Positions 1 to 35,410 of a stretch of 35,410 nt of DNA are shown here, piece after piece. Positions within the stretch are counted from its first letter, which is position 1; each line of letters starts with the position of its first letter. Made by a program: the position numbers and the translations under genes. The notes under the pieces are model-generated. The model was not told where the DNA came from. It saw only the letters and a program-made list of their open reading frames with translations, and ran no database searches. This DNA is from Prevotella sp. (lineage in GTDB: Bacteria > Bacteroidota > Bacteroidia > Bacteroidales > Bacteroidaceae), in NCBI GenBank assembly GCA_017474485.1, contig JAFVHO010000024.1, positions 1 through 35,410 on the forward strand. Reading direction: 5' to 3'.

Positions 1-1
1 A

Positions 2-100
2 AAGACAGAACGCAACCCGCTCTTTGAAAGTGAGTGTGCTAGGCATATCGTCAAGGACGAAATACTGCCCAAATGGAACTATCTTGTCAGATGCAACTGA
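2..100 (+). CDS. C-terminal end of an unidentified protein (5' truncated by window edge)
   Basis: An open frame enters from the left edge and ends at TGA 98-100. It gives 32 residues, including NPLFESECARHIV and a final WNYLVRCN. It stops 17 bases before the stop of the convergent DMP19-like gene, which is a normal tail-to-tail spacing. I do not recognise the family from so short a tail, and it could also be a chance open frame. Confidence 0.4.
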   Translation, partial: KTERNPLFESECARHIVKDEILPKWNYLVRCN

Positions 101-117
101 TGACATATTGTACCAAG

Positions 118-462
118 TTATTTTTTAACGATTACTAAATATAATGTATGAGCATTATAGATGAGTTTCGACAGGTCACGTAGTCCCCATAGTTTCAAGG
201 CTTTGGCCAGCGGATTCTTAAAGATGAAAGGACCGTTGCCGTTGTGTATAAGCTGTACGAAACCACCGTCCATCACCTCCTCGTGCAGGGTATCCCAAGC
301 CAACAGCGTTATCTGGTCGGCATTGAGCTCTCCCATGTTTTCTGCCGTCAGTTGTCCACCTATTGCCTCCTTAATAGCTGCAACAAAGGTGCCTACAAAG
401 GCATCCATACCCTCGCCAGCAGCCTTACGCAACACGTCGTCTTTGATGATTACTTCTGTCAT
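118..462 (-). CDS. DMP19 (DUF4375)-like small protein
   Basis: This 114-residue protein has the pattern seen in DMP19/DUF4375 proteins: an LxAWDTLHEEVMDGGFVQLIHNG stretch cut here to its core (WDTLHEEVMDGGFVQ), then a G-P-x-x-x-x-NPLAKALKLWG segment and a final short helix. It has no signal peptide or membrane segment, so it should be cytoplasmic. The family was named for a DNA-mimic protein, but most bacterial members have no known role and I do not claim DNA mimicry here. The start is supported by a -7 element (TAACTTTG) only 8 bases upstream of the ATG, so the transcript is nearly leaderless. The gene stands alone, divergent from the plug-like gene. Confidence 0.65.
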   Translation of the reverse strand: MTEVIIKDDVLRKAAGEGMDAFVGTFVAAIKEAIGGQLTAENMGELNADQITLLAWDTLHEEVMDGGFVQLIHNGNGPFIFKNPLAKALKLWGLRDLSKLIYNAHTLYLVIVKK

Positions 463-470
463 AATGGGTG

Positions 471-478
471 CAAAGTTA
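471..478 (-). promoter_or_regulatory. -7 promoter element of the DMP19-like gene
   Basis: TAACTTTG on the minus strand matches the Bacteroidetes -7 consensus TAnnTTTG. It lies 8 bases before the ATG at 462. No clear TTTG lies at the -33 distance. Confidence 0.6.
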
Positions 479-487
479 CAAAATAAA

Positions 488-515
488 GTGAAAAGTGAAG
501 AGTGAAAAGTGAAAA
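488..515 (+). repeat. Four-unit 7-mer tandem array
   Basis: The units are GTGAAAA, GTGAAGA, GTGAAAA and GTGAAAA, without interruption. The array lies between the divergent DMP19-like and plug-like genes. The same word recurs at 24598-24618 and (minus strand) 30099-30119. Confidence 0.9.
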
Positions 516-542
516 ATTTGCTACCGCTTACAAAATTTCTAT

Positions 543-570
543 AAACTCTAAACTATAAACTCTAAACTTT
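543..570 (+). repeat. Four-unit 7-mer tandem array (AAACTnT)
   Basis: The units are AAACTCT, AAACTAT, AAACTCT and AAACTTT. The array ends 3 bases before the -7 element of the plug-like gene, so it occupies the spacer and -33 region of that promoter. Its word differs from the array 28 bases upstream but the period is the same. Confidence 0.9.
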
Positions 571-573
571 TAC

Positions 574-581
574 TATCTTTG
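574..581 (+). promoter_or_regulatory. -7 promoter element of the T9SS plug-like gene
   Basis: TATCTTTG matches TAnnTTTG. Only 4 bases separate it from the ATG at 586, so transcription would begin at or next to the start codon. No TTTG is found about 20 bp upstream; a 7-mer array is there instead. Confidence 0.65.
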
Positions 582-585
582 CAGC

Positions 586-1800
586 ATGAAGATACGCATA
601 TTACTGTTTCTGATGCTTATGGCACTGCCACTGAATGCAGCCAACCGCATCCTGTCGCCAAGGTTCAAAACGCTGACCAGCACCGTGAATGGTGACTGGC
701 TCAATCGTCCTGTAATGCAGCTGAACAGCCATGATGTACTAACCATCAGTTTTGACGAGCTGTCACACAACTATCATCGGCTATGCTACCGCATAGAGCA
801 TTGCGAATACGATTGGACGACATCGGAATCACTCTTTGAGAGCGATTGGTTGGAGGGATTCAACAACAATCCAATTGAGGATTATCAGAATAGTATCAAC
901 ACAACTCTGTCCTATACGCATTATCAGTTCGACATTCCTAACGACCGCTGTAGACTGAAAATGAGTGGCAACTACCGTATAACCATCATTGACGAGGACG
1001 AAGGCGACGAGGAAGTGATGCAGGTGGAGTTCTATGTCGTCGAGCAACGGATGGACTTAGGTCTCAACGTGTCGTCGAATACAGACGTTGACCACAATGT
1101 CAGCCATCAGCAATTGGATATGTTCTTGCGTTATAACTCGCTGTGCATCACCAATATCGATGAAGAACTGAGGACGATAGTTATGCAGAACTGGCGCGAC
1201 GATACGGCACGCAAAGACCTTCGTCCGACTTCTGTCAGCATGCAGGGATTGGAATGGACACACCAACGTCCCCTGATTTTCGATGCAGGCAACGAATATC
1301 ATAAGTTCGAAGTGCTGGATGTCACACACCCCACAATGGGCATTGACCGCATTAATTGGGACGGGCACCAGTATGATGTTTATCCCTTTATGGCGACAGA
1401 ACGCAGAAACTATCTGACGGATGTGGATGCCGATGGTGCTTTCTGCATCAGAAACAGCGACCGCTCGGAATCAGACTACACCTGTGAATACGTGTGGGTG
1501 AACTTTACGCTGAAGGCATCCTATCAAGGTGACCTCTACATTGGCGGACACTGGGCCACAGATAAGGATGACGAGACTTATAAGATGCGCTATGACGGTG
1601 CCCAGGGCATCTACTACACACGATTACTGCTGAAACAGGGCTATTATTCATATAACTATATGACTCCAAACGGAGGAATACCCGATTCGGAAGGAAACTT
1701 CTACCAGACAGAGAACCGTTATCAGGCCATGGTTTACTATAAAGGTCCAATGGATCGTACGTGGCGACTTGTAGCCTATAGGGCTGTGGAATTCCGATAG
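586..1800 (+). CDS. T9SS plug-like exported protein (DUF5103 family)
   Basis: This 404-residue protein starts with a signal peptide (hydrophobic core in residues 5-17, likely cleavage after LNA). The mature N-terminus has the family pattern: ILSPRFKTLTSTVNGDW, then FDELSHNYHRLCYRIEHC and the following YDWTTSESLFESDWLEGFN. Proteins of this family (formerly DUF5103) include the Plug protein that binds the SprA translocon of the type IX secretion system and closes its channel in Flavobacterium. That role is known from the family; whether this copy serves a translocon cannot be told, because no other T9SS gene is in the window. The last 25 bases overlap the 3' end of the convergent propeller/AraC gene. 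The start is fixed by the promoter just upstream. Confidence 0.75.
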   Translation: MKIRILLFLMLMALPLNAANRILSPRFKTLTSTVNGDWLNRPVMQLNSHDVLTISFDELSHNYHRLCYRIEHCEYDWTTSESLFESDWLEGFNNNPIEDYQNSINTTLSYTHYQFDIPNDRCRLKMSGNYRITIIDEDEGDEEVMQVEFYVVEQRMDLGLNVSSNTDVDHNVSHQQLDMFLRYNSLCITNIDEELRTIVMQNWRDDTARKDLRPTSVSMQGLEWTHQRPLIFDAGNEYHKFEVLDVTHPTMGIDRINWDGHQYDVYPFMATERRNYLTDVDADGAFCIRNSDRSESDYTCEYVWVNFTLKASYQGDLYIGGHWATDKDDETYKMRYDGAQGIYYTRLLLKQGYYSYNYMTPNGGIPDSEGNFYQTENRYQAMVYYKGPMDRTWRLVAYRAVEFR

Positions 1801-4235
1801 TCATTAGGTGTCATACGATAGTGGTGGAAGAAACTGGCTATCAAATAGTTTGCCGACGTAAACTTTAATTCATCAGCTATTGTTTCTATCGACTTATCCG
1901 TCTCTTTCAGCATCTTAGCCACCTTCATCAGGCGCAGATTCAACATCATCAGACGTGGGCTTTCGTTAAGATGCAATGACATCTGTTCAAGGAATTGATT
2001 AATATTCACACCAGCCACTTCAGCCAATTGATACATATTGAAAGTGACTTCGCGTTCCTTACATTGTTGTACGAAAGGTATCACTTTCATCATGATTTCA
2101 GCAAAGGCTGAATCGTTCTGCGTCGAGCCATCTGTCTGAAGCGTGAAAGGCGTCAGGATTTCGTCCTCCAACGACTTACAACGGACAGTATAAGTCATGA
2201 TACGATGTTGCAGTTCAGTTCCGCTATTAAGGATGTTCATACGAAGCATCTGATTCCCGTTATAATAATAGAAATTAAGCAAGAACAGTACGGCAACGAT
2301 AAAGCACAGCAATGCATAAAGGCCTTTTGTGCGCCACCAGGGTTCCTCAATATTGATGGTCCATATATAAGGCTCCTGGGGCCACTCGTCCGGTGACATA
2401 GAGACCTGCACTTCTAATTGATATTTTCCTGGTATCATTCCGATTAATGGCAAATGGAGTATTCCCCTATCATCCACCATACCACCGTTACCATTATTAT
2501 CGAAGTATGAAAACACTTCCCAATCATCAATATAGCCTTTCATGCGCAGACGGTAATACGTCTGTGTGGGACGCATGAAATTCAGACCTGAGAACGTCAA
2601 TACCAATGAGTTCTGATTATAGCCCACCGTCAGTTCCGCTGTTCGGGTAACGGCATCTTCAAGTATGACACGATCGTCCAGTTTCATGCCAGGTTTCATA
2701 TCTCGGCCATTCACCATCAGACGAATCAGCTTAGGATAGAGCACCATTCTCGATAATGAATCTGTATGGAAGTAATTGGGATTGAACGTCACGATATGGT
2801 CAAGCGACTGCATGACGATAGTGCCGTCGTGCAGCTTCATGGCACGACGATTGACAAACGACTCGTTAGGCACGTTATCACGACTATAGTAACTCTCCAC
2901 GCGCGAGACCTCATTATCTTTGATAAACAAGTGGGTGATACCACAACTGGTGCCGGCCCAGATGTCGTGTGAATCATCTTCTATCACGCTATGCACCATC
3001 TCATTCATCAAACCGTCCTTAACCGTAAACAAGTAAGGCTTTTTCCCTGGACGTTCCAACTGCACACCAGTATAAAGACCAGTCCACGTCCAACCGCGGC
3101 TGTCTGTATACTTACAGTTGACATGACGTCCTAATGGCTCTGGATTAGCAATCTCTGGCAGATGATCCAGCATTTGAGAGTATTTCAAAGCTTCAGGCTC
3201 ATCCCAACTATAGGCCATGAAGGGAGAGGTAAAGGGCTTAGCATAGAGCAGACCACGCTTCTCAGTACCAATCCACATGCCACCTTGACGATCAAATGCA
3301 ATGGTGTTGACATCTGTCAGAAGCTTACGTCCACTGCTCAACTTCAGCATTTCCTGATGCTTCCTCTCGCCTGATAGTGGATTATATTCCCAATAGCCAT
3401 ACTCTGAAGCCACAAATAAGATGCCATCATGCAATACCATATTATTATAATGGTAAGGGGCACGCATCAACTCCTTCCATTCGTGTGTACCTGCATCGAA
3501 GCGTAGCAGAATGCCATCTTTATCACCATTCCTAATCTGATAGAAGAATCGTCCGTCACGATATACCACTGATGAATTGGCAAAATGCGTCATATCTTCA
3601 CCTGCCGATGAAGCAGCATCATACAGATGCTTGCCTGTCTTTATATCGTAGGCCGATACGATTCCATTGGCAAAAAATTGTAGAAGAACATGTGCGTCAT
3701 AGACGTCTAGGTCATGCAATTCTTCCTTATGAGCCAAAGGTATAACCGCTTTTCTCACAGGACAATAAAGTTTCCCGTTCGACAAAAACCACATCTCATT
3801 CTGGCTATCACCAAACAGGTCCTCAACCTTCTCTTTCATGCCGATATATTTAATGACAGAGTCCACGTTAGTGATAAAAGCTTCCTTCATCAAATCAACA
3901 CATGTCACCTTATACTTATCCTTAACCCAGAGGTGATGTTGCTTGTCAAAATAGATATGGTAGTGTCCTAAGTATTTAGGCAAGGGGAAGTCATTGTCTT
4001 CTGATGGATCGATATGCGTGAAACTGGCACCATCATAGAAGTTAACGTGCCCAATCGTAGTAACCACCATACGACCGGTTTTCGTACACTTGATGGTTTG
4101 TGCACTATTGTCAGCAAGCCCGTGAGAGGCATCATACGAGAAGAATACACGCTCCATGCGCTCGGCATGTATGGTCATACACACCAAAAGCATCATCGCT
4201 GTTGCCATTCTGCGGAATATGTGGCTATAAGACAT
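1776..4235 (-). CDS. Membrane-spanning propeller sensor with AraC-type HTH (no kinase domain)
   Basis: This 819-residue protein has an N-terminal signal (residues 1-24), then a long periplasmic part with two-component-regulator propeller repeats (for example DRQGGMWIGTEKRGLLY, SRGWTWTGLYTGVQL, DSHDIWAGTSCGITHL). A Y_Y_Y-type beta domain follows at about 555-625, then one membrane helix at about 638-658 (GLYALLCFIVAVLFLLNF). The cytoplasmic end, about 725-819, is an AraC/XylS-type helix-turn-helix. Unlike hybrid two-component systems there is no histidine kinase or receiver between helix and HTH, so it looks like a one-component regulator that binds DNA from the membrane, in the manner of SusR-like proteins. 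The ligand is probably a glycan fragment, but no polysaccharide genes are adjacent. The 3' end overlaps the convergent plug-like gene by 25 bases. Confidence 0.85.
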   Translation of the reverse strand: MSYSHIFRRMATAMMLLVCMTIHAERMERVFFSYDASHGLADNSAQTIKCTKTGRMVVTTIGHVNFYDGASFTHIDPSEDNDFPLPKYLGHYHIYFDKQHHLWVKDKYKVTCVDLMKEAFITNVDSVIKYIGMKEKVEDLFGDSQNEMWFLSNGKLYCPVRKAVIPLAHKEELHDLDVYDAHVLLQFFANGIVSAYDIKTGKHLYDAASSAGEDMTHFANSSVVYRDGRFFYQIRNGDKDGILLRFDAGTHEWKELMRAPYHYNNMVLHDGILFVASEYGYWEYNPLSGERKHQEMLKLSSGRKLLTDVNTIAFDRQGGMWIGTEKRGLLYAKPFTSPFMAYSWDEPEALKYSQMLDHLPEIANPEPLGRHVNCKYTDSRGWTWTGLYTGVQLERPGKKPYLFTVKDGLMNEMVHSVIEDDSHDIWAGTSCGITHLFIKDNEVSRVESYYSRDNVPNESFVNRRAMKLHDGTIVMQSLDHIVTFNPNYFHTDSLSRMVLYPKLIRLMVNGRDMKPGMKLDDRVILEDAVTRTAELTVGYNQNSLVLTFSGLNFMRPTQTYYRLRMKGYIDDWEVFSYFDNNGNGGMVDDRGILHLPLIGMIPGKYQLEVQVSMSPDEWPQEPYIWTINIEEPWWRTKGLYALLCFIVAVLFLLNFYYYNGNQMLRMNILNSGTELQHRIMTYTVRCKSLEDEILTPFTLQTDGSTQNDSAFAEIMMKVIPFVQQCKEREVTFNMYQLAEVAGVNINQFLEQMSLHLNESPRLMMLNLRLMKVAKMLKETDKSIETIADELKFTSANYLIASFFHHYRMTPNDYRNSTAL

Positions 4236-4265
4236 TGGCCAATTGCATTTTTCGTTCTATCGCCG

Positions 4266-4296
4266 CAAAGGTAGTAAAAAAAAAGCTAACCACAAA
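4266..4296 (-). promoter_or_regulatory. Promoter of the propeller/AraC gene
   Basis: Minus-strand TACCTTTG lies at 4266-4273 and TTTG at 4293-4296, with 19 bases between. The -33 box sits inside the second arm of the upstream terminator and the T-run fills the spacer. The ATG at 4235 is 30 bases downstream of the -7 element. Confidence 0.7.
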
Positions 4297-4322
4297 ATTT
4301 TTTCATTTCTTTTGTCGTTAGC
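4276..4322 (-). terminator. Rho-independent terminator of the porin-imelysin-dihaem-CcsA operon
   Basis: Arms at 4310-4322 and 4285-4297 pair over 13 bp with one mismatch (GCTAAC-n-ACAAAA form). On the minus strand the hairpin is followed by nine T residues (4276-4284). It lies 27 bases after the ccsA-like stop codon. Confidence 0.85.
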
Positions 4323-4348
4323 ATTTTATGATCATGACATGTTATCAA

Positions 4349-5521
4349 CTATGCGTATGAATGCATACCTCCAAGAAAATAGTTCACACCCAGATAGGTT
4401 ATGAGGATGGTGAAGAAAGCCAGCGTCATATAGAGGTGATACTTCAGTGTGGACAGTTTTGAGAAAGAACGATGCGCAGGTGCAGCATATATCATCAAGG
4501 TAATAAGCGCCCACGTCTCTTTCGGATCCCACGACCAGTAGGTACCCCACGACACATTAGCCCAGATGGCACCGATAAAGATGCCGTAACACAATAACAT
4601 GAGCGATGGGAAAAGCAGGAACTGAGACAAATGATACATCTCCTGTCGTTGCTTCGACACGATAATGCCCACCAGCCCGATGATGAATGTCAACAACAAC
4701 AGCGTGTAAGCCATCATGATAGTCGATACATGGAGAGGTAGCAAACGGGAGTTGAGTACTGGCAGAGGATGGTTTGCTGCCGAGTATTTTCCCAAAAAGT
4801 AATACACCAGCAGGACAAAGCACGACAACAGGAATCCCGTAAAGATAACCAGCGGGAAGCGTTGTTTCCGCAGTATAGACAGCTGTTGACGGAATTTGCC
4901 TTTAGGGTCAATCTGCATCCAGAAGAGCGAGACAAATAGTAGCGCATAGCCACAATAGGTGACGGGAATTCCCCATGGATCGCTGTTCATGGCGAGGATG
5001 CTTCCCTGTAAATCCATATCAAAGTCACTTTGATAGAGGCGGACACCCTTCTGGCTGACAATCTGATTCATCGAAATAGTGAAAGGTTGCCCGTCTATCA
5101 TGACGTGTGACACATAGTCGGAAGGCATATCGGTACCTTCATAGAACTTGATTTCAAAGTCCTCCAGACAAATGATGAAGGGCAGTTTATGCAGATACAT
5201 GTCACGCGTCAGGTATTCATTGGTGGCTATTCCCTTGCGCAGTGGAACAACACCCCGAATAGCCGTCAGATGTGTTAACAGAGCACCTGCCAGTATGACG
5301 ACAAACGAGAGATGCAGCACGACAACAGAGGCACGGTGCACCTTCCGCTTGATAAAATAGAACGTAGCCACAGCTGTGAGCACTGCCCACAGAGCTGAAA
5401 ACCACCAGGCACTGAATATATGTTCGTCAACATAGTCCGTACCCTGATATTTTTCCACAATTGTGGCAGCTGCCAGCACGGCAACCACCACAATGTAAAA
5501 CACGATAACGATTCTCTTCAT
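4349..5521 (-). CDS. Compact ResB/CcsA-type cytochrome c maturation protein
   Basis: This 390-residue membrane protein has about eight helices. The C-terminal half carries the tryptophan-rich haem-handling (WWD) motif, ANVSWGTYWSWDPKETW, near residues 320-336. It also has periplasmic histidines in the flanking segments (LPLHVSTIMM upstream, YAAPAHRS downstream), as in CcsA/ResC. The N-terminal half has three helices and a soluble loop resembling a shortened ResB/CcsB. The role is transfer of haem to CxxCH sites of exported apocytochromes (system II). It is the last gene of the operon, 30 bases after the di-haem oxidoreductase, its probable client. Fused CcsBA proteins in other bacteria are much longer, so this is a compact form. 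Confidence 0.85.
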   Translation of the reverse strand: MKRIVIVFYIVVVAVLAAATIVEKYQGTDYVDEHIFSAWWFSALWAVLTAVATFYFIKRKVHRASVVVLHLSFVVILAGALLTHLTAIRGVVPLRKGIATNEYLTRDMYLHKLPFIICLEDFEIKFYEGTDMPSDYVSHVMIDGQPFTISMNQIVSQKGVRLYQSDFDMDLQGSILAMNSDPWGIPVTYCGYALLFVSLFWMQIDPKGKFRQQLSILRKQRFPLVIFTGFLLSCFVLLVYYFLGKYSAANHPLPVLNSRLLPLHVSTIMMAYTLLLLTFIIGLVGIIVSKQRQEMYHLSQFLLFPSLMLLCYGIFIGAIWANVSWGTYWSWDPKETWALITLMIYAAPAHRSFSKLSTLKYHLYMTLAFFTILITYLGVNYFLGGMHSYA

Positions 5522-5528
5522 GCTTAAT

Positions 5529-5544
5529 AAACGGGAAAACGGGC
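5529..5544 (-). repeat. Two-unit 8-mer in an operon spacer
   Basis: Plus-strand units AAACGGGA and AAACGGGC lie in the 30-base gap between the di-haem oxidoreductase stop and the ccsA-like start. It is a weak member of the spacer-array class and could be chance. Confidence 0.5.
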
Positions 5545-5551
5545 GCTGTTA

Positions 5552-7300
5552 TTATATGGATTCTATGAATTTAACAACAGCATCACGATCTTCCTTGGGT
5601 AATTGATAGAATTTCTCCGTAGCACGGTAGCCATCAGACTGTTTCGAATAGCCGTGCCACATGATGGCTTCCAGAACAGTTCGTGCCCGGCAATCATGCA
5701 AACGGTCGTCGGCACCTGTCAGTTGACGCGACAAGCCACGACCCCACAACGGTGTGGTACGACACCAGCCCGTACGGATATCGTTCTTCATGAACAGACG
5801 ATGCTGCACCATGTCGGTATATGGCCAGATGGTCTGGTTGGGATACTTCGGCAACACTTTGTCGGCATCCCTGCCAATGCTCTTGGCATACGCCTTGATG
5901 CTGGCATCGACCCACATATTGTCGGCCCCCGTCTTCCACGACGGACGGTGACACTGGGCACATCCTATCTTCGAGAACAGCTCCTTGCCACGTTGTACAC
6001 GGGCATCGTTCAGATGACGTGCAGCAGGAACAGCCAGTCCGCGATGCCACACCATAAACTGATAGTACTGCTTATCGCTCATCTCTTCCTGTCCATGATA
6101 GGGAGCACCATTGAACAGGTATTTGTCGAATGTCTCTTTTTTGGCTATCGACGAACAGCTCAGAATCTCGTTGATACGGGCTATGATACCTTCATCCGTT
6201 CCGTCAGCATAATATGGATGCAGGATGCTCGTCTCTGACGCACCATGTTCCTTGATATACTTGATGACCTCAGCATCCTCACTCTGTGCCTTGGCCCAAG
6301 CAGCTGTGGTATAGAGCCAGTGCCGGTCGGAACGCGTGACATTAGTGATATTCCATACGGCATTGGCACCAGCACCGTCCTGCAGCGAGCCACGCGTCAT
6401 AGCATAGGTAAAGCGCTTCAACGGTCCGTGCAAGCCACGATGTGAACCAGTATCATTATAGCCAGCAGAATAGTAGGCAGAGGCTTTGAATGTATTGGCA
6501 TCCTTGTCCCACATGGCAGGGTTCAACTCTACGTACTTCGACTCGCTCTTCCACTGTTCCTCAATAGCCTCGTCGTCGAGGGCATCCAGCAGACCAGTAC
6601 CATAGACACCAATAGTCGACTCCAGACGCACCTCGTAGTTCTCAGGTTTGGGATTGGTGTTGAAGGCCGACTGCGGAATACGCACCTCAGGATAAATCAG
6701 GCTATATGCCTCACCATCCTCAAACTGCATAGGCAATCCGCTCTCCATCTCGGTTACAGTCTTCCACTCGATAGAAATCTGACTCTCGTCGATAGGAGCC
6801 TTAAAGGGTGACATGGCTTGTGTCTGAGGCATACCCGTCACCTCACTGATGTAGGCATTGTTGTCAGGATGATAAATCACGAGCAGGTAGCCGTTTCCAA
6901 TCTGGTTGGCACGGTATTCCGTCTGACGCTTGCCGTGACCATACGACGGATGACAGGCAATGCACGAGTTGCGCACCCAAGCAGGACCCAAGCCCTTACG
7001 GGGCTCCTGTTCAAAGGTATAGAGTTTCTCAAAGAAACCCTCACCCGTGTTGAAGTCTTCCTCCATACCAGCAGCTTCAGCGGCAGGTGTGATGGCTGAA
7101 TAGCTGGCCTTCTCCGTGGTTCCCAACTCACCGCCAGGATACCATTCTTCTGCAGTAAAATTACCTGTAGCTTTACCAAAAACCTCTTCGTCTGGTGTCA
7201 ACGGCCCCAGTTCCTGGGCTGTGTCACTACTGTCAGAACATGCCGACAGCACAGAAGCCGCCAGCATGCTCATGATAAATAAACGTGATTGTTTGTTCAT
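5552..7300 (-). CDS. Di-haem oxidoreductase family lipoprotein (DUF1111/DHOR)
   Basis: This is an exported lipoprotein with lipobox LSAC near residue 20. It has two c-type haem sites, CIACH at residues 113-117 and CAQCH near 447. Conserved blocks GLGPAWVRNSCIACH and TPLWGRGLSRQLTGADDRL, with a C-terminal AIMWHG stretch, place it in the DHOR family, related in fold to di-haem cytochrome c peroxidases. It acts in the periplasm or at the membrane as a redox protein; the natural substrate of the family is not settled. Such genes often sit beside imelysin genes in iron-acquisition loci, as here. An ATG at 7312 is also possible, but it lies inside the 8-mer array; the ATG at 7300 leads directly into the signal peptide and is preceded by GAGGAA. 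Confidence 0.88.
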   Translation of the reverse strand: MNKQSRLFIMSMLAASVLSACSDSSDTAQELGPLTPDEEVFGKATGNFTAEEWYPGGELGTTEKASYSAITPAAEAAGMEEDFNTGEGFFEKLYTFEQEPRKGLGPAWVRNSCIACHPSYGHGKRQTEYRANQIGNGYLLVIYHPDNNAYISEVTGMPQTQAMSPFKAPIDESQISIEWKTVTEMESGLPMQFEDGEAYSLIYPEVRIPQSAFNTNPKPENYEVRLESTIGVYGTGLLDALDDEAIEEQWKSESKYVELNPAMWDKDANTFKASAYYSAGYNDTGSHRGLHGPLKRFTYAMTRGSLQDGAGANAVWNITNVTRSDRHWLYTTAAWAKAQSEDAEVIKYIKEHGASETSILHPYYADGTDEGIIARINEILSCSSIAKKETFDKYLFNGAPYHGQEEMSDKQYYQFMVWHRGLAVPAARHLNDARVQRGKELFSKIGCAQCHRPSWKTGADNMWVDASIKAYAKSIGRDADKVLPKYPNQTIWPYTDMVQHRLFMKNDIRTGWCRTTPLWGRGLSRQLTGADDRLHDCRARTVLEAIMWHGYSKQSDGYRATEKFYQLPKEDRDAVVKFIESI

Positions 7301-7314
7301 ACAATTCCTCATTT

Positions 7315-7346
7315 TCTCACTTTCTCACCTTCTCACTTTCTCACCT
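7315..7346 (-). repeat. Four-unit 8-mer spacer array
   Basis: TCTCAC recurs with exact 8 bp period at 7315, 7323, 7331 and 7339 on the plus strand (GTGAGA-type units on the coding strand). It overlaps the imelysin stop codon (7345-7347) and runs to the start region of the di-haem oxidoreductase, filling the spacer. Confidence 0.9.
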
Positions 7347-8598
7347 ACTCTTCCGTTTCCCAATCTTCGTCATCCTCGAAATTGATGTTCCAGATGGTAC
7401 AGCAATACTTCACGAAGGGCGATGGCATGCTGCCGATACCCTCAATAGCAGACGTATAGGCATTCTCCACCTTCTGGTTGACAACATCGCTCTGGACACT
7501 GGCAAAGAAATTGTGGAAGCTATACTGGTGGGCTGACTCATTGGTAGAGCCCAGCCATACATTACGGATGGAACGGATATTATCACAGAAGTCACTGATG
7601 GAGTTGTAGCTATAGGGCGACTCCACGTATGACACGTCACCAGCCGAGAAGGGGTTGGCAATCTTAGCCGTACCCACCTCATTGGCAATAGCCACACACG
7701 AACCCTCGTCGTTACTCAGCACCTGGGCAATAGCTGCCTTCAATGTTGAGAATGAACTGCCCGAACCGCTGATACCAGCCTTGGTCAGGTTCTCGGCAAA
7801 CGACAGGCCTTTCTCTGTCTGATAGTCCAGACCAGCATCCTGGACTACCTTGAGACGACTGCTGTTGGCACCTCCGTCCCAAGCGCACTGCAACTGGAAG
7901 GTGCGCTGCTTCAGCAGGGTACAGATGGTCTGGGCGTAGGCCAGTTCCTGTGCACCGCTGATGTGCTCGAAGTTCTTATAGGTATCATTGCCCTGAAGTT
8001 CAGCTACCTTACGAGGCTGACCATCACGGAACAGGATAAACTCCAATGCGTGGAAACCCAGAATGGTGGCATCCTCAAGCATATCGTCGTTCATACCGTT
8101 ATTGAAGTAGCTCAGCAACAGCGAACGGTTCAGAGGCCATGAGTCGATAGTGGGGTCAATATCGAAGTCGCTGGCTGCACCCATTAAGAAAGCTTCCGAC
8201 TGCTCCCAGTACTTTCGGGCTTGCTTGAAATCTTCGCAGGCACTGTTAATCTGAGCTTGCGTAATGGTTTTGACGGTCAGACCGTTCAGGGTCTTCTCAA
8301 GTGCCTCTGTCTCGTTAGCCAGATTGGTGTAGGTGGGCACAATCACATTGCTAACCAGATTCTGCAAGACCTGACGCAGATAGTCCTCCTGAGTTTCTGT
8401 CAGTTTTGAGGATGCAATGGTGGCATTAGCAGCTTCGAGCTGAGTCACCACACTGCCACAAGCGTTAACAGCCGTCATACCGTACGTACGGTCTTTGTAC
8501 TTGTCAACGTTGTCATTTCCGTTGTTGTCACTGTCACTGCTGCATGCAGCGAATGTCATGCCCATCAGTAGGGCCATTGAATAAATGATCTTTTTCAT
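7345..8598 (-). CDS. Imelysin family lipoprotein
   Basis: This 417-residue protein has a lipoprotein signal (MTFAACSSDSDN, lipobox FAAC near residue 19). It carries the imelysin GxHxxE motif as GFHALE at 181-186, which sits in the cleft thought to bind a metal or ligand. It also has QARKYWEQSEAFLMG, typical of the first imelysin helical repeat, and a second half with AHQYSFHNFFASV. The family was first named as peptidase M75, but structures lack a protease site and link it to iron uptake. It lies between the porin and the di-haem oxidoreductase in one operon, which supports an iron or haem-related role at the outer membrane or in the periplasm. Confidence 0.88.
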   Translation of the reverse strand: MKKIIYSMALLMGMTFAACSSDSDNNGNDNVDKYKDRTYGMTAVNACGSVVTQLEAANATIASSKLTETQEDYLRQVLQNLVSNVIVPTYTNLANETEALEKTLNGLTVKTITQAQINSACEDFKQARKYWEQSEAFLMGAASDFDIDPTIDSWPLNRSLLLSYFNNGMNDDMLEDATILGFHALEFILFRDGQPRKVAELQGNDTYKNFEHISGAQELAYAQTICTLLKQRTFQLQCAWDGGANSSRLKVVQDAGLDYQTEKGLSFAENLTKAGISGSGSSFSTLKAAIAQVLSNDEGSCVAIANEVGTAKIANPFSAGDVSYVESPYSYNSISDFCDNIRSIRNVWLGSTNESAHQYSFHNFFASVQSDVVNQKVENAYTSAIEGIGSMPSPFVKYCCTIWNINFEDDEDWETEE

Positions 8599-8625
8599 TG
8601 TTATCTATATATAAATTATGTGGTT

Positions 8626-8665
8626 AATATCTTAATATCTCAATTTCTCATTCTCTCAATCTCTC
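8626..8665 (-). repeat. Five-unit 8-mer spacer array
   Basis: Plus-strand units are AATATCTT, AATATCTC, AATTTCTC, ATTCTCTC and AATCTCTC. The array abuts the porin stop codon (8668-8670) and fills most of the gap to the imelysin start at 8598. Confidence 0.9.
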
Positions 8666-8667
8666 AA

Positions 8668-9936
8668 TTACAAAAAGAATCCCTCGTATGCCACACCGAT
8701 ATTCACGCTGGGCTCGTCGTTATAGATGCTCTTCAGCAGTCGCTTGGAGTATTCTGCCTTGATGACGATTTGTGGCACTGGATGATAGTTCACGCCCGCT
8801 GCCAGACGCTTCACCTCCGTATAGCCATAGTCAGTACCCTTGGTCTTGCTGGCATAGGGGTTATACTGCTCATAGCGTCCGAAGACATACAGTTTCCTGT
8901 TATCCTCACGCATCTGCGGAATCTGCGAGAAGACGTCGTAGCCTGCCTCAATGCCTATAGCATACGCATTCTTCGACACGAAAGCAGAATGCTTGTAGGG
9001 TGATTTCGAATTCAGTCGGTTATACACATACTTCAATTGTTCTGCATCGCTCAGATAGCCATAGTCGGCCTGTCCGCGGACAATCCAGTTGTGGGCTTTA
9101 TAGGTGAAGTCAATGGCACCAATGGCCACCGCCCCTTTGTATTCTTCATCTACGCCATTGGCATTACGCGGATAGCTGTTGCCGATGGCATGACCGTAGT
9201 AGCCGCTTAGTCCGATGCGCAAACCAGGAATCGAGTAGTTGTCTATACGCAAGGAGGCAGCATACTTGTTGGCAACGTCAAATTCCATAGGCGATTTATG
9301 TCCCTTACGAATCCAGCCAGTGTTGGTGAATTGGTCGGCATTCAGTCCTGCCAGCAGCTGAGCCTCGTAGCGGAAGTCCTTATAGCGTCCCCAGAACGAC
9401 ACACCCGTCTGATGCCACGTCGATGGCATGATGGTGTTCTCACCCTCTGGACGATAAACGGTAAAGAAGTTCAAGGGTTCGTGGTGCGCATTGTTCAGTC
9501 CTACAGGCACCACGATATGTCCTGCGCGGATGTTGGCCCATTGGCCGAAGGATTTCTGAATCCAGAACTGTTCCAGTTCTACCTCACCACCTTTCTCGGT
9601 TTCCTGTTCCCATTCGCCGCCTTCCTCGTCTTCCTTCTCGTAGGCTATACCATTGCCTCCATGTTCGAACTCTATCTCAGTACCGAGGCTCCAGCCCTTG
9701 CCAAAGTCATACCCAAGATAGATGACGGCATGGGGAATATCAAAGCGTCCGTGACTGGGGTCATTCTTATGTTCCTCGGGCTGACTGTAGCGACTGACGT
9801 GGTCACTATAATAGTTTCGTGAAAAAACAGCCTCGCCATAGCCTCCGACACTCAGTCGTTTGTCTTGAGCTGTGACATTCATGGTTGATAGTACAATAAA
9901 TGCTGCTATCGCTGTGATCAATCTTTCATTTTTCAT
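8668..9936 (-). CDS. Outer-membrane porin-like beta-barrel protein
   Basis: This 422-residue protein has a signal peptide ending in NVTAQ and alternating beta strands ending in GVAYEGFFL, as in outer-membrane barrels. RLSVGGYGEAVFSRNY at the mature N-terminus and FWIQKSFGQWANIRAGHIVVPVG (here abbreviated to its core WIQKSFGQWANIRAGH) resemble phosphate-selective/OprP-type porins. An acidic insert, rich in E between residues 125 and 150, is unusual for the family and could attract cations. It is the first gene of the operon. Upstream in-frame codons to 10017 are rejected because the -7 element at 9965-9972 lies between them and this ATG. Confidence 0.8.
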   Translation of the reverse strand: MKNERLITAIAAFIVLSTMNVTAQDKRLSVGGYGEAVFSRNYYSDHVSRYSQPEEHKNDPSHGRFDIPHAVIYLGYDFGKGWSLGTEIEFEHGGNGIAYEKEDEEGGEWEQETEKGGEVELEQFWIQKSFGQWANIRAGHIVVPVGLNNAHHEPLNFFTVYRPEGENTIMPSTWHQTGVSFWGRYKDFRYEAQLLAGLNADQFTNTGWIRKGHKSPMEFDVANKYAASLRIDNYSIPGLRIGLSGYYGHAIGNSYPRNANGVDEEYKGAVAIGAIDFTYKAHNWIVRGQADYGYLSDAEQLKYVYNRLNSKSPYKHSAFVSKNAYAIGIEAGYDVFSQIPQMREDNRKLYVFGRYEQYNPYASKTKGTDYGYTEVKRLAAGVNYHPVPQIVIKAEYSKRLLKSIYNDEPSVNIGVAYEGFFL

Positions 9937-9948
9937 TTTTCTTTTCTC
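9921..9948 (-). repeat. Four-unit 7-mer array spanning the porin start codon
   Basis: Plus-strand units are ATCTTTC, ATTTTTC, ATTTTTC and TTTTCTC. On the coding strand the units GAAAAAT/GAAAGAT supply the start codon and the first codons (MKNER). Confidence 0.8.
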
Positions 9949-9964
9949 ATCTAATTTCGCGGTG

Positions 9965-9995
9965 CAAAGGTACGGCAAATCACAAAATACGACAA
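9965..9995 (-). promoter_or_regulatory. Promoter of the porin-imelysin-dihaem-CcsA operon
   Basis: Minus-strand TACCTTTG lies at 9965-9972 with TTG at 9993-9995, 20 bases apart. The porin ATG is 28 bases downstream of the -7 element. It stands back to back with the promoter of the hemerythrin-LuxR gene. Confidence 0.75.
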
Positions 9996-10027
9996 TACCT
10001 AAAAATAATGAAATCAACTCAACACTA

Positions 10028-10058
10028 TTGCACAGTTCACGGGAAATGATTAATTTTG
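10028..10058 (+). promoter_or_regulatory. Promoter of the hemerythrin-LuxR regulator gene
   Basis: TTG at 10028-10030 and TAATTTTG at 10051-10058 are spaced 20 bases apart. The ATG at 10092 is 33 bases further. About 32 bases (9996-10027) separate the two divergent -33 boxes, room for a shared operator. Confidence 0.7.
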
Positions 10059-10091
10059 CACCATCAATATATAAATAAGGTATTAGAAAAG

Positions 10092-11051
10092 ATGAAGAAT
10101 TTGAAGATGTACGAACCCAGCGACAAGATGATTACGCTGATTAAGGACAACTATAGTGTGCTGCAGGCATTAGGCTCGTTTGGCATCAGCCTTGGCTTTG
10201 GCGACAAGACCGTCAATGAGACGTGCCAGCTGAACGGAGTGGACACCTACACATTTCTGACCGTCATCAACTTCACCATTAATGGGTATGGCGACTTTGA
10301 GAACGACGAGCAGATCAGCGTCCCTACCCTGCTCCACTATCTGAAAGCCAGCCACACCTACTACCTTGATTTCCAACTACCCTTCATTCGCCGCGAATTA
10401 CAGGAGAGCATCGTGCCACAGGATCCCTTGGGACAACTCATCATGCGGTTCTACGACGAATATGCCCAGGAGATACGTCGCCACATGAAATACGAAGAGA
10501 AGACGCTGTTCCCCTACGTCCAGTCACTCTTGGACGGCCGTCCCATGAACGACTACAACATCGACACCTTCTCGAAGCATCACGACAGCACCGACAAAAA
10601 ACTGCGCGAACTGAAGCTCATGATGATCAAGTATCTGCCATCCGATGCCCACAGCAACAATAAAATGACGGCTACCCTCTACGACATCTACAACAATGAA
10701 GAGTGGTTACGCCAGCATGCCGAGGTCGAAGACCATATTTTCACCCCAGCCATCAAGCGTCTGGAGCGACTCACCAAACAGGAAGATGTGTCGAAGAATA
10801 TCTCTTCAATGGTCTTCAAGGGAGGTCAGGACAATGGCGAGGCACTCAGCGACCGTGAAAGAGACGTGATTATCGGTGTCGTGCAGGGCCTGCAGAACAA
10901 GGAGATTGCCGACCACCTCTGCATCTCAGTCAATACCGTCATCACCCATCGACGCAACATCGCACGCAAGCTGCAGATTCATTCACCAGCCGGCCTGACC
11001 ATCTACGCCATCGTCAACGGACTCGTCGACATCTCCAGTGTCAAACTGTAG
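10092..11051 (+). CDS. Hemerythrin-domain LuxR-type transcriptional regulator (RIC/ScdA-like)
   Basis: This 319-residue cytoplasmic protein has three parts. Residues 15-55 resemble the ScdA_N domain of RIC/YtfE di-iron proteins, but the usual cysteine pair is lost (FGISLGFGDKTVNETC). Residues about 80-225 are a hemerythrin-type bundle with H88, H131xxxE135 (HMKYEEKTLFPY), H163/H164 and H209xxxE213 (HAEVEDHIFTP), the ligands of a di-iron site. Residues 250-319 are a LuxR/GerE helix-turn-helix (LSDRERDVI...GLQNKEIADHLCISVNTV). RIC proteins act in nitrosative and oxidative stress, so a di-iron sensor of NO, oxygen or iron state that binds DNA is the likely role (inference). The divergent imelysin/di-haem operon is the obvious target. 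The upstream TTG start at 10056 is rejected because it lies in the -7 element. Confidence 0.85.
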   Translation: MKNLKMYEPSDKMITLIKDNYSVLQALGSFGISLGFGDKTVNETCQLNGVDTYTFLTVINFTINGYGDFENDEQISVPTLLHYLKASHTYYLDFQLPFIRRELQESIVPQDPLGQLIMRFYDEYAQEIRRHMKYEEKTLFPYVQSLLDGRPMNDYNIDTFSKHHDSTDKKLRELKLMMIKYLPSDAHSNNKMTATLYDIYNNEEWLRQHAEVEDHIFTPAIKRLERLTKQEDVSKNISSMVFKGGQDNGEALSDRERDVIIGVVQGLQNKEIADHLCISVNTVITHRRNIARKLQIHSPAGLTIYAIVNGLVDISSVKL

Positions 11052-11221
11052 TTGAATACGCTGAACCGCGCGATAGAGCCGAAAAATAAGATTTTATGTC
11101 TGTATCAAACTTACCCTGCATCGATTGCCTGATGGCTTCACAAGCGCTGACAGTCCTCTTTTAGCTTAACAACGCGCTGAATGGGAATCTATAAACAAAC
11201 AATGAAAAATATGCTTTTATA

Positions 11222-11253
11222 TTTGGTTTATTCATAAAAAAGATGTAATTTTG
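11222..11253 (+). promoter_or_regulatory. Promoter of the HU/SPOR-FHA gene pair
   Basis: TTTG at 11222-11225 and TAATTTTG at 11246-11253 have 20 bases between them, a full Bacteroidetes consensus. The ATG at 11258 is only 4 bases downstream, so the transcript would be almost leaderless. Confidence 0.75.
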
Positions 11254-11257
11254 CAAC

Positions 11258-12301
11258 ATGATTCAGATACAACGACATATTGAAATATTGCTGCTAAGCC
11301 ATGACTGCGTCATCGTACCGGGCTTTGGTGGTTTTATCGCACACCATGTGGATGCACGCTATGACAAGGACGACAGGCTTTGGTTGCCGCCATATCGCAC
11401 GTTAGGCTTCAACCCGCAGCTGACGCTGAACGACTCGCTGCTCGTCCAGTCGTATGTGGAGGCCTACGACCTGAGCTATCCAGATGCGCTGCGCCAGATA
11501 GAATCCGAGGTGGAGGAACTGAAAGGTATCCTGCATACGGAAGGTGAATACGAGCTGGACAGTGTAGGCACACTTAGTGTCAACATAGATGGAAATTATG
11601 AATTCGAGCCCTGTGAGGCTGGTATCCTATCGCCTGATGTTTATGGTTTGGCGGATTTCAGTTTCAGACGTTTGAAAGATGTCGAGCCTCTGGCAGAGAC
11701 CACACCGTTGTATGTTTCGGAAGAGAAAAACGAGTCGCCATCCCCTGCCCTACTTGACTTTACCGACGGGGAAGAGGAATATGAGTCTCGTGCAGTGGTC
11801 ATCAAGATTTCGTGGGTAAGAAATGCGATAGCTATTGCCGCTGCTATAGCATGTTTCTTCCTGTTGGCAACACCTGTGGCAAACAGCGACTTAGGCACTA
11901 AGACCATGAGCCAACTGCAGGGCAATATTCTCTACAAGCTGATGCCCAAGGACAGCAATATGACGCCTGCACAGCCGGTAGAAATGAAGGAAGTGGCAAG
12001 CAATAAGGATGTCAAAGAAGTTAAGGAAGTCAAGGTAGCCGACAACGTTAACTCGATTGAGAAGAAGGATTCCTATTGCATTGTACTGGCCAGTCAGGTG
12101 AAGCGTAATAATGCTGAGGATTTTATTGAGCAAGTGAAGAAGCGTGGCATTACGGACGCCAGAATCAACATCGATAACGGTACGCTGCGCGTGATTTGCG
12201 GTGGATACGACAATCAGTCGGACGCCTATAACCACCTGAATAAGATTGCTTCAGACATAGAATTTGCTGATGCGTGGGTGTATAAGATTAAAGGAGTATG
12301 A
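11258..12301 (+). CDS. CCDC81-like HU domain and SPOR domain membrane protein
   Basis: This is a 347-residue protein. Residues 1 to about 145 match the paired bacterial CCDC81-like HU domains (IEILLLSHDCVIVPGFGGF, then the RTLGFNPQLTLNDSLL block and GEYELDSVGTLSV). A single membrane helix follows at 188-208. The C-terminal 75 residues form a SPOR domain (YCIVLASQVKRNNAEDFIEQ ... GTLRVICGGYDNQSDAYNHL), which binds denuded peptidoglycan at division sites in other bacteria. The likely topology is HU part in the cytoplasm and SPOR part in the periplasm, a possible link between nucleoid or cytoplasmic partners and the septal wall (inference). It overlaps the FHA gene by 4 bases (ATGA), so the two are coupled. 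Confidence 0.85.
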   Translation: MIQIQRHIEILLLSHDCVIVPGFGGFIAHHVDARYDKDDRLWLPPYRTLGFNPQLTLNDSLLVQSYVEAYDLSYPDALRQIESEVEELKGILHTEGEYELDSVGTLSVNIDGNYEFEPCEAGILSPDVYGLADFSFRRLKDVEPLAETTPLYVSEEKNESPSPALLDFTDGEEEYESRAVVIKISWVRNAIAIAAAIACFFLLATPVANSDLGTKTMSQLQGNILYKLMPKDSNMTPAQPVEMKEVASNKDVKEVKEVKVADNVNSIEKKDSYCIVLASQVKRNNAEDFIEQVKKRGITDARINIDNGTLRVICGGYDNQSDAYNHLNKIASDIEFADAWVYKIKGV

Positions 12302-12849
12302 AGCGCGTCAGATGTCCTAAGTGCGACAACTACATCACTTTTGACGAAACAAAATATGAAGCAGGCCAGTCGCTCGTGTTCAAGTGTGACCAATGCGGAC
12401 GAGAGTTCGGTATACGTATTGGCGTGTCGAAACTGCGTAACACGCAGAAGGATGAGAATGCAGAGCTGAATTCCGAATCACAAATGCAAAATTCCGAATG
12501 TGGCTCCATTGTTGTGATTGAAAATGTATTCCACTTCAAGCAGATTTTGCCTTTGCGTATGGGTAACAACGTGATAGGCCGCTATCAGAAAGGCAATCCC
12601 ATCAATACGGCTTTCGAAACGGTGGACCCCAGCGTCGACCTGAACCACTGCACCATCAATGTGAGTCGTGACAAGGGTGGCGGACTACGCTATACGCTGA
12701 TGGACAACAACAGCAATACAGGCACCTTTGTGGGCGACGTAGAACTGCAGCCTCGCGAGCGCCGTATTATAGAAGACGGCACCCTTTTTACCTTAGGTGC
12801 CACCAGCATCATACTACGCACTGCCGATGTAGAGGAAGATCATTCCTAA
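12298..12849 (+). CDS. Zinc-ribbon and FHA domain protein
   Basis: This 183-residue cytoplasmic protein begins with a zinc-ribbon of the MJ0042 type (C6-P-K-C9 and C30-D-Q-C33). A linker with few hydrophobic residues follows, then an FHA domain at about 78-176 (MGNNVIGRYQKGN, SVDLNHCTINVSRD, NNSNTGTFVGDVEL). FHA domains bind phosphothreonine peptides; here the core GR and N residues are present but the usual S-R-x-H is changed to LNHCTI. No serine/threonine kinase is nearby. It starts within the stop of the HU/SPOR gene, so the two are probably made together. Its last 36 bases overlap the convergent EamA gene. Confidence 0.85.
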   Translation: MKRVRCPKCDNYITFDETKYEAGQSLVFKCDQCGREFGIRIGVSKLRNTQKDENAELNSESQMQNSECGSIVVIENVFHFKQILPLRMGNNVIGRYQKGNPINTAFETVDPSVDLNHCTINVSRDKGGGLRYTLMDNNSNTGTFVGDVELQPRERRIIEDGTLFTLGATSIILRTADVEEDHS

Positions 12850-13734
12850 CAAGACGAGTGCCAAATCGAACGCTTTTGCCTTCAGATTCTTTTCGTGGAA
12901 GAAAGCTGCACCAAACAGGAAGCTGACTACCACACTGCCTCGACGTATCATAGACACAATGGATATCATGGCATCGGGTAACGACAGCGAATAGAAATAC
13001 ATGAAGTCGGCTGTCGACAGGAAGATGCTGACGCCAATGATTGCCCAACTCCAGTGGAACGGTGTTGTGTCGTTGTGCTTAGGCCACCACAACAGGTAGA
13101 GCATGGCCAGCATCATGAAACACTGGTAGATATTATACCACGACTGCACCATCATACGGTCTAATCCCACACCTCCACTTTCAACAGGCGCCATGAGATA
13201 TTTGTCGTAGAGTCCGCTGACAGCACCTAACGCTGCCGCACCGACTATCATCCATATCCAACGGTCATGCTTGAAATCGATACCTTCTTTCTTGCCACTA
13301 CGGCTTAACAGCAAGAACGACAGGACAGCCAACAGCACACCTATCCATTGCCATCCGTTCAGGCGTTCGCCAAAGACCAGTAAGGCACCAACGAGTACCA
13401 TCACAGGACGGGTAGCATTGATTGGACCGACAATGGTCAACGGCAGATGCTTCATACCGAAATAGCCCAATATCCAACTGGACAGCACAATGAGGGCTTT
13501 CAACAGGATATACTTGTGCATATCCCATCCGCCTGAAGCTACATGAAAGATTGAACCGTCGAGCATATCAGTACTGGCACTCAGTACGATAAACGGCAGG
13601 AATATCAATGATGAAAACAGGGTATTGAGAAACAATACGGGAATAACGGCATTGCTCTTCAACGCCTCTTTCTTCAGAGAATCATAACAACCCAGCAAGG
13701 CTGCAGACATGAATGCTAAAATTAACCAAGCCAT
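12814..13734 (-). CDS. EamA/DMT family transporter
   Basis: This 306-residue protein has ten predicted membrane helices in two five-helix repeats, as in EamA transporters. The typical end of the first repeat is visible (LTIVGPINATRPVMVLVGALL followed by FGERLNGWQWIGVLL), and that of the second is MIRRGSVVVSFLFGAAFFHE. The substrate cannot be read from the sequence. It is the last gene of the minus-strand run that begins at kdgK, 50 bases after truA with a 7-mer array in the gap. The stop codon lies inside the convergent FHA gene (36 bp overlap), and no terminator is visible. Confidence 0.88.
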   Translation of the reverse strand: MAWLILAFMSAALLGCYDSLKKEALKSNAVIPVLFLNTLFSSLIFLPFIVLSASTDMLDGSIFHVASGGWDMHKYILLKALIVLSSWILGYFGMKHLPLTIVGPINATRPVMVLVGALLVFGERLNGWQWIGVLLAVLSFLLLSRSGKKEGIDFKHDRWIWMIVGAAALGAVSGLYDKYLMAPVESGGVGLDRMMVQSWYNIYQCFMMLAMLYLLWWPKHNDTTPFHWSWAIIGVSIFLSTADFMYFYSLSLPDAMISIVSMIRRGSVVVSFLFGAAFFHEKNLKAKAFDLALVLLGMIFLYIGSA

Positions 13735-13738
13735 GAGA

Positions 13739-13773
13739 AATTAGTAATTAGTAATTAGAAATTAGTAATTATG
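13739..13773 (-). repeat. Five-unit 7-mer spacer array (AATTAGT)
   Basis: Plus-strand units are AATTAGT, AATTAGT, AATTAGA, AATTAGT and AATTATG. The array lies in the truA to EamA spacer and stops 4 bases from the EamA ATG. Confidence 0.92.
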
Positions 13774-13784
13774 ATTACCATAAG

Positions 13785-14516
13785 CTAATATTCTACATTT
13801 TCGAGGAACAGGGCTTTTGCCGGCATTGACTCACCAGCCTGTGTACGCTGTTTTCCTTCTATCACTTTCCTGAAATCGTCTATCGACATACGGCCTCTGC
13901 CCACTTCCACAAGGGTACCGACCACAGCACGCACCATATTACGCAGGAAACGGTTGGCGGTGATTTCGAAATACCACTCGGTTTCGGATATCTGATGCCA
14001 TTGGGCATGAGTGACCTGACAAAGCGTTGTCTTTACATCGCTACCTGCCTTGCAGAAAGCGCCGAAATCCTCATACTCACAGAGAATACGTCCAGCCTCG
14101 TTCATCAGATTGAAGTCGAGGCGATAGTGCATCTCCTGAGAATAGCGACGGGCAAAGGGATTCTTATGGGTGTGTATATAATAATGATATGTTCGCGCGC
14201 GCGCAGAGAAGCGGGCATGCATATCAGGAGCGACCTGCTCGACACGGGCCACGCTGATATCGTAAGGCAACATTCCATTGAGTTTCATGGTGAGCGTAGC
14301 TGGCTCGAAGACAGCATCCGTATCAAAATGTGCAGCCATCACACGGGCATGAACACCAGCATCAGTACGCCCAGCACCTGTCACACAGATAGTCTCACGC
14401 AACAGGAGCGACAGGCAACGTTCCAATTCGCTCTGTACCGTCACACCATTAGGCTGCACCTGCCAACCGTGATACCGTTCGCCATCGTAGCTAAACCAAA
14501 TGAAAAATCGTTTCAT
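13785..14516 (-). CDS. truA: tRNA pseudouridine(38-40) synthase TruA
   Basis: This 243-residue enzyme converts uridine to pseudouridine at positions 38-40 of the tRNA anticodon arm. The signature GAGRTDAGVHA holds the catalytic aspartate D52. Other family blocks are YDGERYHGWQVQPNGVTVQ at the N-terminus, SARARTYHYYI in the middle and ANRFLRNMVRAVVGTLVEVG near the C-terminus. The length is normal. The start overlaps the stop of the AbgT-like gene by 4 bases. A run of alternating CG (14194-14204) encodes the ARAR stretch. Confidence 0.97.
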   Translation of the reverse strand: MKRFFIWFSYDGERYHGWQVQPNGVTVQSELERCLSLLLRETICVTGAGRTDAGVHARVMAAHFDTDAVFEPATLTMKLNGMLPYDISVARVEQVAPDMHARFSARARTYHYYIHTHKNPFARRYSQEMHYRLDFNLMNEAGRILCEYEDFGAFCKAGSDVKTTLCQVTHAQWHQISETEWYFEITANRFLRNMVRAVVGTLVEVGRGRMSIDDFRKVIEGKQRTQAGESMPAKALFLENVEY

Positions 14517-15094
14517 GGCAGAATAAATAGTAGTGAATAATAGAGTTGACCTAACAACACGTAAAACAGCAGCAACGGGGCGCCGCTGCGAATGCCATTA
14601 ATCAACGACTGATAGACATCGGACATGTTGCAATATCTACCTGCCACATAGCCATAGACGGTGCTGAGCAGCGTGATGCCAAAAGCAAACAGGGGGACAA
14701 TGGCTGCAGAGAACGGAGAAGGCCATAGTGAACCTGTAGCTGACAACAGGACAGCATGTGGAATCATGCCTAAAAGAACGATGACACCTACATAGACCAC
14801 TAACAGCAATAACGTGATGATCAGCGCACGGCTCTGACGATAGGACGACTTGAATTGCAGAATACCGCAACCTTTCAAGCTGCCGTATGCTATCAGCAAT
14901 AATAGCAGGCATAGCAATACGGGTGTTCCCAGCATATCAGAGAAATGTCCCAACAACCAACGCAATCCCTCGCTGGACAGTAACGAACGGACGCCACTGG
15001 TCGGGATAGCTGCTGCTAACAACCACGACACTAGCATGAGCAGCAGCTGGGCTGCAAATAGCAGGAATGCAATATGTGGGAGCCTATTCCGCAT
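14513..15094 (-). CDS. Short membrane protein resembling part of AbgT transporters
   Basis: This 193-residue protein has five or six predicted membrane helices. The segment GVRSLLSSEGLRWLLGHFSD followed by a PVLLCLLLLLIAYG helix resembles the N-terminal region of AbgT (p-aminobenzoyl-glutamate) transporters, which are about 500 residues long. It is therefore either a truncated relative or a small protein of related fold; no frameshift remnants of the rest were seen. The ATG at 15094 overlaps the response-regulator stop by 11 bases, and the longer start at 15160 is unlikely since it lies well inside that gene. The 3' end overlaps truA by 4 bases. Confidence 0.6.
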   Translation of the reverse strand: MRNRLPHIAFLLFAAQLLLMLVSWLLAAAIPTSGVRSLLSSEGLRWLLGHFSDMLGTPVLLCLLLLLIAYGSLKGCGILQFKSSYRQSRALIITLLLLVVYVGVIVLLGMIPHAVLLSATGSLWPSPFSAAIVPLFAFGITLLSTVYGYVAGRYCNMSDVYQSLINGIRSGAPLLLFYVLLGQLYYSLLFILP

Positions 15095-15800
15095 CGGGTT
15101 CGAGGTTATCGATATCGAGGATACGAAGTTCCAAGGCGCGAACCACCAGACGCGTGGCATTCACACTCTCGCCACCCGGAAAGAGCTTACGCACCAACTC
15201 GTTCTGTCGTTTCTCCAGACTCTTCACACCAAATGGCATGCCTCGCAACGTGGTTATCTGTTCCTTGGTATAACCTAAAGCCAGGTGACGAAGGAAACGT
15301 TCGTCATACTCATCAATCTCGTAATTGATCAATGCCTCCTGACGAGCCAACTGTGAAGAGACAGCATGTTTGAAACGCTCGACAATCTTTTCGAGAATGG
15401 GCTCGTTGAACACCAACTGTTTGCCCTCCATCACAGCCATCACGTCGCGACGGGTCAGCAGTTCACCACTTTTCAGGATAATACCATCGGCACCCGCATC
15501 AAGCACGTCGACCCATAGTTTCTCGTTCAGTATCTCGCCCGTAAAGATGAGCACCTTTACCTGTTTGTAAAGTTCCTTGGTCTGACGACAGATTTCGACA
15601 CCGACGGTGGTAGAACCGCCAAGTCCAAGGTCAAGTAACACGAGGTCCGGCTGTTGCTGTTTGATGAGCCGCCAGAAGCTGGCCTCATTTTCTGCTGTCC
15701 CGATAACCTCAGCTTCGGGAATCTCATGACGTACAATGCCTTCAGTACCTTTAAGTTCGAGGGGCACGTCCTCGACAATAATCATCTTAAATTTTTCCAT
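15084..15800 (-). CDS. Response regulator with receiver and HTH domains
   Basis: This 238-residue protein starts with a receiver domain: acidic pair in MIIVEDV, phospho-acceptor aspartate in LVLLDLGLGG (near residue 57), T in LIFTGE and the conserved lysine in GIILKSGE. The C-terminal part (about 165-225) is a LuxR-like helix-turn-helix with LALGYTKEQITTLRG. It is the partner of the sensor just upstream: the two genes overlap by 14 bases, so expression is coupled. A second possible start (M6) lies directly after the sensor stop codon. Confidence 0.9.
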   Translation of the reverse strand: MEKFKMIIVEDVPLELKGTEGIVRHEIPEAEVIGTAENEASFWRLIKQQQPDLVLLDLGLGGSTTVGVEICRQTKELYKQVKVLIFTGEILNEKLWVDVLDAGADGIILKSGELLTRRDVMAVMEGKQLVFNEPILEKIVERFKHAVSSQLARQEALINYEIDEYDERFLRHLALGYTKEQITTLRGMPFGVKSLEKRQNELVRKLFPGGESVNATRLVVRALELRILDIDNLEPDAE

Positions 15801-18800
15801 TGTATCTGGGTAATGTAATAGTTATTTCGTTTTCTTCTACCGTAATGCCACAACCACGACGATGCGTAGCCTCACCATGATCACGTAGTATCTGGCGACA
15901 GAGCAACCGATCTATATCTGACTTGAATGTAGCCTTCATCGTATAGGTCACATACTGCTCGTCCTTAACATTAGCCTGCACCTCTGAAGGCTTGATGATT
16001 TCAAAGAGGTAGCGGAGCATATTCTCATCCCCAATGACTTGTTGCCCATAGAGCGTTACAGGATGTACATGCAGACGAACTTGCTCAACCTGTCGCATGG
16101 CCTGTTCGCTCAGGATGCCATATAACTGACGATAATATTGCGTTACCTCGCCCAATGCATTCACATCGCCATTATCCACCAACTGACGAATACGATCAGG
16201 ATAGTACATGGTTTCATGTTTGAGGGCAGACAGGCAGTTGTCGAGCACATTATTGGCCACATGCAGCTTGGCTGCTTCCAGCTCAGAACGGTGCAGTTCG
16301 TCGTCAGCCATCTCAATATTATCAAGCTGCATACGCTCACGCTTGAACCGTTCGTTAAGACGATGACGATAATAGAGCATGTAGTAGGCAGGCACTATCA
16401 GCAGTAACATGACAATTAGCAGAATCATAGCTATACGCTTGTTGATCTGCGACTGCTGCATCGTGCGACAATAGTCTGCCAGCGTATTATCTGCTGACAT
16501 TTCCTTGAACAGTTGTGTATATACCTTATTATTATAATTATAGAGCGACCACTGATGAAGCGACAAGGCGGCAACGGCACTCTCGTTACGAATGTCGAGA
16601 ATAATCTGATAGTTGATGTCCACGCCGTCAAGATACCATTGTATCTCAGCAGGCATCTGGGTACTATTGCCTTGCGGCTGCATAAGCAGCTGACTATTGG
16701 GGCGCAAGGTGTTGTACTGCATATTAAGATACTTATAACAGGAATCAGCATACTGCAATGTTTGTTCGTAGTTACCATTGACATTACAGAAATAAGCTGA
16801 ATCGGCAAAGATATGTGCACGTTCTATAGGGGTATCGGATGATGTATGACGGATGTCGGCTGCTTGCATAGCGCCAGAAGCCATTAGCCAATAGCCAATA
16901 GCCAAAAGCCTGACAATGCCCTTGGGTAGTCGGAAGAAGAAGCGCGATCCCCTGCCCTCTTCGCTCTCAGCAGACAACATACAGACATTGAACAACTGGC
17001 TCATCTTGCGGTATTTCTCAATAATTCCCTTACAATTCATCAGTCCGAAACCATGTGAACGCGTTCCCTTGTCCGAAACCTTATGCTCAAAGACATGAGC
17101 CAAAGTATCTTCACTCATGCCACAGCCGGTATCTTTAACTGATATTTCCACATAGTCGTTGCTGACAGTAGCAGAAACGTTGACGCTGCCACCACGTTCA
17201 GTAAACTTGCGGGCATTGTCAGCCAATGTGTTAATCATAAAGAGCGTCAACACACGATCGGCTTTCACAGCTGCATCAACAGGTTCCACCTGTAATTCGA
17301 CTCCTTTCATCTCAAAACTCGTCTTGCTACGGGCAATGATGTCAAAAAGTTCCTGTAAACGGAAACTCTCAATATGTAGGCTCAGCTCTCCTTGACGCAG
17401 TTGAATCCAACGTGTCAACAGGTTATTCTGCTGATTGATGTTATCAGTAAGTTCACGTATATAATCCAGCTGGCTATCATCATTCGAATAATGGTCAACG
17501 GTATAAAGAATACGATCTATAAGAGGCGTGATACTCATGATGAGTGAAACCTTTGCACGTTGCTCCAAATGTCGACGTTCGTTATTGCTGACACGCAAAC
17601 GTGCTTCAGCAACCTCTTCGTTCTTTTGTTCCAGCAGGTCGTCGAGTGCATGGTCCTCCTTCTGGCGCTGGTTCAGATGATTGAACAGCCACAACAAGAA
17701 CAGCAACAGGATAATGGCAACCAAAACGGCCAATATCATCCAGTTGAGCTGGCGAGCCGATTTATCCAAGGTATCAGCACGAGCCTCTAACTCACGATCC
17801 TGACGCGTCTGCTCCTGCAGGTCTATATAGATATTACGATTGTAGTCGCTTTGTTGCTTGTCGTTGACAGCTGCGTATGCTACAGACAGCTGTTCACGAA
17901 TACTGGCCACCAAGTCGGGAGCCTGATTGATACGCTTGTCCTCTAAAGCCTTAGACAGGTAGACCAATGCCTGTTCGTTGTCATCTAAGGCATGATAGCA
18001 GGAAGCCAATGTACGATAGGCACCCGCAATCTGATAGACATCGCCATATTTCTTAAATAACGCCAGCGCCTCTTCCGCCAGTTTGATGTCATCCTCATGC
18101 TCAGCCAAAGCCTCCTTGGCCTGTGCCTCAAAGTAAGTGTAATGATAACGCTGGGCAATAGATAGGCAGCGGTGCAGATAATCTATCTCCTCGGCATGTA
18201 TCTGGGTGGGCGTACCCTCAGTCAAGATACCGCCAGCACCAACGTTATACAGGTAGTTCAGATATTGTGCCGTATCACGACGCAGTTCGTGAAGGTTCAA
18301 CTGTTGAAGCGCCTCAATGGATTGGCGTTCCAATCCTACATAATAATAATAGGTGGAGTTAACAATGGCGAACTCCGTTTCTGCATAGCGCAATCGGCCC
18401 TGTTGACGTTCATCCAGTTTGTCACGTTCTTCGTCAATACGTTTCATACAGGTGATAGCCCGTTCACGGAAGTCGTGATAATCCTTATTGCGGGAGCGAC
18501 GCTGACACAAACGCATCTGCTGCACATAGCACACCAGGAGTTCCAACTGATTATCTGTCATTTCTGGAATCTGGTTCAGATAGTCCTCAGCAACCTTGTA
18601 ATCCATCCTGACCATCTTGACAAAGGCCAGATTGTTCAGGCCCTCAGCAGTTTCCTTCGCCGCTAAGGCATAGTGTTCTACAGAGTCAATATCGCGGTAG
18701 TGATAGGCATATGATAAAGTATTCAGCCTGTCCATTGCCTGCCTATCTGGCGGTGAACAAGCTGAAAGAAGAAAAAGACCCAGTACGGCCAGAAGCCATA

Positions 18801-18819
18801 CTGAGTCCTTAAGAGTCAT
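15787..18819 (-). CDS. Two-part membrane sensor kinase (DUF5112/DUF5113 type)
   Basis: This 1010-residue protein starts at the ATG 4 bases after the kdgA stop. The first half has a lipoprotein signal (LSAC, Cys near 22), helical TPR-like repeats (about 25-350), a membrane helix near 358-378 and a full HATPase domain: N-box NTLADNARKFTERGG, G1 DTGCGMS and G2 GFGLMNCKGI. The usual phospho-histidine is missing where it would be expected (KVSLIMSITPLIDR). At about 640 a 7-mer DNA array encodes a second membrane helix. A second extracytoplasmic part follows (about 655-790), then a third helix near 795-815 and a cytoplasmic end with H868 in LKHETMYYP, which looks like an H-box, and a degenerate ATPase end (GCGITVEENEITITLPR). 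The DUF names are recalled from family knowledge. Partner: the next gene. Confidence 0.82.
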   Translation of the reverse strand: MTLKDSVWLLAVLGLFLLSACSPPDRQAMDRLNTLSYAYHYRDIDSVEHYALAAKETAEGLNNLAFVKMVRMDYKVAEDYLNQIPEMTDNQLELLVCYVQQMRLCQRRSRNKDYHDFRERAITCMKRIDEERDKLDERQQGRLRYAETEFAIVNSTYYYYVGLERQSIEALQQLNLHELRRDTAQYLNYLYNVGAGGILTEGTPTQIHAEEIDYLHRCLSIAQRYHYTYFEAQAKEALAEHEDDIKLAEEALALFKKYGDVYQIAGAYRTLASCYHALDDNEQALVYLSKALEDKRINQAPDLVASIREQLSVAYAAVNDKQQSDYNRNIYIDLQEQTRQDRELEARADTLDKSARQLNWMILAVLVAIILLLFLLWLFNHLNQRQKEDHALDDLLEQKNEEVAEARLRVSNNERRHLEQRAKVSLIMSITPLIDRILYTVDHYSNDDSQLDYIRELTDNINQQNNLLTRWIQLRQGELSLHIESFRLQELFDIIARSKTSFEMKGVELQVEPVDAAVKADRVLTLFMINTLADNARKFTERGGSVNVSATVSNDYVEISVKDTGCGMSEDTLAHVFEHKVSDKGTRSHGFGLMNCKGIIEKYRKMSQLFNVCMLSAESEEGRGSRFFFRLPKGIVRLLAIGYWLMASGAMQAADIRHTSSDTPIERAHIFADSAYFCNVNGNYEQTLQYADSCYKYLNMQYNTLRPNSQLLMQPQGNSTQMPAEIQWYLDGVDINYQIILDIRNESAVAALSLHQWSLYNYNNKVYTQLFKEMSADNTLADYCRTMQQSQINKRIAMILLIVMLLLIVPAYYMLYYRHRLNERFKRERMQLDNIEMADDELHRSELEAAKLHVANNVLDNCLSALKHETMYYPDRIRQLVDNGDVNALGEVTQYYRQLYGILSEQAMRQVEQVRLHVHPVTLYGQQVIGDENMLRYLFEIIKPSEVQANVKDEQYVTYTMKATFKSDIDRLLCRQILRDHGEATHRRGCGITVEENEITITLPRYNGKI
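16879..16913 (-). repeat. Five-unit 7-mer array inside the sensor kinase gene
   Basis: Plus-strand units are AGCCATT, AGCCAAT, AGCCAAT, AGCCAAA and AGCCTGA. On the coding strand the word GGCTATT is the same as in the spacer array at 24983-25031. In frame it encodes LLAIGYW and LMASGAM, a 7-residue protein repeat forming a membrane segment between the two halves of the sensor. Confidence 0.9.
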
Positions 18820-18823
18820 TGTT

Positions 18824-19491
18824 TTATGCGCGAGCCTTAGCACAGTATCCGAGTGCCTCCTTGCACTTGTCGGTGACATACTGCCAGTCGCCAGCCTTTA
18901 CCTTATCGCTGGGGAAGAGCTTAGAGCCCATACCAACACAGAAGACGCCTGCCTTGAACCACTTGGTCAGGTTCTCCTCCTCAGGAGCTCACCACCCGTC
19001 ACCATGATCTTCGACCAAGGCATGGGAGCCATCAGACCCTTAATGAGATTCGGACCTACAACGTCGCCAGGGAATACCTTTGTGAAGTCGCAACCAACCT
19101 CCTGTGCCTTTCCAATCTCAGAAGGAGTCAGACAACCTGGGCAATAGGTTACGCAACGACGGTTGCAGACAATAGCGATATCGGGGTTGAACAGCGGACC
19201 TACCACGAAATTGGCACCCAGCTGGATGTACAGAGATGCTGTAGGAGCATCAACGACAGAACCAATACCCAGAGCCAGTTCAGGACATTCTTTGTTAACC
19301 CACTTTGACAGCTCACCGAATACCTCGTGAGCGAAGTCACCACGATTGGTAAACTCGAAGGCACGAACACCACCCTCATAGCAAGCCTTGATGACATTCT
19401 TACAAACTTCAACATCCTTGTTATAGAAAACAGGAACCATAGGTGCTTCGGCAATCTTTGCCATCACCTGAAATTTATCAAACTTTGCCAT
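18824..19491 (-). pseudogene. kdgA: KDPG/KHG aldolase with an apparent one-base deletion
   Basis: This gene would encode a 222-residue 2-keto-3-deoxy-6-phosphogluconate aldolase, which splits KDPG to pyruvate and glyceraldehyde-3-phosphate. The glutamate (E46, FEFTNRG) and Schiff-base lysine (K138, FTKVFPG) are intact. After VTGG (residue 167, about 18991) the frame shifts and stops at 18967. The remaining 55 residues, from [20 protein letters not shown] to CAKARA and TAA 18824-18826, lie in another frame and are well conserved. Restoring one base at about 18988-18990 gives VTGGVAPEEEN. The kinase (kdgK) and dehydratase (uxaA) of the same path are nearby and intact. The cause may be a sequencing or assembly error, a recent mutation, or less likely recoding. 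Confidence 0.85.
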
Positions 19492-19500
19492 TGCTTTTTT

Positions 19501-19524
19501 ACCTTTTAACCTTTTTACCTTTTA
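19501..19524 (-). repeat. Three-unit 8-mer spacer array (ACCTTTTn)
   Basis: Plus-strand units are ACCTTTTA, ACCTTTTT and ACCTTTTA. The array abuts the kdgK stop codon (19525-19527) and, with a T-run, fills the gap to the kdgA start at 19491. Confidence 0.88.
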
Positions 19525-20547
19525 TTAGCGCTGTACGCGTCCGTTAGCATTACCACCAGCCAGACTTTCTACCTCGTCAATACCTACCAGGTTGAAGTCA
19601 CCATTGATAGTGTGCTTCAGAGCAGAAGCAGCCACAGCAAACTCGAGAGCCTCGCCCTGAGTCTCCTTAGTCAGCAGACCGTGAATCAAACCACCAGAGA
19701 ACGAGTCACCACCACCAACGCGGTCGATGATAGGATTGATTTCGTAACGCTTTGACTGATAGAACTCCTTACCATCGTAGATCAATGCCTTCCAGCCGTT
19801 GAAGGTAGCACTATAGCTCTCACGCAGTGTAGAAACGACATACTTGAAGCCAAACTCCTTCATCATCTGTTTGAAGATGCCCTCGTAACCGGCAGCATCA
19901 GTCTGACCACCCTCTACGTCTGCATCAGGCTTGAAACCAAGACAGAGCTCTGCATCTTCCTCGTTACCAATGCACACATCAACATACTTCATCAGCGGAC
20001 GCATGATGGAGATAGCCTTCTCTGATGTCCACAGCTTCTTACGGAAGTTCAGGTCCACAGATACCGTTACCCCATGACGCTTGGCAGCCTCGCAAGCCAA
20101 CTTAGTCAGCTCAGCAGCCTTATCCGAGATAGCTGGTGTAATACCACTCCAGTGGAACCAAGCAGCACCCTCCATGATAGCGTCGAAGTCGAAATCCTTT
20201 GGATCTGCTTCAGCAATAGAACTGTGAGCACGATCGTAGATAACCTTTGAAGGACGCATACTTGCACCAGTCTCTGCATAATAGAGACCTACACGGTCGC
20301 CACCACGAGCGATGAACTGAGTGTTGACACCATAACGGCGGAGTGCATTCACTGCAATCTGGCCAATCTCGTGCTTGGGCAGCTTTGATACAAAGTAAGC
20401 CTCGTGACCATAATTAGCCACGCTTACAGCTACGTTAGCCTCACCACCACCAGGGATGATACGGAATGACTCACTCTGAATAAAACGGTCGTTGCCCATG
20501 GGCGACAGGCGGAGCATAATCTCACCTAAAGTTACAATCTTTGCCAT
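19525..20547 (-). CDS. kdgK: PfkB family sugar kinase, likely 2-keto-3-deoxygluconate kinase
   Basis: This 340-residue kinase has both PfkB signatures: GGGEANVAVSVANYG near the N-terminus and DRVGGGDSFSGGLIHGL with catalytic D281. Family and context point to phosphorylation of KDG to KDPG: the aldolase kdgA follows 33 bases downstream and the altronate dehydratase that makes KDG is on the divergent arm. It starts with MAKIVTLGEIMLRLSP, typical of KdgK. The promoter is 42 bases upstream and shares the intergenic region with the LacI-type gene, whose product probably controls both arms. Confidence 0.9.
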   Translation of the reverse strand: MAKIVTLGEIMLRLSPMGNDRFIQSESFRIIPGGGEANVAVSVANYGHEAYFVSKLPKHEIGQIAVNALRRYGVNTQFIARGGDRVGLYYAETGASMRPSKVIYDRAHSSIAEADPKDFDFDAIMEGAAWFHWSGITPAISDKAAELTKLACEAAKRHGVTVSVDLNFRKKLWTSEKAISIMRPLMKYVDVCIGNEEDAELCLGFKPDADVEGGQTDAAGYEGIFKQMMKEFGFKYVVSTLRESYSATFNGWKALIYDGKEFYQSKRYEINPIIDRVGGGDSFSGGLIHGLLTKETQGEALEFAVAASALKHTINGDFNLVGIDEVESLAGGNANGRVQR

Positions 20548-20589
20548 TTGTTTTAGTATTAAATGAATGATTTTTGTTTAACTTTTCTG

Positions 20590-20620
20590 CAAAGTTACGG
20601 CTTTTTTTGTAATTGACCAA
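20590..20620 (-). promoter_or_regulatory. Promoter of the kdgK-kdgA-sensor gene run
   Basis: Minus-strand TAACTTTG lies at 20590-20597 with TTG at 20618-20620, 20 bases apart. Confidence 0.75.
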
Positions 20621-20653
20621 GAAATTCCCCAAAAAACTGCCAAAAACTTCCGT

Positions 20654-20661
20654 AAACGTTT
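20654..20661. promoter_or_regulatory. Candidate LacI-type operator
   Basis: The 8 bp palindrome AAACGTTT has the central CG typical of LacI-family half-site junctions. It lies between the divergent kdgK and lacI-type promoters, where an operator could control both. Flanking symmetry is weak, so the call rests on the core and position. Confidence 0.45.
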
Positions 20662-20708
20662 TTTTGAAAAAAAGAACAAAGTTTTGGTGCAGTCTCATTT
20701 TTTTTATT

Positions 20709-20716
20709 TACCTTTG
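20709..20716 (+). promoter_or_regulatory. -7 promoter element of the LacI-type gene
   Basis: TACCTTTG lies 9 bases before the ATG at 20726; a TTTG at 20683-20686 is 22 bases upstream. It shows that the in-frame upstream codons from 20684 are not translated. Confidence 0.7.
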
Positions 20717-20725
20717 CGCTTAGTT

Positions 20726-21793
20726 ATGGAAACAGGTAAGATCAGAATTAAGGATATCGCCGAGCGTGCTGGTGTTAGTGTCGGTACGGTCGACCGTGTT
20801 TTGCATGAGCGTCCCAACGTGTCACCAAAGGCACTTGAGAAAGTAAAGAAAGCCTTAGAGGAGATGGACTATAAGCCCAACATGTATGCCTCTGCATTGG
20901 CTTACAACAAGACGTACAACTTCTATGTTGTGTTGCCCAAACACGAACAGGAGGCGTATTGGGATGAGATTGAAGAAGGCGCACAAGCCTGTACTGATTT
21001 CCGTCGCGACTTTGGCATCAACCTTAAATTCGTCTATTACGAACGTTTCAATAATGCAGCATTCACCCGTATGGTACGTGAATTCTTTACGGCCAAGATT
21101 GACGGTGTGGTCATCGTGCCGACATCCTTGGAACAGACTGCCCGCTTTACTGAAAAGCTGACAGAGCGTCAGATTCCATACGTGCTGCTCGACTCGTATA
21201 TGCCTGACCTGAAGCCTCTTTCCTTCTTTGGACAAGACTCGTTTGCCAGTGGATATTTTGCCGCCAAGATGCTGATGCTCATTGCAGGTAAGGAGAAAGA
21301 GATTGCCCTCATGAAACAAACACGTGACGGCAAAGTGGCATCAAAACAGCAGGCTAACCGTGAAACGGGTTTCCGTCACTATATGGTCGACCACTTCCCC
21401 GACATTAAGATCACGGAGGTAGACCTTCCGTTGGACGAAGAACATAAGGAGTACGACTCGATTCTTGAAAATTTCTTCAAGGACCATCCGAAAGTACACC
21501 ACTGTATCACATTCAATTCGAAGGCTCATCTTGTGGGACAGTTCCTTCAGAAGACAAACCGTCGTAACGTTCAGATTATGGGCTATGATATGGTGCCGAA
21601 GAACGAAGAGTGTGTCCGTCAGGGAAGCATTTCATTCCTGATAGCACAGCATGCTTACCAACAGGGTTACTCAAGTGTCGATGCATTGTTCAATGCCATT
21701 GTGATGAAGCGTGCTGTCAACCCCGTGAACTATATGCCTATTGAAATCCTGACAAGAGAAAACGTGAATTTCTATAGAAGGAAAGCATTATAA
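20726..21793 (+). CDS. LacI family transcriptional regulator of hexuronate genes
   Basis: This 355-residue regulator has an N-terminal LacI helix-turn-helix (IRIKDIAERAGVSVGTVDRV, then the hinge helix with YKPNMYASALA). A periplasmic-binding-protein-like sensor domain occupies about 60-350. It is followed after 23 bases by altronate dehydratase and lies opposite kdgK, so a hexuronate catabolite such as altronate, KDG or KDPG is the likely effector (inference). The start codon is set by the promoter 9 bases upstream. Confidence 0.9.
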   Translation: METGKIRIKDIAERAGVSVGTVDRVLHERPNVSPKALEKVKKALEEMDYKPNMYASALAYNKTYNFYVVLPKHEQEAYWDEIEEGAQACTDFRRDFGINLKFVYYERFNNAAFTRMVREFFTAKIDGVVIVPTSLEQTARFTEKLTERQIPYVLLDSYMPDLKPLSFFGQDSFASGYFAAKMLMLIAGKEKEIALMKQTRDGKVASKQQANRETGFRHYMVDHFPDIKITEVDLPLDEEHKEYDSILENFFKDHPKVHHCITFNSKAHLVGQFLQKTNRRNVQIMGYDMVPKNEECVRQGSISFLIAQHAYQQGYSSVDALFNAIVMKRAVNPVNYMPIEILTRENVNFYRRKAL

Positions 21794-21816
21794 CAAACTA
21801 TACATATTTATAATTT

Positions 21817-23313
21817 ATGGAACAAGCTACATTTCTTAAAATTAATCCTGCTGACTCAGTGGTGGTATGTCTGAGCGCTAAGAAGCAAGGTGACATCATT
21901 GAGGTGGATGGAAAGCAAATTACAGTCAATCAAGACACTCCAGCTGGTCATAAGGTGCTGATTGTCGACGTCAAACAAGGCGAGAACATTATTAAGTACG
22001 GTTATCCTATTGGTCATGCACGCGAGGACTTGAAGGCTGGCGACTGGGTGAATGAGAATAACCTGAAGACCAATCTCTCAGGAACACTCGAATACACATA
22101 TCAGCCAGTTAACGAGAAGCTTAGTATTAAAGACGAAAAGCGAAGCTTTAAAGGCTATGTCCGTAAGAACGGCGATGTTGGTGTGCGCAACGAGATCTGG
22201 ATTGTACCCACTGTAGGCTGTGTAAACGGTATTGCCGAACGCTTGGCTGAACAACTCCGTAAAGAGACTCATGAAGAAGGCATTGATGCCGTATGGACGT
22301 GGCATCATAATTATGGTTGTTCCCAGCTCTCTGAGGACCATGAAAATACTCGCAAGGTGTTGCGCGACATCTGTCTGCACCCCAATGCAGGTGGTGTACT
22401 GGTGCTGAGTTTGGGTTGTGAAAACAATCAACCTGAGGACTTCATGGCCATGTTGGGCGATTACGACAAGAGCCGCATCAAGTTGTTGGTTACCCAGCGT
22501 GTCGAGGGCGATGAGATGGAAGCAGGCATGCAGATTCTCCGTGAGCTCTATGCTCAGGCCAAGCAGGACAAGCGCGAGGACGTCAGTGTATCAAAGCTTC
22601 GTGTTGGATTGAAATGTGGTGGCTCCGACGGTTTCTCAGGCATCACCGCCAATCCGCTTGTTGGCGAATTCTCCGACTGGCTCGTGGCTCAGGGAGGTAC
22701 CAGTGTACTGACTGAAGTGCCTGAAATGTTTGGTGCTGAGACCATTCTGATGAACCGCTGTGAGAACAAGGAATTGTTCAATCAAACCGTCTCAATGATT
22801 AATAACTTCAAGAACTACTTCTTGTCGCATGGTGAACCCGTGGGCGAGAATCCCTCTCCAGGCAACAAGGCTGGTGGTATCTCAACCCTCGAAGATAAGG
22901 CTTTGGGCTGCACGCAGAAGTGTGGTAAGGCACCTGTTAGCGGTGTTATGGAGTATGGAGACCGTCTGCAGAACAGTGGCTTGAACCTGCTCTCTGCACC
23001 AGGCAACGATCTCGTAGCCTCTACTGCCCTCGCCTCTTGTGGTTGCCACATCGTACTGTTTACCACGGGTCGCGGAACGCCTTTCGGAACCTTCGTTCCT
23101 ACGATGAAAGTAGCTACGAATCCCGTACTCGCTAAGAACAAACCGCATTGGGTAGACTTCTCAGCTGGTCAATTGGTAGAAGGTCGCACCATGCAGGAGA
23201 TTGTTCCTGAGTTCATTGACAAGGTACTGGCTGTTGCTTCTGGCGAGAAGGCTCGTAATGAGGAGAACGGCTATCGTGAGATATCAATATTCAAGAACGG
23301 TGTGACGTTATAA
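21817..23313 (+). CDS. uxaA: Altronate dehydratase (UxaA family)
   Basis: This 498-residue protein dehydrates D-altronate to 2-keto-3-deoxygluconate in galacturonate breakdown. Residues 10-95 form the SAF domain; the rest is the UxaA/GarD catalytic part with GYVRKNGDVGVRNEIWIVPT, WHHNYGCSQL, LSLGCENNQPEDF and KCGGSDGFSGITANP, all standard for the family. The length matches full altronate dehydratases, so both parts are present in one chain. It overlaps the NhaC-type gene by one base (TAATG). Galactarate is an alternative substrate within the family, but kdgK and kdgA nearby favour altronate. Confidence 0.93.
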   Translation: MEQATFLKINPADSVVVCLSAKKQGDIIEVDGKQITVNQDTPAGHKVLIVDVKQGENIIKYGYPIGHAREDLKAGDWVNENNLKTNLSGTLEYTYQPVNEKLSIKDEKRSFKGYVRKNGDVGVRNEIWIVPTVGCVNGIAERLAEQLRKETHEEGIDAVWTWHHNYGCSQLSEDHENTRKVLRDICLHPNAGGVLVLSLGCENNQPEDFMAMLGDYDKSRIKLLVTQRVEGDEMEAGMQILRELYAQAKQDKREDVSVSKLRVGLKCGGSDGFSGITANPLVGEFSDWLVAQGGTSVLTEVPEMFGAETILMNRCENKELFNQTVSMINNFKNYFLSHGEPVGENPSPGNKAGGISTLEDKALGCTQKCGKAPVSGVMEYGDRLQNSGLNLLSAPGNDLVASTALASCGCHIVLFTTGRGTPFGTFVPTMKVATNPVLAKNKPHWVDFSAGQLVEGRTMQEIVPEFIDKVLAVASGEKARNEENGYREISIFKNGVTL

Positions 23314-24587
23314 TGAAAAAAGGACTCATCGCATTATCACCCCTCGTGGTGTTCATCCTTATGTATTTAGTCACCAGCATCATTGCTGGTGACTTCTACA
23401 AGGTGCCCATCACGGTGGCATTTATGGCAGCCTCGATGTATGCCGTCGTGGTTTGCGGCGGCTTGCCTCTGGGCAAACGCATCGACATATTCAGTCGCGG
23501 TGCCGGTAAGGGACAGATGATGCTGATGATCTGGATTTTCATTCTGGCAGGTGCTTTTGCCCATAGCGCTAAGGTAATGGGAGCTATTGATGCCACCGTC
23601 AACCTCTCATTGATGCTACTGCCTGGCAATATGCTTTTAGCCGGTCTTTTTCTGGCAGCCTGCTTTATTTCGTTGTCGGTGGGCACTAGTGTGGGAACGA
23701 TAGTGGCGCTGACGCCTATTGCAGCTGGCATTGCCTCACAAACAGATTCGTCGGTAGCCTTGGTAACTGCAGTTGTCGTAGGTGGCTCGTTCTTTGGCGA
23801 CAATCTTTCGTTCATATCCGATACCACCATAGCAGCTACACAGACGCAGGGGTGCCGTTTGAGCGACAAGTTCCGCGTCAACTCCTTCATTGTGATGCCT
23901 GCAGCCCTGATAGTTTTTGTGGCTTATCTGTTTATGGGTTCTGGCATACACTCACCACAAAATGTACCTGACGTTTCATTTGTCAAAGTAATACCTTATT
24001 TAATAGTATTACTGACTGCCATCTTCGGCATGAACGTAATGGCCGTACTGGCATTGGGTATATTGTCGAGCGGACTCATCGGACTCCTGACGTCCAGCTT
24101 CGACTTTTATGGTTGGATGGGCGCTATGGGCGAAGGTATCGTAGGGATGGGCGAACTCATTATCATTACGATGATGGCAGGCGGACTGCTCGAAATAATC
24201 AAGCAAAACGGCGGTATTGACTTCCTTATCCGTATACTCACCAGTCATGTCAGCAACAAGCGTGGAGCCGAGTTGTCAATAGCGGCCTTGGTGTCGATGG
24301 TTAATCTTTGTACGGCCAACAATACCGTTGCCATATTAACCGTTGGCGGTATTGCCAAGCAGATTGGCGACCGCTATGGCGTCGACAACCGCAAATGTGC
24401 TTCTATTCTCGATACCTTCTCTTGCACCATGCAGGGCATCATTCCCTATGGAGCCCAAATGCTGATGGCTGCCGGACTGGCACAGCTCAATCCAGTCAGT
24501 ATCCTGCCCTACCTCTACTATCCATTAGTTGTAGGCATTGCCGCCTTGCTTTCTATTATGTTGAGATATCCCAAACGTTACTCTTAG
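23313..24587 (+). CDS. NhaC family antiporter-like transporter
   Basis: This 424-residue protein has about eleven predicted membrane helices. SVGTSVGTIVALTPIAAGIA and GGSFFGDNLSFISDTTIAA are hallmarks of NhaC-type sodium/proton antiporters. Its coupling to uxaA (start overlaps the uxaA stop) suggests it may carry a hexuronate or its product, or drive such transport with sodium. That is inference from position; the family itself is known for sodium/proton and, in some members, malate/lactate exchange. The stop codon TAG is part of a small hairpin (24585-24597). Confidence 0.85.
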   Translation: MKKGLIALSPLVVFILMYLVTSIIAGDFYKVPITVAFMAASMYAVVVCGGLPLGKRIDIFSRGAGKGQMMLMIWIFILAGAFAHSAKVMGAIDATVNLSLMLLPGNMLLAGLFLAACFISLSVGTSVGTIVALTPIAAGIASQTDSSVALVTAVVVGGSFFGDNLSFISDTTIAATQTQGCRLSDKFRVNSFIVMPAALIVFVAYLFMGSGIHSPQNVPDVSFVKVIPYLIVLLTAIFGMNVMAVLALGILSSGLIGLLTSSFDFYGWMGAMGEGIVGMGELIIITMMAGGLLEIIKQNGGIDFLIRILTSHVSNKRGAELSIAALVSMVNLCTANNTVAILTVGGIAKQIGDRYGVDNRKCASILDTFSCTMQGIIPYGAQMLMAAGLAQLNPVSILPYLYYPLVVGIAALLSIMLRYPKRYS

Positions 24588-24597
24588 CGCTTCGCTA
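24585..24597 (+). repeat. Small hairpin containing the nhaC-type stop codon
   Basis: TAGCG and CGCTA pair around a 3-base loop; a similar GGGC/GCCC hairpin is found at 30122-30132. Both are followed by GTGAATA/GTGAAAA-type 7-mer arrays. Confidence 0.6.
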
Positions 24598-24618
24598 ATG
24601 AAAAGTGAATAGTGAAGA
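24598..24618 (+). repeat. Three-unit 7-mer spacer array (GTGAAnA)
   Basis: Units are ATGAAAA, GTGAATA and GTGAAGA. With the hairpin before it, the array fills the whole gap from the nhaC-type stop to the next ATG at 24621. Confidence 0.88.
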
Positions 24619-24620
24619 AT

Positions 24621-24983
24621 ATGGACATTATATTCAGAAATCTGCAACGACTAGTTTTCAGCGACGAGTTTTATGGTCAGGAAGCTATAGAACCCATGTC
24701 CGAATGGAAATGGAACAAACTCTATGAGTTTACCATAGCCTATGGCATAGGCCCTTGGGTAGCCGATGGTTTCCGCCGTTATAGTGATGATTTCTTTTTG
24801 CAGCCCTCCGATTCGCTGCGCGAAAAGTTCCTGGCCTTGAATGGTGAGCGTAATCAAGAGTTGTTGGGCAAGTTCAAATTGAACTTAATGCGTTCGAAGC
24901 ATATTATGAATCGTTTTACACGAGAGTCGTTACAAGCTTATTTCAACGACTTCATGCACACTATTCGTAATATCGAGGAATAG
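24621..24983 (+). CDS. Small protein of unknown function
   Basis: This 120-residue cytoplasmic protein begins MDIIFRNLQRLVFSDEFYG. It is rich in aromatic and charged residues (WKWNKLYEFTIAYGIGPWVA) and looks helical; there is no signal peptide. The opening resembles the start of some nucleotidyltransferase-like proteins, but no catalytic motif is present and I do not assign it. The ATG at 24621 is preferred to the GTG at 24612, which lies inside the 7-mer array. It probably follows the nhaC-type gene in one transcript. Confidence 0.7.
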   Translation: MDIIFRNLQRLVFSDEFYGQEAIEPMSEWKWNKLYEFTIAYGIGPWVADGFRRYSDDFFLQPSDSLREKFLALNGERNQELLGKFKLNLMRSKHIMNRFTRESLQAYFNDFMHTIRNIEE

Positions 24984-25031
24984 CTGTTGGCTATTGGCTA
25001 TTAGCTATTAGCTGTTAGCGATGGGCTGTAG
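24983..25031 (+). repeat. Seven-unit 7-mer array between convergent genes
   Basis: Units are GCTGTTG, GCTATTG, GCTATTA, GCTATTA, GCTGTTA, then the decayed GCGATGG and GCTGTAG. It starts on the last base of the upstream stop codon and ends 3 bases before the GH25 stop, filling the whole spacer. Confidence 0.92.
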
Positions 25032-25033
25032 GT

Positions 25034-25786
25034 CTAATGCTTGAAGCGGATTTCCCTTAAGTGGTGATTTCCCATGAAACGGCTCTTGTCCACATAGCCG
25101 TTAACACCCACAATGCGTCCTTTTCCTGTATACTGCCACATGGTGATGTCTCGATCGTCAGCTACCACAGGTTCCTGGTCTGTATACATGGCTATCATGA
25201 TTTTGTAGTCGTCAACCTTGCCCAATAAGTGTTTATTATAGAAGTTACGGCCCGTATAGAGCAATGGCTTTTGACGATAGGCCTCTTCCACTAAGTCGAG
25301 GAAGTAGAACAACGAGTCGCAGAACACATCGGTATCCAGACCACCTGTAGACTCAATGTCAATCATTGGTATCAAGTCCTGCTCTTCAGGCAGGCATTGC
25401 GACATGAAGTTCTTCAACTGGCGCTGCTGGTCGGTCAGCGGACGGTAGAAGTGGTACGACCCCACCTTCAAGCCATGTTTATGGGCCAGTTCTATATTAC
25501 GTTCAAATGTAGCATCAATGCGGTCTCCACCTTCAGTAGCCTTCAGATAGACATAAGCCATGTTGGTATTGTCGCCAATCGTCTGCCAGAACACGTTGCC
25601 CTGATAGTGGCTCAGATCAATACCGTGAATATGAGAACACGTGTCCTCGCACTGGATATTAGGATTAACGGCAGGCACTACCTGCTCTTCAGGGGCGCCG
25701 CCAATGCTGTCGCTAACCTCTTCTTGAGCCCACACGTTAATATGAAATAGGAGTGATATCGCTGTTAAAACAATCAATTTCTTCAT
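25034..25786 (-). CDS. Exported GH25 lysozyme-like protein
   Basis: This 250-residue protein has a signal peptide (MKKLIVLTAISLLFHINVWA). A glycoside hydrolase family 25 domain covers about 52-245. Catalytic-face motifs are GIDLSHYQG (D57), YLKATEG, GSYHFYRP and the acidic DIES triplet near 155. GH25 enzymes cleave the MurNAc-GlcNAc bond of peptidoglycan, so the role is in wall turnover or attack on other cells. The start at 25786 is preferred: the upstream TTG at 25810 lies in the -7 element. It shares a divergent promoter region with the C11 peptidase gene. Confidence 0.9.
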   Translation of the reverse strand: MKKLIVLTAISLLFHINVWAQEEVSDSIGGAPEEQVVPAVNPNIQCEDTCSHIHGIDLSHYQGNVFWQTIGDNTNMAYVYLKATEGGDRIDATFERNIELAHKHGLKVGSYHFYRPLTDQQRQLKNFMSQCLPEEQDLIPMIDIESTGGLDTDVFCDSLFYFLDLVEEAYRQKPLLYTGRNFYNKHLLGKVDDYKIMIAMYTDQEPVVADDRDITMWQYTGKGRIVGVNGYVDKSRFMGNHHLREIRFKH

Positions 25787-25807
25787 CTTTTCCGTAAAAT
25801 TTAGCTG

Positions 25808-25815
25808 CAAAGTTA
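25808..25815 (-). promoter_or_regulatory. -7 promoter element of the GH25 gene
   Basis: Minus-strand TAACTTTG lies 21 bases before the ATG at 25786. Its mirror partner for the divergent gene is only 22 bases away. Confidence 0.65.
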
Positions 25816-25837
25816 CTAAAAATTGCAGAAAAAGCCG

Positions 25838-25845
25838 TATCTTTG
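25838..25845 (+). promoter_or_regulatory. -7 promoter element of the C11 peptidase gene
   Basis: TATCTTTG lies 18 bases before the ATG at 25864. The two divergent -7 elements are so close that the polymerases would compete for the region. Confidence 0.65.
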
Positions 25846-25863
25846 CTCCAAAATATCACAAGA

Positions 25864-27177
25864 ATGAAGCATTTTTTGATTTCTATAACATTGCTATTGC
25901 TCCTCACGGCCTGCCATAAGGACGATGAAAACTCAACACCCTCTATCAGCCAGCGCACCGTCATGGCATATATCTGTGGCGACAACAACCTGTCGTCCTT
26001 TGCTATGGAAGACATCTGGGAAATGGAAGAAGGTGCACAATCCATCCCTAATGGCAATACAATGGTACTTTTCGTTGATAAAAGGTATAGTTCTGAATAT
26101 CCCTTTATTGCCAAGCTGACAGGCAACAAGAATGCTCCGCTCGACACGCTCTACAAGTACGATTCAGAATGCTATGACTCCGACCCTGTTGTGTTCAGAG
26201 AGGCACTACAGAAGATGATGGATCTATGTCCAGCCAAAGAATATGGTCTTGTACTTTGGGGACATGCCACCGGATGGTTGGTAGATAATGATAGCATAGC
26301 CACTCAGAACTCACGCCGTGCATACGGCTACGACGAGGGCAATCAGACGTGGATGAACATTACCCAGATGGCTGATGTCCTTGAGGGACTTCCCAAAATG
26401 AAATTCATCTTTGCTGACTGTTGCCATATGGCGTGTATCGAAGTAGCCTACGAATTGCGCAACTGTACAGATTACTTCATCGGTTCACCAGCCGAGATTC
26501 CTGGACGTGGCGCACCATACAGCATGATCTTGAAAGATCTCTTTAGCACAAGCCCCACCTTTTATAAAGATATTGTCGATACCTATTACGATTTTTATAA
26601 CAATCCCGAAAACCTCAATATAACAGAAATAAGCACATGGAAGTATATGACTGAAGGCTATAGCGTGCCATTGTCTGTCATCAACACAGCTAATCTTCCG
26701 CAGCTAGTTAGTGCCACACGCACCTTTATCGACAAGGTTCCTAACGGATATCCTGAATATCCCAAAAGCCCAGATTTCACTGGTATTGCCTATTATTTTG
26801 GCTTAGACGTACCTGCCATGTACGATATGCGAGCCGTTATGTCACGATTAATTAGTCCTGAAGACTTTAATACGTGGGATACCGTTTTTCGTGAGGCAGT
26901 GCCCTACTATCGCATGTCCATGAAATGGATGTCTGTGTTCGATGGTCGTTATGTCGGCAGCCAATATTATTATCCGTACTTCTACAACCTGCAGTACGAC
27001 ATGGAAAATGATGCCTTTGACACAACCCTGCCCTATGGCTGCGTCAGTATGTACTTTCCTGTCATAGGCAAAGGATATGACGTAGGTGACTTCTGCTACA
27101 ACCTTCGTGCCAATAACTTTGAGTGGAACCGTCTGATGCAGTGGAACAGGTTTGGTTGGTCTTCCGTCGGAAATTAA
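25864..27177 (+). CDS. Clostripain-related (C11) cysteine peptidase lipoprotein
   Basis: This 437-residue protein has a lipoprotein signal (LLLLLTAC). The C11 catalytic pair is visible: H134 in LVLWGHATGW and C187 in KFIFADCCHMACIEVAYELR, where C187 aligns with the cysteine of the usual D-x-C pattern. C11 peptidases cut after basic residues and are often exported in gut Bacteroidales. The upstream TTG at 25843 lies in the promoter and is not the start. A strong terminator follows about 125 bases after the stop. Confidence 0.9.
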   Translation: MKHFLISITLLLLLTACHKDDENSTPSISQRTVMAYICGDNNLSSFAMEDIWEMEEGAQSIPNGNTMVLFVDKRYSSEYPFIAKLTGNKNAPLDTLYKYDSECYDSDPVVFREALQKMMDLCPAKEYGLVLWGHATGWLVDNDSIATQNSRRAYGYDEGNQTWMNITQMADVLEGLPKMKFIFADCCHMACIEVAYELRNCTDYFIGSPAEIPGRGAPYSMILKDLFSTSPTFYKDIVDTYYDFYNNPENLNITEISTWKYMTEGYSVPLSVINTANLPQLVSATRTFIDKVPNGYPEYPKSPDFTGIAYYFGLDVPAMYDMRAVMSRLISPEDFNTWDTVFREAVPYYRMSMKWMSVFDGRYVGSQYYYPYFYNLQYDMENDAFDTTLPYGCVSMYFPVIGKGYDVGDFCYNLRANNFEWNRLMQWNRFGWSSVGN

Positions 27178-27235
27178 TTCCGTGTGGGCAAACTGACGAT
27201 TTGAAAGGAAAATGACAGAAAAACCAATCAAATCA

Positions 27236-27279
27236 TTACATTTTGTTTGATTATCGATTAATATCGCAACAAAATGTAA
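27236..27279. promoter_or_regulatory. 12 bp perfect inverted repeat upstream of amtB
   Basis: TTACATTTTGTT (27236-27247) and AACAAAATGTAA (27268-27279) pair perfectly around a 20-base spacer that itself holds CGAT/ATCG. No T-run follows, so it is not a normal terminator. It lies about 63 bases upstream of the amtB -7 element and could be a regulator site. Confidence 0.6.
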
Positions 27280-27301
27280 GTTATATAGCGATTTTGATTT
27301 C

Positions 27302-27337
27302 AAAGCGACAACACTTTCAGCTGTTTGTCGCTTTTTT
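27302..27337 (+). terminator. Rho-independent terminator after the C11 peptidase gene
   Basis: AAAGCGACAA (27302-27311) and TTGTCGCTTT (27325-27334) form a 10 bp stem, followed by a T-run to 27337. It ends only 4 bases before the amtB -7 element. Confidence 0.85.
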
Positions 27338-27341
27338 GTAT

Positions 27342-27349
27342 TACTTTTG
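27342..27349 (+). promoter_or_regulatory. -7 promoter element of amtB
   Basis: TACTTTTG matches TAnnTTTG and lies 36 bases before the ATG. The nearest TTTG (27324-27327) is too close for the usual spacing and is inside the terminator stem. Confidence 0.6.
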
Positions 27350-27385
27350 CACCCGAAAAGTTTTCAGATAATTAATTAAGAAGTT

Positions 27386-28777
27386 ATGAAAGTAAAGAAA
27401 CGTTGGGTGATTCTGATGACGGCGATGACGCTCATTGCCCTTGCAGGAATCTTTGTAGGTGAGCCTACTTTCGAGTGTGACTGGTCGGTAATTTCCGCCG
27501 CCGATGTGGCCTGGTTGATTACGGCCACTATTTTCGTGTTGATGATGACGCCAGGACTGTCGTTCTTCTATGGCGGAATGGTGGGAGCCAAGAACGTCAT
27601 TTCCACCATGCTCCAGTCGTTTATCGCCATGGGATTGATATCGGTCCTTTGGGTGGTCGTCGGTTTCTCGCTGTGTTTTGGCGACGACATCGGTGGTGCC
27701 GGCATCATCGGCAATCCCCTGACGTTCCTGATGTTCCAGAATGTAGGTGCCGACGTCTATACCACACCGGCAGGCAACGTGCTGGGTGGTGCCACCATTC
27801 CGCTGGCCCTGTTTGCCCTGTTCCAGATGAAGTTTGCCATCATCACGCCATCGCTTATCACAGGCTCGTTTGCTGAGCGCGTGCGCTTCTCGGCATACAT
27901 GTTCTTCATGATGTTCTTCTTTTTCCTTATCTACTGTCCGCTGGCCCACATGACGTGGCATCCCGAGGGACTGTTTATGCGATGGGGTGTCATCGACTTC
28001 GCCGGTGGTATCGTGGTACATGCATCCAGTGGTGTGGCAGCCCTTGCCGGTGCCATCTATCTAGGACGTCGTAAAGCGGAGACCCGTAAGAGCGAACCAG
28101 CCAATATCCCCTTTGTACTTCTGGGAGCCGCTATGCTGTGGCTCGGTTGGTTTGGTTTCAATGCGGGTTCTTCGCTTCATGCCGACGGACAGGCTGTCAA
28201 GGCGTTCCTGAACACGAATACCGCTTCGGCAACGGCCATGATGACCTGGATATTCTTCGACTGTCTGCGCGGTCGTAAGCCATCAGCAATGGGTGCTGCC
28301 GTTGGTTGTGTAGTCGGTTTGGTAGCTATCACACCCTCTGCTGGTTACGTCACCGTTGGTCAGAGCATTTTTATTGCTTTCGTCATCACCATGATTTGTA
28401 ACGTTGCAGTCTACTGGCGTTCACACTCCAACATAGACGATGCCCTCGACGTATTCCCCACGCACGGAACGGGTGGTATCTTCGGTACTGTCCTTACGGG
28501 TATCTTCATTCAGGAGGGACTCATCGCCGGCACATGGGACGGCTTTGTCATCTTCCTTTACCACCTGCTAGCCATCGTCATCGTCTTTGTCTATACCTTC
28601 GCCATGAGCTGGGCTGGTTACAAACTCATCGATAGCCTCATCCCCATGCGTGTCTCAGCCTACAGCGAGAAAGTCGGTCTCGACTTCTCACAGCACGACG
28701 AACACTACGGACTGGCACATATCGGCGAGCGCGAATTGGCAGAATACGAAGAGCATATCCGCGAAAAGAACAAATGA
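27386..28777 (+). CDS. amtB: Ammonium transporter AmtB
   Basis: This 463-residue membrane protein has about eleven helices and carries the Amt signature FYGGMVGAKNVISTM with later FAGGIVVHASSGVAAL. The twin pore histidines are H212 (VHASSG) and H360 (FPTHGTGG). It moves ammonium or ammonia into the cell for assimilation. A glnK-type PII gene, often adjacent in other bacteria, is not present here. Upstream lie a terminator and a 12 bp inverted repeat; downstream is a two-way terminator. Confidence 0.95.
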   Translation: MKVKKRWVILMTAMTLIALAGIFVGEPTFECDWSVISAADVAWLITATIFVLMMTPGLSFFYGGMVGAKNVISTMLQSFIAMGLISVLWVVVGFSLCFGDDIGGAGIIGNPLTFLMFQNVGADVYTTPAGNVLGGATIPLALFALFQMKFAIITPSLITGSFAERVRFSAYMFFMMFFFFLIYCPLAHMTWHPEGLFMRWGVIDFAGGIVVHASSGVAALAGAIYLGRRKAETRKSEPANIPFVLLGAAMLWLGWFGFNAGSSLHADGQAVKAFLNTNTASATAMMTWIFFDCLRGRKPSAMGAAVGCVVGLVAITPSAGYVTVGQSIFIAFVITMICNVAVYWRSHSNIDDALDVFPTHGTGGIFGTVLTGIFIQEGLIAGTWDGFVIFLYHLLAIVIVFVYTFAMSWAGYKLIDSLIPMRVSAYSEKVGLDFSQHDEHYGLAHIGERELAEYEEHIREKNK

Positions 28778-28816
28778 CCGAAATATACAGCAACCCCGCA
28801 TTTAACGTGTAAATTG

Positions 28817-28847
28817 ATCCCCACAATTCAGATTGAGTTGTGGGGAT
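28817..28847. terminator. Two-way terminator between amtB and the SH3 gene
   Basis: ATCCCCACAA (28817-28826) and TTGTGGGGAT (28838-28847) form a perfect 10 bp stem extended by two more pairs and a G-T wobble. It lies between two convergent stop codons. The flanking T-runs are weak. Confidence 0.75.
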
Positions 28848-28866
28848 TCATGTTATAGAAAGTAGC

Positions 28867-30075
28867 TTACTTGACGATGACGTCAGTCTTCTTAACGAAG
28901 AGGTAGTCATGGCCTGTGCGCAGCTCGTAGTACTCCACACCATTAAAGGAGTGCTCGAAGAAGGTGTCAGCAATAATGGTGCCCTTCGGGACGGTGTAGA
29001 AGGGCTTGAGGGCACCCTCATAATTGTCCTCACAATAGATGACGGCAGCTTTGTTGGCAATAATCTTCGGACCACTGCCGAGCATCCACGTCATCTGCCC
29101 CAAATACTTGGTATACACCCAGCCAACGATACCGTCGACGCTGACCTTGCTCCACTGCTTGCCCTTCTCGATGAGGATACCGCGACCCAGTCCATGGTCT
29201 TGCATCCAGAGCTTGGTGAGCACCTTGCCCTTCATCGAGGGTTCTGAACGAACGTTCAGATAATTATCGTCTGAAACGGCGTAGACGACGGTAAAAACCT
29301 TGCCTGTCTCAGCTACCGTCTTAGCACCCTCAACGTAGAACTTATAGAGGTGGTCATTGTAGTCGGTGGCATAAAGATACTCGCGGCCATTCTGCTCGGT
29401 CTGCAGTTCCAGATACTGGATAGCATAGGTAAAAGGTAACTTACTGTAGACTTTGCCAGTGTACTTGTCGAGCATGAAGAGGAACTTCTTTTCGCTGGTA
29501 AAACCATACGAACAGAAGACGAACTTAGAATCGAGAATGAATATGTCGTTACTGGTAAGCCAGTCGGTAGACCACACCATCTCGCGACGCTCAGGATTAT
29601 AGCAATGAAGCTTCGAGCCCTTGCCATTAATCTGGCTGGAATAGCTGGGACAGGCCATATTGAACAGCAGGTTGTGAGTATCGTTATCCCAGCGGACATC
29701 CTGCACCTCACAGTAATCATTGCCCGATACCTGACCAAGATCGATGGTATAGAGTGGCTTTTCGTCCTTATCGTAGATTTTCACGATAAACTTGTAGTTT
29801 TGGTCGCCAGCAGAACGGCGATAGAGGGCCAGCCAGCCGATGTCGATACGCTCGGAGATGAACTGCTGGAGGTCCTTGGCCTCTTCGCCGCGCGGCAGAT
29901 ATTCGTTCTGTTTCTCTTCGCGCAGGCGGTAGATGGTGCCGTTTGGTTTGTTCTTCAGCGTAATCATGTTGCGCTGCCAGTTGGCACCATAGTTTTTTAC
30001 AGACACCAGACGTTGTGCCTGTACGGTGACACAAATGGTCAACATAGTCACAAGACTAAGAATGATTCTTTTCAT
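28867..30075 (-). CDS. Exported SH3-domain protein
   Basis: This 402-residue protein has a signal peptide ending in VTVQAQ. The first 250 residues form a beta-rich part of unknown type with repeated WDNDTHNLLFN and FVFCSYGF-like strands. A bacterial SH3 domain follows at about 265-325 (YLNVRSEPSMKGKVLTKLW to GWVYTKYLG); such domains often bind peptidoglycan or peptides. No catalytic domain is visible. It is the downstream gene of an nspC operon, 62 bases after the nspC stop with a hairpin and 7-mer array between, and ends at the two-way terminator. Confidence 0.75.
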   Translation of the reverse strand: MKRIILSLVTMLTICVTVQAQRLVSVKNYGANWQRNMITLKNKPNGTIYRLREEKQNEYLPRGEEAKDLQQFISERIDIGWLALYRRSAGDQNYKFIVKIYDKDEKPLYTIDLGQVSGNDYCEVQDVRWDNDTHNLLFNMACPSYSSQINGKGSKLHCYNPERREMVWSTDWLTSNDIFILDSKFVFCSYGFTSEKKFLFMLDKYTGKVYSKLPFTYAIQYLELQTEQNGREYLYATDYNDHLYKFYVEGAKTVAETGKVFTVVYAVSDDNYLNVRSEPSMKGKVLTKLWMQDHGLGRGILIEKGKQWSKVSVDGIVGWVYTKYLGQMTWMLGSGPKIIANKAAVIYCEDNYEGALKPFYTVPKGTIIADTFFEHSFNGVEYYELRTGHDYLFVKKTDVIVK

Positions 30076-30098
30076 AATGGTTTTCGTCTTTAGTTAAT

Positions 30099-30119
30099 TA
30101 TTCACTTTTCACTATTCAC
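30099..30119 (-). repeat. Three-unit 7-mer spacer array (GTGAAnA word)
   Basis: Plus-strand units are TATTCAC, TTTTCAC and TATTCAC (GTGAATA, GTGAAAA, GTGAATA on the coding strand). The array follows a small hairpin in the nspC to SH3 spacer, the same order as at 24585-24618. Confidence 0.88.
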
Positions 30120-30121
30120 TA

Positions 30122-30132
30122 GGGCGAAGCCC
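30122..30132 (-). repeat. Small GGGC/GCCC hairpin after nspC
   Basis: GGGC and GCCC pair around GAA (TTC on the coding strand), 4 bases after the nspC stop codon. There is no T-run, so it is a weak terminator at most. Confidence 0.6.
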
Positions 30133-30136
30133 GCTT

Positions 30137-31297
30137 TTAGTCCATACGGTTTCGGTAATCTTCATAAGTAAAACGGCGCAGCAGTTCGAGCTGTCCGTCA
30201 GCATGCAACATGCAGAGCGAGGGATGCGTGATGCCGTTGAAGGTGTTGGTCTTGACGGTAGTGTAGTGTATCATGTCCTCAAAGATGACTTCGTCGCCCA
30301 CCTGCAGTTCACGAGGGAATTGCCAGTAGCCCATGAAGTCGCCTGCCAAACAGCTGTTGCCGCCAAGGCGATATATGGCAGCGGACAACAACGGATTTTC
30401 TCGGACTGTCCGTGTTTGTCCGCTGTTGTCCGCTGCTATATCTATATGCTCAGCGCCCCTTACATCGGGATAATACGGCATCTCAAGGCAGTCGGGCATG
30501 TGGCACGTGAAGCTGACATCAAGTATAGCCGTGCGGATGCCTTTGTCCTCAACGATATCCACCACACTCGACACCAGCGGACCAGTCTGCCACGCAAAGG
30601 CACTGCCAGGCTCGAAGATGACCTTCAGATGCGGATAGCGTTCGTGGAACCCCTGAACGACGCGTACCAGCCGTTCGATGTCGTAATCAGCCCGTGTCAC
30701 CAAGTGGCCACCACCGAAGTTAATCCACTCTATTTGTGGAAACCAGCGCGAGAACTTCTGTTCTATATGCTCAAGAGTACGCTCAAAGACATCAGACCCA
30801 CTTTCACAGTGGCAGTGGCAATGGAAGCCACGAATGTCGCTGGGCAGCGTGTCGGGCAATTTATCAACTGAGACGCCAAAGCGTGTACCTGGGGCACATG
30901 GATTATAGAGCAGTGTACCCACCTCAGAGTATTCCGGGTTGACCCTCAAACCCAGCGAACACTCCCCTGCCCGCTTATGGAACCGCTCGTACTGCGAGAG
31001 CGAGTTGAACGTCAAGTGACTGGAACAACGCACGATTTCATCAATCTCCTCGTCCTTATATGCTGGCGAGAAGGTGTGCGCCTTCGAGCCGAATTCCTCC
31101 AAAGCCAGACGAGCCTCGCTGAGCGAACTGGCTGTTGTCGACTGGATGTATTCGCGGAAGATGGGAAAGGTCTTCCAAAGGGCAAAAGCCTTGAACGCCA
31201 GTATCCATTCTGACTGCGTGCGACGGGCTACGTCGCTTATGAGTTCGAGGTTGCGTCGCAACTTCTGCTCCTCTATCATATAGTAAGGTGTATTCAT
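30137..31297 (-). CDS. nspC: Carboxynorspermidine decarboxylase
   Basis: This 386-residue PLP enzyme decarboxylates carboxynorspermidine or carboxyspermidine, the last step of the alternative polyamine pathway. The PLP lysine is K36 (ILAFKAFALW). Other family blocks are FHCHCHCESG, INFGGGHLVT, VIFEPGSAFAW, LDVSFTCHMPDCLEMPYYP, YRLGGNSCLAGD and EDMIHYTTVKTNTFNGI. Between RGAE and YRLGG there are about 25 residues (286-308 region) where relatives have only a short linker; the extra DNA is a 59 bp palindrome (30378-30436). The partner dehydrogenase gene is not in the window. The promoter lies 163 bases upstream, leaving a long leader. Confidence 0.92.
   Translation of the reverse strand: MNTPYYMIEEQKLRRNLELISDVARRTQSEWILAFKAFALWKTFPIFREYIQSTTASSLSEARLALEEFGSKAHTFSPAYKDEEIDEIVRCSSHLTFNSLSQYERFHKRAGECSLGLRVNPEYSEVGTLLYNPCAPGTRFGVSVDKLPDTLPSDIRGFHCHCHCESGSDVFERTLEHIEQKFSRWFPQIEWINFGGGHLVTRADYDIERLVRVVQGFHERYPHLKVIFEPGSAFAWQTGPLVSSVVDIVEDKGIRTAILDVSFTCHMPDCLEMPYYPDVRGAEHIDIAADNSGQTRTVRENPLLSAAIYRLGGNSCLAGDFMGYWQFPRELQVGDEVIFEDMIHYTTVKTNTFNGITHPSLCMLHADGQLELLRRFTYEDYRNRMD
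30378..30436. repeat. 59 bp palindrome inserted in frame in nspC
   Basis: GCAGCGGACAACA (30378-30390) and TGTTGTCCGCTGC (30424-30436) are perfect inverted repeats. The inner pair CGGAC/GTCCG (30402-30406, 30408-30412) shares the same centre at 30407. The middle of each arm matches only in part. It encodes most of the extra linker of NspC. Confidence 0.85.
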
Positions 31298-31392
31298 CGA
31301 GCTACAATATTATGTAAAAGTATTTCGTATTTTAAATTTTCACTTGTCAACTGTCCATTATACGGTTACACTATGAAAAAATATCTCATATA

Positions 31393-31440
31393 CTAAGAAA
31401 AATTTGCGCTATAGTTATGCCGTAAAAACCACTGTACCAT
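31393..31440 (-). CDS. Possible 15-residue upstream ORF in the nspC leader
   Basis: It reads MVQWFLRHNYSANFS and stops at TAG, 20 bases after the -7 element and about 95 bases before the nspC ATG. Leader peptides control some polyamine genes, but there is no direct evidence of translation here. Confidence 0.3.
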   Translation of the reverse strand: MVQWFLRHNYSANFS

Positions 31441-31460
31441 GTCCTTTTTGTTAGATATTG

Positions 31461-31492
31461 CAAAGGTACTATTTTTTCATGAAACTACCAAA
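31461..31492 (-). promoter_or_regulatory. Full consensus promoter for the nspC operon
   Basis: Minus-strand TTTG (31489-31492) and TACCTTTG (31461-31468) are exactly 20 bases apart. The nspC start is 163 bases downstream. Confidence 0.7.
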
Positions 31493-31649
31493 TTGTTGCA
31501 ATGATTTTTTGTAACTTTGTAAGAATTCTCAGCTTTTCATAGTATAAAGGCAGTCTGGGGAATTGAAGGAAAATGGGGTTACGATTTGGCAACCGTACTC
31601 AATTCCACATTCTGCTATAACCTGCATCCGCTCGAGCTATGCTCGCTTG

Positions 31650-31712
31650 CTACCAACGGGACGCAAGAAAGAACACCTGACGCTGAGCCAGCAACCATTT
31701 ATGACTCATCAT
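31650..31712 (-). CDS. Possible 20-residue leaderless micro-ORF
   Basis: The ORF starts ATG ATG 6 bases after a full consensus promoter and ends at TAG 31650-31652. It begins MMSHKWLLAQ and ends ASRW. It is too short for family assignment; the only support is its exact position behind the promoter. Confidence 0.3.
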   Translation of the reverse strand: MMSHKWLLAQRQVFFLASRW

Positions 31713-31718
31713 CGAGTG

Positions 31719-31750
31719 CAAAGGTAATCATTTCTTTGGATACGACCAAA
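31719..31750 (-). promoter_or_regulatory. Full consensus promoter in the gene-poor region
   Basis: Minus-strand TTTG (31747-31750) and TACCTTTG (31719-31726) are 20 bases apart, as good as any promoter in the window, yet no conventional gene follows directly. Confidence 0.6.
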
Positions 31751-31779
31751 TGTTATGCTACTTTTTTATGGGTTTTGTA

Positions 31780-31854
31780 TTATTCATAGGTGTATAAGGC
31801 ATTCGATGGAATGAAGCGAACAGATGGAACATAATACCCATCCGTCCACTTCAT
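31780..31854 (-). CDS. Possible 24-residue micro-ORF
   Basis: The ORF begins MKWTDGYYVPSV, ends LYTYE and stops at TAA 31780-31782, 13 bases after a TACCTTTG element (31868-31875). It is aromatic-rich. A 50 bp palindrome covers its first two-thirds, so the sequence may be constrained as DNA or RNA rather than protein. Confidence 0.3.
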   Translation of the reverse strand: MKWTDGYYVPSVRFIPSNALYTYE

Positions 31855-31857
31855 TCC
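31808..31857. repeat. 50 bp interrupted palindrome
   Basis: GGAATGAAG (31808-31816) pairs with CTTCATTCC (31849-31857), and GATGG (31823-31827) pairs with CCATC (31838-31842) around the same centre. No T-run follows on either strand. Confidence 0.75.
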
Positions 31858-32030
31858 TCTGCCGATGCAAAGGTAGCACGGGCTTTATACGAAACGGACG
31901 ATACTTGCATGGATAATCTTCCTCTCCACAGGCTCCGAGCGTATTTCCCACACAAGTCCCGCCCGTTTCAAGCCCATGCTCTTTTCCAAGCATCAGCAGA
32001 GGGGATGAGCGACGGACGGAATAGCACATC

Positions 32031-32087
32031 ATAAAAAAGCAGAAAGACGGATGCACTGATTGATTTCAGCTTTCCGGCTTTCTGCTT
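32031..32087 (-). terminator. Rho-independent terminator of the two HTH genes
   Basis: Arms 32037-32050 and 32074-32087 pair over 14 bp with one mismatch (AAGCAGAAAG core). On the minus strand the hairpin is followed by a run of T. It lies 45 bases after the second HTH gene. Confidence 0.8.
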
Positions 32088-32131
32088 CTACTCCCATTGA
32101 GAAGGGGAATAACTATGGCTAGAATAACACA

Positions 32132-32443
32132 TCACCTGTCCATCATCTTATAGGCAGGGTGATAGCATTTTTCCAATAGTTCTTCCAGGTCCCGCTCACG
32201 ATAGAGCACCTTGCCACCCAACAGGATATAAGGCAGAATGCCGTCGTTGCGGTACTCCTGCAGTGTCCGTCGACTGACCTTCAGAATCTCCGAGACTTCT
32301 CTATCCGTCAGGTATCGTTCACCATCGAGCATCGGACGATAATTGCCAGTAACCTTCTTGTAAAGCGCAAGTACTTCTTTCATGCTATCCAGCACATTCT
32401 TCACTCCCACATTATGCGGCATGATCAGTTCGTTCATAGGCAC
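32132..32443 (-). CDS. Excisionase-like HTH protein 2
   Basis: This 103-residue cytoplasmic protein has a MerR/HTH_17-type domain at about 43-95: RYLTDREVSEILKVSRRTLQ, then the wing with LGGKVLYRERDLEELL. Such proteins are common in mobilizable and conjugative elements of Bacteroidetes, where they control excision or transfer genes. It overlaps the upstream HTH gene by about 30 bases (ATG 32443, or 32437 at M3), so the two form an operon ending in the terminator at 32031-32087. Confidence 0.85.
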   Translation of the reverse strand: MPMNELIMPHNVGVKNVLDSMKEVLALYKKVTGNYRPMLDGERYLTDREVSEILKVSRRTLQEYRNDGILPYILLGGKVLYRERDLEELLEKCYHPAYKMMDR

Positions 32444-32750
32444 TGCGTTTTAAGTTCATACACTGAGAATTCTTCCTGTCCTCTACTACGGTGAAAATAC
32501 TTTTCACGTCCTCCGGCTTATAGTAAACCTTGTGGTTGATTTGTGAAAAGGCCAATGTTCCGTTGTCACGGAGCGTCTGTAATGTTCTCGGACTGATATT
32601 CAGTATCTGGCACACGTCCTGGTTGTCGAGCCATTCGTCCAACTTTTTGTCGTTGCCTCTGCTGGCCATCTCCTTCATCTGCGCGACGAAGCTGTTGAAG
32701 CTCGTCAGCAGCTCCTCATAGGTGCTGCGTTCAATTGATATAACTACCAT
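32412..32750 (-). CDS. Excisionase-like HTH protein 1
   Basis: This 112-residue protein has an N-terminal helix (about 1-35, possibly a coiled coil) and an HTH_17-type domain at about 40-90 (WLDNQDVCQILNISPRTLQT, then INHKVYYKPEDVKSIF). It is similar in layout to the next gene but not a close copy. The promoter element TACCTTTG lies 38 bases upstream. It is divergent from the relaxase gene, with the candidate oriT between them, a common arrangement for mobilization modules. Confidence 0.85.
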   Translation of the reverse strand: MVVISIERSTYEELLTSFNSFVAQMKEMASRGNDKKLDEWLDNQDVCQILNISPRTLQTLRDNGTLAFSQINHKVYYKPEDVKSIFTVVEDRKNSQCMNLKRSAYERTDHAA

Positions 32751-32788
32751 TGTCTGTATAATTTTTGTGTTGTATTTTATTTTGGCGG

Positions 32789-32796
32789 CAAAGGTA
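32789..32796 (-). promoter_or_regulatory. -7 promoter element of the HTH gene pair
   Basis: Minus-strand TACCTTTG lies 38 bases before the ATG at 32750. No clear -33 box is seen. Confidence 0.6.
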
Positions 32797-33067
32797 ACAC
32801 ATCTGGACGAGACAGACCGTATGCGAAAATTTTATTTTCAAATTTAACATATACGAAAACTTGGCAGGAGACTGTTATGCTGAAATTCCATGAAAGATGA
32901 ACGTTGTTATTTTTCTCAACGGAGTCGTGGAAAGTGTTAAAAAACAAAACATAATTTTTCGTGGCCCGCCATGTCACGGAAAAGTTGTTACTTCGCAGCC
33001 AAAATTGAAATACTGGTAGACGTGCTGTCAACTGCTTGCAGGGAGGGAATGGGCTTGCCCATGATGT

Positions 33068-33178
33068 AGCCCACTATAACTACGAGCGTAGTTAGTGGGC
33101 TCTCCGAGGGCAAAGGCGCTGCCCTTGACCTGTTCAAGGCTCTGCCCCGAAACCTCGCTCAGGCGTTTCACTCCTGAG
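33068..33178. other. Candidate origin of transfer: four inverted repeats
   Basis: Arms 33068-33083 and 33088-33101 form a long stem (AGCCCACTA...TAGTGGGCT) with a 2-base bulge and a 4-base loop. Then follow AGGGCA/TGCCCT (33107-33125), CCTTGA/TCAAGG (33123-33139, overlapping the previous one) and CTCAGG/CCTGAG (33158-33178). They lie 123-233 bases before the relaxase gene, a normal place for a MobV-type oriT. The TAGTGGG of the first stem is reminiscent of the MobV nick core TAGTGTG, but the nick site is not proven. Confidence 0.5.
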
Positions 33179-33300
33179 AACCTGGACCATAGAGTGACCC
33201 CTCTCTCTGGACTCTCCGATCAGGGTTCACACCCCGATACCCCCATTAGGGCACCTACTTACATCGTAAATTAAGCGTTAGACAAAAACTAAAATAGATA

Positions 33301-34752
33301 ATGAAGGAAAACAGTAATTTAGCATGCGACCATATCGAGCCATGCAATATCGAACAGAGTGAGCGACATAACAGGCGTGATCCAGAGTACATCGCGTCTC
33401 TCGACCCTCGTACCATTTATGTACGTCTGGAACTGACGCATAATAACAATGTATATGTCGCACCTAACGTGGAGGGCAAGACCCTTCAGGATGTCTACGA
33501 AGAAATCAAGGTGATGGTAAAGCAGAAAACAGGTCGGCGTATGCAGGAACGGATAGTCGAAATTACCGACAAGAAAGGCCGGAAGAAGAAACGCAATGGC
33601 AGTAGCCCCCTCCGTGAGAGTGTTGTATGTATCAAGCCCGACACCACGATGGATGACCTGATGAGATACACGCAGAAGGTTCATGAGAGGTGGGGTGTAA
33701 GAGCTATCCAAATCCACATCCATAGGGACGAAGGACACTACGCAGATCCAGACAACCCTGAGACCTGGATTCCCAATCTCCATGCACACATTATTTGGGA
33801 CTGGATGAACCATGATACAGGCAAGTCTTATAAGCTCAACAGCAATGATTGTATGCAAATACAGGATATGGTTGCTGAGTCATTGGGCATGGAGCGAGGT
33901 ACGAGCAAGGATGAAACAGGAGCCGAGCACCTGAATCGTAACGACTATATCCTTCTGAAGCAGAAGAAGGAACTCAATGAACTGAAAGAGCAGACTGAGG
34001 AAGCGCAAAACGACCTCCAATCCACCATAGATGACTGCAATCTCCTTCAGGCAGAGAAAGAATATGCCAGAGAGACCTTACAGGATTTGCGTCAGGAAGC
34101 AGCCGATGAACAGCAAAGACTTTACGAAGAGTTCGAGAAGAAACGCAAAGAACTTGACGAATCACTTGCGGAAAATCGTAAAGAGTACAATATGCTTAAC
34201 GCTTGCAACAAGCTAAGAAGCAAGCGTAACTCCGAGCTTGACGATGAGATTACCAAGAAAACTGCGCAGGCCACGCAACTTGATGATGAAATCACCGCGA
34301 AGAACAATAAGATGACAGAACTCAACACCCAGATCAGTAAGGCGATAGAAGAAAAGTATGAGATAAAGAGCCGTGGCGACTGGCAGGAACCGATGTTCAC
34401 AGGCATGGGGAAGTACCTCTATGCAGTTGATGAGATGATAAAGTTCTGTGTCGACGCCATTATTGACTTTGCGAAATCCGGCTCTGGCTGTCGTGGCGGC
34501 AATCATGGGTCGTACTTCTATGATGAAGAATCCTCAGCTATCAAGGTCCTGATGTTCAAGTTCGCCAGACTCGCTGCTACCAGCATCGAGCATGTGGCTC
34601 AGTGGCTCGTCTGGCTTGCTAAGGAGTTAGGACAGCTGACAAACATGGAATTGCATCGTGCCGACACTGAGGTCAGGGATATTGTCGAAGGTAAATACGA
34701 CTGGCGCATTGAGAGATTTGAAAATCATCGTGGAGATGGACTATCAGTTTAG
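33301..34752 (+). CDS. MobV/Pre-type relaxase (mobilization protein)
   Basis: This 483-residue protein has an N-terminal relaxase domain (about 15-220). The metal-binding histidine motif is split by an insertion: IHIHRDEGHY near 138-147 and NLHAHIIWDW near 160-169, compared with the compact H-x-D-E-x-x-P-H-x-H of Gram-positive MobV proteins. A long coiled coil follows (about 220-360, repeated E/K/Q heptads), then a C-terminal domain with a hydrophobic stretch near 420-440. It would nick oriT and lead the strand into a conjugation channel supplied by another element. No integrase, primase or coupling protein is in the window, so the element is either small, decayed or continues past the right edge. 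Confidence 0.85.
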   Translation: MKENSNLACDHIEPCNIEQSERHNRRDPEYIASLDPRTIYVRLELTHNNNVYVAPNVEGKTLQDVYEEIKVMVKQKTGRRMQERIVEITDKKGRKKKRNGSSPLRESVVCIKPDTTMDDLMRYTQKVHERWGVRAIQIHIHRDEGHYADPDNPETWIPNLHAHIIWDWMNHDTGKSYKLNSNDCMQIQDMVAESLGMERGTSKDETGAEHLNRNDYILLKQKKELNELKEQTEEAQNDLQSTIDDCNLLQAEKEYARETLQDLRQEAADEQQRLYEEFEKKRKELDESLAENRKEYNMLNACNKLRSKRNSELDDEITKKTAQATQLDDEITAKNNKMTELNTQISKAIEEKYEIKSRGDWQEPMFTGMGKYLYAVDEMIKFCVDAIIDFAKSGSGCRGGNHGSYFYDEESSAIKVLMFKFARLAATSIEHVAQWLVWLAKELGQLTNMELHRADTEVRDIVEGKYDWRIERFENHRGDGLSV

Positions 34753-34852
34753 TTGCAACGAAAACAGAGCTGTTTAGTGGATAAATGAATAATTTATTCG
34801 ATAAAATCATGTTAAACTATTATTATCCTGCAATATTATTGAAAAAAATGCG

Positions 34853-34860
34853 TATCTTTG
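34853..34860 (+). promoter_or_regulatory. -7 promoter element of the small ORF/retropepsin pair
   Basis: TATCTTTG lies 29 bases before the ATG at 34890. It rules out the longer in-frame start at 34785. Confidence 0.65.
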
Positions 34861-34889
34861 CCCTCGAATTCATATTAATAGCTATTGCA

Positions 34890-35039
34890 ATGAACAATGT
34901 AAGTTTCCCAAAAATCACGACCACCGTCCAGGCTGAGCCTTGGGCAGAGGGACACGTCGCACGTTTCACGTCGACCCGGGTCGTGCCGCAGACACCACGT
35001 CCGCATCGTAACATCACAGCAAACGTACTGCCACGATGA
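34890..35039 (+). CDS. 49-residue basic protein coupled to a retropepsin
   Basis: It begins MNNVSFPKITTTVQAEPW and ends ITANVLPR; it is rich in R, T, P and V and has no signal peptide or membrane helix. I do not recognise a family. The stop overlaps the start of the retropepsin-like gene (ATGA at 35036-35039), so the two are translated together. A 12 bp perfect palindrome (34972-34983) lies inside it. It might be a substrate, inhibitor or partner of the protease (inference only). Confidence 0.6.
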   Translation: MNNVSFPKITTTVQAEPWAEGHVARFTSTRVVPQTPRPHRNITANVLPR

Positions 35040-35410
35040 GCGTACTTAAAAAGAATTTCGGCTGTCGGCAAGATGCCATCATCACCGACTGCTTTGTGGT
35101 CATGCCCGACGGTGTGACCGATGCTAACGGCAACCGCCGCTACTGCAAGATTGAGAACGCTGCGTGGGACACTGGTGCCACAAACACGGTTATAACGCCC
35201 GAAATTGTCGATGCCCTAGGTCTTGAACCGAGCGAAAAGCACGCTGTCTCTACGCTCAACGGCATTATCGAGGTGAACACCTACCTCATAGACCTCTGTT
35301 TCGAGAACGGCTATCGCATAGCCAACCTCCGCGTGCTGAGTGGCGAGGACTACAGCGACTTTGACTATGATGTGCTTATTGGCATGGATGTCATCACACA
35401 GGGCGACTTT
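35036..35410 (+). CDS. Retropepsin-like aspartic protease (3' end cut by window edge)
   Basis: The visible 125 residues carry the retropepsin active-site motif AAWDTGATNTVIT with D45, then LNGIIEVNTYLIDLCFENGY strands and DYDVLIGMDVITQGDF, which matches the second conserved block of retroviral-type proteases. Such enzymes work as dimers, each giving one D-T/S-G. There is no signal peptide, so it should be cytoplasmic. Bacterial members are known but their substrates are not. The gene runs off the window, though the domain is almost complete. Confidence 0.85.
   Translation, partial: MSVLKKNFGCRQDAIITDCFVVMPDGVTDANGNRRYCKIENAAWDTGATNTVITPEIVDALGLEPSEKHAVSTLNGIIEVNTYLIDLCFENGYRIANLRVLSGEDYSDFDYDVLIGMDVITQGDF

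What the first reader, a model, noticed from the sequence alone, without database searches (positions are those of the whole stretch)
24983..25031. Spacer arrays: tandem 7- or 8-mers fill stop-to-start gaps across the window, each with its own word
Exact-period arrays occur at 488-515, 543-570, 7315-7346, 8626-8665, 9921-9948, 13739-13773, 19501-19524, 24598-24618, 24983-25031 and 30099-30119, plus a weak one at 5529-5544 and one inside a gene (16879-16913). The period is 7 or 8, the words mostly differ (GTGAAAA, AAACTCT, TCTCACTT, AATATCTC, AATTAGT, ACCTTTTA, GCTATTA), and most arrays begin at the upstream stop codon and end near the next start. That is too regular for chance and is not explained by promoters, terminators or CRISPR. 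Possible causes are a slippage process limited to untranslated spacers, a re-initiation or RNA-processing element, or a templated insertion system.
Basis: seen in the sequence. Interest (0 to 1): 0.85.

Follow-up and report, generated by a model that had tools for sequence, protein, structure and literature searches.

The report
Fast-changing seven/eight-letter repeats between genes
In this Prevotella-like bacterium many gaps between genes, and some loops inside core enzymes, are filled with short runs of a seven- or eight-letter DNA word; in related species the same place often holds a different word or none, so the runs look like a restless mutational product shaped by where stop codons are allowed, and not like a fixed signal.

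Summary
The arrays are real: nine 7/8-mer arrays in the window, none in 100 shuffles, no other period at that threshold. They are not 'each with its own word': words recur from a shared lexicon (AGTGAAN, AATTGAN, RGTAAAAA, AWTGAGAN). In 36 same-genus species (1.40 Mb, not a random draw) I found 184 arrays, 132 in spacers and 52 in called genes. In co-directional spacers the stop-rich strand is the mRNA strand (77 sense, 15 anti, 12 tie) and all three frames are stopped in 84 of 104. Inside genes the opposite holds (34 anti, 13 sense, 5 tie). Orthologous spacers of relatives carry different words, no array, or 7-, 8- or 21-nt copy-number steps. Arrays sit at a junction that overlaps in other species, in loops of IspG and a HemN/HemW-like enzyme, and in signal-peptide-like N-termini. 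Best reading: a heptamer/octamer simple-sequence-repeat class made by slippage-like copying with a 7-8-nt step and filtered by translation. Unsolved: the shared lexicon and the wobble base of several word families. Closest known: TAACTGA repeats (Beggiatoaceae) and GGGAATC repeats (Xanthomonas). New variant of a known kind.

The parts
485..515 (+). 7-mer array, AGTGAAN family, in the divergent spacer 463-585
542..568 (+). 7-mer array, TAAACTN, same spacer, 17 nt before the start at 586
7308..7344 (-). 8-mer array, GTGAGAAN on the mRNA strand, directly after the stop of the upstream gene (7345-8598, -)
   Evidence: no array at this spacer in G083 (flanks only 72-77 % alike)
8624..8668 (-). 8-mer array, AWTGAGAN on the mRNA strand, begins at the stop codon of 8668-9882 (-)
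   Evidence: 7-mer AGTGAAT array at the same spacer in G083
9924..9945 (-). 7-mer array, AATGAAA on the minus strand, upstream of 8668-9882 (-)
13739..13771 (-). 7-mer array (AATTAGT on +, ACTAATT on the mRNA strand) in the spacer 13735-13784; no array in G083, AGTGAAG-like in G007, TTAACTC/TTCACTC-type in G198
16879..16910 (-). 7-mer array (TTGGCTA on the coding strand) inside gene 15787-18735 (-), coding RLLAIGYWLMA between a HATPase domain and DUF5113
   Evidence: array at the same place in G083, G198, G203, G219, G105, G037 and, with another word, G101
19496..19523 (-). 8-mer array, RGTAAAAA on the mRNA strand, filling the stop-to-start gap between genes 19525-20547 (-) and 18967-19491 (-)
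   Evidence: 30-species comparison
24584..24598 (+). hairpin TTAGCGCTTCGCTAA that holds the stop codon of 23313-24587 and abuts the next array
   Evidence: sequence; shared with G007 and G198
24599..24618 (+). short 7-mer array, AGTGAAN (about 2.5 units); one unit shorter than in G198 and G007
   Evidence: below the scan threshold
24983..25031 (.). 7-mer array GCTATTR/GCTGTTR in the convergent spacer 24984-25033, beginning in the stop codon of 24621-24983; longer (105-nt spacer) and mixed in G083, 8-mer in G007
30101..30121 (-). 7-mer array, AGTGAAN on the mRNA strand, 15 nt after the stop of 30137-31297 (-)
   Evidence: passes at score 10 only
30122..30134 (-). hairpin GCGGGCTTCGCCC next to the array at 30101-30121
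   Evidence: sequence

Best explanation
The arrays are a heptamer/octamer class of simple sequence repeats, typically 4-5 copies long, made and remade all over these genomes by slippage-like tandem copying with a 7- or 8-nt step. They arise at gene junctions, some of which overlap or nearly touch in relatives, and at loops, linkers and N-termini of proteins. Translation then decides what survives. Next to a gene end, arrays are kept in the orientation whose units hold a stop codon; because 7 and 8 are not multiples of three, every frame is closed and neither neighbour is damaged. Inside genes mainly the reverse, stop-free orientation in an in-frame block survives and becomes part of the protein. 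Copies are gained and lost in whole units, and a spacer can lose or replace its word between related species. Shown: period, excess, lexicon, orientation, unit-step differences, presence/absence between species. Inferred: slippage as the maker, the direction of change (gain or loss), selection by translation as the filter, and absence of a dedicated function. Not explained: why words come from a shared dictionary and why several word families have one free base per unit.
For: Period: 89 (period 7) and 43 (period 8) spacer arrays in 36 species against 0-19 for every other period from 4 to 24; shuffled spacers of 26 of these species give 0.15 and 0.2 for periods 7 and 8. Unit-step differences: 21 nt between G083 and G198 with flanks 95-98 % alike, 7 nt at 24598 between own and G198/G007, 8 nt at L011:1148 between own and G198. 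Presence/absence: the uxaA|nhaC junction overlaps or touches in 9 of 30 species (own among them) and holds 39-67 nt arrays in 5 (G083, G198, G203, G040, G088, classed by eye); L011:2352 is 48 nt longer in own than in G198 and G203, and a 42-nt array (6 x 7) in a GH115 gene is missing in G083. Filter: 84 of 104 co-directional arrays stop all three sense frames against 28 of 104 antisense; genes show the reverse. Adjacent units are more alike than units in shuffled order, 466.3 against 452.1, sd 2.0.
Against: Words are shared between loci far beyond chance (165 identical pairs against 7.1) and in-gene words match spacer words in 18 of 47 cases (random 1.6); plain local slippage predicts words taken from local sequence. 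Variation inside arrays is concentrated in one column; plain point mutation does not predict that. In-gene length differences of +12, +15, +18 or +27 nt are not whole units, so replacement must be invoked. The adjacency test is biased, because the array finder itself rewards adjacent matches. Only a handful of clean unit steps were seen, all between species, and no mutation was observed as it happened.
Confidence: 0.57

Rival explanations
1. Translation element: the array is kept because it closes all three frames behind a stop codon (fail-safe termination) or lets a terminating ribosome re-initiate step by step through overlapping start/stop quadruplets (NTGA, TAATG) to the next gene.
For: Arrays start near the stop codon (61 of 79 within 12 nt) in the stop-bearing orientation; 53 of 104 co-directional arrays have two or more NTGA/TAATG on the sense strand against 12 of 104 antisense; in G083, G198 and G203 the apparent start codon of nhaC (TTG) lies at the end of the array.
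Against: Related species have no array, a bare overlap or a hairpin at the same junction; 51 of 104 arrays, the GGTAAAAA family among them by its sequence, lack repeated start/stop quadruplets; the same words sit inside genes, mostly reversed; the sense preference is not seen more than 30 nt from the stop (0 sense, 6 anti, 4 tie, and 4 more anti set aside as signal-peptide-like).
Confidence: 0.2
2. Dedicated writing system: an enzyme with a nucleic-acid template, or a mobile element, writes about 30 nt of repeated units from a dictionary into junctions and loops, each unit a fixed core plus one unspecified base.
For: Shared lexicon; in the AGTGAAN, AATTGAN and GTAAAAAN families most variant cells of spacer arrays lie at one position (15 of 22, 28 of 45, 22 of 28); the few in-gene cells agree for two of these (6 of 7, 2 of 3) and not clearly for the first (3 of 8); order of variants is independent between arrays of one word, as if each were written anew; blocks of 42-48 nt present or absent.
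Against: PF00078 reverse transcriptases are found in 9 of 20 array-rich genomes and in 13 of 20 without the AGTGAAN pattern; Y1 transposases in 15 of 20 and 10 of 20; no common flanks or target duplications noticed by eye in the alignments; unit-step differences fit slippage; several families (ATTGAGAN, GCTATTN, AGTTAAN, GGTGAGN) do not have a single free position.
Confidence: 0.13
3. Binding sites for an RNA- or DNA-binding regulator, as proposed for TAACTGA repeats.
For: Conserved six- or seven-base cores with fixed pitch and positions near starts and stops.
Against: Unrelated words at the same junction in different species; presence in loops of enzymes.
Confidence: 0.05
4. Assembly or sequencing artefact of draft genomes.
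For: The window's genome is incomplete (72.7 %, 236 contigs).
Against: Same arrays at the same places in independent genomes; one- and two-contig genomes (G045, G117, G265; contig counts) also have AGTGAAN matches (1, 8 and 10).
Confidence: 0.01

Closest known systems
TAACTGA direct repeats of marine Beggiatoaceae, some Cyanobacteria and five Bacteroidetes (PMC4679880; abstract, passages and sections 3, 7, 9, 15, 24 read)
   Same: Seven-base units, 2-6 copies, mostly intergenic; forward units put stops in all frames; some sets overlap an upstream stop codon; those interior to ORFs are mostly reversed; patchy across phyla. In Gramella, Aequorivita and Elizabethkingia the paper also notes other heptamer repeats and, for some, relatives with shorter array-free spacers, so turnover in Bacteroidetes was seen before.
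   Different: There one word dominates and related heptamers are rarely repeated; here 44 distinct 7-mer words in spacers of the sample and 8-mers as well, a free base in some families, word replacement at one junction across many species, and arrays in loops of conserved enzymes and signal-peptide-like N-termini. TAACTGA itself is the unit of 0 of 136 7-mer arrays here.
GGGAATC repeats of Xanthomonas and GGGGA(T/C)T of Nostoc (PMC4692102; abstract and passages seen)
   Same: Heptamers, the majority of four units, with variable positions inside the unit; most lie between the same genes in two species, with extensive length and sequence variation; inverted pairs occur.
   Different: Those are G-rich and studied as quadruplex formers; these are A/T-rich, have many words, and also lie in coding loops.
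Long simple sequence repeats of 5-11 nt, heptamers most abundant (Mrazek et al. 2007, known to me here only through PMC4679880 and PMC4692102; the paper is not held)
   Same: Period 7 excess; polymerase-contact slippage was proposed there according to both citing papers.
   Different: The citing passages mention no shared lexicon, octamers, orientation by stop codons or word turnover; the original was not seen.
Tandem repeats of archaeal Borgs (PMC9879509; abstract and outline seen)
   Same: Fast-evolving, recently formed arrays in spacers and in reading frames.
   Different: There repeats in ORFs are said to be under strong selection and to give perfect amino-acid repeats, on extrachromosomal elements; here units are short and imperfect.
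Rickettsia palindromic elements (recalled; the search listed no paper on them)
   Same: Repeats inserted in frame in protein-coding genes.
   Different: Those are palindromes of about a hundred bases or more (recalled); the small hairpins seen by eye in IspG loops are nearer to them than the arrays are.

Membership tests
Heptamer long simple sequence repeats (bacterial SSR of 5-11 nt) | Head-to-tail copies of a 5-11 nt unit beyond chance, period 7 leading | tested here: met
Heptamer long simple sequence repeats (bacterial SSR of 5-11 nt) | Copy number changes by whole units | tested here: met
   7, 8 and 21 nt differences; three clean sites, between species only; other sites differ by non-unit lengths
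Plain local slippage | Words derived from local sequence at each site | tested here: not met
   shared lexicon
TAACTGA repeats | Unit TAACTGA | tested here: not met
   0 of 136 7-mer arrays of the sample have this unit; the doubled word is in 4 of 453 loci, none of them from the same-genus set
TAACTGA repeats | Stop-bearing strand forward in spacers, reversed in ORFs | tested here: met
   (as a tendency: 77:15 in co-directional spacers, 13:34 in genes)
Rickettsia palindromic elements / REP-type palindromes | Each copy is a palindrome | tested here: not met
   array units are not palindromic by reading the sequences listed
CRISPR | Repeats of about 20-40 nt separated by unique spacers (recalled definition) | tested here: not met
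   units of 7-8 nt with no spacers
Product of a reverse transcriptase (diversity-generating or telomerase-like) | A PF00078 reverse transcriptase in the genome | tested here: not met
   PF00078 not found in own genome (72.7 % complete), G007, G083, G198, G213, G226, G296 and 4 other array-rich genomes; divergent enzymes outside this model are not excluded

The most novel reading that the evidence does not exclude
A template-directed array writer: these bacteria hold a dictionary of 6- or 7-base cores, and an unknown enzyme writes four or five copies, adding one unspecified base per copy, into gene junctions and protein loops. That would give shared words, a single free base at the same place in each unit of the main word families, and an independent order of that base in every array, on either strand and in both coding and non-coding DNA.
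Probability: 0.13. Interest if true: 0.9.

Novelty: new variant of a known kind. Interest (0 to 1): 0.62.

Why it matters
Heptamer repeats have been reported as over-represented in many bacteria since 2007 (as cited in PMC4692102 and PMC4679880), with polymerase slippage only proposed as the cause. This genus offers a natural experiment: dozens of words, hundreds of species, related pairs with whole-unit differences, arrays at gene junctions that overlap in relatives, and rewritten loops in enzymes such as IspG and in signal-peptide-like N-termini. It makes two open questions testable: why the step is 7 or 8, and whether such arrays are a source of new spacers, loops and signal peptides. It also warns annotators that odd inserts such as NSQLSILNSQ, FTLHSSL or FLPFYLFT in these proteins can be DNA repeats read in frame.

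Tried and rejected
Chance and composition: rejected by shuffles. Word private to each array: rejected. Arrays confined to spacers: rejected. My worry that in-gene arrays were miscalled shadow reading frames: 9 of 10 genes tested have Pfam families (L015:1685-2593 had none), and 2 of 3 (one weak; L449:1391-3034 had none). Block copying of whole arrays between loci: a 35-nt identity between the HemW-like gene and an unrelated reading frame looked like it, but the order of variant units is not shared beyond shuffled order (P 0.75 in own, 0.37 in all), so I dropped it. Reverse transcriptase, Y-family polymerase (39 of 40 genomes) and Y1 transposase as the maker: no clear match with array-rich genomes (20 rich and 20 poor genomes; the rich ones are less complete; 'rich' and 'poor' rest on the AGTGAAN pattern alone, and G016, counted poor, has one array of another word). 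Ribosome relay as the general explanation: only about half of the arrays have repeated start/stop quadruplets. Literature: ten searches listed no paper on such arrays in Prevotella; I read listings, and most subscription papers are not held, so this is no proof that none is in print.

Full report
What was checked. A period scan of the window gives nine arrays, all of period 7 or 8; 100 dinucleotide shuffles give none of these periods. Tandem Repeats Finder lists nearly the same arrays plus weak repeats of period 9-12. Genes were called with a home-made codon-usage caller, so starts are approximate. The gene names kdgK, kdpgA, uxaA and nhaC are my reading of the sequences and come from no call; that the genus is Prevotella-like is inferred (two Prevotellaceae matches among 80 named loci).

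How general it is. The window plus stretches of 20 other contigs of the same genome (244 kb) hold 54 arrays of period 7/8 and 19 of all other periods from 4 to 24; five sets of shuffles gave none of period 7 or 8. In 36 same-genus species (1.40 Mb, of which 161 kb spacer) there are 136 arrays of period 7 (89 spacer, 47 gene), 48 of period 8 (43, 5), 34 of period 9 (10, 24; multiples of three are what genes allow) and 40 of period 21-22 (33, 7), which look like another class. The sample is not random: one batch was chosen by kinship around kdgK, another mostly from species with many AGTGAAN sites. By my arithmetic the density is about 0.82 per kb of spacer and 0.04 per kb of gene. Density varies: 8 of 26 species had no 7/8-mer array, though most of those were seen over 20 kb or less. 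The AGTGAANx3 pattern has 64 matches, overlapping ones counted, in the own genome, is found in 175 of 299 same-genus genomes with 0 to 200 matches each, in 36 of 247 of the order sample and in 20 of 198 of the phylum sample, own included. The tool's control, the pattern read backwards, gives 13 in own and exceeds the pattern in some genomes (for example G222); it is itself a word of the same style. The distribution is patchy.

Words. Among 126 arrays of 26 species, 165 pairs share an identical unit (rotation and strand ignored) against 7.1 expected for random spacer words, maximum 20 in 1000 draws; sharing is 7.5 % within and 2.5 % between species. Of 47 in-gene 7-mer arrays, 18 use exactly a word of a spacer array and 41 come within one base, against 1.6 (maximum 6) and 17.6 (maximum 29) for random 7-mers of the same genes. 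Within arrays, variation is concentrated in one column: 185 of 357 variant cells in spacers (null 143, maximum 160 of 2000) and 69 of 139 in genes (null 56, maximum 69, so equal to the best shuffle). For AGTGAAN spacer arrays 15 of 22 variant cells lie at N, for AATTGAN 28 of 45, for GTAAAAAN 22 of 28. For in-gene arrays the numbers are small, 3 of 8, 6 of 7 and 2 of 3, so the first family does not show the pattern clearly there. ATTGAGAN, GCTATTN and AGTTAAN vary at other positions too, and GGTGAGN shows no preferred column. The order of variant units is not shared between arrays of the same word (P 0.75 in own, 0.37 in all species), so intact blocks are not seen to be copied. Adjacent units are more alike than in shuffled order (466.3 against 452.1, sd 2.0), with the caveat that the finder favours this.

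Orientation. In co-directional spacers 77 arrays have more stop codons on the mRNA strand, 15 on the other, 12 tie; four signal-peptide-like arrays were set aside before this count. All three frames are stopped in 84 of 104 sense and 28 of 104 antisense. The preference is 49:4 (2 ties) for arrays that start before the end of the stop codon, 28:5 (6 ties) for those starting 0-30 nt after it, and 0:6 (4 ties) beyond. For the first class this is partly by definition, since the array supplies the stop; some of the last class may be N-terminal coding with a miscalled start. At convergent spacers 7 of 9 follow the nearer gene end; at divergent spacers there is no preference (4, 4, 3 ties). In genes it is reversed, 34 anti, 13 sense, 5 tie.

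Turnover in spacers. The kdgK|kdpgA spacer (window 19492-19524) was read in 30 species, own included, the best-matching loci of 398 genomes searched: 13 hold a 7/8-mer array, one a 9-mer, one a 12-mer, six are shorter than 15 nt and nine have no array at score 10, though some of these look like decayed or mixed repeats by eye. Words differ: RGTAAAAA (own and at least one other), TTCATAA, ATCGTAAT (three species), TAATTGA, CTCAAAT, ACTAGAAAT (read by eye). The uxaA|nhaC junction was read in 35 loci, 30 species after removing five doubles: it overlaps or touches in nine (own, G007, G219, G374, G281, G025, G035, G099, G181), holds arrays of 39-67 nt in five (G083, G198, G203, G040, G088, by eye) and other spacers in 16. 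G083 and G198, 89.7 % alike over 16 kb, differ there by 21 nt with flanks 95-98 % alike. The spacer at 24588-24620 is one 7-nt unit shorter in own than in G198 and G007. At L011:1148 G198 has 8 nt more than own and G083 is 44 nt shorter; at L011:2352 G198 and G203 are 48 nt shorter, while G083 has a spacer of similar length without an array. The tally over six directed species comparisons was: spacers 13 no array, 9 other word, 3 same word; genes 10 no array, 1 other, 6 same. Some of the 'no array' rows look like failed anchors (own L011:15370 against G083, where one search shows an array in the same gene, and the own-G203 rows for L011:3381 and 3411), and G083/G198 sites are counted from both sides.

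Inside genes. Pfam families are found in nine of ten tested array-bearing genes, among them GcpE (IspG), a radical-SAM protein with a HemN C-terminal domain, a pyridine-nucleotide oxidoreductase, an HflX-like GTPase, Memo/AMMECR1, GH115 and GH2. In IspG one loop before LADAILQAARIKFTKTEYISCPGCGRT was compared in 31 rows, one of them cut short: the scan at score 10 finds heptamer arrays in own, G083, G198, G392, G226 and G025; G203 has a shared but undetected version; G281, G265 and G082 show ACTAGTNNN 9-mers by eye, and G281 also has an ACTAG 9-mer in its kdgK spacer; about ten rows have small hairpins such as TTCGCGG...CCGCGAA by eye. The compared stretch is 222 nt in many rows; with arrays it is +27 in own, +18 in G392, +15 in G198 and 0 in G083, G226 and G025; other inserts make it longer still in some rows. 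In the HemN/HemW-like gene 10 of 30 rows have a 7-mer array at score 12, at several different sites; the loop that holds the array of own is 12 nt longer than the commonest form (126 nt, 10 rows), and array-bearing loops of others are +15, +21 and +42. A GH115 loop has 42 nt of array in own, a different insert in G198 and nothing in G083. Octamer arrays read in the reverse direction encode hydrophobic N-termini such as FLPFYLFTFL in six own genes and one of G007, which I take for signal-peptide cores; no signal-peptide predictor was run.

Mechanism. Whole-unit steps, presence at junctions that overlap in relatives, and the dominance of periods 7/8 fit slippage-like copying; heptamer slippage linked to the polymerase contact was proposed by Mrazek et al. 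(cited in PMC4679880 and PMC4692102, whose passages I read; the original is not held). A one-unit gain of 7 in a needed gene would shift the frame, so in-gene arrays need events of three units or compensated replacement; +21 and +42 fit the former, +12, +15, +18 and +27 do not. What slippage does not explain is the shared lexicon and the single free base of the main families. No candidate enzyme was found: PF00078 in 9 of 20 array-rich and 13 of 20 array-poor genomes, IMS polymerases in 39 of 40, Y1 transposases in 15 of 20 and 10 of 20.

Place among known things. The stop-forward, ORF-reversed rule was described for TAACTGA repeats (PMC4679880, sections 7, 9, 15 read), and that paper also saw other heptamer arrays and array-free relatives in some Bacteroidetes. 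Heptamers, mostly of four units, with variable positions and strong sequence variation between the same genes are described for Xanthomonas (PMC4692102, passages read). For Prevotella bryantii a functional Shine-Dalgarno interaction was not found and unstructured leaders were proposed to guide initiation in Bacteroidetes (PMC3155529, abstract read), which may make such spacers tolerant of A/T-rich arrays; that is inference. I therefore file the finding as a new variant of heptamer simple sequence repeats.

Noticed in passing
window 24584-24598 and 30122-30134; L070:4744-4785: Small GC hairpins with a CTT/CTTC loop (TTAGCGCTTCGCTAA, GCGGGCTTCGCCC) stand directly before AGTGAAN arrays; other small hairpins lie in IspG loops of other species (by eye).
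   Followed up: partly
L011, L014, L021, L060, L066, L072, L117, L122 and others: A second class of tandem repeats of 21-22 nt occurs in spacers (33 of period 21-22), without the concentration of variation in one column seen in the 7/8-mers (28 of 112 cells, null 31).
   Followed up: no
L148 (G281 IspG) and L080 (G281 kdgK spacer): A 9-mer with core ACTAG fills both a coding loop and a spacer in one species, so species-specific words cross between gene and spacer.
   Followed up: partly
L012:5192, L014:4991 and 7017, L021:1514, 6309 and 15060, L446:3423: Octamer arrays read in reverse supply the hydrophobic core of what look like signal peptides or lipoprotein signals (FLPFYLFT...).
   Followed up: partly
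G083, G198, G203 uxaA|nhaC junction: The downstream gene seems to start at a TTG at the end of the array, where own and G007 have ATG.
   Followed up: no
A long form of the IMS polymerase (about 470-580 aa, IMS score about 84-103 bits) looks commoner among array-rich genomes (11 of 20) than poor ones (3 of 20); counted by eye after the fact.
   Followed up: no
nhaC|24621 spacer, own, G007, G198: This spacer is identical apart from one 7-nt unit although the region differs by about 13-18 % between these species, which hints at recombination or constraint.
   Followed up: no
listings, for example G244:C19, G297:C25, G205:C7, G214:C5, L234: AGTGAAN arrays come several times in facing pairs (+ then -) some 60-170 bp apart, as if each of two converging gene ends had its own array; genes there were not looked at.
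   Followed up: no
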